Source: Micractinium sp. NFX-FRZ (taxonomy: Eukaryota; Chlorophyta; Trebouxiophyceae; Chlorellales; Chlorellaceae). From it: a DNA stretch of 64,000 nt. Under the pieces are notes generated by a model that did not search any database, had not been told where the DNA came from, and saw only the letters and a list, made by a program, of their open reading frames with translations. Position 1 is the stretch's first letter; every line of letters begins with the position of its first letter. Positions 1-64,000 of the stretch are shown one piece after another. The DNA lies in NCBI GenBank assembly GCA_029339195.1, contig JAPTJF010000207.1, forward strand, positions 38,208 through 102,207, in the 5' to 3' direction. The position numbers were made by a program, and so were the translations under genes.

Positions 1-749
1 CCCCCCCAATCACTCGAAATGTTTCGCCGCCCCTCCCTCGCCGCCATTTCATTCCCGGTACCGAACACCGACGTTGCTCCTGCGGCGGCCTCAGTCCGTG
101 GCCCCCAAACGCACTTCTCTGATTCAACCCTCTCAACGCCCCCCGCCCTTCAGCAGCGCCTCCTTTCCTCCCCTTGCCTGCCACTGCTCTTCTTTGCATC
201 TCCCATCCTGCGTTGGCTCTCTCCCAGCCCTGTGCTGCATCGCCCCCGGGACCCGGGGTGCGTGTAAGGAGCTGTCCAAAACACAAGGCGACACAGCAGT
301 GGGAGCTGATCGGCAGTGCATACAAACGAATTTCATCTGCGCTGCGGCCTGGCTGTTGCGTGCCACAATGGCAGGAAGTGCATTGTCGGCCAATCTGCTA
401 CCCAACATGCAGCAGTTTTGTCTGCTGCTGGGGACAGTGCCAGGTGGCAGCCAAGGCAGAGATGGCCGGATTGAACTGCCCTGTTCTGTATCTGTCTCAC
501 TCTCTATCAGAGATGGCAGGCGTTAGCTGCAGAGTTATAGTGACCGTACCATCTGTATCACCCCTGCGTTAAGGTGGAGCTGGGCAATGAACCTTGTCAA
601 TGAGGCGCCAGGTGGCCGAAGCAGCTCACAGCTGGAGGGCCGGCCAGCTGTCCGCGTTAATCAACATATTAAGGTCGGGATTATGACGATGGTTGCAACA
701 ACAACATTCCCACCGCGGGCTGCAGCGCACCAACTTCGCCTCGCTCGCC
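1..749. other. Upstream non-coding stretch, likely 3' UTR of a neighbour plus promoter
   Basis: I see no convincing exon here: open frames overlap without conserved protein content. A TGTAA at 263-267 on the + strand could be the poly(A) signal of a gene that ends left of the window. The rest would be the promoter and 5' UTR of the acyltransferase gene that starts at 750. Confidence 0.4.
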
Positions 750-2585
750 ATGGAGCCCGCCACCTCCTCCTCCCTGGCCGCAGCTGCTGTGCACCTGATC
801 GGGACGGCGAACAGCGGCACCAGCCACCGGGAAGCCGCTCCCAAGCCCGCTCCGCCACTGGCTGCCGCCCCGAACCACAGTGCCCCTGCGGCGCCGGCGC
901 CCCCGCGCCCGCCCCGCCTGGACCTGCGCTTTGTGGGCGGCCTGCGCGCTGTGTTCAGCCTCCTGGTGGTGCTCTTCCACTGCTGGATGGTGTGGTGCAA
1001 CCTCACGCCCTACTCCACCACAGCGCCGCTGCAGCGCCAGCAGTGGCTTGTGAGGTGAGGGGCACACTCAGGCTGCCGGTGTGTGCATACAGGCAAGTTT
1101 GCTGCCGGGCGGCTCGGAGTGCTTGTCCAGCTGGCGTGCTTTGGTTGCCCGCCGTCGGCAGCCGACCCACCAACCCAGCCTTTCTCTAACCATCCCTGCC
1201 GCCACCTTGTTTCATGTGTCGCCGCCTGCAGGGCGGCATCAGTGGCCGGCCCCCTGAGTGTCGACGTCTTCCTCGTCCTGACTGCTGCCCTGGGTGCCCT
1301 CCAGCTGGTCCCCGCCCTCGAAGCCTCCCCCAACCCCTGGGCCACGCTGCGCGCCTACTGGCGCCGCCGCGCCGCGCGCCTCCTGCCCGCCTACTATGCC
1401 ACCTGCGCCCTGCTGGCGCTGGCTGGCTGGCTGTACCCTACAGATGGCCTGTCCCCGGAGGGCGCCGTCGCCCGCAACTTTAACTTTGCCACCTGTCCGG
1501 CCGGCATCTGGCCCAACCTCTTCTTCCTGCAAAACATAAACGCCAAGGTCGGCGAGTCCTGCGGTGAGCGGCTGTGCGTGCTTGCTTTGGGGGGGGCGGG
1601 AGGGAGGGAGGAAGGGGGCGTGCTGTTTTTGCCCCCCAGCGGGGCGGGGGGAGCTGGGCAGGCACGGCACCCTGGCCAGCCCCAACAGGGGGGTGCGGCC
1701 TATGTGTCTGCATTGCATGCACCACATGCCTGCTTTGGGAACAGCGTTACGAGGCAGCAAGGAGCAAGGAGGACAGGAGCACGGGCCAGCAGAGAGCAGG
1801 CTTCCTGGCATCCCAAGCTAGTTTGGCTCCTGGACAGAGGGAGGTGTCGTCCTGCTGCCTTCCACTTCCTCCCCCGCCCCCCACCCTATCCCCATTCACC
1901 CACACTTTCCCCTTGTGCAGGTGGCTACCTATGGTCCACCGCTCTGCAAGTCCAATGGTACCTCCTCTTCCCCCCGCTCCTGCTGGCCCTCCGCCCGCGC
2001 ACCCCTGGCTTCCGCGCGCGCCTGGCCGCCGCCCTGGCCGCCGCCGCGGCGGGCGGCACCGCCTGGCGCGCCTGGCAGGTGGCCGCTGCAGGCCCCGCAC
2101 TGCGACTTCCTGTGGGGGATTACAACAGGTGATGTCGGAATGACCCCGGGGCTCCCGGAGGCAGCTGGCCCTGTGTTGCGCACATCAGCTCCCTTTCATT
2201 GTCGCAGTCGTGTTTTGAGTGTTCTGTTCGCGCGGGCATCCCCCCCTGCTTCCCCGTTTGCTATTTGCAGGGACCCACAGGAGTTTGATGCCCTCATGTC
2301 TCTGTGGGAAAACACCTACTACACCCTGCCCCAGAGGCTGGCGCAGCTGGCGGCGGGTGCGGCGCTGGGGCTGGCGCTGGCCACCACCCAGGCGCTGGCC
2401 TGGCTGCGCAGCAGGTGAGCTGGCAGGAGTTGGTTGGTTCCTGATGCTGCTGAGGAGCGGGTGCACGCTGATTGGGTATGTGACTTGTTGGGCAGGGCAG
2501 CAGGCATGCATGTAGGCAGGCACTGGCATGGCTGCAGCAGATGGGCGGGCGGTTGTGTGGGCGGGGTGTGGACGGTGCCTGATTG

Positions 2586-2616
<31 letters not shown>

Positions 2617-3149
2617 CCCGCCCGCCCGCCCACCTGCCTGCTCGCCCAACGCCCCTGCCGCCCTGCACCCCCCACGTGTCCCCCAGGCTGCCCGCCGTCT
2701 CGGCCTGCGCCCTGCTCTGCCAGGCGCTCTACTGCCACCTGGTGCTGGACTGGGCTCCCTGGGGGGCGCTCCCCGGCGAGACTCCCTGGCACCCGGCCAC
2801 CGCCCGCTTCTATGCGGCGCTGCTGCACTGGGGCAGCCCCTTTGCTGGATGCCTGGTGGCATGCACGCTGGGAGCACTGGCGCTGCAAGCCGACCCGCTG
2901 CATGCCCGGGCCGCCGCCCTGCTGGCTGCGCCGGCCCTCAGGCCGCTGGCCACCCTCTCCTTCAGCTTGTACCTCCTTCACGACCTGGCTCGCATGCTCA
3001 TTGTGGTTCACATGCTGCCCACGGGCCTGCTCTCTTCCCTGTCCACCGTCGCGCCGCTCGCCGGCCTGCTGCTCCAGACGGGTGCCACCCTGGCGGGAGC
3101 CTATGCCCTGGCTGCTGCCGTGCACTGCCTGGTGGAGAAACGCTTCTAG
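750..3149 (+). CDS. Acyltransferase 3 family (OafA/YrhL-like) membrane protein
   Basis: Five exons: 750-1054, 1232-1563, 1921-2128, 2271-2414, 2687-3149 (483 aa). All junctions are GT-AG and keep phase. The ATG at 750 has a good context (GCCATGG) and is the only in-frame ATG. The N-terminus (residues 1-57) is Ala/Pro-rich. The first membrane segment reads LRFVGGLRAVFSLLVVLFHC, with the conserved Arg66 and His77 of the acyltransferase-3 family. It is followed by LSVDVFLVLTA (family G-V-D-x-F-F-V-L-S), an Arg-rich loop (YWRRRAARLLPAYY) and about eight further hydrophobic segments, ending in VEKRF. Members move acyl groups onto sugars, lipids or peptides at membranes; the substrate cannot be told from sequence. 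Intron 4 holds a CTGC array (2586-2618). A copy of intron 4 plus the start of exon 5 lies at 6879-7155. Confidence 0.87.
2586..2618. repeat. (CTGC)n microsatellite in intron 4 of the acyltransferase gene
   Basis: Tandem CTGC units grade into CCGC units just before the exon 5 acceptor. The array forms an extended pyrimidine-rich tract. A longer version occurs in the copied fragment at 6953-6997. Confidence 0.9.
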
Positions 3150-4001
3150 GATAAGCTGAGGGGCCTCTTACACAACCGCCCTTATGTGCACCATCTCGTG
3201 TGTGCACCATTTCGATTGATCCCACCTCAATTGAACAAGCCGGAGTACACAACAGCCTCACTCGACGGGCATGTGTGGGGTGCATGCTTGCCGCACAAGC
3301 GGGGCGTTGCATCTGCTCCGCGGCCCCCAAGATAAATCCTCGATAGAGCTGATGACGGGGGGAGAGTCCACAAGATGGCACTGGGCACCCGTGGAGGCAG
3401 GCGCCACAACGCAACAGCCCTGCCGAGCGTTGCTTTAGGTCGCTGTCAGCTGTACCTGCACGGTTCCCCATGCTGCTCCCGAGCCGCCCTCTCGCCCTCT
3501 CCTTCCCTCACTCGGCTAGCTCGGTGTTCTGCACCGACCAGGCTCGAGAGAGCCGTCCCAAGAGGTGCGCTTTAGCCAGCCCGGGAAGGTCCGCTGTGGA
3601 GTAGCGGTAAGCCCGTGTTTCAGCACCCTACAAGCTCGGAAATGCCCCAGCGGAGCCTGCCGAACCGCGATCAGCGCTCGCCGACCTGATCAGCGATTGG
3701 CCCGCCCCGTTCCCAGCGACCGCCTCTTCCCGCGCTTGCATTGCGCATTTAGGGGGTCTAGGAGGCAAGAGACGCCGAGCGAGACACACCAGGCACGCCT
3801 TCCGGCGGAGCGGGCTGCGCCGGCGCGCCGCTGGTGCTGGCTTCCCCCCGCTCTGCTTGCCGCCGCGCGGGTCTCGGCATGTCTTGGAACAGCTGCACGT
3901 CCTAGGGAGCCTGAGATCAGGCTTCGTTGCATTCTTCCCTCTCGCCGCCGCCGCCACTCCGCCGCCGCCACCACCCGCCAGGCATTTGAACACGGCGCCC
4001 A
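3150..4001. other. Intergenic region with no recognisable gene
   Basis: This holds the 3' UTR of the acyltransferase gene and the promoter/5' UTR of the next + strand gene. I found no conserved coding segment, no TGTAA on the + strand soon after the stop, and no RNA gene. Confidence 0.5.
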
Positions 4002-5873
4002 ATGCCCTGGCCCCGTCTCCCAGTTGCAGAGATGGACACCCAGGGGCCGTGCTGGCAACGTCAGCGCGCTGTTCTGAGCGACAGCACTGTATCCCCTGTG
4101 CCGACCTGCTCCCCTGCCGCCTCCCACCACGCCCTTACGCTCTCCGACGCATCCCACCACGCCCAGCCAAGCGGTGAGCCTGCCTGCACGGCTTTGGCGG
4201 CAGTTGCGCATCTCTGATCTGTGTGGTCCTGCTGATTAGCGTGCAGCTTGCTTCATGTAGTTGCTATTGCAAACCGCCAGCTGATCCACCTGGGTCGTTG
4301 GCCTAGGTCAGGGCCCGACGCCGCGGGTTCTGCCAGGGGGTGCCCCGCCTGCGCCCTGCATTTGTAGAGCCCCCGTTTGTAGAACGGCAAGGCGCTGACG
4401 ACTGCGCACGCCCCCTCACCCCACCCTCCCTGCAGCTGTAACCTCGGGGGTGGCCACACGCTGCCTTCAGGTCTACATGAGCAGCCTGCACGGCACCTTT
4501 GCCTGCATGCTCGCCAGGGTTGGCCTGGAGGGGGCGCGTGTGTACTACAGATGGCATGCCGACGATGCCAAGGTGCCTGCCCGCCTACCTGGCCCGCGCG
4601 CTTGCCTGCCCGCCTGCTTGCCTTCCCGCCCGCCCATGCCTGCGTGTCCCCTGCCCCGCCATCCTACCCAACCATGTGCTCAGCTCACGCCCCTGCCCAC
4701 CACCTGCCCCAGACTAACTGGCCACAGTCCAAGTGGCCCCTGCTCTCCAGCCTCCTGGGAGCCTCGCTTTTGCCGCACCCACCACCTGCCCGCCCCACCC
4801 ATTCTCCTGCACGCTCGCCTGCCCGCCTCATATGCCCACCTGCACACCCACCTGCCCGCTCGCTTCTCCACTCATGCCTGGCTGCAGTGGGCTGAGCACG
4901 TGGAGGGGCCCATTGTGGGTGCGTGGTGGGAGATGTCCCAGCACCTGCTGGCCCTGGCCAGCTCATCTCCCCACCTCGACCAAGACGGCTTCATGTGGCT
5001 GCAGGGAGAGTGCGGGCAGCCGCTGGTGCCCCCGCCGGCCAGCGAGCTTCCTATGGTCCCATGGCGCGCTGGGGAGGGTGAGTGTGTGGCTGGTGCTCCT
5101 CCAAGCGTGTGCTGCAGCGGGCCCCTCCCCCCCTGCTGGCTTGCCTGCCTGCCTGCCTGCTAGCCAGACCGGCCGTCCGCCAGCCTCCCTGCTGCACGAC
5201 AAGCTGCCTGCTCGCCTTCCCCCTGCCCGCCCATCTGCCCGCCTGTCTGCTGCTGAGGGTGCTCACACCAACCGACCCGCATCCTTGCCCTGCGCGCCCA
5301 CCTCCCTCCCCTGTAGATCCCTTCCTCACATCCCTCAAGAACCACAGCGCCGCCATCCGGCAGCACCTGCGAGCCACCGTGGTGCTGCTGACCAAGGGCC
5401 CCGGCCAGCAGACGGCCCACTACACTGCCGTGCCAGGGCCAGGCCAGTTTGGCTTCGTGATGCGGGATGACTTGGACAGCGAGGCAAAGCAGGTGATGAT
5501 GGTACCAAAACAACAATAAGATGATGTACATCACAAACACATTGAAGTTGTATGCCTGAAACATACCTTGGGCAAACGGGCAGGGGTTAGCTCTCTGGTT
5601 GGCCTTTCAGTGGCCCACTGCCTGGGGTGGGGCCGCCACAGAGCAGCACCGCGTGCCGTGCCCTTCTTACTCACGTGCCGGGCCTCGGTGCCGTGCCAAC
5701 CCATGCTGTGCTCCACCCTGCCCCCCTCTCTGCCCTCCCCCCCTGGGCAGATCATCGAGAGACTGGCCGGCTGCTTTGACCCAGGCAACTGCCACCAGCG
5801 GACCATCACTTTCTACCTTCACGGCCACACACAGCTCCCGGAGCTCCCGGGCACCGAGACCCATGTGGGGTAG
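4002..5873 (+). CDS. Hypothetical protein, 265 aa, family not recognised
   Basis: Five exons: 4002-4173, 4436-4572, 4888-5077, 5317-5492, 5751-5873; phases agree at each junction. ATG 4032 is a possible alternative start in the same frame. The protein is soluble-looking, without signal peptide or membrane segment. The first 57 residues are Ser/His/Pro-rich. The rest looks like a folded domain with Trp-rich segments (VEGPIVGAWWEMSQH), a segment HLRATVVLLTKGPGQQ, and a Cys/His-containing C-terminus (CFDPGNCHQRTITFYLHGH). I do not recognise the family and assign no function. Introns 2 and 3 are rich in CTGC/CCGC repeats. A TGTAA poly(A) signal lies 68 nt after the stop, which supports the 3' end. 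Confidence 0.6.
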
Positions 5874-5940
5874 CGGCTGCTGTGCCTCCTTTCCACCCCT
5901 GCTCCTAGGAGCAGGCCTGCTCCCCAGCAGCACCACCCAG

Positions 5941-5945
5941 TGTAA
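5941..5945 (+). promoter_or_regulatory. TGTAA poly(A) signal
   Basis: TGTAA lies 68 nt downstream of the stop at 5871-5873, a normal spacing for green algal 3' ends. Confidence 0.55.
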
Positions 5946-6488
5946 GAGTTGCAGTCAAACCCTGGGGGAGAAAAGTCCACAAGTGATTGAGAGGTCACCC
6001 AGCAAGGACAATGCGGGCATGCAAGGGGGTACCAAGCTCTGCAATCCAAAACGCATTCTTCGGGCAACGAAAATTTGGGAATGCCAAGGTTGGAAAAAGT
6101 TGAGTGCACGGGAGGGGTATTCGTTCACATACAGAAACAGGGGTGGTGAGAGGGGAGAGGGGTGCGTGTTGGGGGGAATAAGGAGAACACTTCTGAAACA
6201 ATGCATGCCCGCTACGGCCGCCTTTACCCTTTCCATTGTAACCCTTTTCACGTATTCGCCTGTCCATGTATCAACCTTTTCTACACGGTATCTTTGGCAA
6301 GAGTGGCAAGGTCGCAGGCTGTCCAAGAATCAGCAAGTGCCGCCCGCATGCGGGTGGCAGGCAACTCGGCTCGGGCGGGGGCATGGCGCAGCAGAAGGGC
6401 TGGGCTGCCTGGGCCATTTGCAAAACCCTGTCGAGCGGTGCAGAGGCACAAGCAAGGGGGTACAAGCATACAGGCTCCTATGTCAATG
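5946..6488. other. Convergent intergenic region
   Basis: This is the space between the 3' ends of the + strand unknown gene and the - strand MYND gene. I see no conserved exon. One extra TGTAA occurs near 6238 on the + strand. No TGTAA for the - strand gene was found. Confidence 0.45.
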
Positions 6489-6952
6489 TCAGGTGCTGGC
6501 TGCTTCCTGACGCACGGCAGCCAGCGCTTTGCACGCTTTGCGGTGCCCCGCCCGCCAGTCGGCATGGGAGCAGGCGGTATCTATGCATGTGTTCACGCGT
6601 GATTGACATGGCAGGGTGCTTGGTGACAGGGCAATGCATAAGCGGAGCGAGTCATCCGCCGGCAGCTGCGGCATGGCCAGACTGCTGTTGTCACCCCGTG
6701 CAGCTTCAGAAGATCCTATGGTGAGTAAGAAGAGTAAGTGAAGATTAAGAATGAAATTGCGCAAGGCGTGATGTGTTGACATCAACATGCTCACATTGAG
6801 TTGCCCGCCACCAACTCCGCTGCCCCCGGGGGTGGCGGCGGCGGGCTGTGGCCGTCGTGCAGCGGCTTGCCGTCGCACATGGCTGAGCAGCAGATGGACA
6901 GGCGGTTATGTGGGCGGGGGTTGAATGGTGCCTGATGGCTATCGGCTATCGG

Positions 6953-6995
<43 letters not shown>

Positions 6996-9900
6996 CCCGC
7001 CCGCCCACCTGCCTGCCCGCCTAACGCCCCTGCCGCCTTGCACCACCCACCCGTCCCCCAGGCTGCCCGCCGTCTCGGCCTGCGCCCTGATGTGCCAGGC
7101 GCTCTACTGCCACGTGGCGCTGGACTGGGCTCCCTGGGGGGCGCTCCCCGGAGAGGCGCAGTACCGTGTCACCCGGCAGCCGGCGCAGCGCTTGCAGCCG
7201 GCGCCCTCGCCCGCCGCAGCCCCACCACGAGCCCCCAGGTTGGCGCAGCGCAGGTAGGCGCACGCGCGGGCAGCAGCCACCTGTGCCCCCTCTACTCGCT
7301 CAGCGCTGGCCTGCTCCGCCTGCTGCCAATGAGCCTGCAGGGCCGCCGCCAGCGCGCGTGCATGCGGCAGGATGTGCCGACGCACAGCGCCCAGCGCCTG
7401 CGCCGGCGGGCTCAACAAGGCGGTTCTGTTGTCCACCAGAAGTGAGCGCCGTAGAGCCCCTGCCAACCGCTGAATCTCGGCCAGGTCACCGCCCGGCGCC
7501 GCCGCTCCGGCACCTTCCGCGCCACTGCTGCCAGCAGCGGGCACAGCGCCAGGGCCCCCGCCCTGCCGAGCATGCTGTGCACCCGGCCTGACTCCGCTGG
7601 AGGCGCCGGCCCCGCTGCTGCCCTCGCTGCTGCTGCTGCTGCTGCTGCTTGGTGGGGTGTTTTTTTCAATCAGCTCCAGGGCCCCGTCCATCAATGCCTC
7701 CATCAAGTTCAGGGCCGCCTCAAACACGTGATCAGCCTGCGGTGCAATCAAAGGGGGGCCAACCAACATTAGCACGAGTGCTCTGCAACACGACAAAATG
7801 TGCAGGCCTGCGGTGCTGGGCCTCGGCATGCTGCGGTCGGTTGAATCAATGCCCTGCTGCCCAGCTGCTGCTCTGCTGGCCGCCAGGCCTGCGCAGCGCA
7901 GCTCCACAGCCCTGCGGCCCGCTCAGCCCCGCTCCCATACGCACCCAACACACTCAACGTTCGCTCACATGGACGCGCGGCATGCGCTTCACAGCCGACA
8001 GAGCCACGCCCAGCATCTGGCCCAGCTGGCCGCCCGCCGCCAGCCAGGCTGCCAGGCGGGGCCCGCGCCGGGCCGCGCTCATCACTTGGTTGTACACCCC
8101 CGTTGCATAGACAGCACTGCCCTGCGCAGTTCCGAAGGATTGGGTGCATGTGCTTGGCGGTGAATGGTCATGCACAAGGGCAGGACGTTGCGGCGCGCAG
8201 GCAGGCAGCGCAGGCAGGCAGGGTAGCCATGCAGCACATGCATGCAGGCAGGCAGCGAGGCATCACGGGCATGCAGCGCAAGCAAGCTAGCATGCATTCA
8301 GAATGGGCTCGCACTCACCGGCGGCAGCCGGCTGTTGAAGCAGTCAAACAGGGCGGCCAGGTGGGGGCTGCCTGCCACGTGTGCAGGCCCCAAGCCCGCC
8401 GCATCTGCCAGGCTGATCAGCAGGTCACCCGTGCGGCTAGTGGGGATGCCTGTGAGGTCGCAGTGGGCAGCCGCCACTTGCACGGCCTCCCAGTGTGCGG
8501 CAGACATGGCTTGCAGGCGCCTGTAGGGGACGCAGGGCGGGCGGGCGCAGGCAGGGGGGAGGTGCGGGTGAGCAAGGGCCTTGTTGGAGGCGGATGGTCA
8601 CAATGTTAGGGGTCTTCACTCCCACTGGGTGCGTGGGGAGTGGCAGCGCCGGGGTTCGGCGCCAGAGCAGGGGCACGCCATGGCACTGCAGTGCAACACA
8701 CAGCGGAATGCGGACAGTGATGCACACCAGCATGTACAGCACGCACAGCACAGCGCAGCGGAACTGCGTGCCCAGCCCAGCGCAGCGCAGCGCAGCACGG
8801 CACGCGCCTGCTGGTGCGCGGCTGGGCGGCGGCGGTCCTCCTGGGATCTTCCAGCCGGACGCTTCTGGGCCCATACTCAAGGTGCTGCAGCAGCCTGGCT
8901 CCGCGCAAGGTTGCGGCCGCGGTGCGCAGCATGCGCTCCGTCCACAGCGGGTCGGCCAGCGTCAGGCAGTGGGGCTTGGTGGCGGCGGCCCAGCACAGCA
9001 GGCGGCACCCCGCAGTGTGCAGCTGCCAGTACGACGCCTGCACCGCCGCCAGCACATCAGGGGGCGGCAGGCGGTCGGCCCCCAGTGCCAGCTGGCTGGC
9101 GGAGCCGCAGGCACGGGTGGCAAACAGGACCAGGTTTTGAGCGAGCCCCGTGGCGTGCGCCTGCTGCACCGTGTGGCGGTGGGCCGCGCACGTGCGCTGC
9201 CGCTGCGCCGCGCCGAGCGACTCCAGCAGGGGCAAAGCGCGCAGCGCGGACGCGGCGGTGCTGCACCACTGCGCAGCATCGGCGAGGCTGGCCATCAGCG
9301 GCGTGGGCAGCACGGCACCCTGGGCGCTGCCGGAGCTGTCGTCCCTGCGGGGAGGAAAGGACATTGGGGCAAAGGGAGGGGGAGTGTTAGGGTGCTATGG
9401 CAGAGCAGGGGGCAGGACAGGAAAGGATGAGACATGGCATGCGTTGGACCCAAAGCAAGGAAGCCTGGAAACCCGGGTGAAGCAGTGGGCACAGCCGGCA
9501 AAGGCGGGCGGGCACGGCGGGCGCAGCAGGCACAGCGGGCGCACCGGTCCCAGTAAAACTGCAGCAGCCTGCAGGGCAGTATCCAGGCCGCGACCAGCTC
9601 GTGCACAGCAGCCTGCACCTCCACATCCGCCGTCAGCTGCTCCTCCCCGTCCGCCGCCAGCGCCGCCACGTCGGGCAGCCTGGCCATCATGGCCAGCAGC
9701 TGCAGCGCCACCTGGCGACGCTGCGCGCTGGGCTGGCTGTCCACCTCGTGTGCATGCTCAGGGCACAGCTGGCCGCACAGGCACTCAAAGAGGCGGGTGA
9801 TGGCAGCTGCCTGCGCAAAGTGCGCCATGGGAGGCAGGCCAGGTGGGGCCGGCTCCAGAGGCACAGTCTGAACGAGCTCCGCCGCAGCAGCCACTGCAGC

Positions 9901-11258
9901 GGCACCCTCGCCATCGCTGCCGTTGCCCGCAGAGGCAAACCAGCGCTGCAGTGCCCCACGGAGCTCCGGGACTGCCAGGCCTGCTGCAATGCACTGGGCT
10001 TCTCCCCAGCTGCAGCCGCCACCGGGCGTGCCGTCGCTGGGCGGCTGCAGTGCGCGGGGTAGTGCAGGGACAAAGGGCAGCAGGCGCGCAGCCAGTGTGC
10101 CGCACAAGTGTTCGTCGCGGGCGAGGGCCTGACATGTCACCTCATGCCGCGGCAGGCTGCTGAGCGAGTGGACTGCGGCGCCCAGGTAGGCTGCTGCCGC
10201 CCAACGCTCAAATCCGTTCACTGCATGGGCGGGGGAGACGGCGCGGGGGCGAGCAGCGGGAGGCATCGGAGACTGTGCCCAGACGGCTGGCAGAGCACTG
10301 GCAGCAGCGGTGGGGCTGGTGGGGCAGGTGGCCGTGCGGGCGGGCAGTGGGAGCACCGGGCCGCGTCGCAGGAGGGCAAGCGGGCATGTAGGAGGTGGGT
10401 GGACGCAGTGTTGCATCATTACCAGCAGGCCAGCTGGCAGCAGCCACCCCTGGCCCTGCCTTGGCAGCATCCCCGTATGAACCGCGCCTGCGGGTGCAAA
10501 AAAATATGCTATGCATGCAGAGGCTTGCGCTGACTTGGCGCACCTCCAAGGATGCCATCCGGGGCCAGCGTCTCGGCTGCACTGCCCAGCCAGCTCAGCA
10601 GCAGTTCTGGCGGCCCGGCATGCGCGATAAAGGTGGGTGGCAACGGCTGCATCAAGTAGACTGCCATTGCATGCAGCTGCGCTGCCACCATCTCTGCTTT
10701 CAAGTGGCGCACAGAGTCGGTTGCGCCGCCGGCCTGCTGCTGCGCCGCCGCGGCTGCACGCAGCGCTGTGAGCCCGCTTGAGAGCAGGCAGTTGAGCACG
10801 ACGCTGGCTAGCAGCGCTGTATCCATGCCAGGCATGCCGCACTGCTTGCGCAGCACCTCGCAGGCAACTGCCAGCCGGCAGCAGGCTGTGAGCCGCCACA
10901 GTGGTGCCTCCTCCAGGCAGCCGCCGCCGCCGTCGCTGGCGGAGGAAAGCTGCTGCCGCAGGCGCCACTCCGCAGTGGCCATATGGTTGCCGACGCTGGT
11001 AAAAACACTGCAAGGCAATTTTGAAAGGCTTAGCTGTACGCTGGGGGCTGCAGAAGCGAACCCAAATGGCAGCAGCTCACACGCAAAGTCTCACTTGCGC
11101 ACTGCTTGATGGTCCTCATCGTCGAGAAATCCTGCCACGATTTCACGGTCGCAAATTTCGAGCATGAGAGACTCGGCGTCCGCAGCCACCTCCCTAGCGG
11201 CAGGGGAGCTCAGTGCGTCCGCAAGGCGCGAAAGCGCAGGCACAATGTCGGACAACAT
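6489..11258 (-). CDS. MYND-type zinc-finger protein, last intron disrupted by an inserted fragment
   Basis: Exons in reading order: 11258-11095, 11007-10544, 10220-9545, 9344-8877, 8520-8319, 8121-7969, 7736-7157 and 6580-6489 (932 aa if the last intron is removed). The first 860 residues are Ala/Leu-rich helical repeats of unknown fold, common upstream of algal MYND fingers. The C-terminal finger has Cys868, Cys873, Cys893, Cys896, Cys902 | Cys906, His915 and Cys919 (CKRCAGCRVTRYC, then TACSHADWRAGHRKAC). MYND fingers mediate protein-protein contacts. The intron splits the finger after Cys902. Phase is compatible (G|AT gives Asp903), but the expected GT donor after 7157 is missing. At that point the sequence becomes a reversed copy of the acyltransferase gene. 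Either a distant or non-canonical donor is used, or the allele is broken. Exons 1-7 look intact. Exon 4 uses a GTATGG donor. Confidence 0.72.
6879..7155 (+). repeat. Duplicated fragment of the acyltransferase gene (intron 4 + 5' of exon 5)
   Basis: This block matches 2527-2775: same flank (CATGGCTG...GCAGATGG...GGCGGTT), the CTGC/CCGC array, the intron 3' end with CCCCCAG, then the start of exon 5. About 94 exonic bases differ at roughly five sites, and most of those changes alter the amino acid (Leu to Met, Leu to Val, Val to Ala), as expected for an unconstrained copy. The match stops at 7151-7155, directly next to the MYND exon edge. It lies on the opposite strand to the host MYND gene, in its last intron. 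Confidence 0.88.
6953..6997. repeat. (CTGC)n microsatellite inside the duplicated fragment
   Basis: About ten CTGC units followed by CCGC units. It is longer than the parental array at 2586-2618, consistent with slippage after duplication. Confidence 0.9.
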
Positions 11259-11769
11259 TTTCACAGTTGTCAGTGATCAATTGACGAGGCAAGTCAGAGA
11301 CGATAAGTATGCAAAGTGGCGCCGGTGCCACGCGCGCACCAGGCGGCGCGCATGCCGCCAGACTGCTGGCCTCCGACCGCCAGTGGCTGCTGGTGTAAGC
11401 ATGGGAACCCACATAGTTAGTGTTGGTCCATGTCAATTATCCATAATCAACCGGCAGTGCAAGCCGGCTCAACGTATGTGTGCCACGCACGCTGCCGCCG
11501 CCACTGCCTGCTGGTGCTGCTGCTCATCAGCTGTGTCGGCACACAGTCGTGCAATCATTGCTGACAGCCGTCCTTCCATGCTGCACTTATTGGGCGCCTT
11601 TTAAGAAGTGCAGCATGGCCATGGCGTGCTGACAGCACTGTCCGCCGCTCGTGCCCACGCTGTGGCGGCACGCTGTGGCGGGAGCCAGACAGGGAGCGGC
11701 CCGGCGCCTTCCCTGCCCTACTCTCACGCTTGGGCGGCCTTCCCAGACCGATTGATCACTTCTGGCAGC
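11259..11769. other. Divergent promoter region, MYND gene / ATG3
   Basis: About 510 nt separate the start codons of the - strand MYND gene and + strand ATG3. It must hold both 5' UTRs and promoters. No clear TATA box, conserved exon or RNA gene was seen. Confidence 0.45.
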
Positions 11770-14700
11770 ATGTCGGGGCTGCGCAACCTCCTGCACTCGA
11801 CCTACAAGAGCGCGGCAGAGCGCGTGCTGCCGGCGCAGTCAAAGTCGGCCTTCAAGGAGAAGGGGGTAAGTGCCCACTTTTGCAGGGCAGTAGGCAGAGT
11901 TGGGCGCGCCAGTGGCAGGTCCCGACAGCAGGCGGAGTGGCCCTCGCCTCCCGGTTGAAGCTCTCGCTCCCGTCCTCCCACACCGCGCCAGGTGCTCACT
12001 CCCGAGGAGTTTGTGGCGGCGGGTGACTACCTGGTGCACACCTGCCCCACCTGGAGCTGGGAGGCGGGCGACCCCAAGAAGGCCCGCCCGTTCCTGCCGC
12101 CCGCCAAGCAGTTCCTCATCACACGAAATGGTGCGTGCCCAGCCGTTCTGGGCTGGTGATTTGCAATGTGCTTGCATGCCGGGGGTGTGGAGGCGCCAGT
12201 GGAGGTGCAGCTGGCCGGGCGAGGTGCTGTGGCGCTAGAGCGGCGCATGGTGAGCGGTTGCTGGCGCCGGCGCAGTTGCCCCCTCTGGGTGCAGCACCCA
12301 ACCTCGCCGCCCCGCCCCGCCCCCTGCAGTGCCCTGCATGCGGCGCGCGGCGGCGGTTGAGGAGTACGGCGAGCGTGAGGAGCAGGAGGTGGAGGCGGAC
12401 GACGGCGGGGAGGGGTGGGTGACCGCCAACCGAGCGCGCAGCGGCACGGCCGGCGCCGCCGCTGCAGGCACCACCACTAACGACGACGGATTTGAGGAGA
12501 TCCCCAGCATTGATGATGCAGCGGGCGGCAGCGGCGGCGGCGGCGGCGGAGACGGCGCGGGGGAGGCGGTCAGCGCGGCCAGCGAGGCGGCGGCGGAGGA
12601 GGAGGAGGAGGAGGATGTGCCCGACATTGGTGATCTAGAACTTGAAGATGAAGAAGAGGATGAGGTGGGGTGGGGCGCCTTTGGCTGGGGTTGGGTGGCG
12701 GTCGCAGGGCGGGACGGATTGCCACGTGTGCTGGGGTGTTAGCATCGGCGGCTTGGTGGTTGAGGGGGAGGGATGAAGAGACAGTGGGGTGGGCGGGGGG
12801 GCTTGCAGGGCGTTTGGGGTGCCGAGGTGTGGGGTGGCGTGGGGTGGGGGATGCATCATATGAAGAGGATCAAGTGCTGGATATTGCAAGCAGATTCACG
12901 AAAGAGGGGCTGTGTAGGGGGGGGTGGGCAGGGATGGGTGACAACAAAGGTGAGGAGGTGGAGGAGGAGGAGGGAGGGGGCGCGAGGTTGGCTGTGTTGG
13001 GGCAAGTGGCATGGCGTGGTGTTAGGGTGCCCGGGAGTGTGAAGGCGCAATGGTTGCCACCCTGTGCTCTAGACATGTGCACAGCACACCACAGCACAGC
13101 GTGCTGCTGCGCCCGGCATTCTGCACTGCCTGCATACCATTCTCATCCCGCTGCGGCCCCCTGCCGAGCCGGCATGCCATTATCCACCCGCCTGCTCGAT
13201 CTGCCTTCCTCTGTTGCCTACACACAGGCGGCGCTGCGGCCGGCAGCGGACGGCGGTGGCGCCGAGGAGCACATTGTGCGGACGCGCACCTACGACCTGC
13301 TCATCACTTACGACAAGTACTATGCGGTGAGCTGGCACGCGCTGCGCTGCGCTGTGCTGTGCGCTGCCCCTGCGATGCGCACGGGTCACGGGGCGTGACG
13401 CGCGACAACAGTATCATGCGGCAACAGCAGCTAGCGCCTCTTGCCTGCTGTGCTGTGCTGGGCTGTGGCTGGGCTGTGACAGTTTTGCGTTGTGGCAGAG
13501 ACGCGGCTGGGGCGGCTGCAGTGCTGCCGGCTTGCTTCCACAAGCCGCCCTGCAGCCCTGCACTGCTGCCCTGCTCCTCCAGCCCACCTGTGACCTCCCC
13601 CTGAGCCCACCCTCCCTCCCCCCCGCCCGCCACACCTCTCCCGCACCTCCCCCAGGTGCCCCGCTTCTGGCTGATTGGTTACGATGAGAACCGGCAGCCG
13701 CTGAGCAGCGAGCAGGTGCGGGGCGGGGTGGCAGACCCATGGCACCCTGCTTCCCAACGGGAGGCGCGCCAGCTTTTGCTTGCAAGCACTGGGCTTCAGC
13801 CCCCTTCCCTCCCCGTGCAGCACTGCACTGCTTGACCTTCGTTTGCAAGAGCAAACAATGAACATATCATCCGTGTAACGCAACCCACATCAGGTGCTGG
13901 AGGACGTGTCGGAGGAGCATGCGCGCAAGACGGTGACAATGGAGGCGCACCCGCACGGAGGCGCAGGTGGCGCGCAGGTGTGCAGGCTGGCAGGGCCACG
14001 GCCAGGGCAGGGGCAGAGTACCGGGCGCCTAGTGTGAAGATGCGTGTGTGACGGCAGCGGTTGTCCTGGGTGCTGCGTGCGAGCACGCGAGCATGCAGGC
14101 TGCTGGGGCGGCATGCAAGACTTCCTCCCGCACCTGCTCCCGCCCCTGCCTCTCCGGCCGCCATCAAGGCCCTGCGCACCTTCTCGCATGCCACTGCTGA
14201 CTCTGCCCCGCTGCTGCCGCCGCCGCATTCCCCCGCTCCGCCCCCCCTCGCCCTCATTCCACTGCAATGCTACTGCATCGAGTGCTCCCCAACCGCGCGC
14301 CCTCCCCTGATGCAGGCCGCCTCCATCCACCCCTGCCAGCACGCCAACGTGATGCACAAGCTGTCGGAGCGGGTGGCGGGGGAGGGGGCAGAGTTTGCTG
14401 TGGAACGGTGAGCTGGTGTGCAGGCAGGGTGGGGTGCGGGGGCTGATTCAGCTGCAGGGCAAGAAGTGCGGGTCAATCAAGTACCGGCAGGGTGAGGTGC
14501 GGCGGGAATTATCTGCAGATGTGGGAGGGGGGGCAGGTGGGGAGGGGTGGGGCTAGGAGGCGAAGCAGTTTTGTGGCGGCGCGCAGGGTGCGGGAGAGGG
14601 CGCAGGGGATCGGGAGGCACCGTTGATGCCTCTTCCTTTTCCGTCCCCCAGGGCCTTTGCCAGTTTGTGTGTCCCCCCTTCTCCCCCCCAACCCGACACA

Positions 14701-15002
14701 GATTACCACACACACACACACACACTGTCCTGCTCCCTCCTCCCACACACCGCCCTCCCCCACAACTTCCGCGCAGCTACCTGGTGCTCTGTACCCAAGC
14801 CAATTGCCAGGCTTGATGTAACTCCTGCGCCCTGTACATACCCTGCTCCCTCCTCCCCCACCCACCCACCCCATTCACCCACCCCATTCACCTTCCTCGC
14901 AGCTACCTGGTCCTCTTCCTCAAGTTCATTGCCAGCGTGGTGCCCACCATTGAGTACGACTACACCCTGGCAGCCGGAGGGTCGGGAGGGGGCGAGCAAT
15001 AG
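11770..15002 (+). CDS. ATG3: Autophagy-related protein 3 (E2-like conjugating enzyme)
   Basis: Eight exons: 11770-11865, 11992-12130, 12330-12664, 13228-13326, 13656-13715, 13894-13977, 14316-14407, 14903-15002 (334 aa). The sequence follows plant ATG3 throughout: [47 protein letters not shown], an acidic Gly/Ser linker (the flexible loop), [46 protein letters not shown], then the active-site motif HPCQHANVM with catalytic Cys278, and [23 protein letters not shown]3 receives ATG8 from ATG7 and passes it to phosphatidylethanolamine during autophagosome growth. Intron 7 contains a degenerate copy of the start of the last exon (14777-14816), which could act as an alternative end. Confidence 0.96.
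14777..14821 (+). other. Cryptic alternative terminal exon of ATG3 with stop and TGTAA
   Basis: A copy of the final-exon acceptor and first codons follows a CGCAG acceptor. Spliced to exon 7 it would read [13 protein letters not shown] and stop at TGA 14814-14816, with TGTAA directly after (14817-14821). It is a degenerate tandem copy of the 14893-14940 region. Use would remove the conserved C-terminal helix, so it is probably non-functional or regulatory. RNA data are needed to tell. Confidence 0.4.
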
Positions 15003-16763
15003 CGACACTGGCAGTGACCCAGCTGAGAGCGGGGCGGCTCTCAGTGTGACGCACGCTGGCGGCCGGCGGCTGGGGCGGCTGGCGGCTGGGCCGGCGGCCC
15101 TCCAACACATGCCAGGCTGCCCAGTCACCACTGGGTACGACAACAACGCTGTGGCGGCTGGGAATAGGCGCTGGGCATTGATGCAGCTGCAGCAGGCATC
15201 CAGCCGCTAAAGCGCCCCGGTGCCAGGATGCCCGCCTGCACCCGCCACAGCCTGTGCAAAATTGGCGGCAGCGGCAGCTGTGGCACCAGGCTAGCGGCAG
15301 GCCAGCAGCCGCCCGCCAGCTCTACGCCGGTGCTTCCAGCGGTGGCAGCATGCCCCCCACAGTAGCTAGTAGCTGGCTGGCTAGAGGCCGCAGGTGCTGC
15401 TGTGCGGCTGCACCCTGCTGGCAGCAGCCGGCACCAGCCAGCAGCCACCTTGTAGCACCCAACACGGCCCTGTACAATAGTAGCTAGCGGCCCCAGCCCT
15501 CCTCCCGAGCTGGCCGGGGCGGGTTGCTTTGTAGACTAGCACACCACAGGCGCCCTTCCTCCTCTGGGTTGTTGGGGCGCCGCCGTGTAACATGACATCG
15601 CTGTTGCACACGGCCTGCCAGCGGCTCCCACCACCACTACTGATCCCGCCTCTCAAGGTTTCGACACACAACTACGCCTGCATCTAACCTGTCAGCCCTG
15701 GTGGTCGCTAGGGGGGGTTACATGAGCATGTGCTGGAGGCCTGTGCAGATGAGATACTGAGGTATGGGGGCCAGGGAGGCGCGAAACTTTCCGCTGCCTT
15801 CCGGGGAGAGCCAGATTGAGAGGCGTGTGGGGTAGAATGGTGACACAGGAAGGCGGGCAAAGGGCAGTGGAGAGCCTGGTGCAGGCCTGCACAGCCACTG
15901 TGGCCCTCCTACCAGGTGGGGACACAGGCGGTGGGTGGCCCGTCACAGGGCTGCCGCCGATGAATGGCGCTTCCGAGGGAGCTAGCAAAGGCGCGTCTTA
16001 TGATTTTTCCGCACATCTTGAGGGGAGAGAAGGGTTGGCGAGGGCAGGGGCGGGGGTGAGAGGAAGTGCGCAACGTGACGTGACGTGTGGGGAGGGGCGG
16101 TGATGGGGGGACAAGACAGGGGGGAGGCGCAAGAGGGGGGGAAGAGAGGCTTGCGCGGAAGGTGCAACAGGCGACAGAGCACGTGACCGCGGCAGGCAGC
16201 AGTCGGGGGAAACGGTGATAAGAGAAAGATAAGTCGTAAGCAGAGTGGGTCTGGAGCAATAAATTGGGCAGTTTGCTACGGAGTGGAGGGGGGCATGCGG
16301 CGGGGGAAGAGGGGAGTGCGCACTCACAGGGACGCTCATAACCAAAGAGGGGAGGCATAGCCAAGGCAAGATTTGCCTTTGGCGCCAAACTCGTTGGAGA
16401 GAAGGCATGAAAGGCGGGGGGAATAGATGCATCTATCTAGGGGGGACGCAAGGCAGAGGGAAGACAGGAAGCAGGCACGCAGGGTGTGACGGCAGTCGAC
16501 TTATAAAAAGGCAACAGGTGGACAGGCTACAAATGAAAAGAACAGTCATTCTGCAGATCAGGGTTGGCTGGTTCGAGCCGTATTCGTTTCAGTCATTGTG
16601 CGTGGGAAGGGGGATGAAGCCAGGATGTGACGGCCCATCCAAGCTGGCCGGCCAGCATGGCGGGCTGCTTGCCACTCATCGGGTGCTTGGCCACTATGGG
16701 TGCATCTCGCGCTGCCAACAACCAATGTTCGACGCCCCAGCGGCGCACAGTGGCGCCCGGCGC
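15003..16763. other. Convergent intergenic region with 3' UTRs
   Basis: No conserved coding segment is visible. A TGTAA at 15586-15590 (+) is 584 nt after the ATG3 stop and may end its 3' UTR. TTACA at 15718-15722 reads TGTAA on the - strand and may end the gene at 16764-18708. This implies long 3' UTRs that nearly meet. Confidence 0.5.
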
Positions 16764-18708
16764 TCAGCGGCGCCCCGCCCCGCCACCCTGCCCGGTGTTG
16801 CCGCCGCGGGAGGGTGCCAGGGCATTCAGCAGGCGAACAATCGCCACGTGCTGCTGCACGGCGGAGGCCACCTGTGCGGCCTGTTGGGACAGAGCGGCCT
16901 CCCAGCCAGGCGGGATTGGGGCCAGCTGGCAAGCAGCGGCGCCGGCGCTGCCAGCCTGGCGCCCCGCCAGCAGCACGGCCAGCGGGACAGCGGTGGGTGT
17001 GTTGGGGCCCGCAGGGCTGCCCGGCACAGGCGTGGGCGCCGGCAGGAGCGCAGCAGTAGTGGGGCTGGCCGCAGCGCTGGCGGCCGCCGCCACGGCGGCG
17101 CTCGCGGCGGCTTCGGCGGCTGCCGCGCTGGCGCTGTCCACCTCAGCGGCTGCCGCCAGCAGGGCGTCCACCCCGCTGTCGTTCACAGCGTGCCCCTGGT
17201 AGCAGCTGGAGGTGTCATGATCGGAACTGGGGGAGCGCCGGTCGGGGGTCAGGGCCCAGGCGCTGCCGGCGGGCCCGCCACTGCCCCTGGGGCTGCCGCC
17301 GCTGATGCCGGGGTTTGCCGAGCTAGCGGCGGCGGCGGCCGCCCCGGACAGGCCCTCAAAGGCGCTGGTCGGCATGTCAGGCGGGGCGGGGCGGTAGCCG
17401 TGGGCGGTGGCGGAGGGGTAGGGGTAGAGCGGCTGCGACTGCGCCTGCGGGGCGTGGCGGCGCGCCGGCCCCACGCTGTGGCTGCTGGCGGCGGCCTGCG
17501 GCGCCCTGCAGGGGGAACGAGGGGCAGGGTGGGCAGATGGCAACGCGTGAGCAGGGGGTGGGGCGGCAGCCTGCGGCAACACAGAGTGGGCAGGCAGCAG
17601 TGCTGGAGCTGCACAGCTGGCGCTGCCTTCAGCTTGCCTGGTGGCACCCTGAGTACATCAAACTGCCACATTTTGAAAGATCCTTCAAAAGCGCAAAAGC
17701 GCAAGCACCGCTGGCAGATCTGACAGATCCTCCCATGCCTGGGGGCCGCCTCTGTGTGTGGCAAGCAGTGCCCAGCCCACCCGCTCACCGCTTGCGCGCC
17801 GACCCCAGGCCCCGCGCCTTCTTGCCGCCCAGCCCCAGCGCTGCAGTGCGTGGTCAAAGGTGGGCAGGGTGCAAGCACCTTGAGTGGGATGCATGATGCC
17901 AACCAAGTGGGGGGCTAGCTCAATAGCGGCTGCTGAGGCCGCAACTGCGGCGGGACTGCTTGGTGCGGTGCGCGTGCACACCGGGCAGGCAGCAAGGACT
18001 GCCGAGCTCTTGGAGGAGCCTCTGCCCGCCCCCCCATCCCCCCCGCAGGCGCCAGGGGTGCCACACAAGTTCTGGTGGGTCCACTGGTGCCGGACCTAGC
18101 CCAGCAGGCACACACAGGGCAGGCAGGGCTGGGGACTCTGCCTGCCACCCAGTTCCCAACGGCAGGGTCGAAGCGGTAGTGCTGCCACCCCCATCCCGTA
18201 ACCGCCTTCCCAGGCACTCACCCGCCTTGAGCTTCTGGCGCATCCAGCTGGTGTTGTTGCTGGTGGTGGGGGAGCCAAAGATGGAGCCAAACAGGTCCTG
18301 AGGGAGGGGGCGGGGGCAGCGGCAACCTGTTGAAGCGTGCCAAGGGGGTGATACACTGCGGTACTGGCGGCGGGTGAGGAAGCTGGAACCGCAGCTGCAA
18401 ACGTCGTCGACCCCCGTCCAGCCCCGATTGGGCCCTGCGATGTTATTGTGCAAAAGTTAAGAGGCGGCCCGCTTCTGTAAGTTTGCGTCAGCCCTTCCCA
18501 GCGTACCCGCTGGCCTCCCTCCCCCTAGCCCCCTCGGCTCCCCACCGCCAACCCTCACCCGCAGCTGTCGTGGAGACATGGCATCGATGTCGGCCGAAAC
18601 TTCCGAGGGGGTCTTGTGTGGGAAGGCCGCGGCTCTGCACCGCGCGGCGTCGTGGTCGCCTTGCAGCGTCCAGCGGGTGAAGTGGTGCAGCCGCTCTTGG
18701 CTGGTCAT
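16764..18708 (-). CDS. Hypothetical protein with an LFxxIFG...TSNN..W(M)RxKL motif
   Basis: Exons in reading order: 18708-18559, 18297-18222, 17840-17789, 17505-16764 (339 aa). Phases 0, 1 and 2 agree at the three junctions. Residues 1-50 are a compact N-terminus containing His, Trp and Arg (ERLHHFTRWTLQGDHDAARC). Residues 51-75 carry DLFGSIFGSPTTSNNTSWMR followed by QKLKAAL. A basic Gly/Lys/Arg stretch follows (GGKKARGLGSARKR), then a long Ala/Ser/Pro-rich region with a predicted helix near the C-terminus (AAQVASAVQQHVAIVRLLNA). The basic patch suggests a nuclear protein, but that is inference. I do not recognise a named family; the SNN-x-x-W-x-R-x-K-L pattern resembles small helical modules seen in some plant nuclear proteins. 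Confidence 0.62.
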
Positions 18709-19434
18709 CGAGAGATGATGACTTGGGAGCAGGGGTGGGCTGATACACTCTTAGTGGCAGAGGTTCGGTGAACCAAAGCAGCCCCGTGTGAGTCCCGAAG
18801 AGAAACGGAAGTTAGAATCAAGAGGAAGTCCTCGGTTGCTTTGGGAGCGGGTCAAAGGTGGAGGGGGGAGGCCCTGAATCAGCAGGCCTGCCCACTGGGC
18901 ACCAGCTCGACTGGATTTATCTTGCGCACTGGGGTCTTGTCCTGCCCTCACTCTCCTGTCTTCATCTCGCACTCACAGGCAAACTCGCAGGCTGATGGGT
19001 GGGCAGCTCAGCACTCTGTTCTGTGCAGTACAGTACCGGTCAATGGCAGGCGGCGCATGCTAGGCGCACCTGTGCACCCCACCACTCCGGTAACCTGTGG
19101 CTCAAACTTTAGTAGACATGAGAAAAGTGTGGCTCTTGATACGTTCAGTGAATAGGGAGGAGTATGGTGTCCCTGCCGGGGCACCGCGCCGCACAAAAGC
19201 CTCGCAACGGCTTGCGGCGGCACCTTTGCGAGCGGGCACTCCAGGCATGGCGGCAAGGCACAAGGTGTCAGTCATTGTGGGGGTGGGGCAGGTCAGATGG
19301 AAGTCCAACGGAGGACACTCCAGGAGTACTGTAACAAAAGAGACAAATAACTTGCCACGGGGCGACCATGTGCAAGCGGCAAGACGAGCTGCAAACGAAC
19401 GACGGGGCCGAGGCGGCTGAGAGCGGCCGCGCCC
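18709..19434. other. Spacer between two - strand genes
   Basis: It holds the promoter of the 18708 gene and the 3' UTR of the gene that stops at 19435. No conserved exon seen. A TGTAA at about 19329 is on the + strand and has no obvious + strand gene. Confidence 0.4.
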
Positions 19435-19655
19435 TCACCCGCCCACCCGTGGCCCCAAGGATGGCTGCTGCAGCGGGTGGGTATCCGCCGTATGCTCGCT
19501 GGCAACAGGGGTACCGCCTTGTTGAGGCAACGAACCTGGCTGCCGCTGCTGCTGCTGCTGCCGTTGCTGCTGCTCCTGCTGCCACTGCTGCTGCAAACGG
19601 CCGTCCGCCCCAGCTGCATTACGTCCCATGCCGCTCTCCCCTGCTGCCGCTTGCT

Positions 19656-19686
<31 letters not shown>

Positions 19687-20819
19687 ACGATCGGGTGGCG
19701 TGGCTGCCCGGGCGGCGAGACTGCTGCCAGCCTGCCCCAGCGGTACGCCTGACGTACCTCCACCACCTGCCGCCATGTCTGCCGCCTGTTGCTGCTGCCC
19801 CGCTCCCTCCTGCTGCTGCCACTGCCCGGGCCCCGCTGCTTCCGGTGGCGGCATGCCGCTGCGGCTGAAGGGGTTGATCTGCAGCGGCATGGGGTTGGCG
19901 CCGCCCGCCGCCCCTGCCAGCCCATTCGCCCGCTGCTCCTGCTGCTGCGATTGCAGCTGCGCGTGCCGCTGCCGCTCGAGGTTCACCCGCATGAGCTGCA
20001 GCCTCTCCAGCCGGGTTGTCAGCGCCACCCTCTGCGCCCGCGCCGCCTGCTGCTGCATCAGCAGCGCGGTCGGCTGCAGCGGCGGCTCAAACGCGCGCCG
20101 GTTGGCGCCCGGCAGCGGCCGCCGCATGCGCCGCCAGTCGAGCAGGCGGTACTCGGAGCACTGCAGGGGTGGATGGAAGGCAGGGCAGATGAAGGAAGTC
20201 AAGTGGGAGCCTTTCTGCGCGTCTCCGAGTGCCCATGGTGTTGGCGGCAGCGCTGCAGAGAGGCCGACAGGAGGCATGCCTAAGAGGAGGCATGCAGGCG
20301 CAGGTGCGGGCGCGGGCGCGGGCTGCGTGCCACGCCGCCGCCGCTGCTTCTTGTGGCCACCCAGGGTGGGGGCGCTCTGGCCTGAGAGATTGCTCTAAAG
20401 GAGTGCTCTCAGACCCTGGCCAGGCCAGCCGGGCAAGCGGCACCAGCCAGCCAGCCAGCCAGCCAGCCCACATCGCTGGAAAATCAGCGCCTGCTCCTCA
20501 GCGGCTTGCAAAGAACACCTTGGTTTCAGATTACGGAAGGCAGTACAGAAGAGAGAACATCGGCAGCACCGCCACCCCCCACCTGCGTCCCCAGCGCTTG
20601 CTCCAGCAGCACCTCCTGCTGCACCCGCCGCTGCTGCGGCACCAGCCGCCTCAGCTTTGCTCGGATCGCCTCTTGAAGCTGCCCAGCCTGCAGCAGCGGC
20701 GGCAGCGAATGAACAGGGCAGCGGCAAGTTGTTTGTTGGGGCGGTTCCAGCGGGCTGTTGCAAGAACCAGGTGGAGCATTGACTGTGCGCAACCCCTTCC
20801 AAGCACGGCGCTGTGTGAG

Positions 20820-20859
<40 letters not shown>

Positions 20860-21546
20860 CCAGCAAGCAGACAGGCAGGCAGGCGCTCCCCAGCCAGGCG
20901 GGCACGTGCTCCCCAGCCTGCCAGCGCCAACTGCCAATTGTAATGTCCTCCCCACCTCTGAGGCGGAGCTCTCCTCTCTCTCCACTGCTCCTGCCGCCGC
21001 AGCTTCCCCTGCTGCTGCCGCTGCCGCTGCCACGTCTCCGTCATCGTTAGCTGCTGCTGAGACAGGCTCTGACTTGACGCTGCCCGGCCGCTCGGCACTG
21101 CCCCCCGCCACAGCAGCAGCGCCGTTGGTGGGCTGGCGCTGGCGCTCCGCTGCTGCCGCTGCCTCTGCAAGTTCCTCCACCTGTAGGCAGGGACACGGCA
21201 ATGCAGGTTGTAGGCAACTGTAGCCCTGGCGTGCAACTACCAATGGCAGCACGTGCAAGGCAGCACAAGTAGCGGCAGACACACAGTGTGCTGCGCGCAA
21301 GTGCTGCATGCAAATGACGGGGCGAGCAGCCCACAAAGGGTGGCCGCCCACCGCCGCTGGCACCCGACACCGGCACCAGCGGCGGCAGCGGCCTGGCAGC
21401 GGCCACCGCGCTCTCACCGCGGCTGTGGGCACCCTCCCTTTGCAAGCGGCCAGCACTGTGGTGTCCGAGGGCAGCTCGCCGGCAGCCAGCGCTTGAAGAG
21501 CGGCCAGCTGCGCCTGGAACTGGCGTGCGAGCGCGTCGCTCCCCAT
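19435..21546 (-). CDS. Gln-rich coiled-coil protein, possibly nuclear
   Basis: Exons in reading order: 21546-21418, 21180-20956, 20687-20583, 20160-19435 (394 aa); all junctions are phase 0 and GT-AG. The N-terminus is helical (LARQFQAQLAALQALAAGEL). A Ser/Ala/Glu-rich acidic middle follows, then a basic helix (QLQEAIRAKLRRLVPQQRRV), and a conserved-looking block CSEYRLLDWRRMRRPLPGAN. Next comes a long charged helix (TRLERLQLMRVNLERQRHAQ) and Gln-tracts to the end. The layout resembles subunits of transcription or chromatin complexes, but I cannot name a family. The DNA below the Gln tracts is a CTG/CAG trinucleotide array. Intron 2 holds a CAGG array (20820-20860). Confidence 0.6.
20820..20860. 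repeat. (CAGG)n microsatellite
   Basis: About ten tandem CAGG/GCAG units in an intron of the Gln-rich protein gene. It is the same tetranucleotide family as the CTGC arrays, on the other strand. Confidence 0.9.
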
Positions 21547-21947
21547 CGCTGCAGCTGTGCTCTATTGAGATGGGACGCAACTTTGCAGTTCAGAAGTGCC
21601 GCCGCTGCATGATGGACGACACAGCTGCTCCACTCGTGGTCTCGTAGCACTGCCTGATGATTGCACAGGCTGCAGGGTCGAGGGGATGGCACAGGGCAGC
21701 GGGATGCAACCGGACGCCAGAGATGAAGAGAGCCCACCTGCCACCCCTAGTAAGCGAGCCATCATCTCGCCGCCCTCGCCGGTCCTGCGCAGCTTGGACG
21801 GCCCCCTCCCTCCCCCCTCCCCTACTGGACGCTGGCCCTGGTACGGAAAGTGTTGCAGGTTCAGGCAACTATCAAATACAAGGGACGTGCAGGGCAATCG
21901 CAGCTGCACGCGAGGAGAGCGCAGACGCCCGTTCGGGAGCCGCAGCG
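21547..21947. other. Spacer between two tandem - strand genes
   Basis: About 400 nt between the start of the Gln-rich protein gene and the stop of the next gene upstream. It must hold the promoter of the former and the 3' UTR of the latter. No conserved exon is visible. Confidence 0.4.
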
Positions 21948-23181
21948 TCAAGCAGCGGCGCCCACCGCCGCCGCCGCCGCCTCCGCCGCACCGCTGCTGC
22001 TGCCGCCAGCCCGCCGCTCCAGCTTCATCTGCCGCTGCTGCTGCTGGTGCTGGTTGAGCCGGTAGCTGCAGCACCGGGGCGGGGGCCAGGAGAAGGCAGG
22101 TGAGAAGGCGCTCAGCAGGCGCAGCAGTGCCGACAGCGCAGGGGGAACCGCTCGCGGTTAGTGGTTGGGTTGGCCGTGGTGCTCCACAGCCTGCACTGAA
22201 GAGTGCTGCCTGGCCTGCATGCCCGCATGCCCAACAGAGGAGAGCCTGCACCCACCCGAAGTTTCGGTGCTTCTTGCTGCCTTGCTGTGACAGGGGCTGC
22301 GTCTTCACCCAGCCCCGCTCCTTGAGCTGCTGCAGCATGCGCTTGGTGTAGCGCTTGCTGGGCAGGCCCTCCGCCTGCGCCACCTCCCAGACTTGCGCTG
22401 CGGGCGGGCGGGCAGGGGGGTAAAGAGTGCAGGGGCGGTGGGGGGCGCAGGAGAAGGGGTGAGCAGGTGGCGGCCTGGCGGTGGGATGGGTGGCATTGCA
22501 TAGCATGGCAGCAGGCAAGGTGTCTGGCAGCGGGGCCACTTGTCGCCAGGCACAGCCCCCCTGCTGCTGGTCCACTACTCCAAGCGGCTGACCAGGCCCC
22601 TCAGCCAAAACAATGCAGACTGGGGGACCAGCAGCAGCGGTGGCAGCAGGTAGCGACCCAACCAGAAGGCCGGACAGCGAGGTGGCAGCTGCAAGATGTG
22701 GTGGCAGTGGCATGCGCACACGACAGGCCACAGCCAGCAGGATGTAGGTTGAATGACACACACCTGAGGTCAGCGGCTCCTGCGCGCCCTTCAGGATACG
22801 GAAGATGACGCTCTTGGAACCCTTCCCCTCTGCTGCCTGGCTCGCAGGCGCGGCGGCGGCTGCAGTGTGCACCAGCAGCGTGGTCAGGGCCGAGGAGTGA
22901 GAGAATGGCATAGCGGGCCCTGGGTGTTGCAAACAAAACATGTGGCACATGCAGCATTGACTGATCAATAGCACAGCAACTCTGGCAGCACGTGGGGCCG
23001 CCGTTGCCAGCCAGAAGGCAGCGTTAGTGCCGCCTGCCGCTGCCGCCCTCGCAGCCAGCCCGGACCCTTGCCTGCCCCCCGCGGCGCGCCCACCTGCTGC
23101 TGCCTCGCTGAAGGAGCGCGCTGCTAGAGTGCTGGCCGAGCTGCAAGCGGCCCGCACCGACAGCAGCGCTCGTGCTAGCAT
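21948..23181 (-). CDS. Probable organelle-targeted small protein with a winged-helix-like core
   Basis: Exons in reading order: 23181-22992, 22859-22764, 22397-22256, 22065-21948 (181 aa). The N-terminus MLARALLSVRAACSSASTLA is rich in Arg, Ser and Ala and lacks acids until SFSEAA, as in mitochondrial presequences. The core reads SVIFRILKGAQEPLTS, then AQVWEVAQAEGLPSKRYTKR, MLQQLKERGWVKTQ and KKHRNFGYRLN. This helix-turn-helix/wing pattern recalls small mitoribosomal or RNA-binding proteins, but I cannot name the family. The C-terminal tail is Gln/Ala-rich and low complexity. The first donor (CCAC|GTGCTG) is weaker than the others and is the least certain part of the model. Confidence 0.6.
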
Positions 23182-23589
23182 GTGGAGCTGCACAGGCGGT
23201 CTAGGAAAGCGGTTCGATGGCAACTTGCACAGGCAACCAGCAGGGATTCAGCGCTGGAGGCGCAGAGCTTTTCGCCAAAAGGAGTTCAGTCGCTGCGGGA
23301 GAATGAGCGTCCGAGAGTGCTCGAAGAAGACGTTGGGCAATCGGAACAAGATGGGGCGCCCCAAGGAGCTGATCCGTCCTTCCCCTCGCCTCAACCTGCT
23401 GCGCCTGTGCTGTGCCGCCAGCTGGGCCGCAATTGGCGGCGGCCAGAGCGTGGAGTAGAGCGAGGGGGGCACCTACCAGCGCGTCCCTAGAGCCCGTGCC
23501 GGCGCATGCCATAAAGCAGACCACCAGGCAGCTCAGAGCAATAGCACAGCGGGAGGCCCCCGGTTGCCAGCTTCGCGCAGCCTGCAGCC
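23182..23589. other. Divergent promoter region, organelle protein / MAK16
   Basis: About 410 nt separate the two start codons and presumably drive both genes. No conserved exon or RNA gene seen. Confidence 0.45.
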
Positions 23590-26500
23590 ATGCAGCACGA
23601 CGAGGTGGGTGGGCAGAGTTGCCGGCGGGCAAGTGCGCATGCCGCAATGCTGGCGCTGGCAGCTCACGACGTTTCTCTTTTTCTGCCGCTTGCAGGTCAT
23701 CTGGCAGGTGATTATGCACGGCCACTGCAGCTTCAGGGCCAAGACAAAGACGCAGAACTTCTGCCGCAACGAGTACAACGTCACAGGTGGGCGGCAGCGG
23801 CGGCGCTGGCGGCAGCGGCGGCGCTGGCGGCAGGCAGTCCGGCAGTCTGTTCAGCTCTGGCTGTCCTGCCGTGTGTCACAGGCATCACATTGCATGCAGC
23901 ACTGCTGCCAGTGTGGAAGCCCAGCCCAGGCGGATGCAGGCATCTTGGCAGCGTCCGGTGCTGCCGTTGAGGCAGGCAAGCAGGCAAGGCGCAGTTTGCC
24001 CCACCACGGCCCCTCGCCCCCATTGCCATTGTGCAGGCCTGTGCAACCGCAGCAGCTGCCCGCTGGCCAACAGTCGGTATGCGACCATTCGCGAGGAGGC
24101 GGGGCGGTGCTACCTATACATGAAGGTAGCTGTGGGCGGGTTGCTGCGCTCTGTGTTCCGTCAAACGAAGCGTGCTGCCTCGTGTTTTGAGTAGCGGCAG
24201 CGCGGATGGCGGACTGGGCAGGCAATGCGGCATAGCAGTGGGTCGCAGGCTTGCTCCAGCTGCAAGCCCAGCTGACTTACCCGCCGGCCTGCTCACCGCG
24301 CTGTGCTGCCCCTGCCGCTTGGGTGCAGACCATTGAGCGTGCGCACACCCCCAAGAACATGTGGCAGAAGATCCGGCTGAAGCGGCAGTATGTCAAGGTG
24401 GGGTGGGCAGCGGGGGCGCAGCAGCACACAGGGCGGGGGCCAGCACAGGTGGCGGGAGGTGGCGGGCACAGCGCACCAGCGGGGGGCACATGTTGGCTGG
24501 AGCAGCAGCGTGGTAGCGCCATGGGGGGGCAGTATGCGTGGTAGCGCCATGGGGGGGCAGTACGCTGAGCTGAGGGGGATGCTGTCCACAGCAGCGCATA
24601 CGGAGGGAAGGCGGTGTGCTTGGGCGGCAGACAAGCTGACTGGCAGGGCGTTGGGCCGAGGGTCCAGGGCTCTGGGAGTGGGGGTGCCACTGGGTTGGGA
24701 GGCAAGGGGGGCCAGTCCACGCCACCTTGTTGCAGCCCGCTCGGCAGAGCCCCCGCTGCTGCCCCACTGCCGCTGGCATCGCGCCACCTAAGCCATCCAT
24801 CCTTCACTCTCCTGAATCCTTTCAACCAACCATGCATTCATGCATGCATACAATTAGTCACTCGCTCCTTCACCCGGCATGCGATCGTTGATTCATGCAA
24901 TCATGCATTCATTCCTCTGCAGGCCCTGGAGCAGCTGGACGAGCACCTGGCCTACTGGCCCAAGTTTTTGGTACACAAGAACAAGCAGCGGCTCACCAAG
25001 ATCACGCAGTACCTGATGCGCATGCGCAAGCTGCAGCTCAAAGTGCGGCCCAAGCTGGTCACCATGCCGGCACGGTGAGCAGGGCGGCAGGGCGGTGGGT
25101 GATGGGTAGGGACAGCGCTGCGGGCGGGCGGGCAGGGGCGCGGGCAGTGAGCTGAAGGGGAGACGCCAAGGGGCGGTGGAAGGGGCAGTTTCATGTGGAC
25201 GGCGGTCGGCTGCCTGGGCGGCGCCCAGTGCAGGCAATAGCTTTGCTGCCGCCCCCATCCCTGCCTCGTCCTCAATCTCAAGCACATTCTAAAGCACCGC
25301 TCTCCGTTCTCGTGCAGCAAGGAGAAGCAGCTGAAGCGCAAGGAGGCCAAGGCGGAGACGGCCGCCAAGCTGGACCAGGCCATTGAGAAGGAGCTGCTGG
25401 CGCGCCTGCAGGTGCGTGTTTGCTTGCTTCACATTCTTCATATGTTTCTGGGGGTTGCGCCTGTGTTGCTCGCTGCTATTTGAAGAAAAGAAGGCGGTAC
25501 ATGGCGCGCCCGGGTGCCTCTTTGTTGCATGCGATCCATGCTTTGAGCGTCTCTGGAAGTCCAGACAGCAAGAGCCAGGGTGATGGCGGCAGACAGCTGG
25601 GCGGCTTGTGCCATCGCAGGCTGCCAGCGGCGCCGGGGTGCCTGGCCTGCCCCTCCCCCTCGGCCTCATGTTCCTCACGCTCGCCTGCGCCCCGCGCCTG
25701 GCCCCCCCCCCTCCCTGCCTGCAGAGCGGCACCTACGGCGACATTTACAACTTCCCGCAGAAGCAGTACGAGGCGGCGCTTCAGCAGGTGGGTGCGGGAT
25801 GCCCGTGCGGCTGTTACCAAGGATGATGGCGAGGCGGCGGACCCCACCAGCCCACCCTGCGATGCTTCCTTGCTGATCTCTTGCACTCTCATCGACCTGT
25901 GCAGGGGGAGGTGGAGGACAGGCCCGAGGCGGCCCCCGCCAGCACGCCCCTTGAGTTCTCTTCATGACTGCCTGCTTGTTGTCATGAACTTGTGCAGGAG
26001 GAGGTGGAGGATGAGGACCAGGAGGCGGCAGAGGCGCAGGAGGAGGAGGAGGCTGAGATTGAGGAGTATGTGGAGGGGGATGAGGAGGAGGAGGAGGAGG
26101 TGAGCGGGCACGGGGCGTCGTGCGGGGTGGTGCAGGGGTCTGGCGCGCTGGGTGCTCACGTGGGGGTATGAGAAGGGAGAGGTGCGCAAGGAGGCGGTGG
26201 GCGGTGCCTGGGGTCCGAGCTTGCTTAGGCTTTGTGCCAGCTAGAACGACGGGGCAGGACATGGCAAGCGTGGATGTGGAGGAGGGTGAGGGTGAGGGTG
26301 AGAAGGACGAACATTTTAGCTGGGGCTGGGGCAGGAGCGTCTGGGGCGTGGCAAGCGTGGCAAGCTTGGTGTACTGCCCTGGGCATTGAGTCGAGGAAGA
26401 GGCTACTGGAGAACCAACACGAGAGCGTGAGGCGCCAGGGTTTTGATGTCCCCCGCCCTTGCCTTCCGCACCCCTCCTCTGACTGCCCGCAGGATTATGA

Positions 26501-27488
26501 CGAGGAGGAGGAGGAGGAGATTGAGTACTTGGATGAGGCAGACCTAGGGTTTGACCCCAACGAGGATGGGGAGGATATGGAGGACATGAGCGGCAGCGAA
26601 GAGGACGAGGAGGGCAGCGGGGAGGGGGACACCAGCGGAGGTGAGGGGGCGGCCGGGGAGGGGTGGCAGCGCTACAGTGGGTGTGCGTGAAAGGGTGGGA
26701 AGGGTGGGGTTGTGTTTACTTGGGGGCGAGGTGTGGAGGGTGCATGGAGGGCTTGGAGCGGCAGCGAGGAGCGCAGCATGCAGGAGGGCTTGCAGTGGAG
26801 GTGTAGAGGGAGTGGACGAGAGTCAGTGACGGTGCTGCTTGAGGAGGCAGAAGGAGGGTACACATAAGGGCTGAGCGGCAGCGAGGAGGAGAGGGGTGGG
26901 AGCGGGGAGGGCACCACACTCTGCCATGGGGTGCTCATGCTTGGGTGCCGCAGTACTTCTGTTTCCCCACCAGGCTGGTCGCCCGCACCCCTTGACACCC
27001 CGTGCCTGCTACGCCCGCTGTGCAGAGGATGATGACGAGTTCAATGACAGCGACCTAGAGGCTCCCGGGCCCGGCAGCAGGGCCGCCGGGGCTGGAGGAG
27101 CGGCAGCAGCAGCAGCAGCGCGCGGCGGCGGCGGCGAGGAGCCGGCGGCGGCGGCGGCAGCAGCAGGGCGCGGCAGCAAGCGGAAAGGCAGCGCGGCAGC
27201 GCCCGCGGCGGCGGCGGCGGCAAAGGGCGGCAAGGCGGCACCCAAGCGGCGGCGCGGACGGTGCGTGGTTGTTTTCCCTCGCGCCTGCCCACCTGCCGGC
27301 GTGCTTGCCTGGGGCAGGGTTGAGATGAGTATGAGGAGAGTACAAGCGCCTGCGACACCCTTCCTTCCCAGTGTGTGTGCAAGCTTGTCACTTCTTCTGT
27401 TCTCCTGTCTGTGCTGCCCTTGCCCTGCAGGGTGGAGATTGAGTATGAGGAGGAGCATGAGGACCTGCGGCAGCGCACCCGCAGGTAG
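23590..27488 (+). CDS. MAK16: MAK16, 60S ribosome biogenesis factor
   Basis: Eleven exons: 23590-23604, 23696-23786, 24037-24125, 24329-24397, 24923-25074, 25318-25411, 25725-25787, 25998-26099, 26493-26640, 27026-27260, 27431-27488 (371 aa). The N-terminus is highly conserved: [85 protein letters not shown] and [20 protein letters not shown]. The four Cys of the small zinc-binding site are Cys17, Cys26, Cys35 and Cys40 by count. A helical segment and [15 protein letters not shown] follow, then long acidic runs (Glu/Asp) and a basic KRKG...PKRRRGR nuclear segment. MAK16 works in nucleolar pre-60S assembly. The very short first exon (15 nt) is conserved in position with the first MQHDE residues. 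The poly(A) signal is at 27721. Confidence 0.95.
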
Positions 27489-27720
27489 CAACAGCACAGG
27501 TACCATCAACAGAACAGGTACCAGGGCAGGCACCATGAGCAGGCACCATCGGCAGCCCCAGGACCGGACCTGACAAAACAACCACAAGCAGCTCAAAGGC
27601 AGCGTTGGCCAGCCTGTGGCACGGCTGCGCATGTGGCAGCAGACATGCTGTTCCTGCTGCTTGCTGCCACCTGCTTCTGTCCAACTGCTGACGTGTCTGC
27701 TCGCATCCCGCTGACTGGTT

Positions 27721-27725
27721 TGTAA
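27721..27725 (+). promoter_or_regulatory. TGTAA poly(A) signal of MAK16
   Basis: TGTAA (in TTTGTAACATAG) lies 233 nt after the MAK16 stop. Confidence 0.55.
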
Positions 27726-27797
27726 CATAGAATGCCTGGTTGTGGCTGGAACATGCGTCAGCAAGCAACACAAAAGGGTGGTGTAAATGCAGTACAC

Positions 27798-27799
<2 letters not shown>

Positions 27800-27833
<34 letters not shown>
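27800..27833. repeat. (GT)n microsatellite
   Basis: About 16 GT units in the 3' intergenic region between MAK16 and the convergent AlgH-domain gene. Confidence 0.95.
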
Positions 27834-27834
<1 letters not shown>

Positions 27835-28376
27835 CGGGAAAAGGGAGCGAGCGAGGAACTGGGTAACAGCTGAAGTGGGAAGCTGAGAAGCAGCGGCAGA
27901 CAAAATGCAGCGGGGAAGCTGCGGGGGGGAAGCGAGGGGAAAACGCCGGTACAGGCAACCCACCGGCCAAGCAGCGGGCGGGGCGCTTGCCAGTGCACGC
28001 AAAGTCAAACAGTCAACGGTTGCCTGGGTGCGGCCACGGCACGGTTAACAACCAGGAAGCCAGGAGCAGGACAGGCTGGGGCCAGGGGCAATGCTGGTCT
28101 GCCCGGAATCAAGAGCCTAGGCTAAGCGGTGCTGTGGACCTCACTCAGGTTGGGTGCTGGTCCTGCTGCCAAGGTGGTACAACGAGAGGTGGCGCCCCCA
28201 CACTCCCAGCGCCCAGCCGGGAGCTGCCCAGCGCTGGTGTCAGGTAAGGGCTACCAGCTGTGTGCTGGCAGGAGGCCCCTTGCACCTCCAGCCCAGCCGG
28301 GAGCTGCGCCATTGTGATGTTGCCATCAGGTGAGGTGCTACCAGCTGGTTGTATGCTGGCAGGAGGGCGGCCTCCC
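27834..28376. other. Convergent intergenic region downstream of MAK16
   Basis: This contains the 3' UTR of the - strand AlgH-domain gene. Two similar blocks (CAGCCGGGAGCTG...CAGGTGAGG/CAGGTAAGG, near 28210-28250 and 28290-28345) form an imperfect direct repeat. No exon seen. Confidence 0.45.
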
Positions 28377-30406
28377 TCACACCTCCAGCTCAGCCAGGTC
28401 CTCCCACACAGCCTTGGGCACATGCGCCAGGCTGGCAAACTCGGGGCCCAGGGCACTGCAGGGCCAGGGGGCAGGTGGGCGAAGCAGGTAGGGTGGGGTG
28501 AGGCGGGGTGCAGGGCGGCGAGAGGAGGCAGCAGGGGCAGGCGGGCAGGGGGGGCGAGGCGGGGTGAAGGGGGGCAACCAGGGCAGGCGGGGAAGTGGGC
28601 GAGGCGAGGGGAGGCAGCGGAAAGGTGAGCGAGGCGAGGTGAGGTGGTTGCAGGCGGGGCGCGGCAGGGTGCAAGCCAGGTGGCTGGCACGCCACTCGCT
28701 CGGTTGCACGCACCCGAGGCATTTGGCCCACATGCGCGTCTCGTAATCCAGAACCGCATCTGCCACACCGCTGGCAGCCTTGCTGCTGGAGGAGCCGGAG
28801 GGCAGCAGCTCGTCGTCACTGCTGCTGCAGCCCTCCGGAGGATGAAAGAGGTCCAGAAAGGAGGGAGACGCGCTGCGGGGTGGGGGCGTGGGAGGCGCAG
28901 GGCGGGTGAGCAGCAGGCATGCTCCAATTTGCAGCAGGCAGCGCGTGTTGACGACGGCGCTGCACACCGGGCCAGCACTGGGGCACGCTGGCAGCAACCA
29001 GGGGACACACAGGAAGCCCCTGCGCCGTTGTGACGCCTCGCCCACCCACTCACTGACATATCTGTGAGCACACATCTCATGCACATCCCAGGTGCCACAA
29101 CCCCAGCTGGCCCCGGGGGGCCAGCCGCCGTCCGCCACTCCCAGCATACATGCGCGAGCAGAGCGTATGCCTAAATACTGGTCCACCTGACGATAAGGTA
29201 TTGCAAAGGAGGTGCTACACTTGGTGCGCACCTGGCGACCGCCCAGGTGCCGCGCGCAACCTCAGCCTCCAGCTGGAAGGGGGACCACAGGCTGCTGCCC
29301 ATGCAGATGCGCACATCATCCGGCTCCAGCGCCAACTCCTCAAACAACTCCTGAAGAAGAGGGCAGCGGGCAGGGGGCAGCATGGGGCACTCAGCAGGGC
29401 GTGGCAGGTGAAGGCGGCGGTGGGATGCGCGGGCAGCGGCCGACACGAGAGGCGCTGGAGGCAGGTCAGCTCACGTGCTCGTCTGCAGCACGCTGGGCCC
29501 GCCCACCTGCGCCAGGTCAGCATCCTCCAATGTACCGCCCCACCCGTTCAGCCCCTCCCACGACAAACAACCCTCCACGCATGCTGTGCGCCAGCACCCA
29601 CTGGCCCCCCATCCGCCATTCAGCCCCTCCCACGACAAACAACCCTTGCCGCATGCCGTGCGCCAGCACCCAGCAGCACCCCTTCCGGCGGCCGGCCCAC
29701 CTGCGCCTTTTCCAGGTCAGCACCCACCACCAGGCCGCCCTCCAGCCGTGCATCATCCCCCGCCTCGCTGGCAGACTCGGCCGCACGGGCAGCCGCGGCA
29801 CGGGCGGCCTCATCCGGGGCGTCTGCCGGGTCCAGGCCCCAGGGAGGCAGCACAAGCTGGCCTCCCAGGCGCGGCCTGCAGCGTGCGGCACAGCGGGGGG
29901 TGCGTTATGGAGAGGTGGGAATGGTGTGCATGACAGTCGGGCCGCACAGCACAGCGTCGTGCCAGACAATAGGAGTCTGAAACGGGGGTTGTGCGCCGGT
30001 GCGGCAGGTGGCGCAGGGCGGGGCAGGCTGTGCGGCGCAGGCACGCCGCGCCCAAGCTCTCGTGTGGCCTGGCTCCTCCTCGCCCGGAAGGCACGCCTGC
30101 AGTGCAGCCTAGGGCAGTGCAGCACGCTGGCAATGCGGCAGGCAGGCGGGAGCATGGGAAGCAGGCAGCACGCACCTCTGGTGCAGCACCTGCACGCCTG
30201 GCACAGGGCCGCCCCGGAAGAGCGGGCTTTCCTGGAACACGCCCATCAGCTCTGTCACTGTGGGGCTGCCGCTGCCGCTCCCACTGCCGCCGCTGCTGCT
30301 GCCGCCACCGCTGCCCGCCTCTGCCGCGGCGCCGCGCTGCCCAGATGCCCTGCCGGTGCCAAACAGGCTGCTGGCGGAGCCAGCGGCGTGCAGGCTGCCC
30401 CGCCGC

Positions 30407-30439
<33 letters not shown>

Positions 30440-33400
30440 GCCCAAGCTGCCGCGGGAGACGCCTCTGCCTCTGCCAGCAGCTCCTCCACCCGCTGCATCA
30501 TCTGCTGCCCCTTGCTGGCGGCGACCATGCCGCCACCACCGCCATTGCCGCTGCCACCACCACCGCTGCTGCTGCTGCTGCTGGCACTGCTAGCACTGCC
30601 GGCGCCGCCGCCGGCAGGCGCGTCTGCCGCAGGCGCCGCAGGCGCCGCCGCCGCCGCCGGACCAGCGCCGCTTTCTGTTGCAAGCAGCTGCCGCTCTAGT
30701 GCCAGCTTCGCCTGGTGGGCCAGCAGCAGTCTGTCCTTGGGTGTGAGGCAGCGCGTGACCAGCTCTGCCACTGCAGAGGGGTCGTCGTCCTGCAGGGTGT
30801 CGGCCCCATCCTGAGAGTACTCGTCATCTGCGGGGCAGGTGGGTGGGCGGGCAGGCGGGCGTGGCACGGCGAGGTCAGGTGGGCAGGCAGGCGGGCAGGC
30901 GGGCAGGTGTGTGCGCAGGCAGGCAAGCCGCAGCATGGCAAGCTTACAGTCTTGGACAACAGGCGCAGCGGTGTGGCACGGCCTGCAAGCCGCGGTCCCT
31001 GGCATTCATCGGCACCCCATGGGAACACAGGGGTTTCCAGTGCATTCCGACACCAGCCTAATCACACACACTTATTGAAGGGCAGGTGCTCACCCGAGAG
31101 GCCCCCCGGCATGTGGTGGCTCCACAGGTTGCCCTGAGGGTCGACCATCACAATGGAGCCGCCCCCCACGCGCTGCAGCATGTCACGCAGCGCCTCTGAC
31201 ACCCCGGGGGCCGCGTCCTCTGCGGCACAGGGGGCGGGCAGGCAGGGGCCACGGGGGGGTGGTTCGGGCAGGCAGGCGGGCAGGGGCCAGGGGTTGAAGG
31301 GGTAGGCAGGCTGAGGGGCAGGGGCCAGGAGGGCGGGGGCAGGCTGTCTGAGGGGCACGACGCGGCGCCGAGGGCAAATGCTGGAGGTTGGCAGCGACGC
31401 TGTGCTCCCGCTGCTCCTGTTGGCACGCAAAAAAAGGTCGGCAGGCAGCACCGGTGCTGCATTCGAGTACCAGAGCAGGCAGGCAGGCAGGCAGCGACCC
31501 GTCAGCGCGTCCCGCCCCCGCCCTGCCCACCTGGCGACATGGCCCACTCGTCTCCCTGCAGGTCGGCGCCGTTGTCGCGCAGCGCTGTCCCCAGCCCCGC
31601 CATAAGCGAGTTGAACACGAGCGCTGGGTTGGGCCCCTCACCGTCGCTGTCGCTGTCGCTCTCTGACGACTCGGTCGCGCCCCCCTGCGCCCCAATCGTG
31701 TTCCACAGACCGCCATCCTCGCCATCCTCCTCGCTGCAGCTATCTGCCTCTTCATGATAAGAGCTGGGCTCCAGCCAGTTCCCATACTCGTCGTGCTCTG
31801 GCGGGGCCTCTGCTGCAGCCGCCGCCGCCGCCGCCGCGAGGCCGTGCGGGTCCTGCTTCCAGGCCAGGAAATCAACCATCTGCTGCAGCTGCTCCGCTGG
31901 GATGTCGCTGGCATCGGCTGCCGGAGCCGCCGCCAGGCCAGCACCTACCCCAGGGCCGCCGCGGCGCACCTGCCACGCGCCCGGCGGCCCGCTGCCAAAC
32001 AGCATGCCGCCGCCGCCTCCGCTGCCAGGGCCGCCTGCGGCGGCGCCTGCGGCGCCTGGGCCGCCGCTGCCGCTGCCTAGCTGGCGCAGCCGGTCGTGCA
32101 GGTGGCGCAGGCTGCTGCCCAGCGGTTTGTTGAGGACTAAGCCGCTGGCGCCGCTGGCGCCATGCTGGCACAGCAGGACGACCGAGCGGTTGAACATGTT
32201 GCCGGCCAGGCAGGGGTGCGCCACCAGCACGACCCCCCTGCCCAGCGCCGGCGCCAGCTGGATGCCACACCTCGCCGCACCTCCCGCAGCCTCGCTGGCG
32301 TCACTGCTGGTGCTGATGCCACCTATGCTGTCCGCCGCCCCTCCTTCCGCTTGCTCTCGCTGCCGCCGCCGCTGCCGCTCCTCATCTTCCTGCCCCGCCG
32401 CTGCCGCTGCCGCCTCTGCCAGCGCCTGCTCTGCGCCCGGCCCTCCAACAGAAGCACCCGCTGCGGCGGGCAGCATGTGGTGCTTCCGGGCAATGGCCAG
32501 CAGCCCTGACAGGTACCGCAGCCCATCAAATGCGCTCTCCGAAGCAGCACCCGCGGGCTGCACGCGGGGTGGCCAGGGGTGACATGGGAGGAGGCAGAGG
32601 GTATGGGTCAGCTAGGGAAGCAGCTATGAACAGCAGGCAGCCAGCCAGCCAGCCAGGCACACCTCATAGACGCTGCTTTTCCAGGCCATGCGGGCCAGCA
32701 TTTGCATGGCACTGCCCTGCCCTGTTCAACCATGCGGCACCTCACCGGGTGGCGGAAGGCCGAGCGCACAGAGTCCAGCACCCGCGGCGCATGCTGGGCG
32801 CCACCTGCCGGCGGCCACTGCAGGGGCAGACGTTTACAAGGGCAGCTCAGGTGCCACTGCAGGGCGCTTGGCCATCTGCTGCCCCCTGCAATCTGAGGTC
32901 CTGGCACTGTGTAACCTGTGCCTCCCGCCGGCGACTCCATGTCTCACATAGTACTGCTCACATAGTATTGCTGCACTGGGCCGCCCAGGAAGCGCGCAAC
33001 CAGGGTGTCCAGTGGCTCGGGCAGCGGCGGGCCATGGTTGCGGCAGATGAGGGCCTGCAAGGGGGGATGACCACAGAGAGATTGGTGTGTGCCCAAGAGT
33101 AGAAATGCAGCATGTAGGGCACAATTGCTGTGTTCCACAGCTGTAACTTGGGACACGGCCAGGGATGAAAGCAGCGGCGGGCGGCGCGGCAGCAGTGCTG
33201 GCGGAGGCTGCAGAGAGAGCAGCGGGATGCTGGCACGTTGCCAGAACATGCCTTGAGCGCAGGGTTGGCGTCGAATGTCTTGGCCAGCCGCAGCAGCGAC
33301 CTGCACAGAGCAAAAGATGACACTCACTGGTGGAGCAAGGCAGCAGCGCGCGCTCAGGCGGCAGTGGCGGCGGCGGCAGGCACAGAGGGGGCACCGAGCA

Positions 33401-33799
33401 GGGGCACACTGGCAGCAGCCTCGTGTAATTAAGATTTCACTGGTGACCGCTAGGTAGCCCAGGGAGCGGTGAGCACAGGCCGTAGCACAATTTGCCACCA
33501 TCCTGCCCCGCTTTCCCCTACCTGTACAGAGTTATCTGCACGCGATCCATACTTGTTTGAGCGCCGCTGCAGGCCCTCAAGGACAGCACAAGCTTGGGGT
33601 CTGCCCGTAGCCCAGGCCCCCAGCCCTCTGCTGCGCCCAAGCAAGAGCGGAACAAATCTAACAAACGTGCCGCCGATTGGAGCAAAAGTGGATGGCATTC
33701 CTGTGCTGTCGGTGGTAGCAGCCAAGTCTTGCCAAGCTGGCCTTGACAGGTCGGTGCCTTGTTTCTCGTCTTGCATGAACATCCCACATTGCATGACAT
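28377..33799 (-). CDS. LYR-motif plus AlgH/YqgE (DUF179) domain protein
   Basis: Thirteen exons in reading order: 33799-33522, 33300-33252, 33054-32962, 32817-32746, 32716-32663, 32557-31531, 31219-31094, 30827-30176, 29875-29701, 29350-29232, 29106-29050, 28872-28714, 28455-28377 (979 aa). Residues 88-107 carry an LYR-type start, ITLYRSLLRLAKTFDANPAL. The AlgH/YqgE (UPF0301) domain begins near residue 281 with ALGRGVVLVAHPCLAGNMF, NRSVVLLCQ and GLVLNKPLG. It resumes near residue 770 with FRGGPVPGVQVLHQR, then LEGGLVVGADLEKAQ, PDDVRICMGSSLW and SPFQLEAEVARGTWAV. Between these lie about 440 residues of acidic, Ser/Gly- and Gln-rich low complexity. AlgH function is unclear even in bacteria. Exon 2 ends in a GC donor (AAG|GCATGT). 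The exon 4/5 junction is uncertain (see findings). The N-terminal 87 residues may be an organelle transit peptide. Confidence 0.75.
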
Positions 33800-34016
33800 T
33801 TTGTAATATCTGGGAAAGTGCCGGGCACCCCTAGCGCAATCTCAACGCGCGCGATTGTCGCTCCCGGCTGCGCCCTGCTCCCGGCAGCCTCCCCCGCCTC
33901 CTGGAGCTGAAAGCAGGCTATCGGCATCGACAGCGGCCCAGTACGGGCCGGTCAACGCCGGTCAGTGGCCTGACAGCAGCGGCAGCGCCGACAGCGGCGG
34001 CGCCGGCGGCAGGGCC
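33800..34016. promoter_or_regulatory. Short bidirectional promoter region, AlgH-domain gene / amino-acid transporter
   Basis: Only 217 nt separate the two divergent start codons, so 5' UTRs and promoters must overlap closely. No TATA box stands out. The half nearest the transporter is Gly/Ala-codon-like and GC-rich. Confidence 0.5.
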
Positions 34017-37000
34017 ATGGCAGGACACGGCCACCAGCGGGCCAGCACGAGCCACCCGCTGTCGCCCTCCCTGTCTGGGATGGGCAGCGGGATCAGCGGT
34101 GTGTTCTCCGATGACATGGAGGAGCTGGCACTGCTGCCCAGTGAGTGAGGCCTCTTCCATGCGGGGGGTACCATCGGCGTTGCGGCGTTGCGGCGTGGTG
34201 CGTGCCCCGCCTATTCAAGGGAGTCCTGCAGCTGCAGGGCTATGCTCACACCACCCTGCTTCATCTGCATTCTGCCGCAGGCCATCACCCCAAGAGCCCC
34301 ATCCACAAGCACTCGTTCAGCGGGCAGCTGGACAACCAATGGCGCGCCTTTCAGGTGGGTGCTGGACGCTGCAGGGGCCACTGAATCCCTTGCATTGCTT
34401 AAACCCCAGCCCCTCCTGCCTGGTGTTCGTGACTGGAAGAACACCATTATACCTGATGCCATGCAATTCCCCACTGTCCCACGGGGCTCCCCTGTCACCC
34501 CACCCTATCTCAACCACCCGCCCACCTCTCAACTGTTGATCAGGTCGCGATGTTCAAGCCTGCGCCCGCGGTGGTGTTGGAGGGCGGGGAAGCCGGGCAG
34601 CCCACCGATAGCAGCCAGGAGGATGAGCCATTCCTGACAATAGAGGATGTGAAGCCCAGCGAGGCCACAAACGAGTGGCTCAGGGTGGGAATCGGCCTGC
34701 TCCCCAAGGTGTCCTGGGGTGAGTGAGCAGGGCAACAGGGGTGTGCTAAGCCAGGGAAGGGGCCTGGCATGGCGGCGCCGTGCTGACATCAAGGCAGCGG
34801 GTCAAGGCAGCAGGGAGCGCGCATGTGGGTGACAGCAGGCAGGGGCAACTGCACGACTTCCCTCCTCGTCTCCGCTCTGCTGTGGCGCTGCGCCCAACCT
34901 CTGGCTCCTATGTTTGGTGCCGTTCACTCATGCAGGCTGGCTGCCCTTCTGCTTCTCCTTCCTGGGCTTCTCCGCCGCGCTCAAGCTGCTGCTGTTCATC
35001 ACGCTTTTCAGGTGGGTGGGTGCAGCACCCCTAGTGTTGCTGCGGGTGGGCTGGTGCATGCCTCTTCTTCCCTTGCGCAATGAACAAAGTGAACGGGCGA
35101 GAATGTGATGCGCCCCTGCCCCTTACCCTAGCTACCCCGCCCCTGCCCGCCCCGCCGCCCCACTGCCTGCCCGCCGACCGCAGCGTGTACAGCGCGGCCA
35201 TATTGTACCGCCTGTACCAGCATTGCGACATCCAGGGGCGCACCAGCCTGGCGGACATTGGGGAGGCGGCCTTTGGGCGGCGGCTGGGGCGCAACATGGT
35301 GGTGCTGCTGGTCCGTGCTGTGGACGTCATGCTCCCCATCGTCATGCACGTCGGTGGCACACGCTTCCTGCAGGTGGGCAGCGTGCTGCTGCTGCTCTTC
35401 TGTGCTGCTGCTCGGAGCTTCTGCGCTGCTGCTCTGCTGCGCTGCTGCTGCTGCGCCGGTGCCGTGCGGTGCTGGTGCTGGTGCTTTACTGTGCGCTCGG
35501 ATTCATGGCTGGGGGTAGTGCGCTGTGCAGATCTGAGCTGGCGCTGCTCTGGGTTGGCCTGCCCCTTGGCTCAACACTCCTGGCGGTGCTGCTGCCATGC
35601 AATTGACACGCTGCCTCTCATGTAGCACTCCCCACCTCTGTGGTTCCCCCCCTCTGGCTGGTGCAGACTTGGCTGTTCTACTCCACCGACGTGTGCCTGC
35701 CCTGGATCAGCCTCATGTTTGGGCTGGTGGTGCTGGGCCTGGTGCAGATTCAGCGGCTGGGCGGGCACCCCGTGCTCGTGCGGGTGGTCCAGCCGGTGCT
35801 GACGGCCATAGCGGTGGGCGGCGCGCTGCTCAAGCTGCAGCTGATGCACATGCAGCAGAAGCGGGAGGGGGCTACGTCGCCAGGGGCCCTGGTGAACAGC
35901 CAGGGGAGCAGCGGCGGCGGTGGCGACCCCACTGATTTGCCCTACTTCTCAGGTGGGTGAATGGGGGAGGGGCTGCAGGGCAGGCCCTGCAGAGGTCGCA
36001 CACCACAGAACGGCACTGTGCTGCGCGGCACCACGGAACCCCACTGCCGGCTTTGGAGTGATGGCGTGGTGTGCGCCGTCCTGTGCACACGCGCACCTGC
36101 ATGCGTTGGGCGGGCCTGCGCCAACCCTCCATTCTCCTCCCACCCGCCTGCAGACGCCGTCATCGCCGTCATCCAGCTCATCTCTGCCAACTACATGGGA
36201 CAGCACGTGTTCATGGAAGAGATGAGCGGCATGAGCTCGCCCTCCAACTTCCAGCACAGCACCGCGTGGGCGCAGGTGGGGCTGGAGCTGTGGAAGCGGC
36301 TGCACAGGGCGGCTCGGCCAGGCGGCACAGCCAGGCGTGAAGTTAGCCGGCTGGTCAGCTGGTAAAGCGCTTGTTCAGGGCCACGTCGATGACTGACTGG
36401 ATCGTCCAAAGTGACGGCCCTGCCTGTTGCCTGCAGGTGTGCACGCTACTCTTCAACCTTGTCGTTGCGGTGGCCACCCTCCGAGTGTCGGTAAGTGCAC
36501 ACTCTGGGACTCACCTGCCTGGCCAGCTAGTGCTTGAGGCGGCTGACAGTTACATTAGCTGCTTAAAGGCAGCTGACCAGCATAGGCCCCCTCTCCACCC
36601 CCCACCCCCCGGCCGCCTGCAGACGCTCAAAGTGCGTGGTTTCATCTCCTTTGCCTTTGGACCAGACCTGCTCTCCCGCCTGGTCAACTTTGTGATGTGG
36701 CTGCTCATGACAGGTGCGGTCGCATGCTGTGCTGTCAACAGCAGCTGGGCGGCTGCAGCCCTGGGCATGAGCGGCCTTGTGGGGCTGCACAGCTGGCCCG
36801 GGCTACTGAGTTCACCTGGCTGCATTGAGCCGTGCCCCCATTGCACTCAGTGCTATTTGCGCGGCTGCTCCCTCTGCAACTGCGCAGTCAAGTACGTCAT
36901 TGCCCTGCACCTGAGCACCAAGGCCCTGCTGCCGCGCCTGCCTCACCTGCTCATCAGCGTGAGTGACGAGTCACGCCGGCGGGGTATCGGGGCGGGGGCG

Positions 37001-37833
37001 GGGTCAAGCTGGCAGCTGGCACGGCACCTGCATGGCTGGCAGTGGCGGCGTGAGCACTTGGGCACAGCGCCGCCCGCACTGCCGCTACCGTCCTGCGTGT
37101 CCAGCAGCCGTCACCTGCAAGTGCGTGTACGATGTGTCAAGCCGTCTCCACCTGCCTAATGCTGCATGCAGTGGTTTGACGACCCAGACGGCGTGGATGG
37201 GGATGTGCGCATCAAGCCCCGCCAGCTGTGGCTGCTGTGCAGCAGCACAGTGGTGGTGGCCAGGTGAGCAGCAGGATGCCGCTGCCTGCCTGTCACACTT
37301 GCTCGCCGGCGAGCCTGCTAGGGTGTCGGCGCATGCTCGCGATTTCTGGAGCTGGCTTCCCACCCCACTGGGCCCTTGCGCCTGCCCTCCTCCCCACCCC
37401 TGCAGCTTCCTGGTCTCCGGCACGTTTCCTCACACGTTCATGTACCTCTCCGGCCTGCTCACCTCGGTGTGCCACATCCCCCTGGCATACACGCTCCCCT
37501 GCCTCTACTCACTCAAGCTGCTGGTGAGCGGATCGGGTCGGCCTGCATGCACGGGGGAGTTGGGCGGGGTGCTGTGGCGCAGGCAGGCGCTTGTTGGCTG
37601 CCCCCTTGGGACGCCCACACTGGGTGACGCCACTTCTTACACCCCAATGCCACCACCACCCTGTGCAGAGCAACCGCATCACAGCGCTGGAGTACACGCT
37701 GAGCACCACCGTGATCCCATTCTCCGTCATCCTGTCGCTGCTGGGGACGTGGGCATCCCTGTACCACATGGCGCTCAAGTGGGGCAGCTCGGACCGCGGC
37801 GGCAGCTGGGGCTGTAACCTGCTGCACGACTAG
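34017..37833 (+). CDS. Amino acid transporter, AAAP (amino acid/auxin permease) family
   Basis: Thirteen exons: 34017-34140, 34281-34354, 34544-34718, 34936-35011, 35184-35373, 35667-35952, 36154-36275, 36437-36490, 36623-36713, 36888-36958, 37172-37263, 37406-37523, 37669-37833 (545 aa). A soluble N-terminus of about 115 residues with Ser/His clusters (phosphorylation-type) precedes roughly ten membrane segments. Family marks include RTSLADIGEAAFGRRLGRN after the second segment, IQLISANYMGQH, the C-terminal pair TVVVASFLVSGTFPHTFMYL and IPLAYTLPCLYSLKLL, and the last segment TVIPFSVILSLLGTWASLYH. Such permeases move neutral or cationic amino acids with protons across plasma or vacuolar membranes; substrate cannot be told. 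An unusually long hydrophilic loop (residues 250-280) is Gly/Ser-rich. The only ATG upstream in frame is 34017. Confidence 0.88.
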
Positions 37834-38075
37834 CGCTGCACGGAGCCGCGAAGGCTTCTCTTGAGAGCGAGACCTGTGCGAATTATATTTCGTGCTCGTG
37901 GTTCGGAGTGTTAAGATTTGCATTTCAATAATCTAAATGCCTGAGCGCCCCCGCGTGCCGCCGCCGTGCTGCGCCATGCTGTGGTGGCCAGGCTCTTCTC
38001 TGCTGCTCTGCCCGCCTGCCCAATCCTTCTTGACGATCCATTTATCAATCGGTGCTCGTCTGAAGTCTGGCGAGG

Positions 38076-40196
38076 ATGGGTTCGCCGCAGGACCGCTTGA
38101 AGTTGCTGGCCACCTCGTGGTCAATTGTGGCGGAGGGTTACGACGGCGTGTTTAGCCGCCATTTTAGACCGTGGCAGCTGGATACGATTGCTCAATTGCA
38201 GGCCACCCTGCCCGACAGCGTGCAGGGCTCAATAGCGGTTCCAGCGTGCGGGCCAGGTGCGCTGCCGCACTGTGGGATCCACGGGGTTGATCAGTGAGTG
38301 GACTTGACAACGCCGAGACCGCGATCAAGGCACCCGCTTCCCTCCAGCTGCGGCGGCCACCGCTGCCGCCGTCCCGCCTCCCGCCCACTCGCTGCTCTTC
38401 TGCTCGCCTGATTTTTACCCTTGCCCCGCCACAAACTCCCTCACCGCTCCAAACCCGGGCAGGCCAAGAACTACCGCTGCTGGCGGCAGCGTTCCCGCGC
38501 AGCCGCATCATCGGCATCGATTTGGCAGAAGGGATGGTTGCGGTGGCCCAAAAGCTTGTCGCAGCCCAGGGGCTATCCGACCACGTGGAAGTGAGGTGGG
38601 TGGGGGAGGTGCGCGTGCCAGCAAGTGCGAGGACGTGGGTGCTGCCAGGGGTTTGGCTGACCGCGCGTGCGCAACATCGGTGACGGCGCTGCATGGGCGC
38701 AGGGTAGGTCGCCCCCATCGCGCCATCTCTCCCAGCTTTCCCAGCACCATGAGCAGTGCTGTCTAAAGGCAGGCCCGCCCCCAAGGATGCCCCTGGAGCT
38801 GTGACGCCGCCTGCCTTGGCCACCTGCTTGTTCCCCTCCTGGATCTGTCAAACCCGCAGGGTTGGCGATGCCAGCCAGCTGGATGACCTGGCGCCGCTGG
38901 CGGCGGTGGTCTCCGTGTTTGGCCTGCAGCAGATGCCGGCGCCCGCTCACGTGCTGGCCAACTGGACGCGCGCGCTCAGCCCAGGTGTGAGGGCCTGCTG
39001 GCCCTGCAGCTTGCCGTGTGTGCAGGTGCATGCATGCCATGGCTTGCTTGTGGGCTCGAGCAGCGCGGGTGCGTGTCATCGAGCGTGCACAAACGAGCAA
39101 CGGGGCAGCTTGCCCACGGTGCCCACTCCATGCCCCAATGATGCTGTGCCCTTTGCTCCCCGCCCACCCCCGCGCCCAGGCGGCGTGCTCTCCGTCTGCT
39201 TCTGGCCGCAGAACGTGGAGGCGTCGGGCCCCTGGCAGCGCCTCACCCAGCTCACAGCCTCCTTCCGCCCGGTGCCCGACTGGGAGGCGGGCATCCCGGG
39301 GGCAGCGCTGGCAGAGGTGAGGCAGCAGCACGGTATCCCGCAGCTTTGCAAGCACCGCCCCGCCCCGCCTCCTCATTCGGTCCTCTGGGCTCCAGGCTCC
39401 ACCTTGTAGGATGGCCTCCTTGCTGTGTCCCCCATCCTGCCTCCCTCACTTCCCCACCCCTGTCCAACACTTCCTCTTCCTTCCCTCCACCCTTCCTTCC
39501 TTGCTTCCTGCCTTCCATCCTTGCTTCCTTCCCTCCTTGCTGCCTCCCTCAGGGTGCGGACCTGGTGCGGGATGAGCGGGTGGAGCACGGCATGGAGTGG
39601 GCCAGCGTGGGCGCGTTCTGGGAGGGCATGACGCGGGCGGGGCCCTGGCACAGGTGGGCGCCAAGCTGGCGGCAGTGGGGGGCAGGCGGGTGGGTGGGAA
39701 TCTGGCTGGCTGGCAGAGAGGATTTGGGCTCGGCGCGGGGGCACGGCGAGGCGGAGCACAGCCGAGGGGGCAGCTGAGCAGTCGGGCCAGCTTCGATGGT
39801 CATGGTGAGCCTCCGTGCATCTCTTCAGCACTCCCGACCCTGCCTCTCACCCACCGTCTGCCCCCGCCCTGTGCCCCCGCCGCCTGTCCCCTTTCCTCTG
39901 CGCTGCATGCTGTGTTGCCGTGAGCTGCGGCGGCTCTTGTTAGGAGCTTGCCCATGGCAGTGGCCCGGTGCCCTTGACTGGTACCCACCCACCCCCCCAC
40001 CTCATGCCCCACCCTCCCCTCCTGCAGCCGCCTGCTGTTCTATGGTGAGCAGCACATGGAGGATCTGCGGCGGCAGTTCATGGAAGCCTACCCACCTCCA
40101 GAGGCGGGCACCCCAGAGGAGCCGCTGCGCCACACCCCCGCGGCCCGCCTCGTCTGCCTGCGGCGCCGCCCGCAGCTGCCGCCCGCCGCGCTGTGA
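38076..40196 (+). CDS. Class I SAM-dependent methyltransferase
   Basis: Six exons: 38076-38256, 38463-38595, 38860-38984, 39180-39316, 39553-39653, 40028-40196 (281 aa), all GT-AG and in phase. Motif I is VPACGPGQE (residues 55-63), replacing the usual Asp-x-Gly-x-Gly core with ACGPG. The acidic residue that holds the SAM ribose is Asp80 in IIGIDLAEGMV. Motif II-like GDASQLDDLAPL and motif III-like region (HVLANWTRALSPGGVLSVCF) follow. The C-terminal half (WEGMTRAGPWH, RLLFYGEQHMEDLRRQFMEA) would form the substrate part. No targeting signal is obvious. The substrate (small molecule, quinone or lipid) cannot be inferred; the overall pattern is UbiE/type 11-like. Confidence 0.85.
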
Positions 40197-41593
40197 GCAG
40201 GGCATGGCCAGCGCGGGCGCTGTGCCTGCTGTGGTGTTGCGGCACCACCCCGTCAGTGACGCCATAGTCAGACGAAGCTGGCCTGCCTGCGCTGTTCCCC
40301 CTCGCTTTGCCCGCCTGCCTGCCATTGTGGGTGCGCAACAGCATTGTGCGCTAAGTTTTCCTCACAACATCAGAAACGTGCTTTTGGTGGGGGGCTGTCA
40401 TGCATGACAGGCCTTGTGTGCGTACACGTCTGTGAACGAAGCCGCGTGCATATGTGAAACACAGCAGTGCAGCTGCCCAGCATGGCCAAATGCCAGTTTC
40501 GTAACGAAGCAACCAACACAGGTGCAAGGGTCTTCCATTGCTGCACCGCTTTCTAATGGATGTCCACCCATCTGTTTGAAGCTCCTCCAGGGCTCCTCAG
40601 GCATAAGGTTGGGTAGATGCCCACGTCATCAAACACGAGAAACCCGTCGCCTTCAAGCTCTGCCAGTGTTGCACACAAGTGGGCCGCCGGTGGCGCAGCG
40701 GTTGCACACGTGCCTGCAAATCGGCGCCACTCTGTCATCCAGACAGCACACTGGTGCCTAGCCGCACAGGACGCATGAGCGCCCGCTTGCCTGAGCGTCT
40801 CTTGCCTCGTGTGTGGCCACTGCCGCTGCCGCTGCTGCTGGTGTGGTTGGGTCCCATCCCAGGCCATGGCACAGAGGCGGTGGTCTTTCTGGGCTGGGCC
40901 TTCAGGGATCCCAGGGATGGAGTGTCGCGCACTCTGTGCAGCCATGCTGCCGCCCCGCTGGCAGCACGATGCAAAAGTCATCGAGGCGGGCCAGTGCTCT
41001 CAGACCCCAGCCTGTCCTGCCATCACGCAAGCATCACACAAATGGCGTCAAAGCAGGCAATCGTCTTCCAGACAGGCGCTGCCGTGTTGAGCCTGCACTG
41101 CACATCGGCTGCACATCGGCCCTGTCGTGGTCTCCACCTCCCCCTGCCCTGCCCACCCACCCTGGCCTCCTCCGACTCCTTCCTTCTCTCCCTCGATACG
41201 TCGGTAGATTTTCGGCTGTGTTACATGCGACGCAGGGTAGTGCCACATGGCTCACCAGGCCAGCGCCCCGCAGGCATGGGCGGTGCTGGGGGCGCGGCGC
41301 TGGCGGGGGGGCGTTCTGCACGCCGGCCGGCCCAAACCGCCTCGCCGGCCGGGCGCCGCGGCGGGGGCGCGGGCCCGCGTGGGAGGGGCAGGCTTCCCCT
41401 CCCGCACAGCCCGTGCCTGCACCGCAGCAATAGGCTACCGCGGGGGCGCGCCGCACGCGAGCCACGCTCATGGCAGTCACGCGCGCAGGCGCCCCGGCTT
41501 CCCATCCATCATCCCAGCTGCTGCTGCTGCTGCCGCCGCCGTTGGGGGCGCCGCGCTGGCGCCGCTGCAGGCGGGCAGGACAGCCTAGCCGCT
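40197..41593. other. Convergent intergenic region
   Basis: 3' UTRs of the methyltransferase (+) and ribosomal protein S3a (-). TTACA at 41221-41225 reads TGTAA on the - strand, 369 nt after the S3a stop. A long open frame across 40679-41749 is composition-driven and shows no conserved segment. Confidence 0.5.
41221..41225 (-). promoter_or_regulatory. TGTAA poly(A) signal of the S3a gene
   Basis: TGTAA on the - strand, 369 nt past the stop of the S3a gene. Confidence 0.5.
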
Positions 41594-44500
41594 TCAGGCG
41601 GTGGCCTCCTCGGGGGCCATGCCAACAATCTCCTCGGCGGGGCGCTCCACCTTCTCGCTAGCGGCGGCGGCGGCGATGGCCTCGGCGCTGTAGTCGCCGT
41701 GCACCTGCGCAGAGGGGGACGTGTTTCAGGGGTGCCGTTGTTAGGTTGAGGTTAAGTGGTGGGAAAGCAGCCCAAAACACGGCAGGCAGGCAGAGCAACA
41801 CGCAACACACACACACAATGCATGCACAACACAGACACAGACAAGCACGAGCGGCACCCCCCTGCCCCGCCCCACTCGCCTCCATGAGCTTGTTGATGTC
41901 AAACTTGGGGGCGCGCAGCAGCTTGACCTTGCGCACAAAGGTGTTCTGCGGGGCGGGGGGGCACAGGGGGCGGGAGCGGTTCGGGTGAAGGTTGGTGCGA
42001 ACGTCCAGGCTCGGCTCATGGCGTGTTGCGCTGGGGCAGCGCTGCAGCCAGCTAGCCAGGCCATAGGCCCAGTTGCCGCACCCCCAAACACAGCCAGCAC
42101 AGCACTGAGTGAGGACCACACCGTGGCACGCCTCTCCACACGCTCGTGCACACACTCCTTGTCAAGCATGGCACAGGTAGGGGCACAGACGAGCACACAC
42201 ACACACACACGAGCCCGCCTGCGCGCCCCACCTGCAGCGGGTAGACGCCCTGGCACGCCTTCTCAATCTCCTTGCCAATGGCCTCGGGGATGAACTTGCC
42301 CACCAGCTCCTTCAGGTCGCACGAGGTGGCCTCCCGGGTCATGATCTCAACCATCTTGCGGCGGATGGTGCGGATCTGCGCCAGGGGGGCGGGCGGGCGG
42401 GCGGGCAGGGACAAGCAGTGGTGGGTTGCTGTCGTCAAGACTTCCTGGGTTCATGGGTTTGTGAACACCAACACACACACTTGGCATGGAAGGTCAGACA
42501 AGCCTGCATTGCGGCATCTCTCCCCGCGCATGCAAATCTTGCCCAGGAGGACCAGGGGGCCCTGTCACCGTGCCTCACCTGGCTGCTCTGCGCGTAGGCG
42601 GTCTTCTTGACCTGGCCGGGGCGCTTCTTGGTGAAGGAGATGCAGAAGAGGCGGAGGAAGTAGCCGTCAGTGGTCTTGACGTCCACGGTCGCCTCAATCA
42701 GCGTCTGCCACTTGCGCACCAGGGAGCGCAGCTTGTCGGTGGTCAGGTCCATGCCCTGCACAGCCGTTGAAAGGGGTGGTGGCATAGGGGTGGGGTGAAG
42801 TGCTCAGTGATTGAGTTAATCAATTGTTGCAAACAAACGTGGGATGATTGGATGGCGTCTGTGGTCAGCCCCATAGCCCCCTTGCAGCAGGGCTTGGCTG
42901 CCCCATCTGCCCCTGCCCCCATCCGGTGCCGCTGCTGCTGCTGCTTCCTGCAAACGAGCCCCCGCCCAACAGGCCTGCAGCCTACCACCCCAGGAAAGAT
43001 GGCTGGCCCCCCGCCTTGCTCACGTGGAACTGGGTCAGGCAGTTGCGGCCCTGCACATCCTCCACCCGCAGCTTGATGTTGCGGTACGCGTCCGCCTCGT
43101 TCTGCAGGGGTGACAAGGCCGGTTGGGGGGGTGCAGGAGGGAGGAGGGTCGGAAGAGGGCAGGGGGTGGGGAGCAGGGGGTGGGGAGGATTGTTAAGGGG
43201 CACAGGAGGGAGGAGGAGGGTGAAAAGAGGGCAGGGGGTGGAGGGCCCTCAGGGGGGGACCTCCACGATCCTGGCTGTGCTGCGCGCTGAGAGGTGTGCA
43301 GAGTGCTGAGCTGGCCATGCGCCGGTTCAGGCCCGTGCGCTGGCTGGCGGCTGGTGGCTGGTTTGGGCTGGGCTGGGCGGCGCCAGCTCCTAGCACCAGA
43401 CGCGGTGCTCAGCTGCTCCTGCTACGGCTGACCTGGCTGCCTGTCGCACTGAAGCCGTCGCCGCGGCCCGAGCAATGCCCCTCACGGCAGCGTGCCGCAC
43501 TGCAGCCGCCTGCCTGCCGACACCGGCAGGCCTCCCCACTGACATGCTCGGTTACCATTCCTCTCAATGACAGCTGCCACCCACCCACCCACCCTTGAAG
43601 GGCTCCCAGTCTGGCCTCCCCACCCCTGCAGCGCTCACGTTCCGCACGTCGGCCAGAGACACCTCCGCTGCATGTGCCTTACGCCACGCCCCTATTGGTC
43701 ACCACTTCCCCTCAGAATCCTACAAAACAAACGCCCACCCCCAGTGCTCTGCTGTGCAGCACTCACGTTCTGCAGGTCGGCCAGGGACACCTCCACCACG
43801 CGGCCCTTCAGGCCGTCGGAGGCAATCTGCAGGGGAGCAGAGGCAGGCGCACAGGCACACAGGCTGAGAATCGAACATGTGACACAGGGGCAGCAGCATG
43901 CCAGCGCGGGCGCTGTATGCAGGCGCATGAGCGCATTGCCGGCCGGCTGGCCATGCGGCAGTGCGGCAGGGGTTGAGCAGGCCCACACAGCCGCAGATAG
44001 GCTCACTTTCCGCCCCGACCCCGGCGTGCGGGTTGCCGAGGTGTGCCTGGCCCCCACTCTGAGCCCGCCTGTGCCATGTCCGGCACAAAGGTACCCTGCC
44101 GGCGTGGCCCCGGCCCCCACACGCTACATTGGTGCCACACCCACCTTGGTGCCCTGGGTGCGGGTCACCAGCGTCTTGCCCACGTTGCGGGTGTTGAACA
44201 TGCTGGGGGCCTTGATGTCATACCTGCATGGGCAAGGACAGAACGCCAGAGGGGGCAGGGCCAGGGGGCAGGCAGAGTGAGCGGGCGGGCGGGCGGGCAG
44301 TGCGGCGCGGCGAGGGCCAGTGTGCCCCTGGGCACGACGCCGCGACTGCCGCTGCAGACGCGCCAGGCTGCGCGACACACTCGCCCACTCTGCCTCAGCC
44401 TGGTATGCTGCTGCTGCACACGTGCCAGCAACACAGTGCCAGCTCCGAGCTCTTCCATGTGCCTACAGCCCCAAAATGGTGGCCTGGGCAGCCCACATAG

Positions 44501-45294
44501 CTCCCATGTGCTGCTCGCATGCTGCCGCCGCCGACGATGCCGCTTTCGCATCCCGCCCAGCTGGTGCCACCCCCGCCAATGCCACACGGCTGCCGCACTG
44601 GCCACGCTTGCAGCTGCGGCTGCGGCTTCTTCAGCCACTGTGCACAGCTGCACGCACCAGTCCTTCTTGCTGAAGGGGTCGACACTGCAGAGAGGGGGAG
44701 AGGCGGGGCGGCCGGCAGCGGTGAGAGGCGTTGCACGGGCGCCCGCAATGGGACCACAGCCGCGCGGCTCGTGCGCCCCTCCTGTGCTGCCCGCGTAACT
44801 TCATGTGCAGAGCTCGGCAGCAGCAGCAGCAGCAACCGCCTGCACTTGTGTGTGAACTCACATCTTCTTCTTGCCGCCCTTCTTGCCCTTGGACAGCCTG
44901 CAGCAGAAGAAATTGAGCAAGGAGTCAGAGGCAACAAGCGTTTGGTGCAATGCCAATCCAAGAAAGGGCCACACAGGCGCGCAACTGCAGGCGCAGGCGG
45001 CATGTACGAGAGGCAGGCAGCGTGCCATACGCTTCGTGACGCAGGTGGCACTCACCGCTTGTTCTTGCCTATTGAGAGCGGCGCGCAGTGAGGGGATTCG
45101 GAGAAGGGGCAAAAGAGGGAGGGTCAGTTCATGGACAGCACATAGGAAAGCAAGCACAGGCAGTGCGCCGCCCTGAGCAAGCCACGTGTGCTGCAGCAAA
45201 GGCGGCACTTGCTGCCGTGCTGTGCGGCGTCAATTGCCCGCGCTGTGCAGCTGCCCCCTTGTGCCACTACTTGCGCTTGCTCACCGACGGCCAT
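41594..45294 (-). CDS. RPS3A: 40S ribosomal protein S3a (eS1)
   Basis: Eleven exons in reading order: 45294-45285, 45068-45056, 44897-44862, 44684-44658, 44223-44145, 43826-43767, 43101-43024, 42755-42579, 42375-42232, 41945-41880, 41704-41594 (266 aa, family about 262). Clear eS1 sequence: [161 protein letters not shown]. It sits on the small-subunit platform near the mRNA exit. The first four exons are only 10, 13, 36 and 27 nt. Exon 10 ends in a GC donor (GAG|GCGAGT), required to give the conserved LMEVHGDYS join. Intron 6 carries a degraded copy of the end of exon 6. Confidence 0.96.
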
Positions 45295-45978
45295 CTTGGC
45301 TGATGCTGCTGCAGCATGCAGGCAGGCAGGGCAGGGCAGCAGGGGAGGCGGCAACGTCAGTACGATGCGGGCACGGCGGCAGCCGCCGCCTGCGCACGAG
45401 CCGTCCGGCTGCAGAGCGGCGGCCCAGCCTGCTGCTCCTCGTGGCCAGCCGCTGGTGCCAGAGCTGTCCGGAGCAACACTGCTTGCTTTCCACAGCTCCG
45501 TGAGCCGCGAGGCTGCGCCATCGGCCGCCGCAGGAGCTCCACTGGCACTGGCGCGCTGGCCGGCGGTGCTCCTGGGGCCGCTGTGGGCCTTGCATATGGC
45601 TGCAGTGGCTGCTCTGAATGCCTCGCCAGCCTCAGCCGCCCGCCCCAGCCGATGAGACGCCTGCATGGCTGCATGCCCGCCTGCAGGCCCCTGACGGCGC
45701 TAAGAGCAGCGCACCTTGGCCCGACGCAGCGACAGCCTGGAAAGAGGGCGATGCGGCCTCAGGCGGGGGCTCTTGGCATGGAGGCCCCGACCCCGCAGGA
45801 CAGCACGCACGCCTTGTCTGGGCGGCGACCTCTGAATCGCGTTTTGGGCTGCTCTCGAGTCTCCTTGCACATCTATTCGCCCTCTGCTCTGCCCCAGCAC
45901 CGGCTACTGCGCCCTCGACCTTGACCTGACTTGTGGAACCCTCCCTTGGCCTCCCCTCGTCGCTGGGCGCCTCCCGCG
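45295..45978. other. Divergent promoter region, S3a / V-ATPase subunit e
   Basis: About 680 nt between start codons. No conserved exon seen. CAGGCAGG-type repeats occur near 45317. It must hold both promoters and the 5' UTRs. Confidence 0.45.
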
Positions 45979-46572
45979 ATGGGTTTCTGGCTGGGTACCG
46001 TCATATTCCTCATCTTTGAGGCGCTGGGGTTCAGCGTGGTGCACTTTGGCAACAAGCCGCGCAGCGAGAAGCTGTGAGTGGGGGTGATCTCGGGTCTCGG
46101 GGAGTGCTCCGGCCAGCCGGCTGCGCCCGTCGAGCAGCAGGGGCAGTTGACGGACTGCCAGGTGCCGCCAGCCGTTCTGGCACTCGCCGCCCACCGCCCC
46201 GCTCACCGCCAGTGCGGTCTCCTCGTTGCCTTTGCTGCAGGCTGCACCACACCTTGGTAGGCACCACCGTCATTTGTTGTTGGATGATGTGAGTGGGTTG
46301 GGAGGGGCCTGTTAGCAGCGGGTGCGCGGCCGTTTGGCAGCCGGGCTTGTGGCACGCTTTGGCGCACGTTGGCTAGGGGGGTGCACTCCCTGCCGCCTGC
46401 TTCCCTGCACTTCCGTGCCCGTGCACGCTTCAAATGCCTGCGTTCATCATGAGCCTGCCTGTCCCCATACCCTCGCCAATGTTCTGTGTCCCTGCCTGGC
46501 CCTGGGTGCAGGTGGGGCATTGTGTACTTGGCCCAAGCATACCCCCTCATCAGGCCCATCTTGCAAGGGTAG
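45979..46572 (+). CDS. VMA9: V-type proton ATPase subunit e (Vma9-like)
   Basis: Three exons: 45979-46073, 46241-46288, 46512-46572 (67 aa, family 65-80). Two membrane helices: GFWLGTVIFLIFEALGFSVV and LVGGT-type second helix LVGTTVICCWMMWGIVYLAQ, followed by PLIRPIL, which is the family C-terminus. Subunit e is a small integral part of the Vo sector that helps hold the proton channel together in vacuolar and endomembranes. Both introns are phase 2. The middle exon is 48 nt. No TGTAA was found after the stop; it converges on the FtsH gene. Confidence 0.93.
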
Positions 46573-47230
46573 CCGGCCCATCTTGGTTGTAGCCCAGAAC
46601 AACAGAAGGCATCAAACATCTGCCACACCTGGACCAGCCATGCCGCCTCACAGCACTTTTGTACCACTCCCCTACCCTGCCCCTGTGCTCCCTTTTCGCC
46701 TCTGCCGCTGCCGCCTGTTGCCTTTGCTCACCCATCCGCTTGCTTGTAGTTTTACAGTCGCTCTGCGAAAGAACTGATACAAAACCAAACCTCTCATGAC
46801 ACGTGTGTATGATATGGACTGCATGTGAACTGCTGGCGTCAGGAGAGCCGCCGAGGATGCTCAGTCACAGCCAGCCCAGCCAGGCGGGGGTGAGGGTGGG
46901 GCAGGGGTGGTCTGGTGTTTGTACGTGGTGGGGCGGGACGGGGCGGTTCAGAAGAGAGGGCAAGGAAACGGGGGGCAACGAAGCATACTGACTGAGCAAG
47001 ACAGGCGGGCAGGGGATGCGGCCGGAAGAGCCATCCGAACATCCGTTTGAGAGCAGCAGCCGGCCGGCAGGAAAATCAAATGCGCGAGACATAGTGTGCG
47101 GGGGCAGTGCACCCCGTGCCACGGATTCCAGAGGATGTGGCGCCGAAAACGGGCGGCGCGCGTGCGGGCGGCGGCGAGAGCAGGGAGGGAAAACAATTGC
47201 AGCTGGGCGCAGGTCAAGCCAACCAGCCGC
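46573..47230. other. Convergent intergenic region, V-ATPase e / FtsH
   Basis: 3' UTRs of both genes. TTACA at 46752-46756 reads TGTAA on the - strand, 475 nt after the FtsH stop. No exon seen. Confidence 0.5.
46752..46756 (-). promoter_or_regulatory. TGTAA candidate poly(A) signal of FtsH
   Basis: TGTAA on the - strand about 475 nt past the FtsH stop, close to the 3' end of the convergent V-ATPase gene. Confidence 0.45.
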
Positions 47231-53996
<6,766 letters not shown>

Positions 53997-55279
53997 GGTT
54001 TCTGTGGGTGGCTGCAGCTGTGGGGGCCTCCCGTGTTTCCGGCGTGCAGCGACACAAACGATTGCCGGAAATGGTTGGGCTAGGAAGTCGCCGGCGCTGG
54101 ATTCAGTGGCAAACTAGGCCCCACATCTGCGCCCCGCTGCGCCGCCCGCTGCGCGCGAGGCGTGACTGGGCCAGCGCCGCCCACCTTCCTCCCTGGTGCC
54201 CAAGCGCTAGGGTGACAAGGCAGGCATTTCAAGGTGACTGTGCTGGAGATGCACAAGCTGCCGCAGGCTTGCAAGGTGCTGGGTGCATGTGGGGCATACG
54301 GGTCGTGCTTGCAGCGCGTCCTCTCCCCCCCCACCCTGCCTGTTCCCAGTGCACCGCCCCCGAGGTATCCTGGGGATGAGCATCAATTGGAGCTGCAGAG
54401 CCAGCAGGTACGCTATGCAGGTAAGTCCCTTGCCTGTTGCCATACATGCCAACGCAAGAACACATCGCGACTGTGTGGGGGGGCGCGGTGCTGTGCTGCC
54501 GCTTGCACACGCTGAGGCCTGCAACGTGCCGACTCACTTTGTCAAACTTGAACCACCAAGCATGCATCCGGCTGCAGTCAACTTGCCGCATGGTATCGTT
54601 CAATCACGGGCTTCTTGAACGCTTGGGGCCAGGGTGGCAGTGGCCATGAGTGATGGCGACGCTGGGGCAGAGCACTGCGGTGGTTGCGAGGTAACAACCC
54701 AAGTGGGCAAAGCCGGCGCAGGTCACATCATTAAGAGTGCTGCTAAGGCACCGCGCTATGTCACCGTAGTAGGTGGAGTGTCGGCTCTTCACCAAGCCAC
54801 GTTGTGGCCGCACGCAACGCGGTACACCGCCGTCAACGCCCGCCGACTCGAGTGAGCGGCGGGGACTGAAACCCTACCAGTGCATGCCGCCTGCTTCCTG
54901 GACGGCGCCACGGATTATTGTGTGTCCGCCAATCCTCCGGGAGCCCCAAGACTTGAAGCGACAGTTCCCACTCCGGCGCCAGCCGTGAGGCCAGCTGGCA
55001 GTCTGTCAGCCAGGGGCTCCGTCCTTTGCCCCGGCCGCACTCCCCGACCTACCGCCCGGCGCTGCAACTACATTTGTATGTCGAACAAGTGCGCAGCGCA
55101 GTAGCGCCTGTCGGGAACAGTCATCTGCAGGACTGTCGTTCAGTTTAGAGGCCACGAGCAGCCCGTTGCTGGTGGAGGATACCCGTGTGATCGCTCTTTG
55201 AGGCTCTGGCTTGGAGTGGCGCGCTCGCAGCCAGCGGTCCGAGCCTCCCTGTTCCACTTCTGGCGAGGCCCGCCTTGCA
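53997..55279. other. Divergent intergenic region, FtsH / SH2 gene
   Basis: About 1.3 kb. It must hold both promoters. A weak exon-like stretch (54361-54420, followed by GTAAGT) has no recognisable protein content, so I call no gene. Nothing else supported. Confidence 0.4.
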
Positions 55280-58200
55280 ATGGCGGCCGGCCCAGATGCA
55301 GTGCTCCAGGAGCTGGAGCGCGGCGGATTTAGTGTGCTGGCCGCGGGAGTGGAGGGCCTGCGGCCACAAAAGGTGGGGCCACCATCACTGCGAGCGGTGT
55401 TACGCCCTTGCTAGCTGCCGTGGTGCCACCGGGAACCCAACACAGCTCAAATTTTGGCGGCAGTCACTTGCTGCCGGACGGTCGCAGCGGCCCCAACCCT
55501 GCAGCAATCAATTGCTTTGCTGCCCAACTGTGCCTCTCCCGCAGAACGAGCCCGTGCCCGGCGTGCTGGAGCTGCAGCAGCGCTACGCCAGAGTGCCCAG
55601 CAGCCCACTGACGGCCGCCTTCAACGGCAGCCTGCTCATCACTGCGCCGCTGCCACCAGACGGCACCGTTCAAGTGGCCGTCACCTTTGACATTGTGCAG
55701 GCCCCTTCTGCGTTCAGCCTGCCAGTCATGCAGAAGCGGCCATGGGACCCGCCCTTCCAGGTGCGCGGCTTGGGAGGGCCTTGCGCCGCCGCTGCAGCTG
55801 TGTGAGCCTTCGCATGGCGCCGCGGCTGTGCGGCTTGAACCGCAAAGCAAGTGCAAAGTGGGGTGTAGCCAGCTGGTTGTGCTGGACACAACTGCCCTCG
55901 TAGACATGCGCCCCAACTGAGACCGCCCCACTGCCCTGCCACCACAACACCCCGCCTCCGCCACCTGCTCCCGCCCCCACCTCCCAGCCAGCCCCACCGC
56001 GGCATCATGCTAGCACCCCTGCCATGCCACACCCCAGGACCCTGCCCTGCCCTGCCCAGCCCTGCCCTCACCCGCACCCGCGCCGCGCCGCCTATGTCGT
56101 TCTCACTCCTGCATCCCCGCTGCCGCCGCCGCTGCCCCTGCGCCCGCAGGTGCGCATGACGTGGCGCAGCACGCTGCCGCTGCAGTTCAGCACCACGGTG
56201 GCTGCGTTTGTCGCCGACGAGGCCGCCGTGCCCAGCATGCTGACCTGGCAGCTGCCCATCGCGGGGGACGCGGCCAAGGCGCTGCTGGAGCACCAGCAGG
56301 AGCGCATGGTGGTGCTCACACCGCTGGCGGGGGCCAAGCAGGAGCCTTTGGAAGGCATGGAGGGCGGCGGCGGCGGGTCTGCCGGCCTGCCGCCGGCCCC
56401 CAAGGAGCACTATGCCGAGGCGGTGTTCACCTTCACCAAGCTCCAGTTTGGGGCGCCCTCGTCCATGCGCCCCCGCTGGCTGGTGTTTGCCGCCAGCCTG
56501 CTGGGCGGCGGCTGCGTGTACAGCCACTACAAGGTGCGCCGGTGGGGGTGGGTGGCAGCACTGCCGAGGGTGGGGTGGTTGTTGTGGGGGCGGTGGGGGG
56601 CAGAGGGCGGGCCGTGGGCCGCTGGCGGCGGGGCTGGCATGGCGGCGGCGTGTGCAGCCGCCGCCACACGGTGGACAGGAGGGACGCCCAGGGCGGGGGG
56701 GCACGGCAGAGATGCTTTCAGGGAGGTGAGCGCCGCATCCCGCTGCCTGCCTGCGTGCACAAGCACTTGTGGTGGGTGATGACAGCATGGGTGGAAGTGG
56801 GTTGTGTGGAGCAAGTGATGTGATGTGATGAGAGGGGCCGCTAAGAGGGCAGCGGTGAGTGTGTGAGCGGAAGGGTGAGTAAGTGAACGCGTGCATGTGC
56901 AGGCGGCGCAGGAGCAATGTGTTCAGGGGGTGGCACGCGGGCAGGGCTGGGCGGGGGGCAGCGCATGGGAAGTAGTCGGTCGCAGGTTGGGGTGCACTGC
57001 AGAGGTGCTTGGAGTGCAGAGGAGCGAGTCATCATGTGACGGCACTTAGTGTGGAGGAGCTGACAGTCACACTCCCTCCTTGTGCCTCTGCCCTGCTGCC
57101 TGCCTGCAGGTGCCCACTGTTGTCATGAGCCGGCTAGCAGAGCAGTTTGAGAAGGTGAGACTAGGGGACAGCTTCTGAGGGATTGGGGGGGGGAAGGGTG
57201 GCGCCAGCAGCTCTTTCTGAGGCAGCCACGTGGCCTCTGCTGCGGGCCTGTCAGGCGTGCTGTGCTGTGCTGTGCTGTGCCGCCCACCTCTTCCATGCAT
57301 TCCCACCCCCACTCCCCGTCGCACATCCGTCACGCCCACCACCTGCGCCAACGCCGCTGCGCTTGCCCCACGCCCCGCCTGCCTGCCCTGCCGACCCTCC
57401 CCCCGGCCCCCACCCCCCGTCCTGCCCACCCCCTCTGCTGCACCCCCTCCCCGCACACAGGCCAAGGCTGTGCTGTGGGGCTCCCAGGACCCTCCCTCCT
57501 GCGACAGTAGCGTCATGAAGATGGACCACCGGCAGCTGAGGAAGTACATCAAGCGGTGAGGGCGGGGGGGGTAGGGCCGCAGCCGGGGGACGTCGTAAGG
57601 CGACCCTGAGGGGGGGCGCAAGGGGCGGGGGCTTGTGAGGAGTGAGGAGGGCAGGGGCAGCTGGAGGTTGGGTGCATAGCCCGCTTGTGTGTGGCGGTTC
57701 GCAGTCAACAGGCCCAGGGGGCGGCGCGCCGCGCCCCACGCATCACCCCCCCCTCGCCAACCCCTCCCTCTGTCCCACCCGCCTGCCCGCCGTGCGCCTT
57801 TCCCCCGCAGGGAGCTGCTGTCGATTGACATCCAGCGGGAGCCGACGGAGGAGGACCACCGGTACCTGGCGGCGCGCGCCGGGTTTGTGGCGGCGCAGGC
57901 GGGGGGCGGCAAGGGCGCGGCGCGCGCAGCGCCGCATGCGGGGGCCTCCCTGGAGGAGCTCACAGCCTTCAAGCAGTGGTTTGCGGGGTGAGGCGGGCGG
58001 ACAGCAAGTCGGGGCGGTGGTGTGTGCCATTGGGTGGCGGGTGGATAGTGTGGGATGCGAGGCCAGGGCGGGCACCCCCCGGGCGTGCAAAGCAGTGGTC
58101 AATGGGGGTGGGTGGCGTGATGCAGAGGACTTGCTGGCAGGCGGTGATGGGCAGTGGCATGGGCAGCGGGGAGGTTTGCAAAGTGGTCAAGGGTGGGCAA

Positions 58201-60164
58201 GGAGGGCAGGCTCGGATGAGCAGCTCCTGGCAGTGCCCCCGCTGACTGACTGACCGACTGACGGACTGACGGACAGCACATCTGCCGATGCCCCCCGCAT
58301 GTCTGCTCCCACCCTCAGCTCCCCCCTTGCACACCCTCATGCGTGCACTGCACAAGCATCTGGCGCGCATTTCGCTCCCGCCGCAAGCACCTCCCTCTGC
58401 CCCGCCTTGCACTGCCTGTGCAACCGGACGCCTCCCACCCTGTCCCCCGCACCCCACCCCACCCCGCCCCGCCCCACCCCATCCGCCCGCAGGCACCTGG
58501 TCATGCTGAAGCATGTGCGCGGCCAGTATGAGCGCTCCGACCCTCAGGTCATCTGCGGGTTCGGAACCACCCGGGAGCAGGCCGAGGCGATGCTGGCGCC
58601 GCACCCCACGGGCACCTTCCTCCTGCGCTTCGGCAGCCAGGTGCGCGCGGCTGGCACACGCCTGGCTGGGTTGTCCAAGGGGTCACCTGGACTGTTGCAC
58701 TGGGTTTCATGTGACTGAGCCTGTGGCCAAATCAGCGGCAGTGGCTGGCGGCCGGCAGGCTCAGCAGCGACCCCGGCAGGCAGGGCGGTGCCCCCCGCGC
58801 ACTCCATTTGCCCTGCACCAAGCAACTGACCGCCCGCCCGCCGCCCCTTCCCCACCGTGCTCCCACCCACCCCTGCAGGGCGGCCAGCTGGTGCTGAGCG
58901 TGCGCAGCGGGCGCATGAGCGGCGGCGCCGGCGCCGGCGCCGCCGCCACGCACTACTCCATCCCCTGCTCCGCGCTGCAGCGCAACGGGCTGGAGGTGCT
59001 GCTGGAGAGGAACGGGACCGCGGATCAGCTGCTGGATGCAAGCACAGGCAAGGGGGCCTTGCTTTGGGTTTGTGTGTGGAGGGGGAGGGCGGCAGTTGGC
59101 CAGCCCAGGGGAAGCACTTTGGAAAAGCATGCCTTGCAAAGCAGTGGTCGGCACCAGGGCGGGCGGGCAGGCTTGCGTGCTGCAAAGCCTGGCTTGCCCC
59201 AGCGGCCTGAGTGCGGTGGCTGAGGCCTGTCAGCAGCAAGACAACTGGCAGCCTGCCAGCAACACCACCCCCACTGCAGCGCCCGCCCCCTGTGCCATGG
59301 GCCGCGCTGGGCCTCCGGCCTCTGGATGCCGTCAGCCCTGTGGCTGCGCAGGGGTTACCTTTTCTGCACGTCCGCTTTGCTTTAATTATTTCTTCCTTTG
59401 TGCCTCCGTCGTGCTTCTTTCAAGCTTTTTTCGTGCTCCCGTCGTGCCCCAGCCTGACCAGCTGGCTGTCTGCTCTTGGCCACTTGCTCGTCGCCGCCTC
59501 TTACACTCCGTGCCTCGCCGCTCACCCACCGCCGCCGCTCCCTCCCTCTCTTCTTGGCGCTTCTCGGTGCAGGGCGGAGGCACCTGCGTACTGCCGTGCT
59601 GGACAGGTCGTACCTGCAGGCGGTGGACATGGCTGAGGCACGGAAGCGGTACAGGGGCGTCACCACGTGCGTACCGCATCGCCAGCTGGCACCGCCATGC
59701 TGCCGCCTGCTGCCGCCAGGCGCTGGCGGCCTTGGCAGCAGCCGCTGCTGCATGTGCCAGAGCCCGCCGCCCGCGCCTGCATGTCTGCCAATGCGCCACC
59801 GCCACTGCTGCATGTGACCTCGCACGCTGTGCATGACGTGGCATCGCTCGCTGGCCGCCACAAGTGCAGGCAGCGGGAGCGGATCTCCGACGAAGCCGAG
59901 TCCTCCCCATCACCCTCCGACCCGCCCACCAGCCTGGCCGGGTACCAGCAGCACCCAGCGGGCGCCCCCCCGCCTGTGTACCTTGAGCACAACCCGTCTT
60001 CATCGCAGCAGCTGCTGGCGGGCGGGCCCTCCGGGCCGCTGCACAGCATGGCGGGGTCGGAGCGGCACGGAGTGGACCGGATGGACAGCATCCGGTCTGG
60101 AGGCAGCCAGATGGCGGCGCGGCAGCAGCAGCAGCAGCAGGCGCAGCAGCAGGCGCAGTATCAC

Positions 60165-60207
<43 letters not shown>

Positions 60208-61068
60208 CGCACTATGCGCAGCTGCGGCCGCCGCCGGCGTCGCTGACGGGCGTTGCTGGCAGCAGCGTGCACATGTCTGCGTTTGGGGCTGAGCAGGCGC
60301 GCGCCGGCGCCGGCACCCCAGACTCTGCAACCGTATCAGAGCCGCACGGCGAGGCGGGCGGCGGTCCTGCACAGGCACCCAGCAGCCTGCTGGCCGCAGC
60401 ATCTGCATACAACCCCTACAGCGGCGCAGGCCTGCTGCAGCACCCCGGCTCCAACCCTGGGGTGGCCTCCTTTGCAGGCCTGCACACCTGGCCCATGCAG
60501 GCGCCCTTGATGGGCGCGCCCGCGGCGCCGGCGCTGGTGACCCAGCAGCAGCTTCTGCTGACGACGCAGCAGCAGCCCGCGGCGCAGCAGGCGCAGCAGC
60601 CGTTCAACTGGAGCAGCCCGGGGCTGGTGCCGATGCTGTCGGCCCCCAGCGGTATGCCCGAGGCGGGGGCGGCGCCGGCGCTGGCGGCCTGGGGCGCGGT
60701 CCCCACCTCGCAGCTGCTGGCCCCGCTGCTGGGCATGGGCAGCGGGGCGCAGCCGCCTGCTGCCGTGCTGGGCGTTGCTCCAGACCACGCCCCCTCCCGC
60801 CCATCCACCTCTCACGCAAGCTCAGTCACGCCCAGTGACGGCAGCGGCACCCCCGCCGGCGGAGAGCTGCTGGCCCCAGCGCAGCAGGCGCAGCAGGGCG
60901 CGGAAGCCCCCGCGGAGCGGCGGCACCGCAGCGGGCACGGCAGCACGGGCGGCATGGAAGGTGTGGAGTTTGCCGGCACTATCTTTTACCCCTCCACAAC
61001 TGCCCCAGGCAACACAGCGACGCCAGGAGGCCTGGCGCAGGGTCCGGCGGCACAGCAGATGGGCCTCA

Positions 61069-61102
<34 letters not shown>

Positions 61103-61129
61103 GCTGCACTTGGGTGGCAATGGTGGCCT

Positions 61130-61161
<32 letters not shown>

Positions 61162-61622
61162 GTGAGCAGCAGCAGCAGCAGGCGTTCTGGATGCAGATGG
61201 GAGGCGGCGCAGACGGCGGCGGCAACGGCGCAGACCCCCTGCCCGCGTTCCTGCGCACGCTGCAGCTGGGCGGGCCGGGGGCGGCATCCAACGGGCTCCC
61301 ACCTGCCGGCGCCCCCTCCCCCCACCAGTCCACAGGTGCGCCAGCTCATGTGGCCAACCTTTGCTGCTGGCAGGCTGCATGCTCATGTGCTGCAATTGAG
61401 CCTCTCTATGAGAGCCTTTTGAGCTAGCTAGCTAGCTGCCCATGACGCCCCTCCTTTGCACCCGCCCGCCCGCCCGCGCCTGCAGTCACGGAGCGGTGCA
61501 GCACAGGAGGCTGCGGCGACAGCGCCGGCGACGGCAGCGCGCACGGCGGCAGCGTGCGCGCCGGCGGCGCCCTGGTGCAGCCGCCGCTGGTGTGGGGAGA
61601 GATGGTGGACTACCTGTCATGA
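55280..61622 (+). CDS. STAT-like SH2-domain protein
   Basis: Eleven exons: 55280-55372, 55545-55760, 56150-56533, 57110-57154, 57461-57555, 57811-57987, 58493-58640, 58879-59047, 59573-59666, 59870-61335, 61486-61622 (1007 aa). Residues 32-230 are beta-rich (SSPLTAAFNGSLLITAPLPP, VAVTFDIV, HYAEAVFTFTKLQFG), like an immunoglobulin-type DNA-binding fold. A helical linker follows (LRKYIKRELLSI, LEELTAFKQWFAG, HLVMLKHVRGQYE). The SH2 domain has VICGFGTTREQAEAMLA and GTFLLRFGSQ, with the phosphotyrosine-binding Arg near 382, then QLVLSVRSG and THYSIPCSAL. The C-terminal 480 residues are Gln/Gly/Ala-rich with two CAG-coded Gln runs and end in WGEMVDYLS. The order resembles STAT and plant STAT-type linker-SH2 proteins (SHA/SHB). 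Role is presumably phosphotyrosine-dependent transcription control (inference). Exon 8 ends in a GC donor (ACAG|GCAAGG). Confidence 0.8.
60122..60204 (+). repeat. CAG trinucleotide array encoding poly-Gln
   Basis: Two runs of CAG separated by GCGCAG and TATCACCAC, inside exon 10 of the SH2 gene. A second array lies at 61131-61181 next to a GGC array (61071-61098) encoding poly-Gly. Confidence 0.9.
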
Positions 61623-63393
61623 GCTGGCGCCAGCTGGCGGCACAAGCTGCGTGAGCAGCGCCCCACCCCACATTGCTGCTGCGGGCCCCAGCGCCTTGCC
61701 GCTTCCGGTCGCCGGCGGACCAACAGTGCCGAGCCAGATGCCCCGCTGTGCGTGCGCTGTGCTGGGTCGTCAGCGCTGCCTGCTCAGGCGGCGCGCTGCC
61801 CGTGCCCACCCATGCAGCATGCACAGCGTGGGCCTCAGCAGCCTGCCTATCATACCATCATAGGCTGTTGTCAGCAAGGCTTTAGCCCTGCCAGCACACC
61901 GGCCATAACCCCTGCGCTCCTCGTCAGCGCATCCTGCCCCTACTCATCTGTTCAGCTCACAACAACAATGCACGCTTCCTGCCTAGCTTTCCACTGACGA
62001 ACCCTCTCCCAAACAGCCTGCACCCGCACCCAAACCCGCCGGCGGCCGCCACCTACCCCCTGTGTTACCCCCAGCCAAGCGCTCTGTGTCCGCTGCGGCC
62101 ATGTGCCTGCGGCCCCCAGTGCTCCCTACCGCTCGTGCGCGTTTCTTGTTGGAGCGCCTCCTCTCGCAGCCTCCTCAACTCGCGGCCCGCTCAGCCCACG
62201 GCCTACAATCTACCCCCCTGATGCCCCTACGCATGCCTAAGTACTTCACGTGCTACGCAACTATTCTAGCCACCCCCAACAGCTTCTGGCCGTGCTGGTC
62301 CTGTTTGCTCCGCCCCCTCAGCATCCCCCCCGCCCGCCTGGGCATGCGTCGCTGCCCGTTGGCTGCTCCTCCTGTCCCATGCAAACACCCTCCACGCGCG
62401 TGAGCCACGCCCAGCCCTTCCCCCTCCATGCTGCTCGTTTCTGCCATCAACGTGTGCCGTCGGCGTTTCCCCACACGTGTGGGGTTCGCCCCTCCTTGCC
62501 TTTTGGGTGCCGCTCAGCCCGCCGGCATCTGCTCCACGTGGCACACATGTGCCATGCATGTCTGTCCGTGCACCACCATCTTTGCCAGCTGTTTGTACTT
62601 GCCACTGTAACGGCGCAAGCTCGACTTTCGAAATCAAAAAGAACGAAGGTTTTTGCAGGGCACGGTTGCAGGGAAACAGGGACAATGACTGCACTGTGCC
62701 CAGACAGGAGGGCAGGAGCGCAGGGCACGGATGCAGGGAAACGGCGGCACGAATGCAGTAGGGGGCATCAGGGCACGCATCCACCCACTTGCTCACCCCC
62801 CACACCCAGCCACCCCTCAGCACCTGGTCCCTGTTGAGCACTCAAAGCCCCATCCGTTGACACACATTTCGCGTCTTGGCGTAGCCCCCTGCCCCCCTGA
62901 TGTTGATCCTGGCTGGCAGTTGCATCTCACAAATGGCTCGCTGAGGCAGGAGGCGAGAGGGGAGGGCAGGGTGCGGTGCCAGAGGCAGTGGGGCGGGTGC
63001 AGTGTCGCACGGTGGGGAAGGCAGCCAACAGCTAAGGGTCATATAGCGACAGGGGTTAGGCTAAGACAGTGGCAGGCAGATGGAAAGGGAAATGGAGAAG
63101 TGGGCCTTAGCGATTGAAGTGGGAAGGGAAGTAGGCAATGGATTAGGTGCAGGATGGCGTTTGAACAATGGGATCGCAGCGCTACAGGGGGCTGGCAAGC
63201 ATGCACTCTCTAAAGTTGGTACGCAGCAAGCAGGCATCCCCAGTAAAGCATGGAAAGAAGAGGGATTGTATGCAAAGAGGCGGCATGCGGCAGAATTGAG
63301 CAGCAGGTTGGGCAGGCTCTCCAAGTATGGAAGGCAAGCCCTCTCTCAAGGAAACAGTGCTACAAACAAAATGGGGCACGAGCAAGAGCACCC
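61623..63393. other. Convergent intergenic region
   Basis: 3' UTRs of the SH2 gene (+) and the ShKT gene (-). TGTAA at 62606-62610 may end the SH2 transcript, 984 nt after its stop. An imperfect direct repeat (GCAGGGCACGG(T/A)TGCAGGGAAAC) occurs at about 62657 and 62719. No exon was seen. Confidence 0.45.
62606..62610 (+). promoter_or_regulatory. TGTAA candidate poly(A) signal of the SH2 gene
   Basis: TGTAA in the + strand, 984 nt after the SH2 stop; the only one found in this intergenic region on this strand. Confidence 0.45.
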
Positions 63394-64000
63394 TCACAGG
63401 CGCGGCCGCAGCCGCAGCATCTTGCGGCCGGAGCCTGGGGGGCCTGAGAAGGATTGCATGGCGGGGGGCGCGCTGCCGCCGCCGCCACACTTGCCGCACG
63501 TGGCCTTGCAGTACCCGTTGTCTGCAATCCACTTGGCGCTGCACTTGCCCCACGCCTTTTGCTGCTCGCACGAGTGGCCGTCGGGGGTGGGCAGGTCCCG
63601 GCAGCTGCTGCCGCCGCCGGGGGTGGGGGATGACGGCACGGGGCCGGCGCCAGAGGCATCGGCAGGAGGGGAGGTGGGTGGCGCTCCGGGCGCCGCGGCC
63701 GTGGGGGTGGCGCCGTCGGTGGCGCCGGGGGTGGCGCTGGTGACGAGCATGGGGTCGGCGGCGCCGTCATAGGCGTGCACCTGCAGAGGGGGCGGTGGTG
63801 AGAGGGGAGGGGTTGATGGGTGTGGGGTGCAAAGAGCTGCCCATCCACCCAGCAGCGCCCGCCCGTGTGCATACGGCAGAGGCCTGGCACCCACTCTGCA
63901 CGCCCCTGCACCCCGCCCCGCCTGCTCACCTGCCCTGCCGCCGGGTCGGTGATGGTGAACTGCACTCCCGCGGAGAAGGTGGTGCGGGGGCCGGAAGCTC
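63394..64000 (-). CDS. C-terminal part of a protein with a ShKT domain (cut by window edge)
   Basis: Two exons are visible, reading from the window end: 64000-63930 (partial, ...GPRTTFSAGVQFTITDPAAGQ) and 63780-63394. After a Thr/Ala/Pro-rich linker (about 50 residues) comes a six-Cys ShKT domain: SCRDLPTPDGHSCEQQ, WGKCSAKWIADNGYC, KATCGKC. It is followed by a Gly/Ser tail ending RKMLRLRPRL. The domain is named after a sea-anemone peptide but is a common disulfide module at the C-terminus of algal secreted enzymes, such as prolyl hydroxylases; nothing here suggests a toxin. The catalytic part lies outside the window, so the enzyme class cannot be stated. Secretion is likely from the disulfides. 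Confidence 0.72.
   Translation of the reverse strand, partial: SFRPPHHLLRGSAVHHHRPGGRAGEQAGRGAGACRVGARPLPYAHGRALLGGWAALCTPHPSTPPLSPPPPLQVHAYDGAADPMLVTSATPGATDGATPTAAAPGAPPTSPPADASGAGPVPSSPTPGGGSSCRDLPTPDGHSCEQQKAWGKCSAKWIADNGYCKATCGKCGGGGSAPPAMQSFSGPPGSGRKMLRLRPRL

Follow-up and report, generated by a model that had tools for sequence, protein, structure and literature searches.

Copies of exon edges in the introns of a Chlorellaceae genome: tandem duplication across splice junctions as a probable route of intron growth

Genes of the window and copies within their introns

The window, i.e., the whole 64-kb stretch of DNA analysed here, carries genes encoding ATG3, MAK16, S3a (eS1), an AlgH-like protein, FtsH and an acyltransferase; Pfam backs ATG3, MAK16, S3Ae, AlgH-like, FtsH and acyltransferase. 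The scan also took in 194,387 bases, in 21 further stretches, of the 66-Mb Chlorellaceae genome (838 contigs) to which the window belongs, which makes 258,387 bases in total, with zero N. Among the 120 matches listed for the ATG3 protein, that of Micractinium sp. CCAP 211/92 is the nearest (80%) and that of Chlorella variabilis is near (77%).

Genes were modelled by a self-trained hidden Markov model whose seed was a set of FtsH sites read by hand, and the models were checked against the hand-read FtsH model and the Pfam matches of six proteins. Before counting, one false FtsH exon was deleted by hand and exons shorter than 12 bases were merged. The modelled genes include 444 introns flanked by exons on both sides, 113 of them in the window, with a median intron of 237.5 bases and a median downstream exon of 103.5 bases. 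One model of the window (34080-40196), read by eye, resembles a transporter at its start and a methyltransferase at its end; it probably corresponds to two genes fused by the gene finder.

Table 1. Exon-edge copies and related repeats in the window (positions, spacings and lengths in bases)
Feature	Position	Strand	Original or compared segment	Spacing	Remarks
ATG3 intronic copy, acceptor site and exon start	14763-14818	+	exon 14903-15002	126	score 30
ATG3 last exon, original of the copy 14763-14818	14903-15002	+
MAK16 possible copy, exon start and acceptor	25889-25933	+	25982-26026 (exon 25998-26099)	93
AlgH-like gene, 72-base tandem repeat inside an intron	29544-29687 (29544-29615/29616-29687)	-			starts 13 bases from the donor
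S3a (eS1) intronic copy, exon end and donor	43627-43666	-	exon 43767-43826	128	score 41
FtsH second copy, unit of exon end	48534-48598	-	exon 48766-48910	107 further	donor GT reads GC
FtsH first copy, exon end, donor and intron start	48641-48705	-	exon 48766-48910	120
FtsH copy, exon start and acceptor	50240-50265	-	exon 50048-50171	92
FtsH copy, exon start and acceptor	50688-50772	-	exon 50519-50625	about 113	exon score 30
FtsH copy, exon start and acceptor	51096-51124	-	exon 50906-51029	94
FtsH copy, exon end and donor	52255-52291	-	exon 52377-52575	117	weak, score 29

An earlier note on this DNA had described, in the introns of several genes, degraded tandem copies of an edge of the adjoining exon and of the splice site there. 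The ATG3 and S3a cases hold (Table 1), but the interval then given for the former runs to 15590 and overshoots the end of the ATG3 model at 15002. For FtsH, the copies are confirmed but not their number: five introns carry them instead of four, with scores of 62, 41, 33, 30 and 29, and two of the five, at 50688-50772 and 52255-52291, are weak. Despite its weak exon score, the copy at 50688-50772 has the best intron arm of the acceptor side, above the 1% null. The segment 48534-48801 consists of three copies, each made of an exon edge, a donor and the start of the intron. In FtsH intron 3, a false exon (53449-53526) has a good acceptor (CAG then GCTGGTC) and might be a further decayed acceptor copy.

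Other cases from the same source were not upheld. The MAK16 copy is plausible by eye but not significant by itself, as 5 of 391 unrelated introns score no lower against its GAG-rich exon; this case was masked out of the exon-versus-own-intron count. The AlgH gene had been proposed to carry an exon-edge copy, but its repeat is wholly intronic and includes no exon edge. Likewise, the acyltransferase piece taken for a relocated tandem copy is a dispersed partial gene copy, lying about 4.4 kb downstream of its match (2527-2797 vs 6878-7177; 271 aligned bases, 92% identical).

Frequency and anatomy of the copies

The last or first 120 bases of each adjacent exon were compared with the intron and matches scoring at least 28 were accepted, exons from other loci against the same introns serving as the null. 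An adjacent-exon copy was found in 55 of the 444 introns (about 12%, or about 1 in 8), for 1.8 introns expected. These introns contain 57 copies, of which up to about two are expected by chance (1.85 from other-locus exons). Upstream exons match their own intron in 31 of 444 cases (null 0.98) and downstream exons in 26 of 444 (null 0.87). Reverse complements of adjacent exons gave 0 matches in 888 comparisons with their own introns, against 57 in 888 for the direct orientation; non-adjacent exons, two to four introns away, matched in just 7 of 2050, and exons of other loci matched introns at the null rate only. In an ungapped diagonal self-scan of the window (lags of 30 to 800, simple repeats masked), 8 pairs scored at least 18, whereas the means of three kinds of local shuffle, with 10 replicates each, were 0.1 to 0.2. 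Exon-edge copying is real and extends beyond the window; the excess over controls that the earlier note had put forward as a check is found against shuffles as well as other-locus, inverted and non-adjacent exons. Some copies were modelled as exons by the finder (e.g., in L003 at 788), so that the counts may be low.

The spread of the copies is very uneven. They are present in 16 of the 22 sequences. Eight of the 57 copies fall in the 113 introns of the window, and among these the copy at 56667 (score 28) is doubtful. Copies occur in 10 of 23 introns of the L005 model and in 5 of 19 of the FtsH model, while 23 of the 42 gene models examined have none, and this variation between loci is beyond chance (0 of 2000 permutations reach the observed value). 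At the gene level, no correlation was found between copy density and codon bias (rho 0.21, p 0.18, 42 genes). The genes richest in copies look conserved by eye, which makes a detection bias likely; judged by eye, copy-rich L005, L012, L020, L019 and L002 may encode a P-type ATPase, a kinase, an alpha-SNAP-like protein, a phosphoglycerate mutase and a deacetylase-like protein. The locus L016 (G000:C560:30001-32946), included in the exon-versus-own-intron count and excluded from the intron-internal repeat scan described below, shows tandem repeats about 609-684 bases apart and 94-99% identical, each with exon-intron structure; it is presumably a polyubiquitin gene with introns in its units.

The copies share a common anatomy. 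The match starts at most 3 bases from the splice junction in 35 of the 57, for 3.3 expected if it were placed at random in the searched part of the exon. Among the 51 copies scoring at least 30, 40 lie at a spacing of 80-146 (mean 110.4, SD 16.5), which is close to the units of about 85-125 bp proposed earlier although the main class is wider; 10 others lie at 164-235, some being second copies in arrays, and a doubtful one at 52. In this main class, the exon part has a median of 46 on the donor side (n=20) and 38 on the acceptor side (n=20). The intron part, obtained by subtraction, has a median of 73 on the donor side (range 44-102, n=20) and 67 on the acceptor side (range 52-84 except one of 14, n=20). 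The spacings show no excess of multiples of three (13/14/13 modulo 3, 13 being multiples), which rules out coding-frame selection on spacing. One copy profile drew on 40 of the 57 copies.

At the extrapolated position, 22 of the 31 donor-side copies retain GT or GC, and 12 of the 26 acceptor-side copies retain AG. The intron arm is homologous above the 5% null in 22 of the 57 copies (16 of 31 donor-side, 6 of 26 acceptor-side) and above the 1% null in 6 donor-side and 2 acceptor-side copies. Three-copy arrays are seen in FtsH and, by eye, in L010 and L020. L020 contains a 63-base array (5277-5454) whose units have about 10-12 exon-edge bases and then GT; this unit is the shortest junction unit found and lies outside the 51 copies scoring at least 30.

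Intron growth and the origin of the copies

The median length is 328 bases for introns that contain a copy and 232 for the others (p 6.6e-7). When the spacing is subtracted, the median of the former falls to 210 (p 0.08 against 232), which supports that copy-bearing introns are longer by about one unit, as the intron growth put forward in the earlier note implies. Part of the difference may come from detection, longer introns offering more room for a match; despite this effect, the cross-locus null is near zero on the same introns. The tandem duplication invoked in that note is likewise supported, by the intron-arm homology (22/57 above the 5% null) and by the three-copy arrays. On the other hand, intron gain, which it mentions, is not supported in the Rogers sense: the distance to the opposite end of the intron is 5 bases or less in just one of the 57 copies, which scores 28, and no convincing Rogers-type gain is found among the 57. 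Four copies beyond the far intron end are copies that the gene finder called small exons. The aligned parts are 75% to 100% identical, a range from which we infer, and only infer, that the duplication process may be active.

We favour, with a rough probability of 0.58, the explanation that recurrent tandem duplications of about 80-150 bp straddling splice junctions, combined with a filter exerted by splicing, lengthen the introns. Segments of this size that straddle a junction would be recurrently duplicated in tandem, from staggered nicks or breaks with fill-in or from template switching as candidate starts. The exon would stay whole provided that, of the two splice sites, splicing picks the one still attached to the remainder of the exon. 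The spare copy, which decays without coding constraint, would then be stranded in the intron with its splice site; every event would add one unit to the length of the intron and repeated events would yield arrays of three. Junction duplications that include too little intron are missing, probably because splicing fails: on the acceptor side, the retained site would need its own branch point and pyrimidine tract, whereas a duplicated donor would leave two donors near each other and in competition.

It should be noted that homology is shown for the exon part of every duplicated unit but for the intron part of only some. Against the splicing-filtered duplication stands the fact that 20 of the 26 acceptor-side copies have no intron homology above the 5% null. 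Among the 21 high-identity pairs (at least 0.93), homology takes up 80% or more of the spacing in 10 and less than that in 11; the copies are old, and introns diverge quickly. In L012 at 3011, the exon part has 40 identical bases whereas similarity in the intron is limited to some 25 bases. L003 at 788 presents the same picture, one that a young plain tandem duplication would not show. Such cases may result from a rapid turnover of pyrimidine-rich intron ends, from later replacement or from patch-like copying.

Alternatively, mutation rather than a splicing filter could set the position and length of the units, if duplication is itself directed at exon-intron junctions and has a characteristic unit length near 110 bp, through a link with transcription, R-loops or nucleosome edges, for instance. 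This seems rather unlikely to us, although the spacing, with its SD of 16.5 around 110, argues for it, as do the repeats internal to introns. When exons are excluded, 40 rows of such repeats remain. Sorting by hand the introns with detectable intron-part units of at least 75 bases indicates that 11 of 12 carry junction-spanning units, for 5.0 expected at random (p 2e-4), the only exception being L007 (unit 158); moreover, 18 of 19 intron-only units (hand list) are shorter than 75 bases, versus 1 of 51 junction copies. Both lists, of spanning and of intron-only units, were compiled manually from few cases, and the p values are to be taken as guides. A mechanical touch test (at most 12 bases from the junction) gives 6 of 17 rows for units of 20-60 (2.5 expected), 4 of 20 for 60-160 (2.2 expected) and 2 of 3 for 160-400 (0.5 expected); it is weaker than the sorting by hand, which speaks against targeting, and homology enters the test only where it extends from the intron up to the junction. 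The hand sorting suggests that long units mostly straddle the junction, including about 45 or more intron bases. The lack of a correlation between copy density and codon bias reported above also argues against targeting, and a splicing filter acting on an ordinary duplication process is favoured. Should the preference for junctions persist in larger data sets, a mutation process linked to gene expression would be indicated. Tentatively, junctions could even be the targets of a duplication of about 110 bp tied to transcription or splicing that is, in this alga, a main source of intron length and a steady supply of second splice sites.

Another possibility, which we consider improbable, is that break repair copies the exon edge patch-like into nearby intron breaks, in which case the spacing would not be a duplicated unit. 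It would account for the high exon identity with little intron homology at L012 3011 and L003 788 and for the 11 of 21 high-identity pairs that cover less than 80% of the spacing. It sits poorly, however, with the absence of inverted copies (0/888), with matches that begin at the junction and include the splice site, and with clear full-unit tandem arrays; furthermore, random patches would not choose exon edges.

The retention of GT or GC in 22 of 31 copies and of AG in 12 of 26 could also be read as a sign that selection maintains the copies, as functional alternative exons or as regulatory decoy splice sites. The differences between copies and exons are flat across codon positions (0.148, 0.156 and 0.139 at positions 1, 2 and 3), and the 75 synonymous and 222 non-synonymous changes give a synonymous fraction of 0.253, versus 0.264 expected under the same change spectrum. 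This flat profile and the lack of synonymous excess indicate neutral decay of the copies, with no selection to preserve them as coding sequence. The flat profile also implies that few synonymous changes accrued in the real exons or that the frame of some models is wrong, which counts against the explanation favoured here. In addition, spacings are evenly distributed modulo 3, and the donor retention matches neutral decay at about 15% per site. Functional alternative exons are therefore rejected, and selection on the copies as exons or decoys appears very improbable. An assembly or haplotype artefact, to which a spacing close to short read length and copies without intron homology might point, is scarcely credible given the three-copy arrays and an identity of 75-100% with change spread equally over the codon positions, which two working haplotypes would not show, and gaps are rejected as a cause by the zero N in 258,387 bases.

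Comparison with known systems

Introner elements place one element in many genes and change intron content genome-wide. The algal copies differ from them in that each matches its neighbouring exon; matching of the introner type, i.e., to non-adjacent sequences, was looked for and is at the null rate for exons of other loci and at 7 of 2050 for non-adjacent exons.

In plants, short tandem duplications reportedly arise from the repair of staggered breaks, as described by Vaughn and Bennetzen in 2014 and by Schiml and co-workers. These duplications are likewise short, direct and tandem, so that the same kind of repair is a plausible source of the algal units; to our knowledge, no link between these duplications and splice junctions, or a unit length of some 110 bp, has been described. 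In the literature, no genome-wide class of junction duplications left in introns was found, a mention in the Chlorella variabilis genome paper or in Gao and Lynch 2009 being possible. In worms lacking BRC-1, the duplications reported in the available part of the source range from 1 kb to 1 Mb and are far larger than the algal units (PMC7368036).

Tandem genomic duplication is a described mode of intron gain (PMC3443670, PMC4974935, available in part). As far as the available part of PMC3443670 goes, this mode and the algal process share a tandem duplication within a gene, copied splice sites and an unchanged protein. However, an exonic segment becomes a new intron in that mode, whereas in the alga the unit straddles an existing junction and an intron already present grows, without a new one arising. 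The intron gain in a potato RdRp gene is closer, since the duplicated unit includes intron-exon structure with its acceptor; the available text of that paper also mentions an 83 bp duplication within an intron (PMC4974935). In potato, one gene is concerned and the second acceptor is used, which gives rise to a new intron and an exon piece (PMC4974935, same part), while in the alga many genes are concerned and the spare copy would be left inside the intron.

The tandem-duplication cases in the available parts of PMC3443670 and PMC4974935 are thus births of introns, and the one genome sampled here shows another fate of such duplications. In about 12% of its introns, a junction has been doubled and the superfluous copy is becoming part of the intron. 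This fate would make measurable the rate of splice-site duplication, the amount of intron needed for the choice of the outer site and the share of intron length that such duplications contribute.
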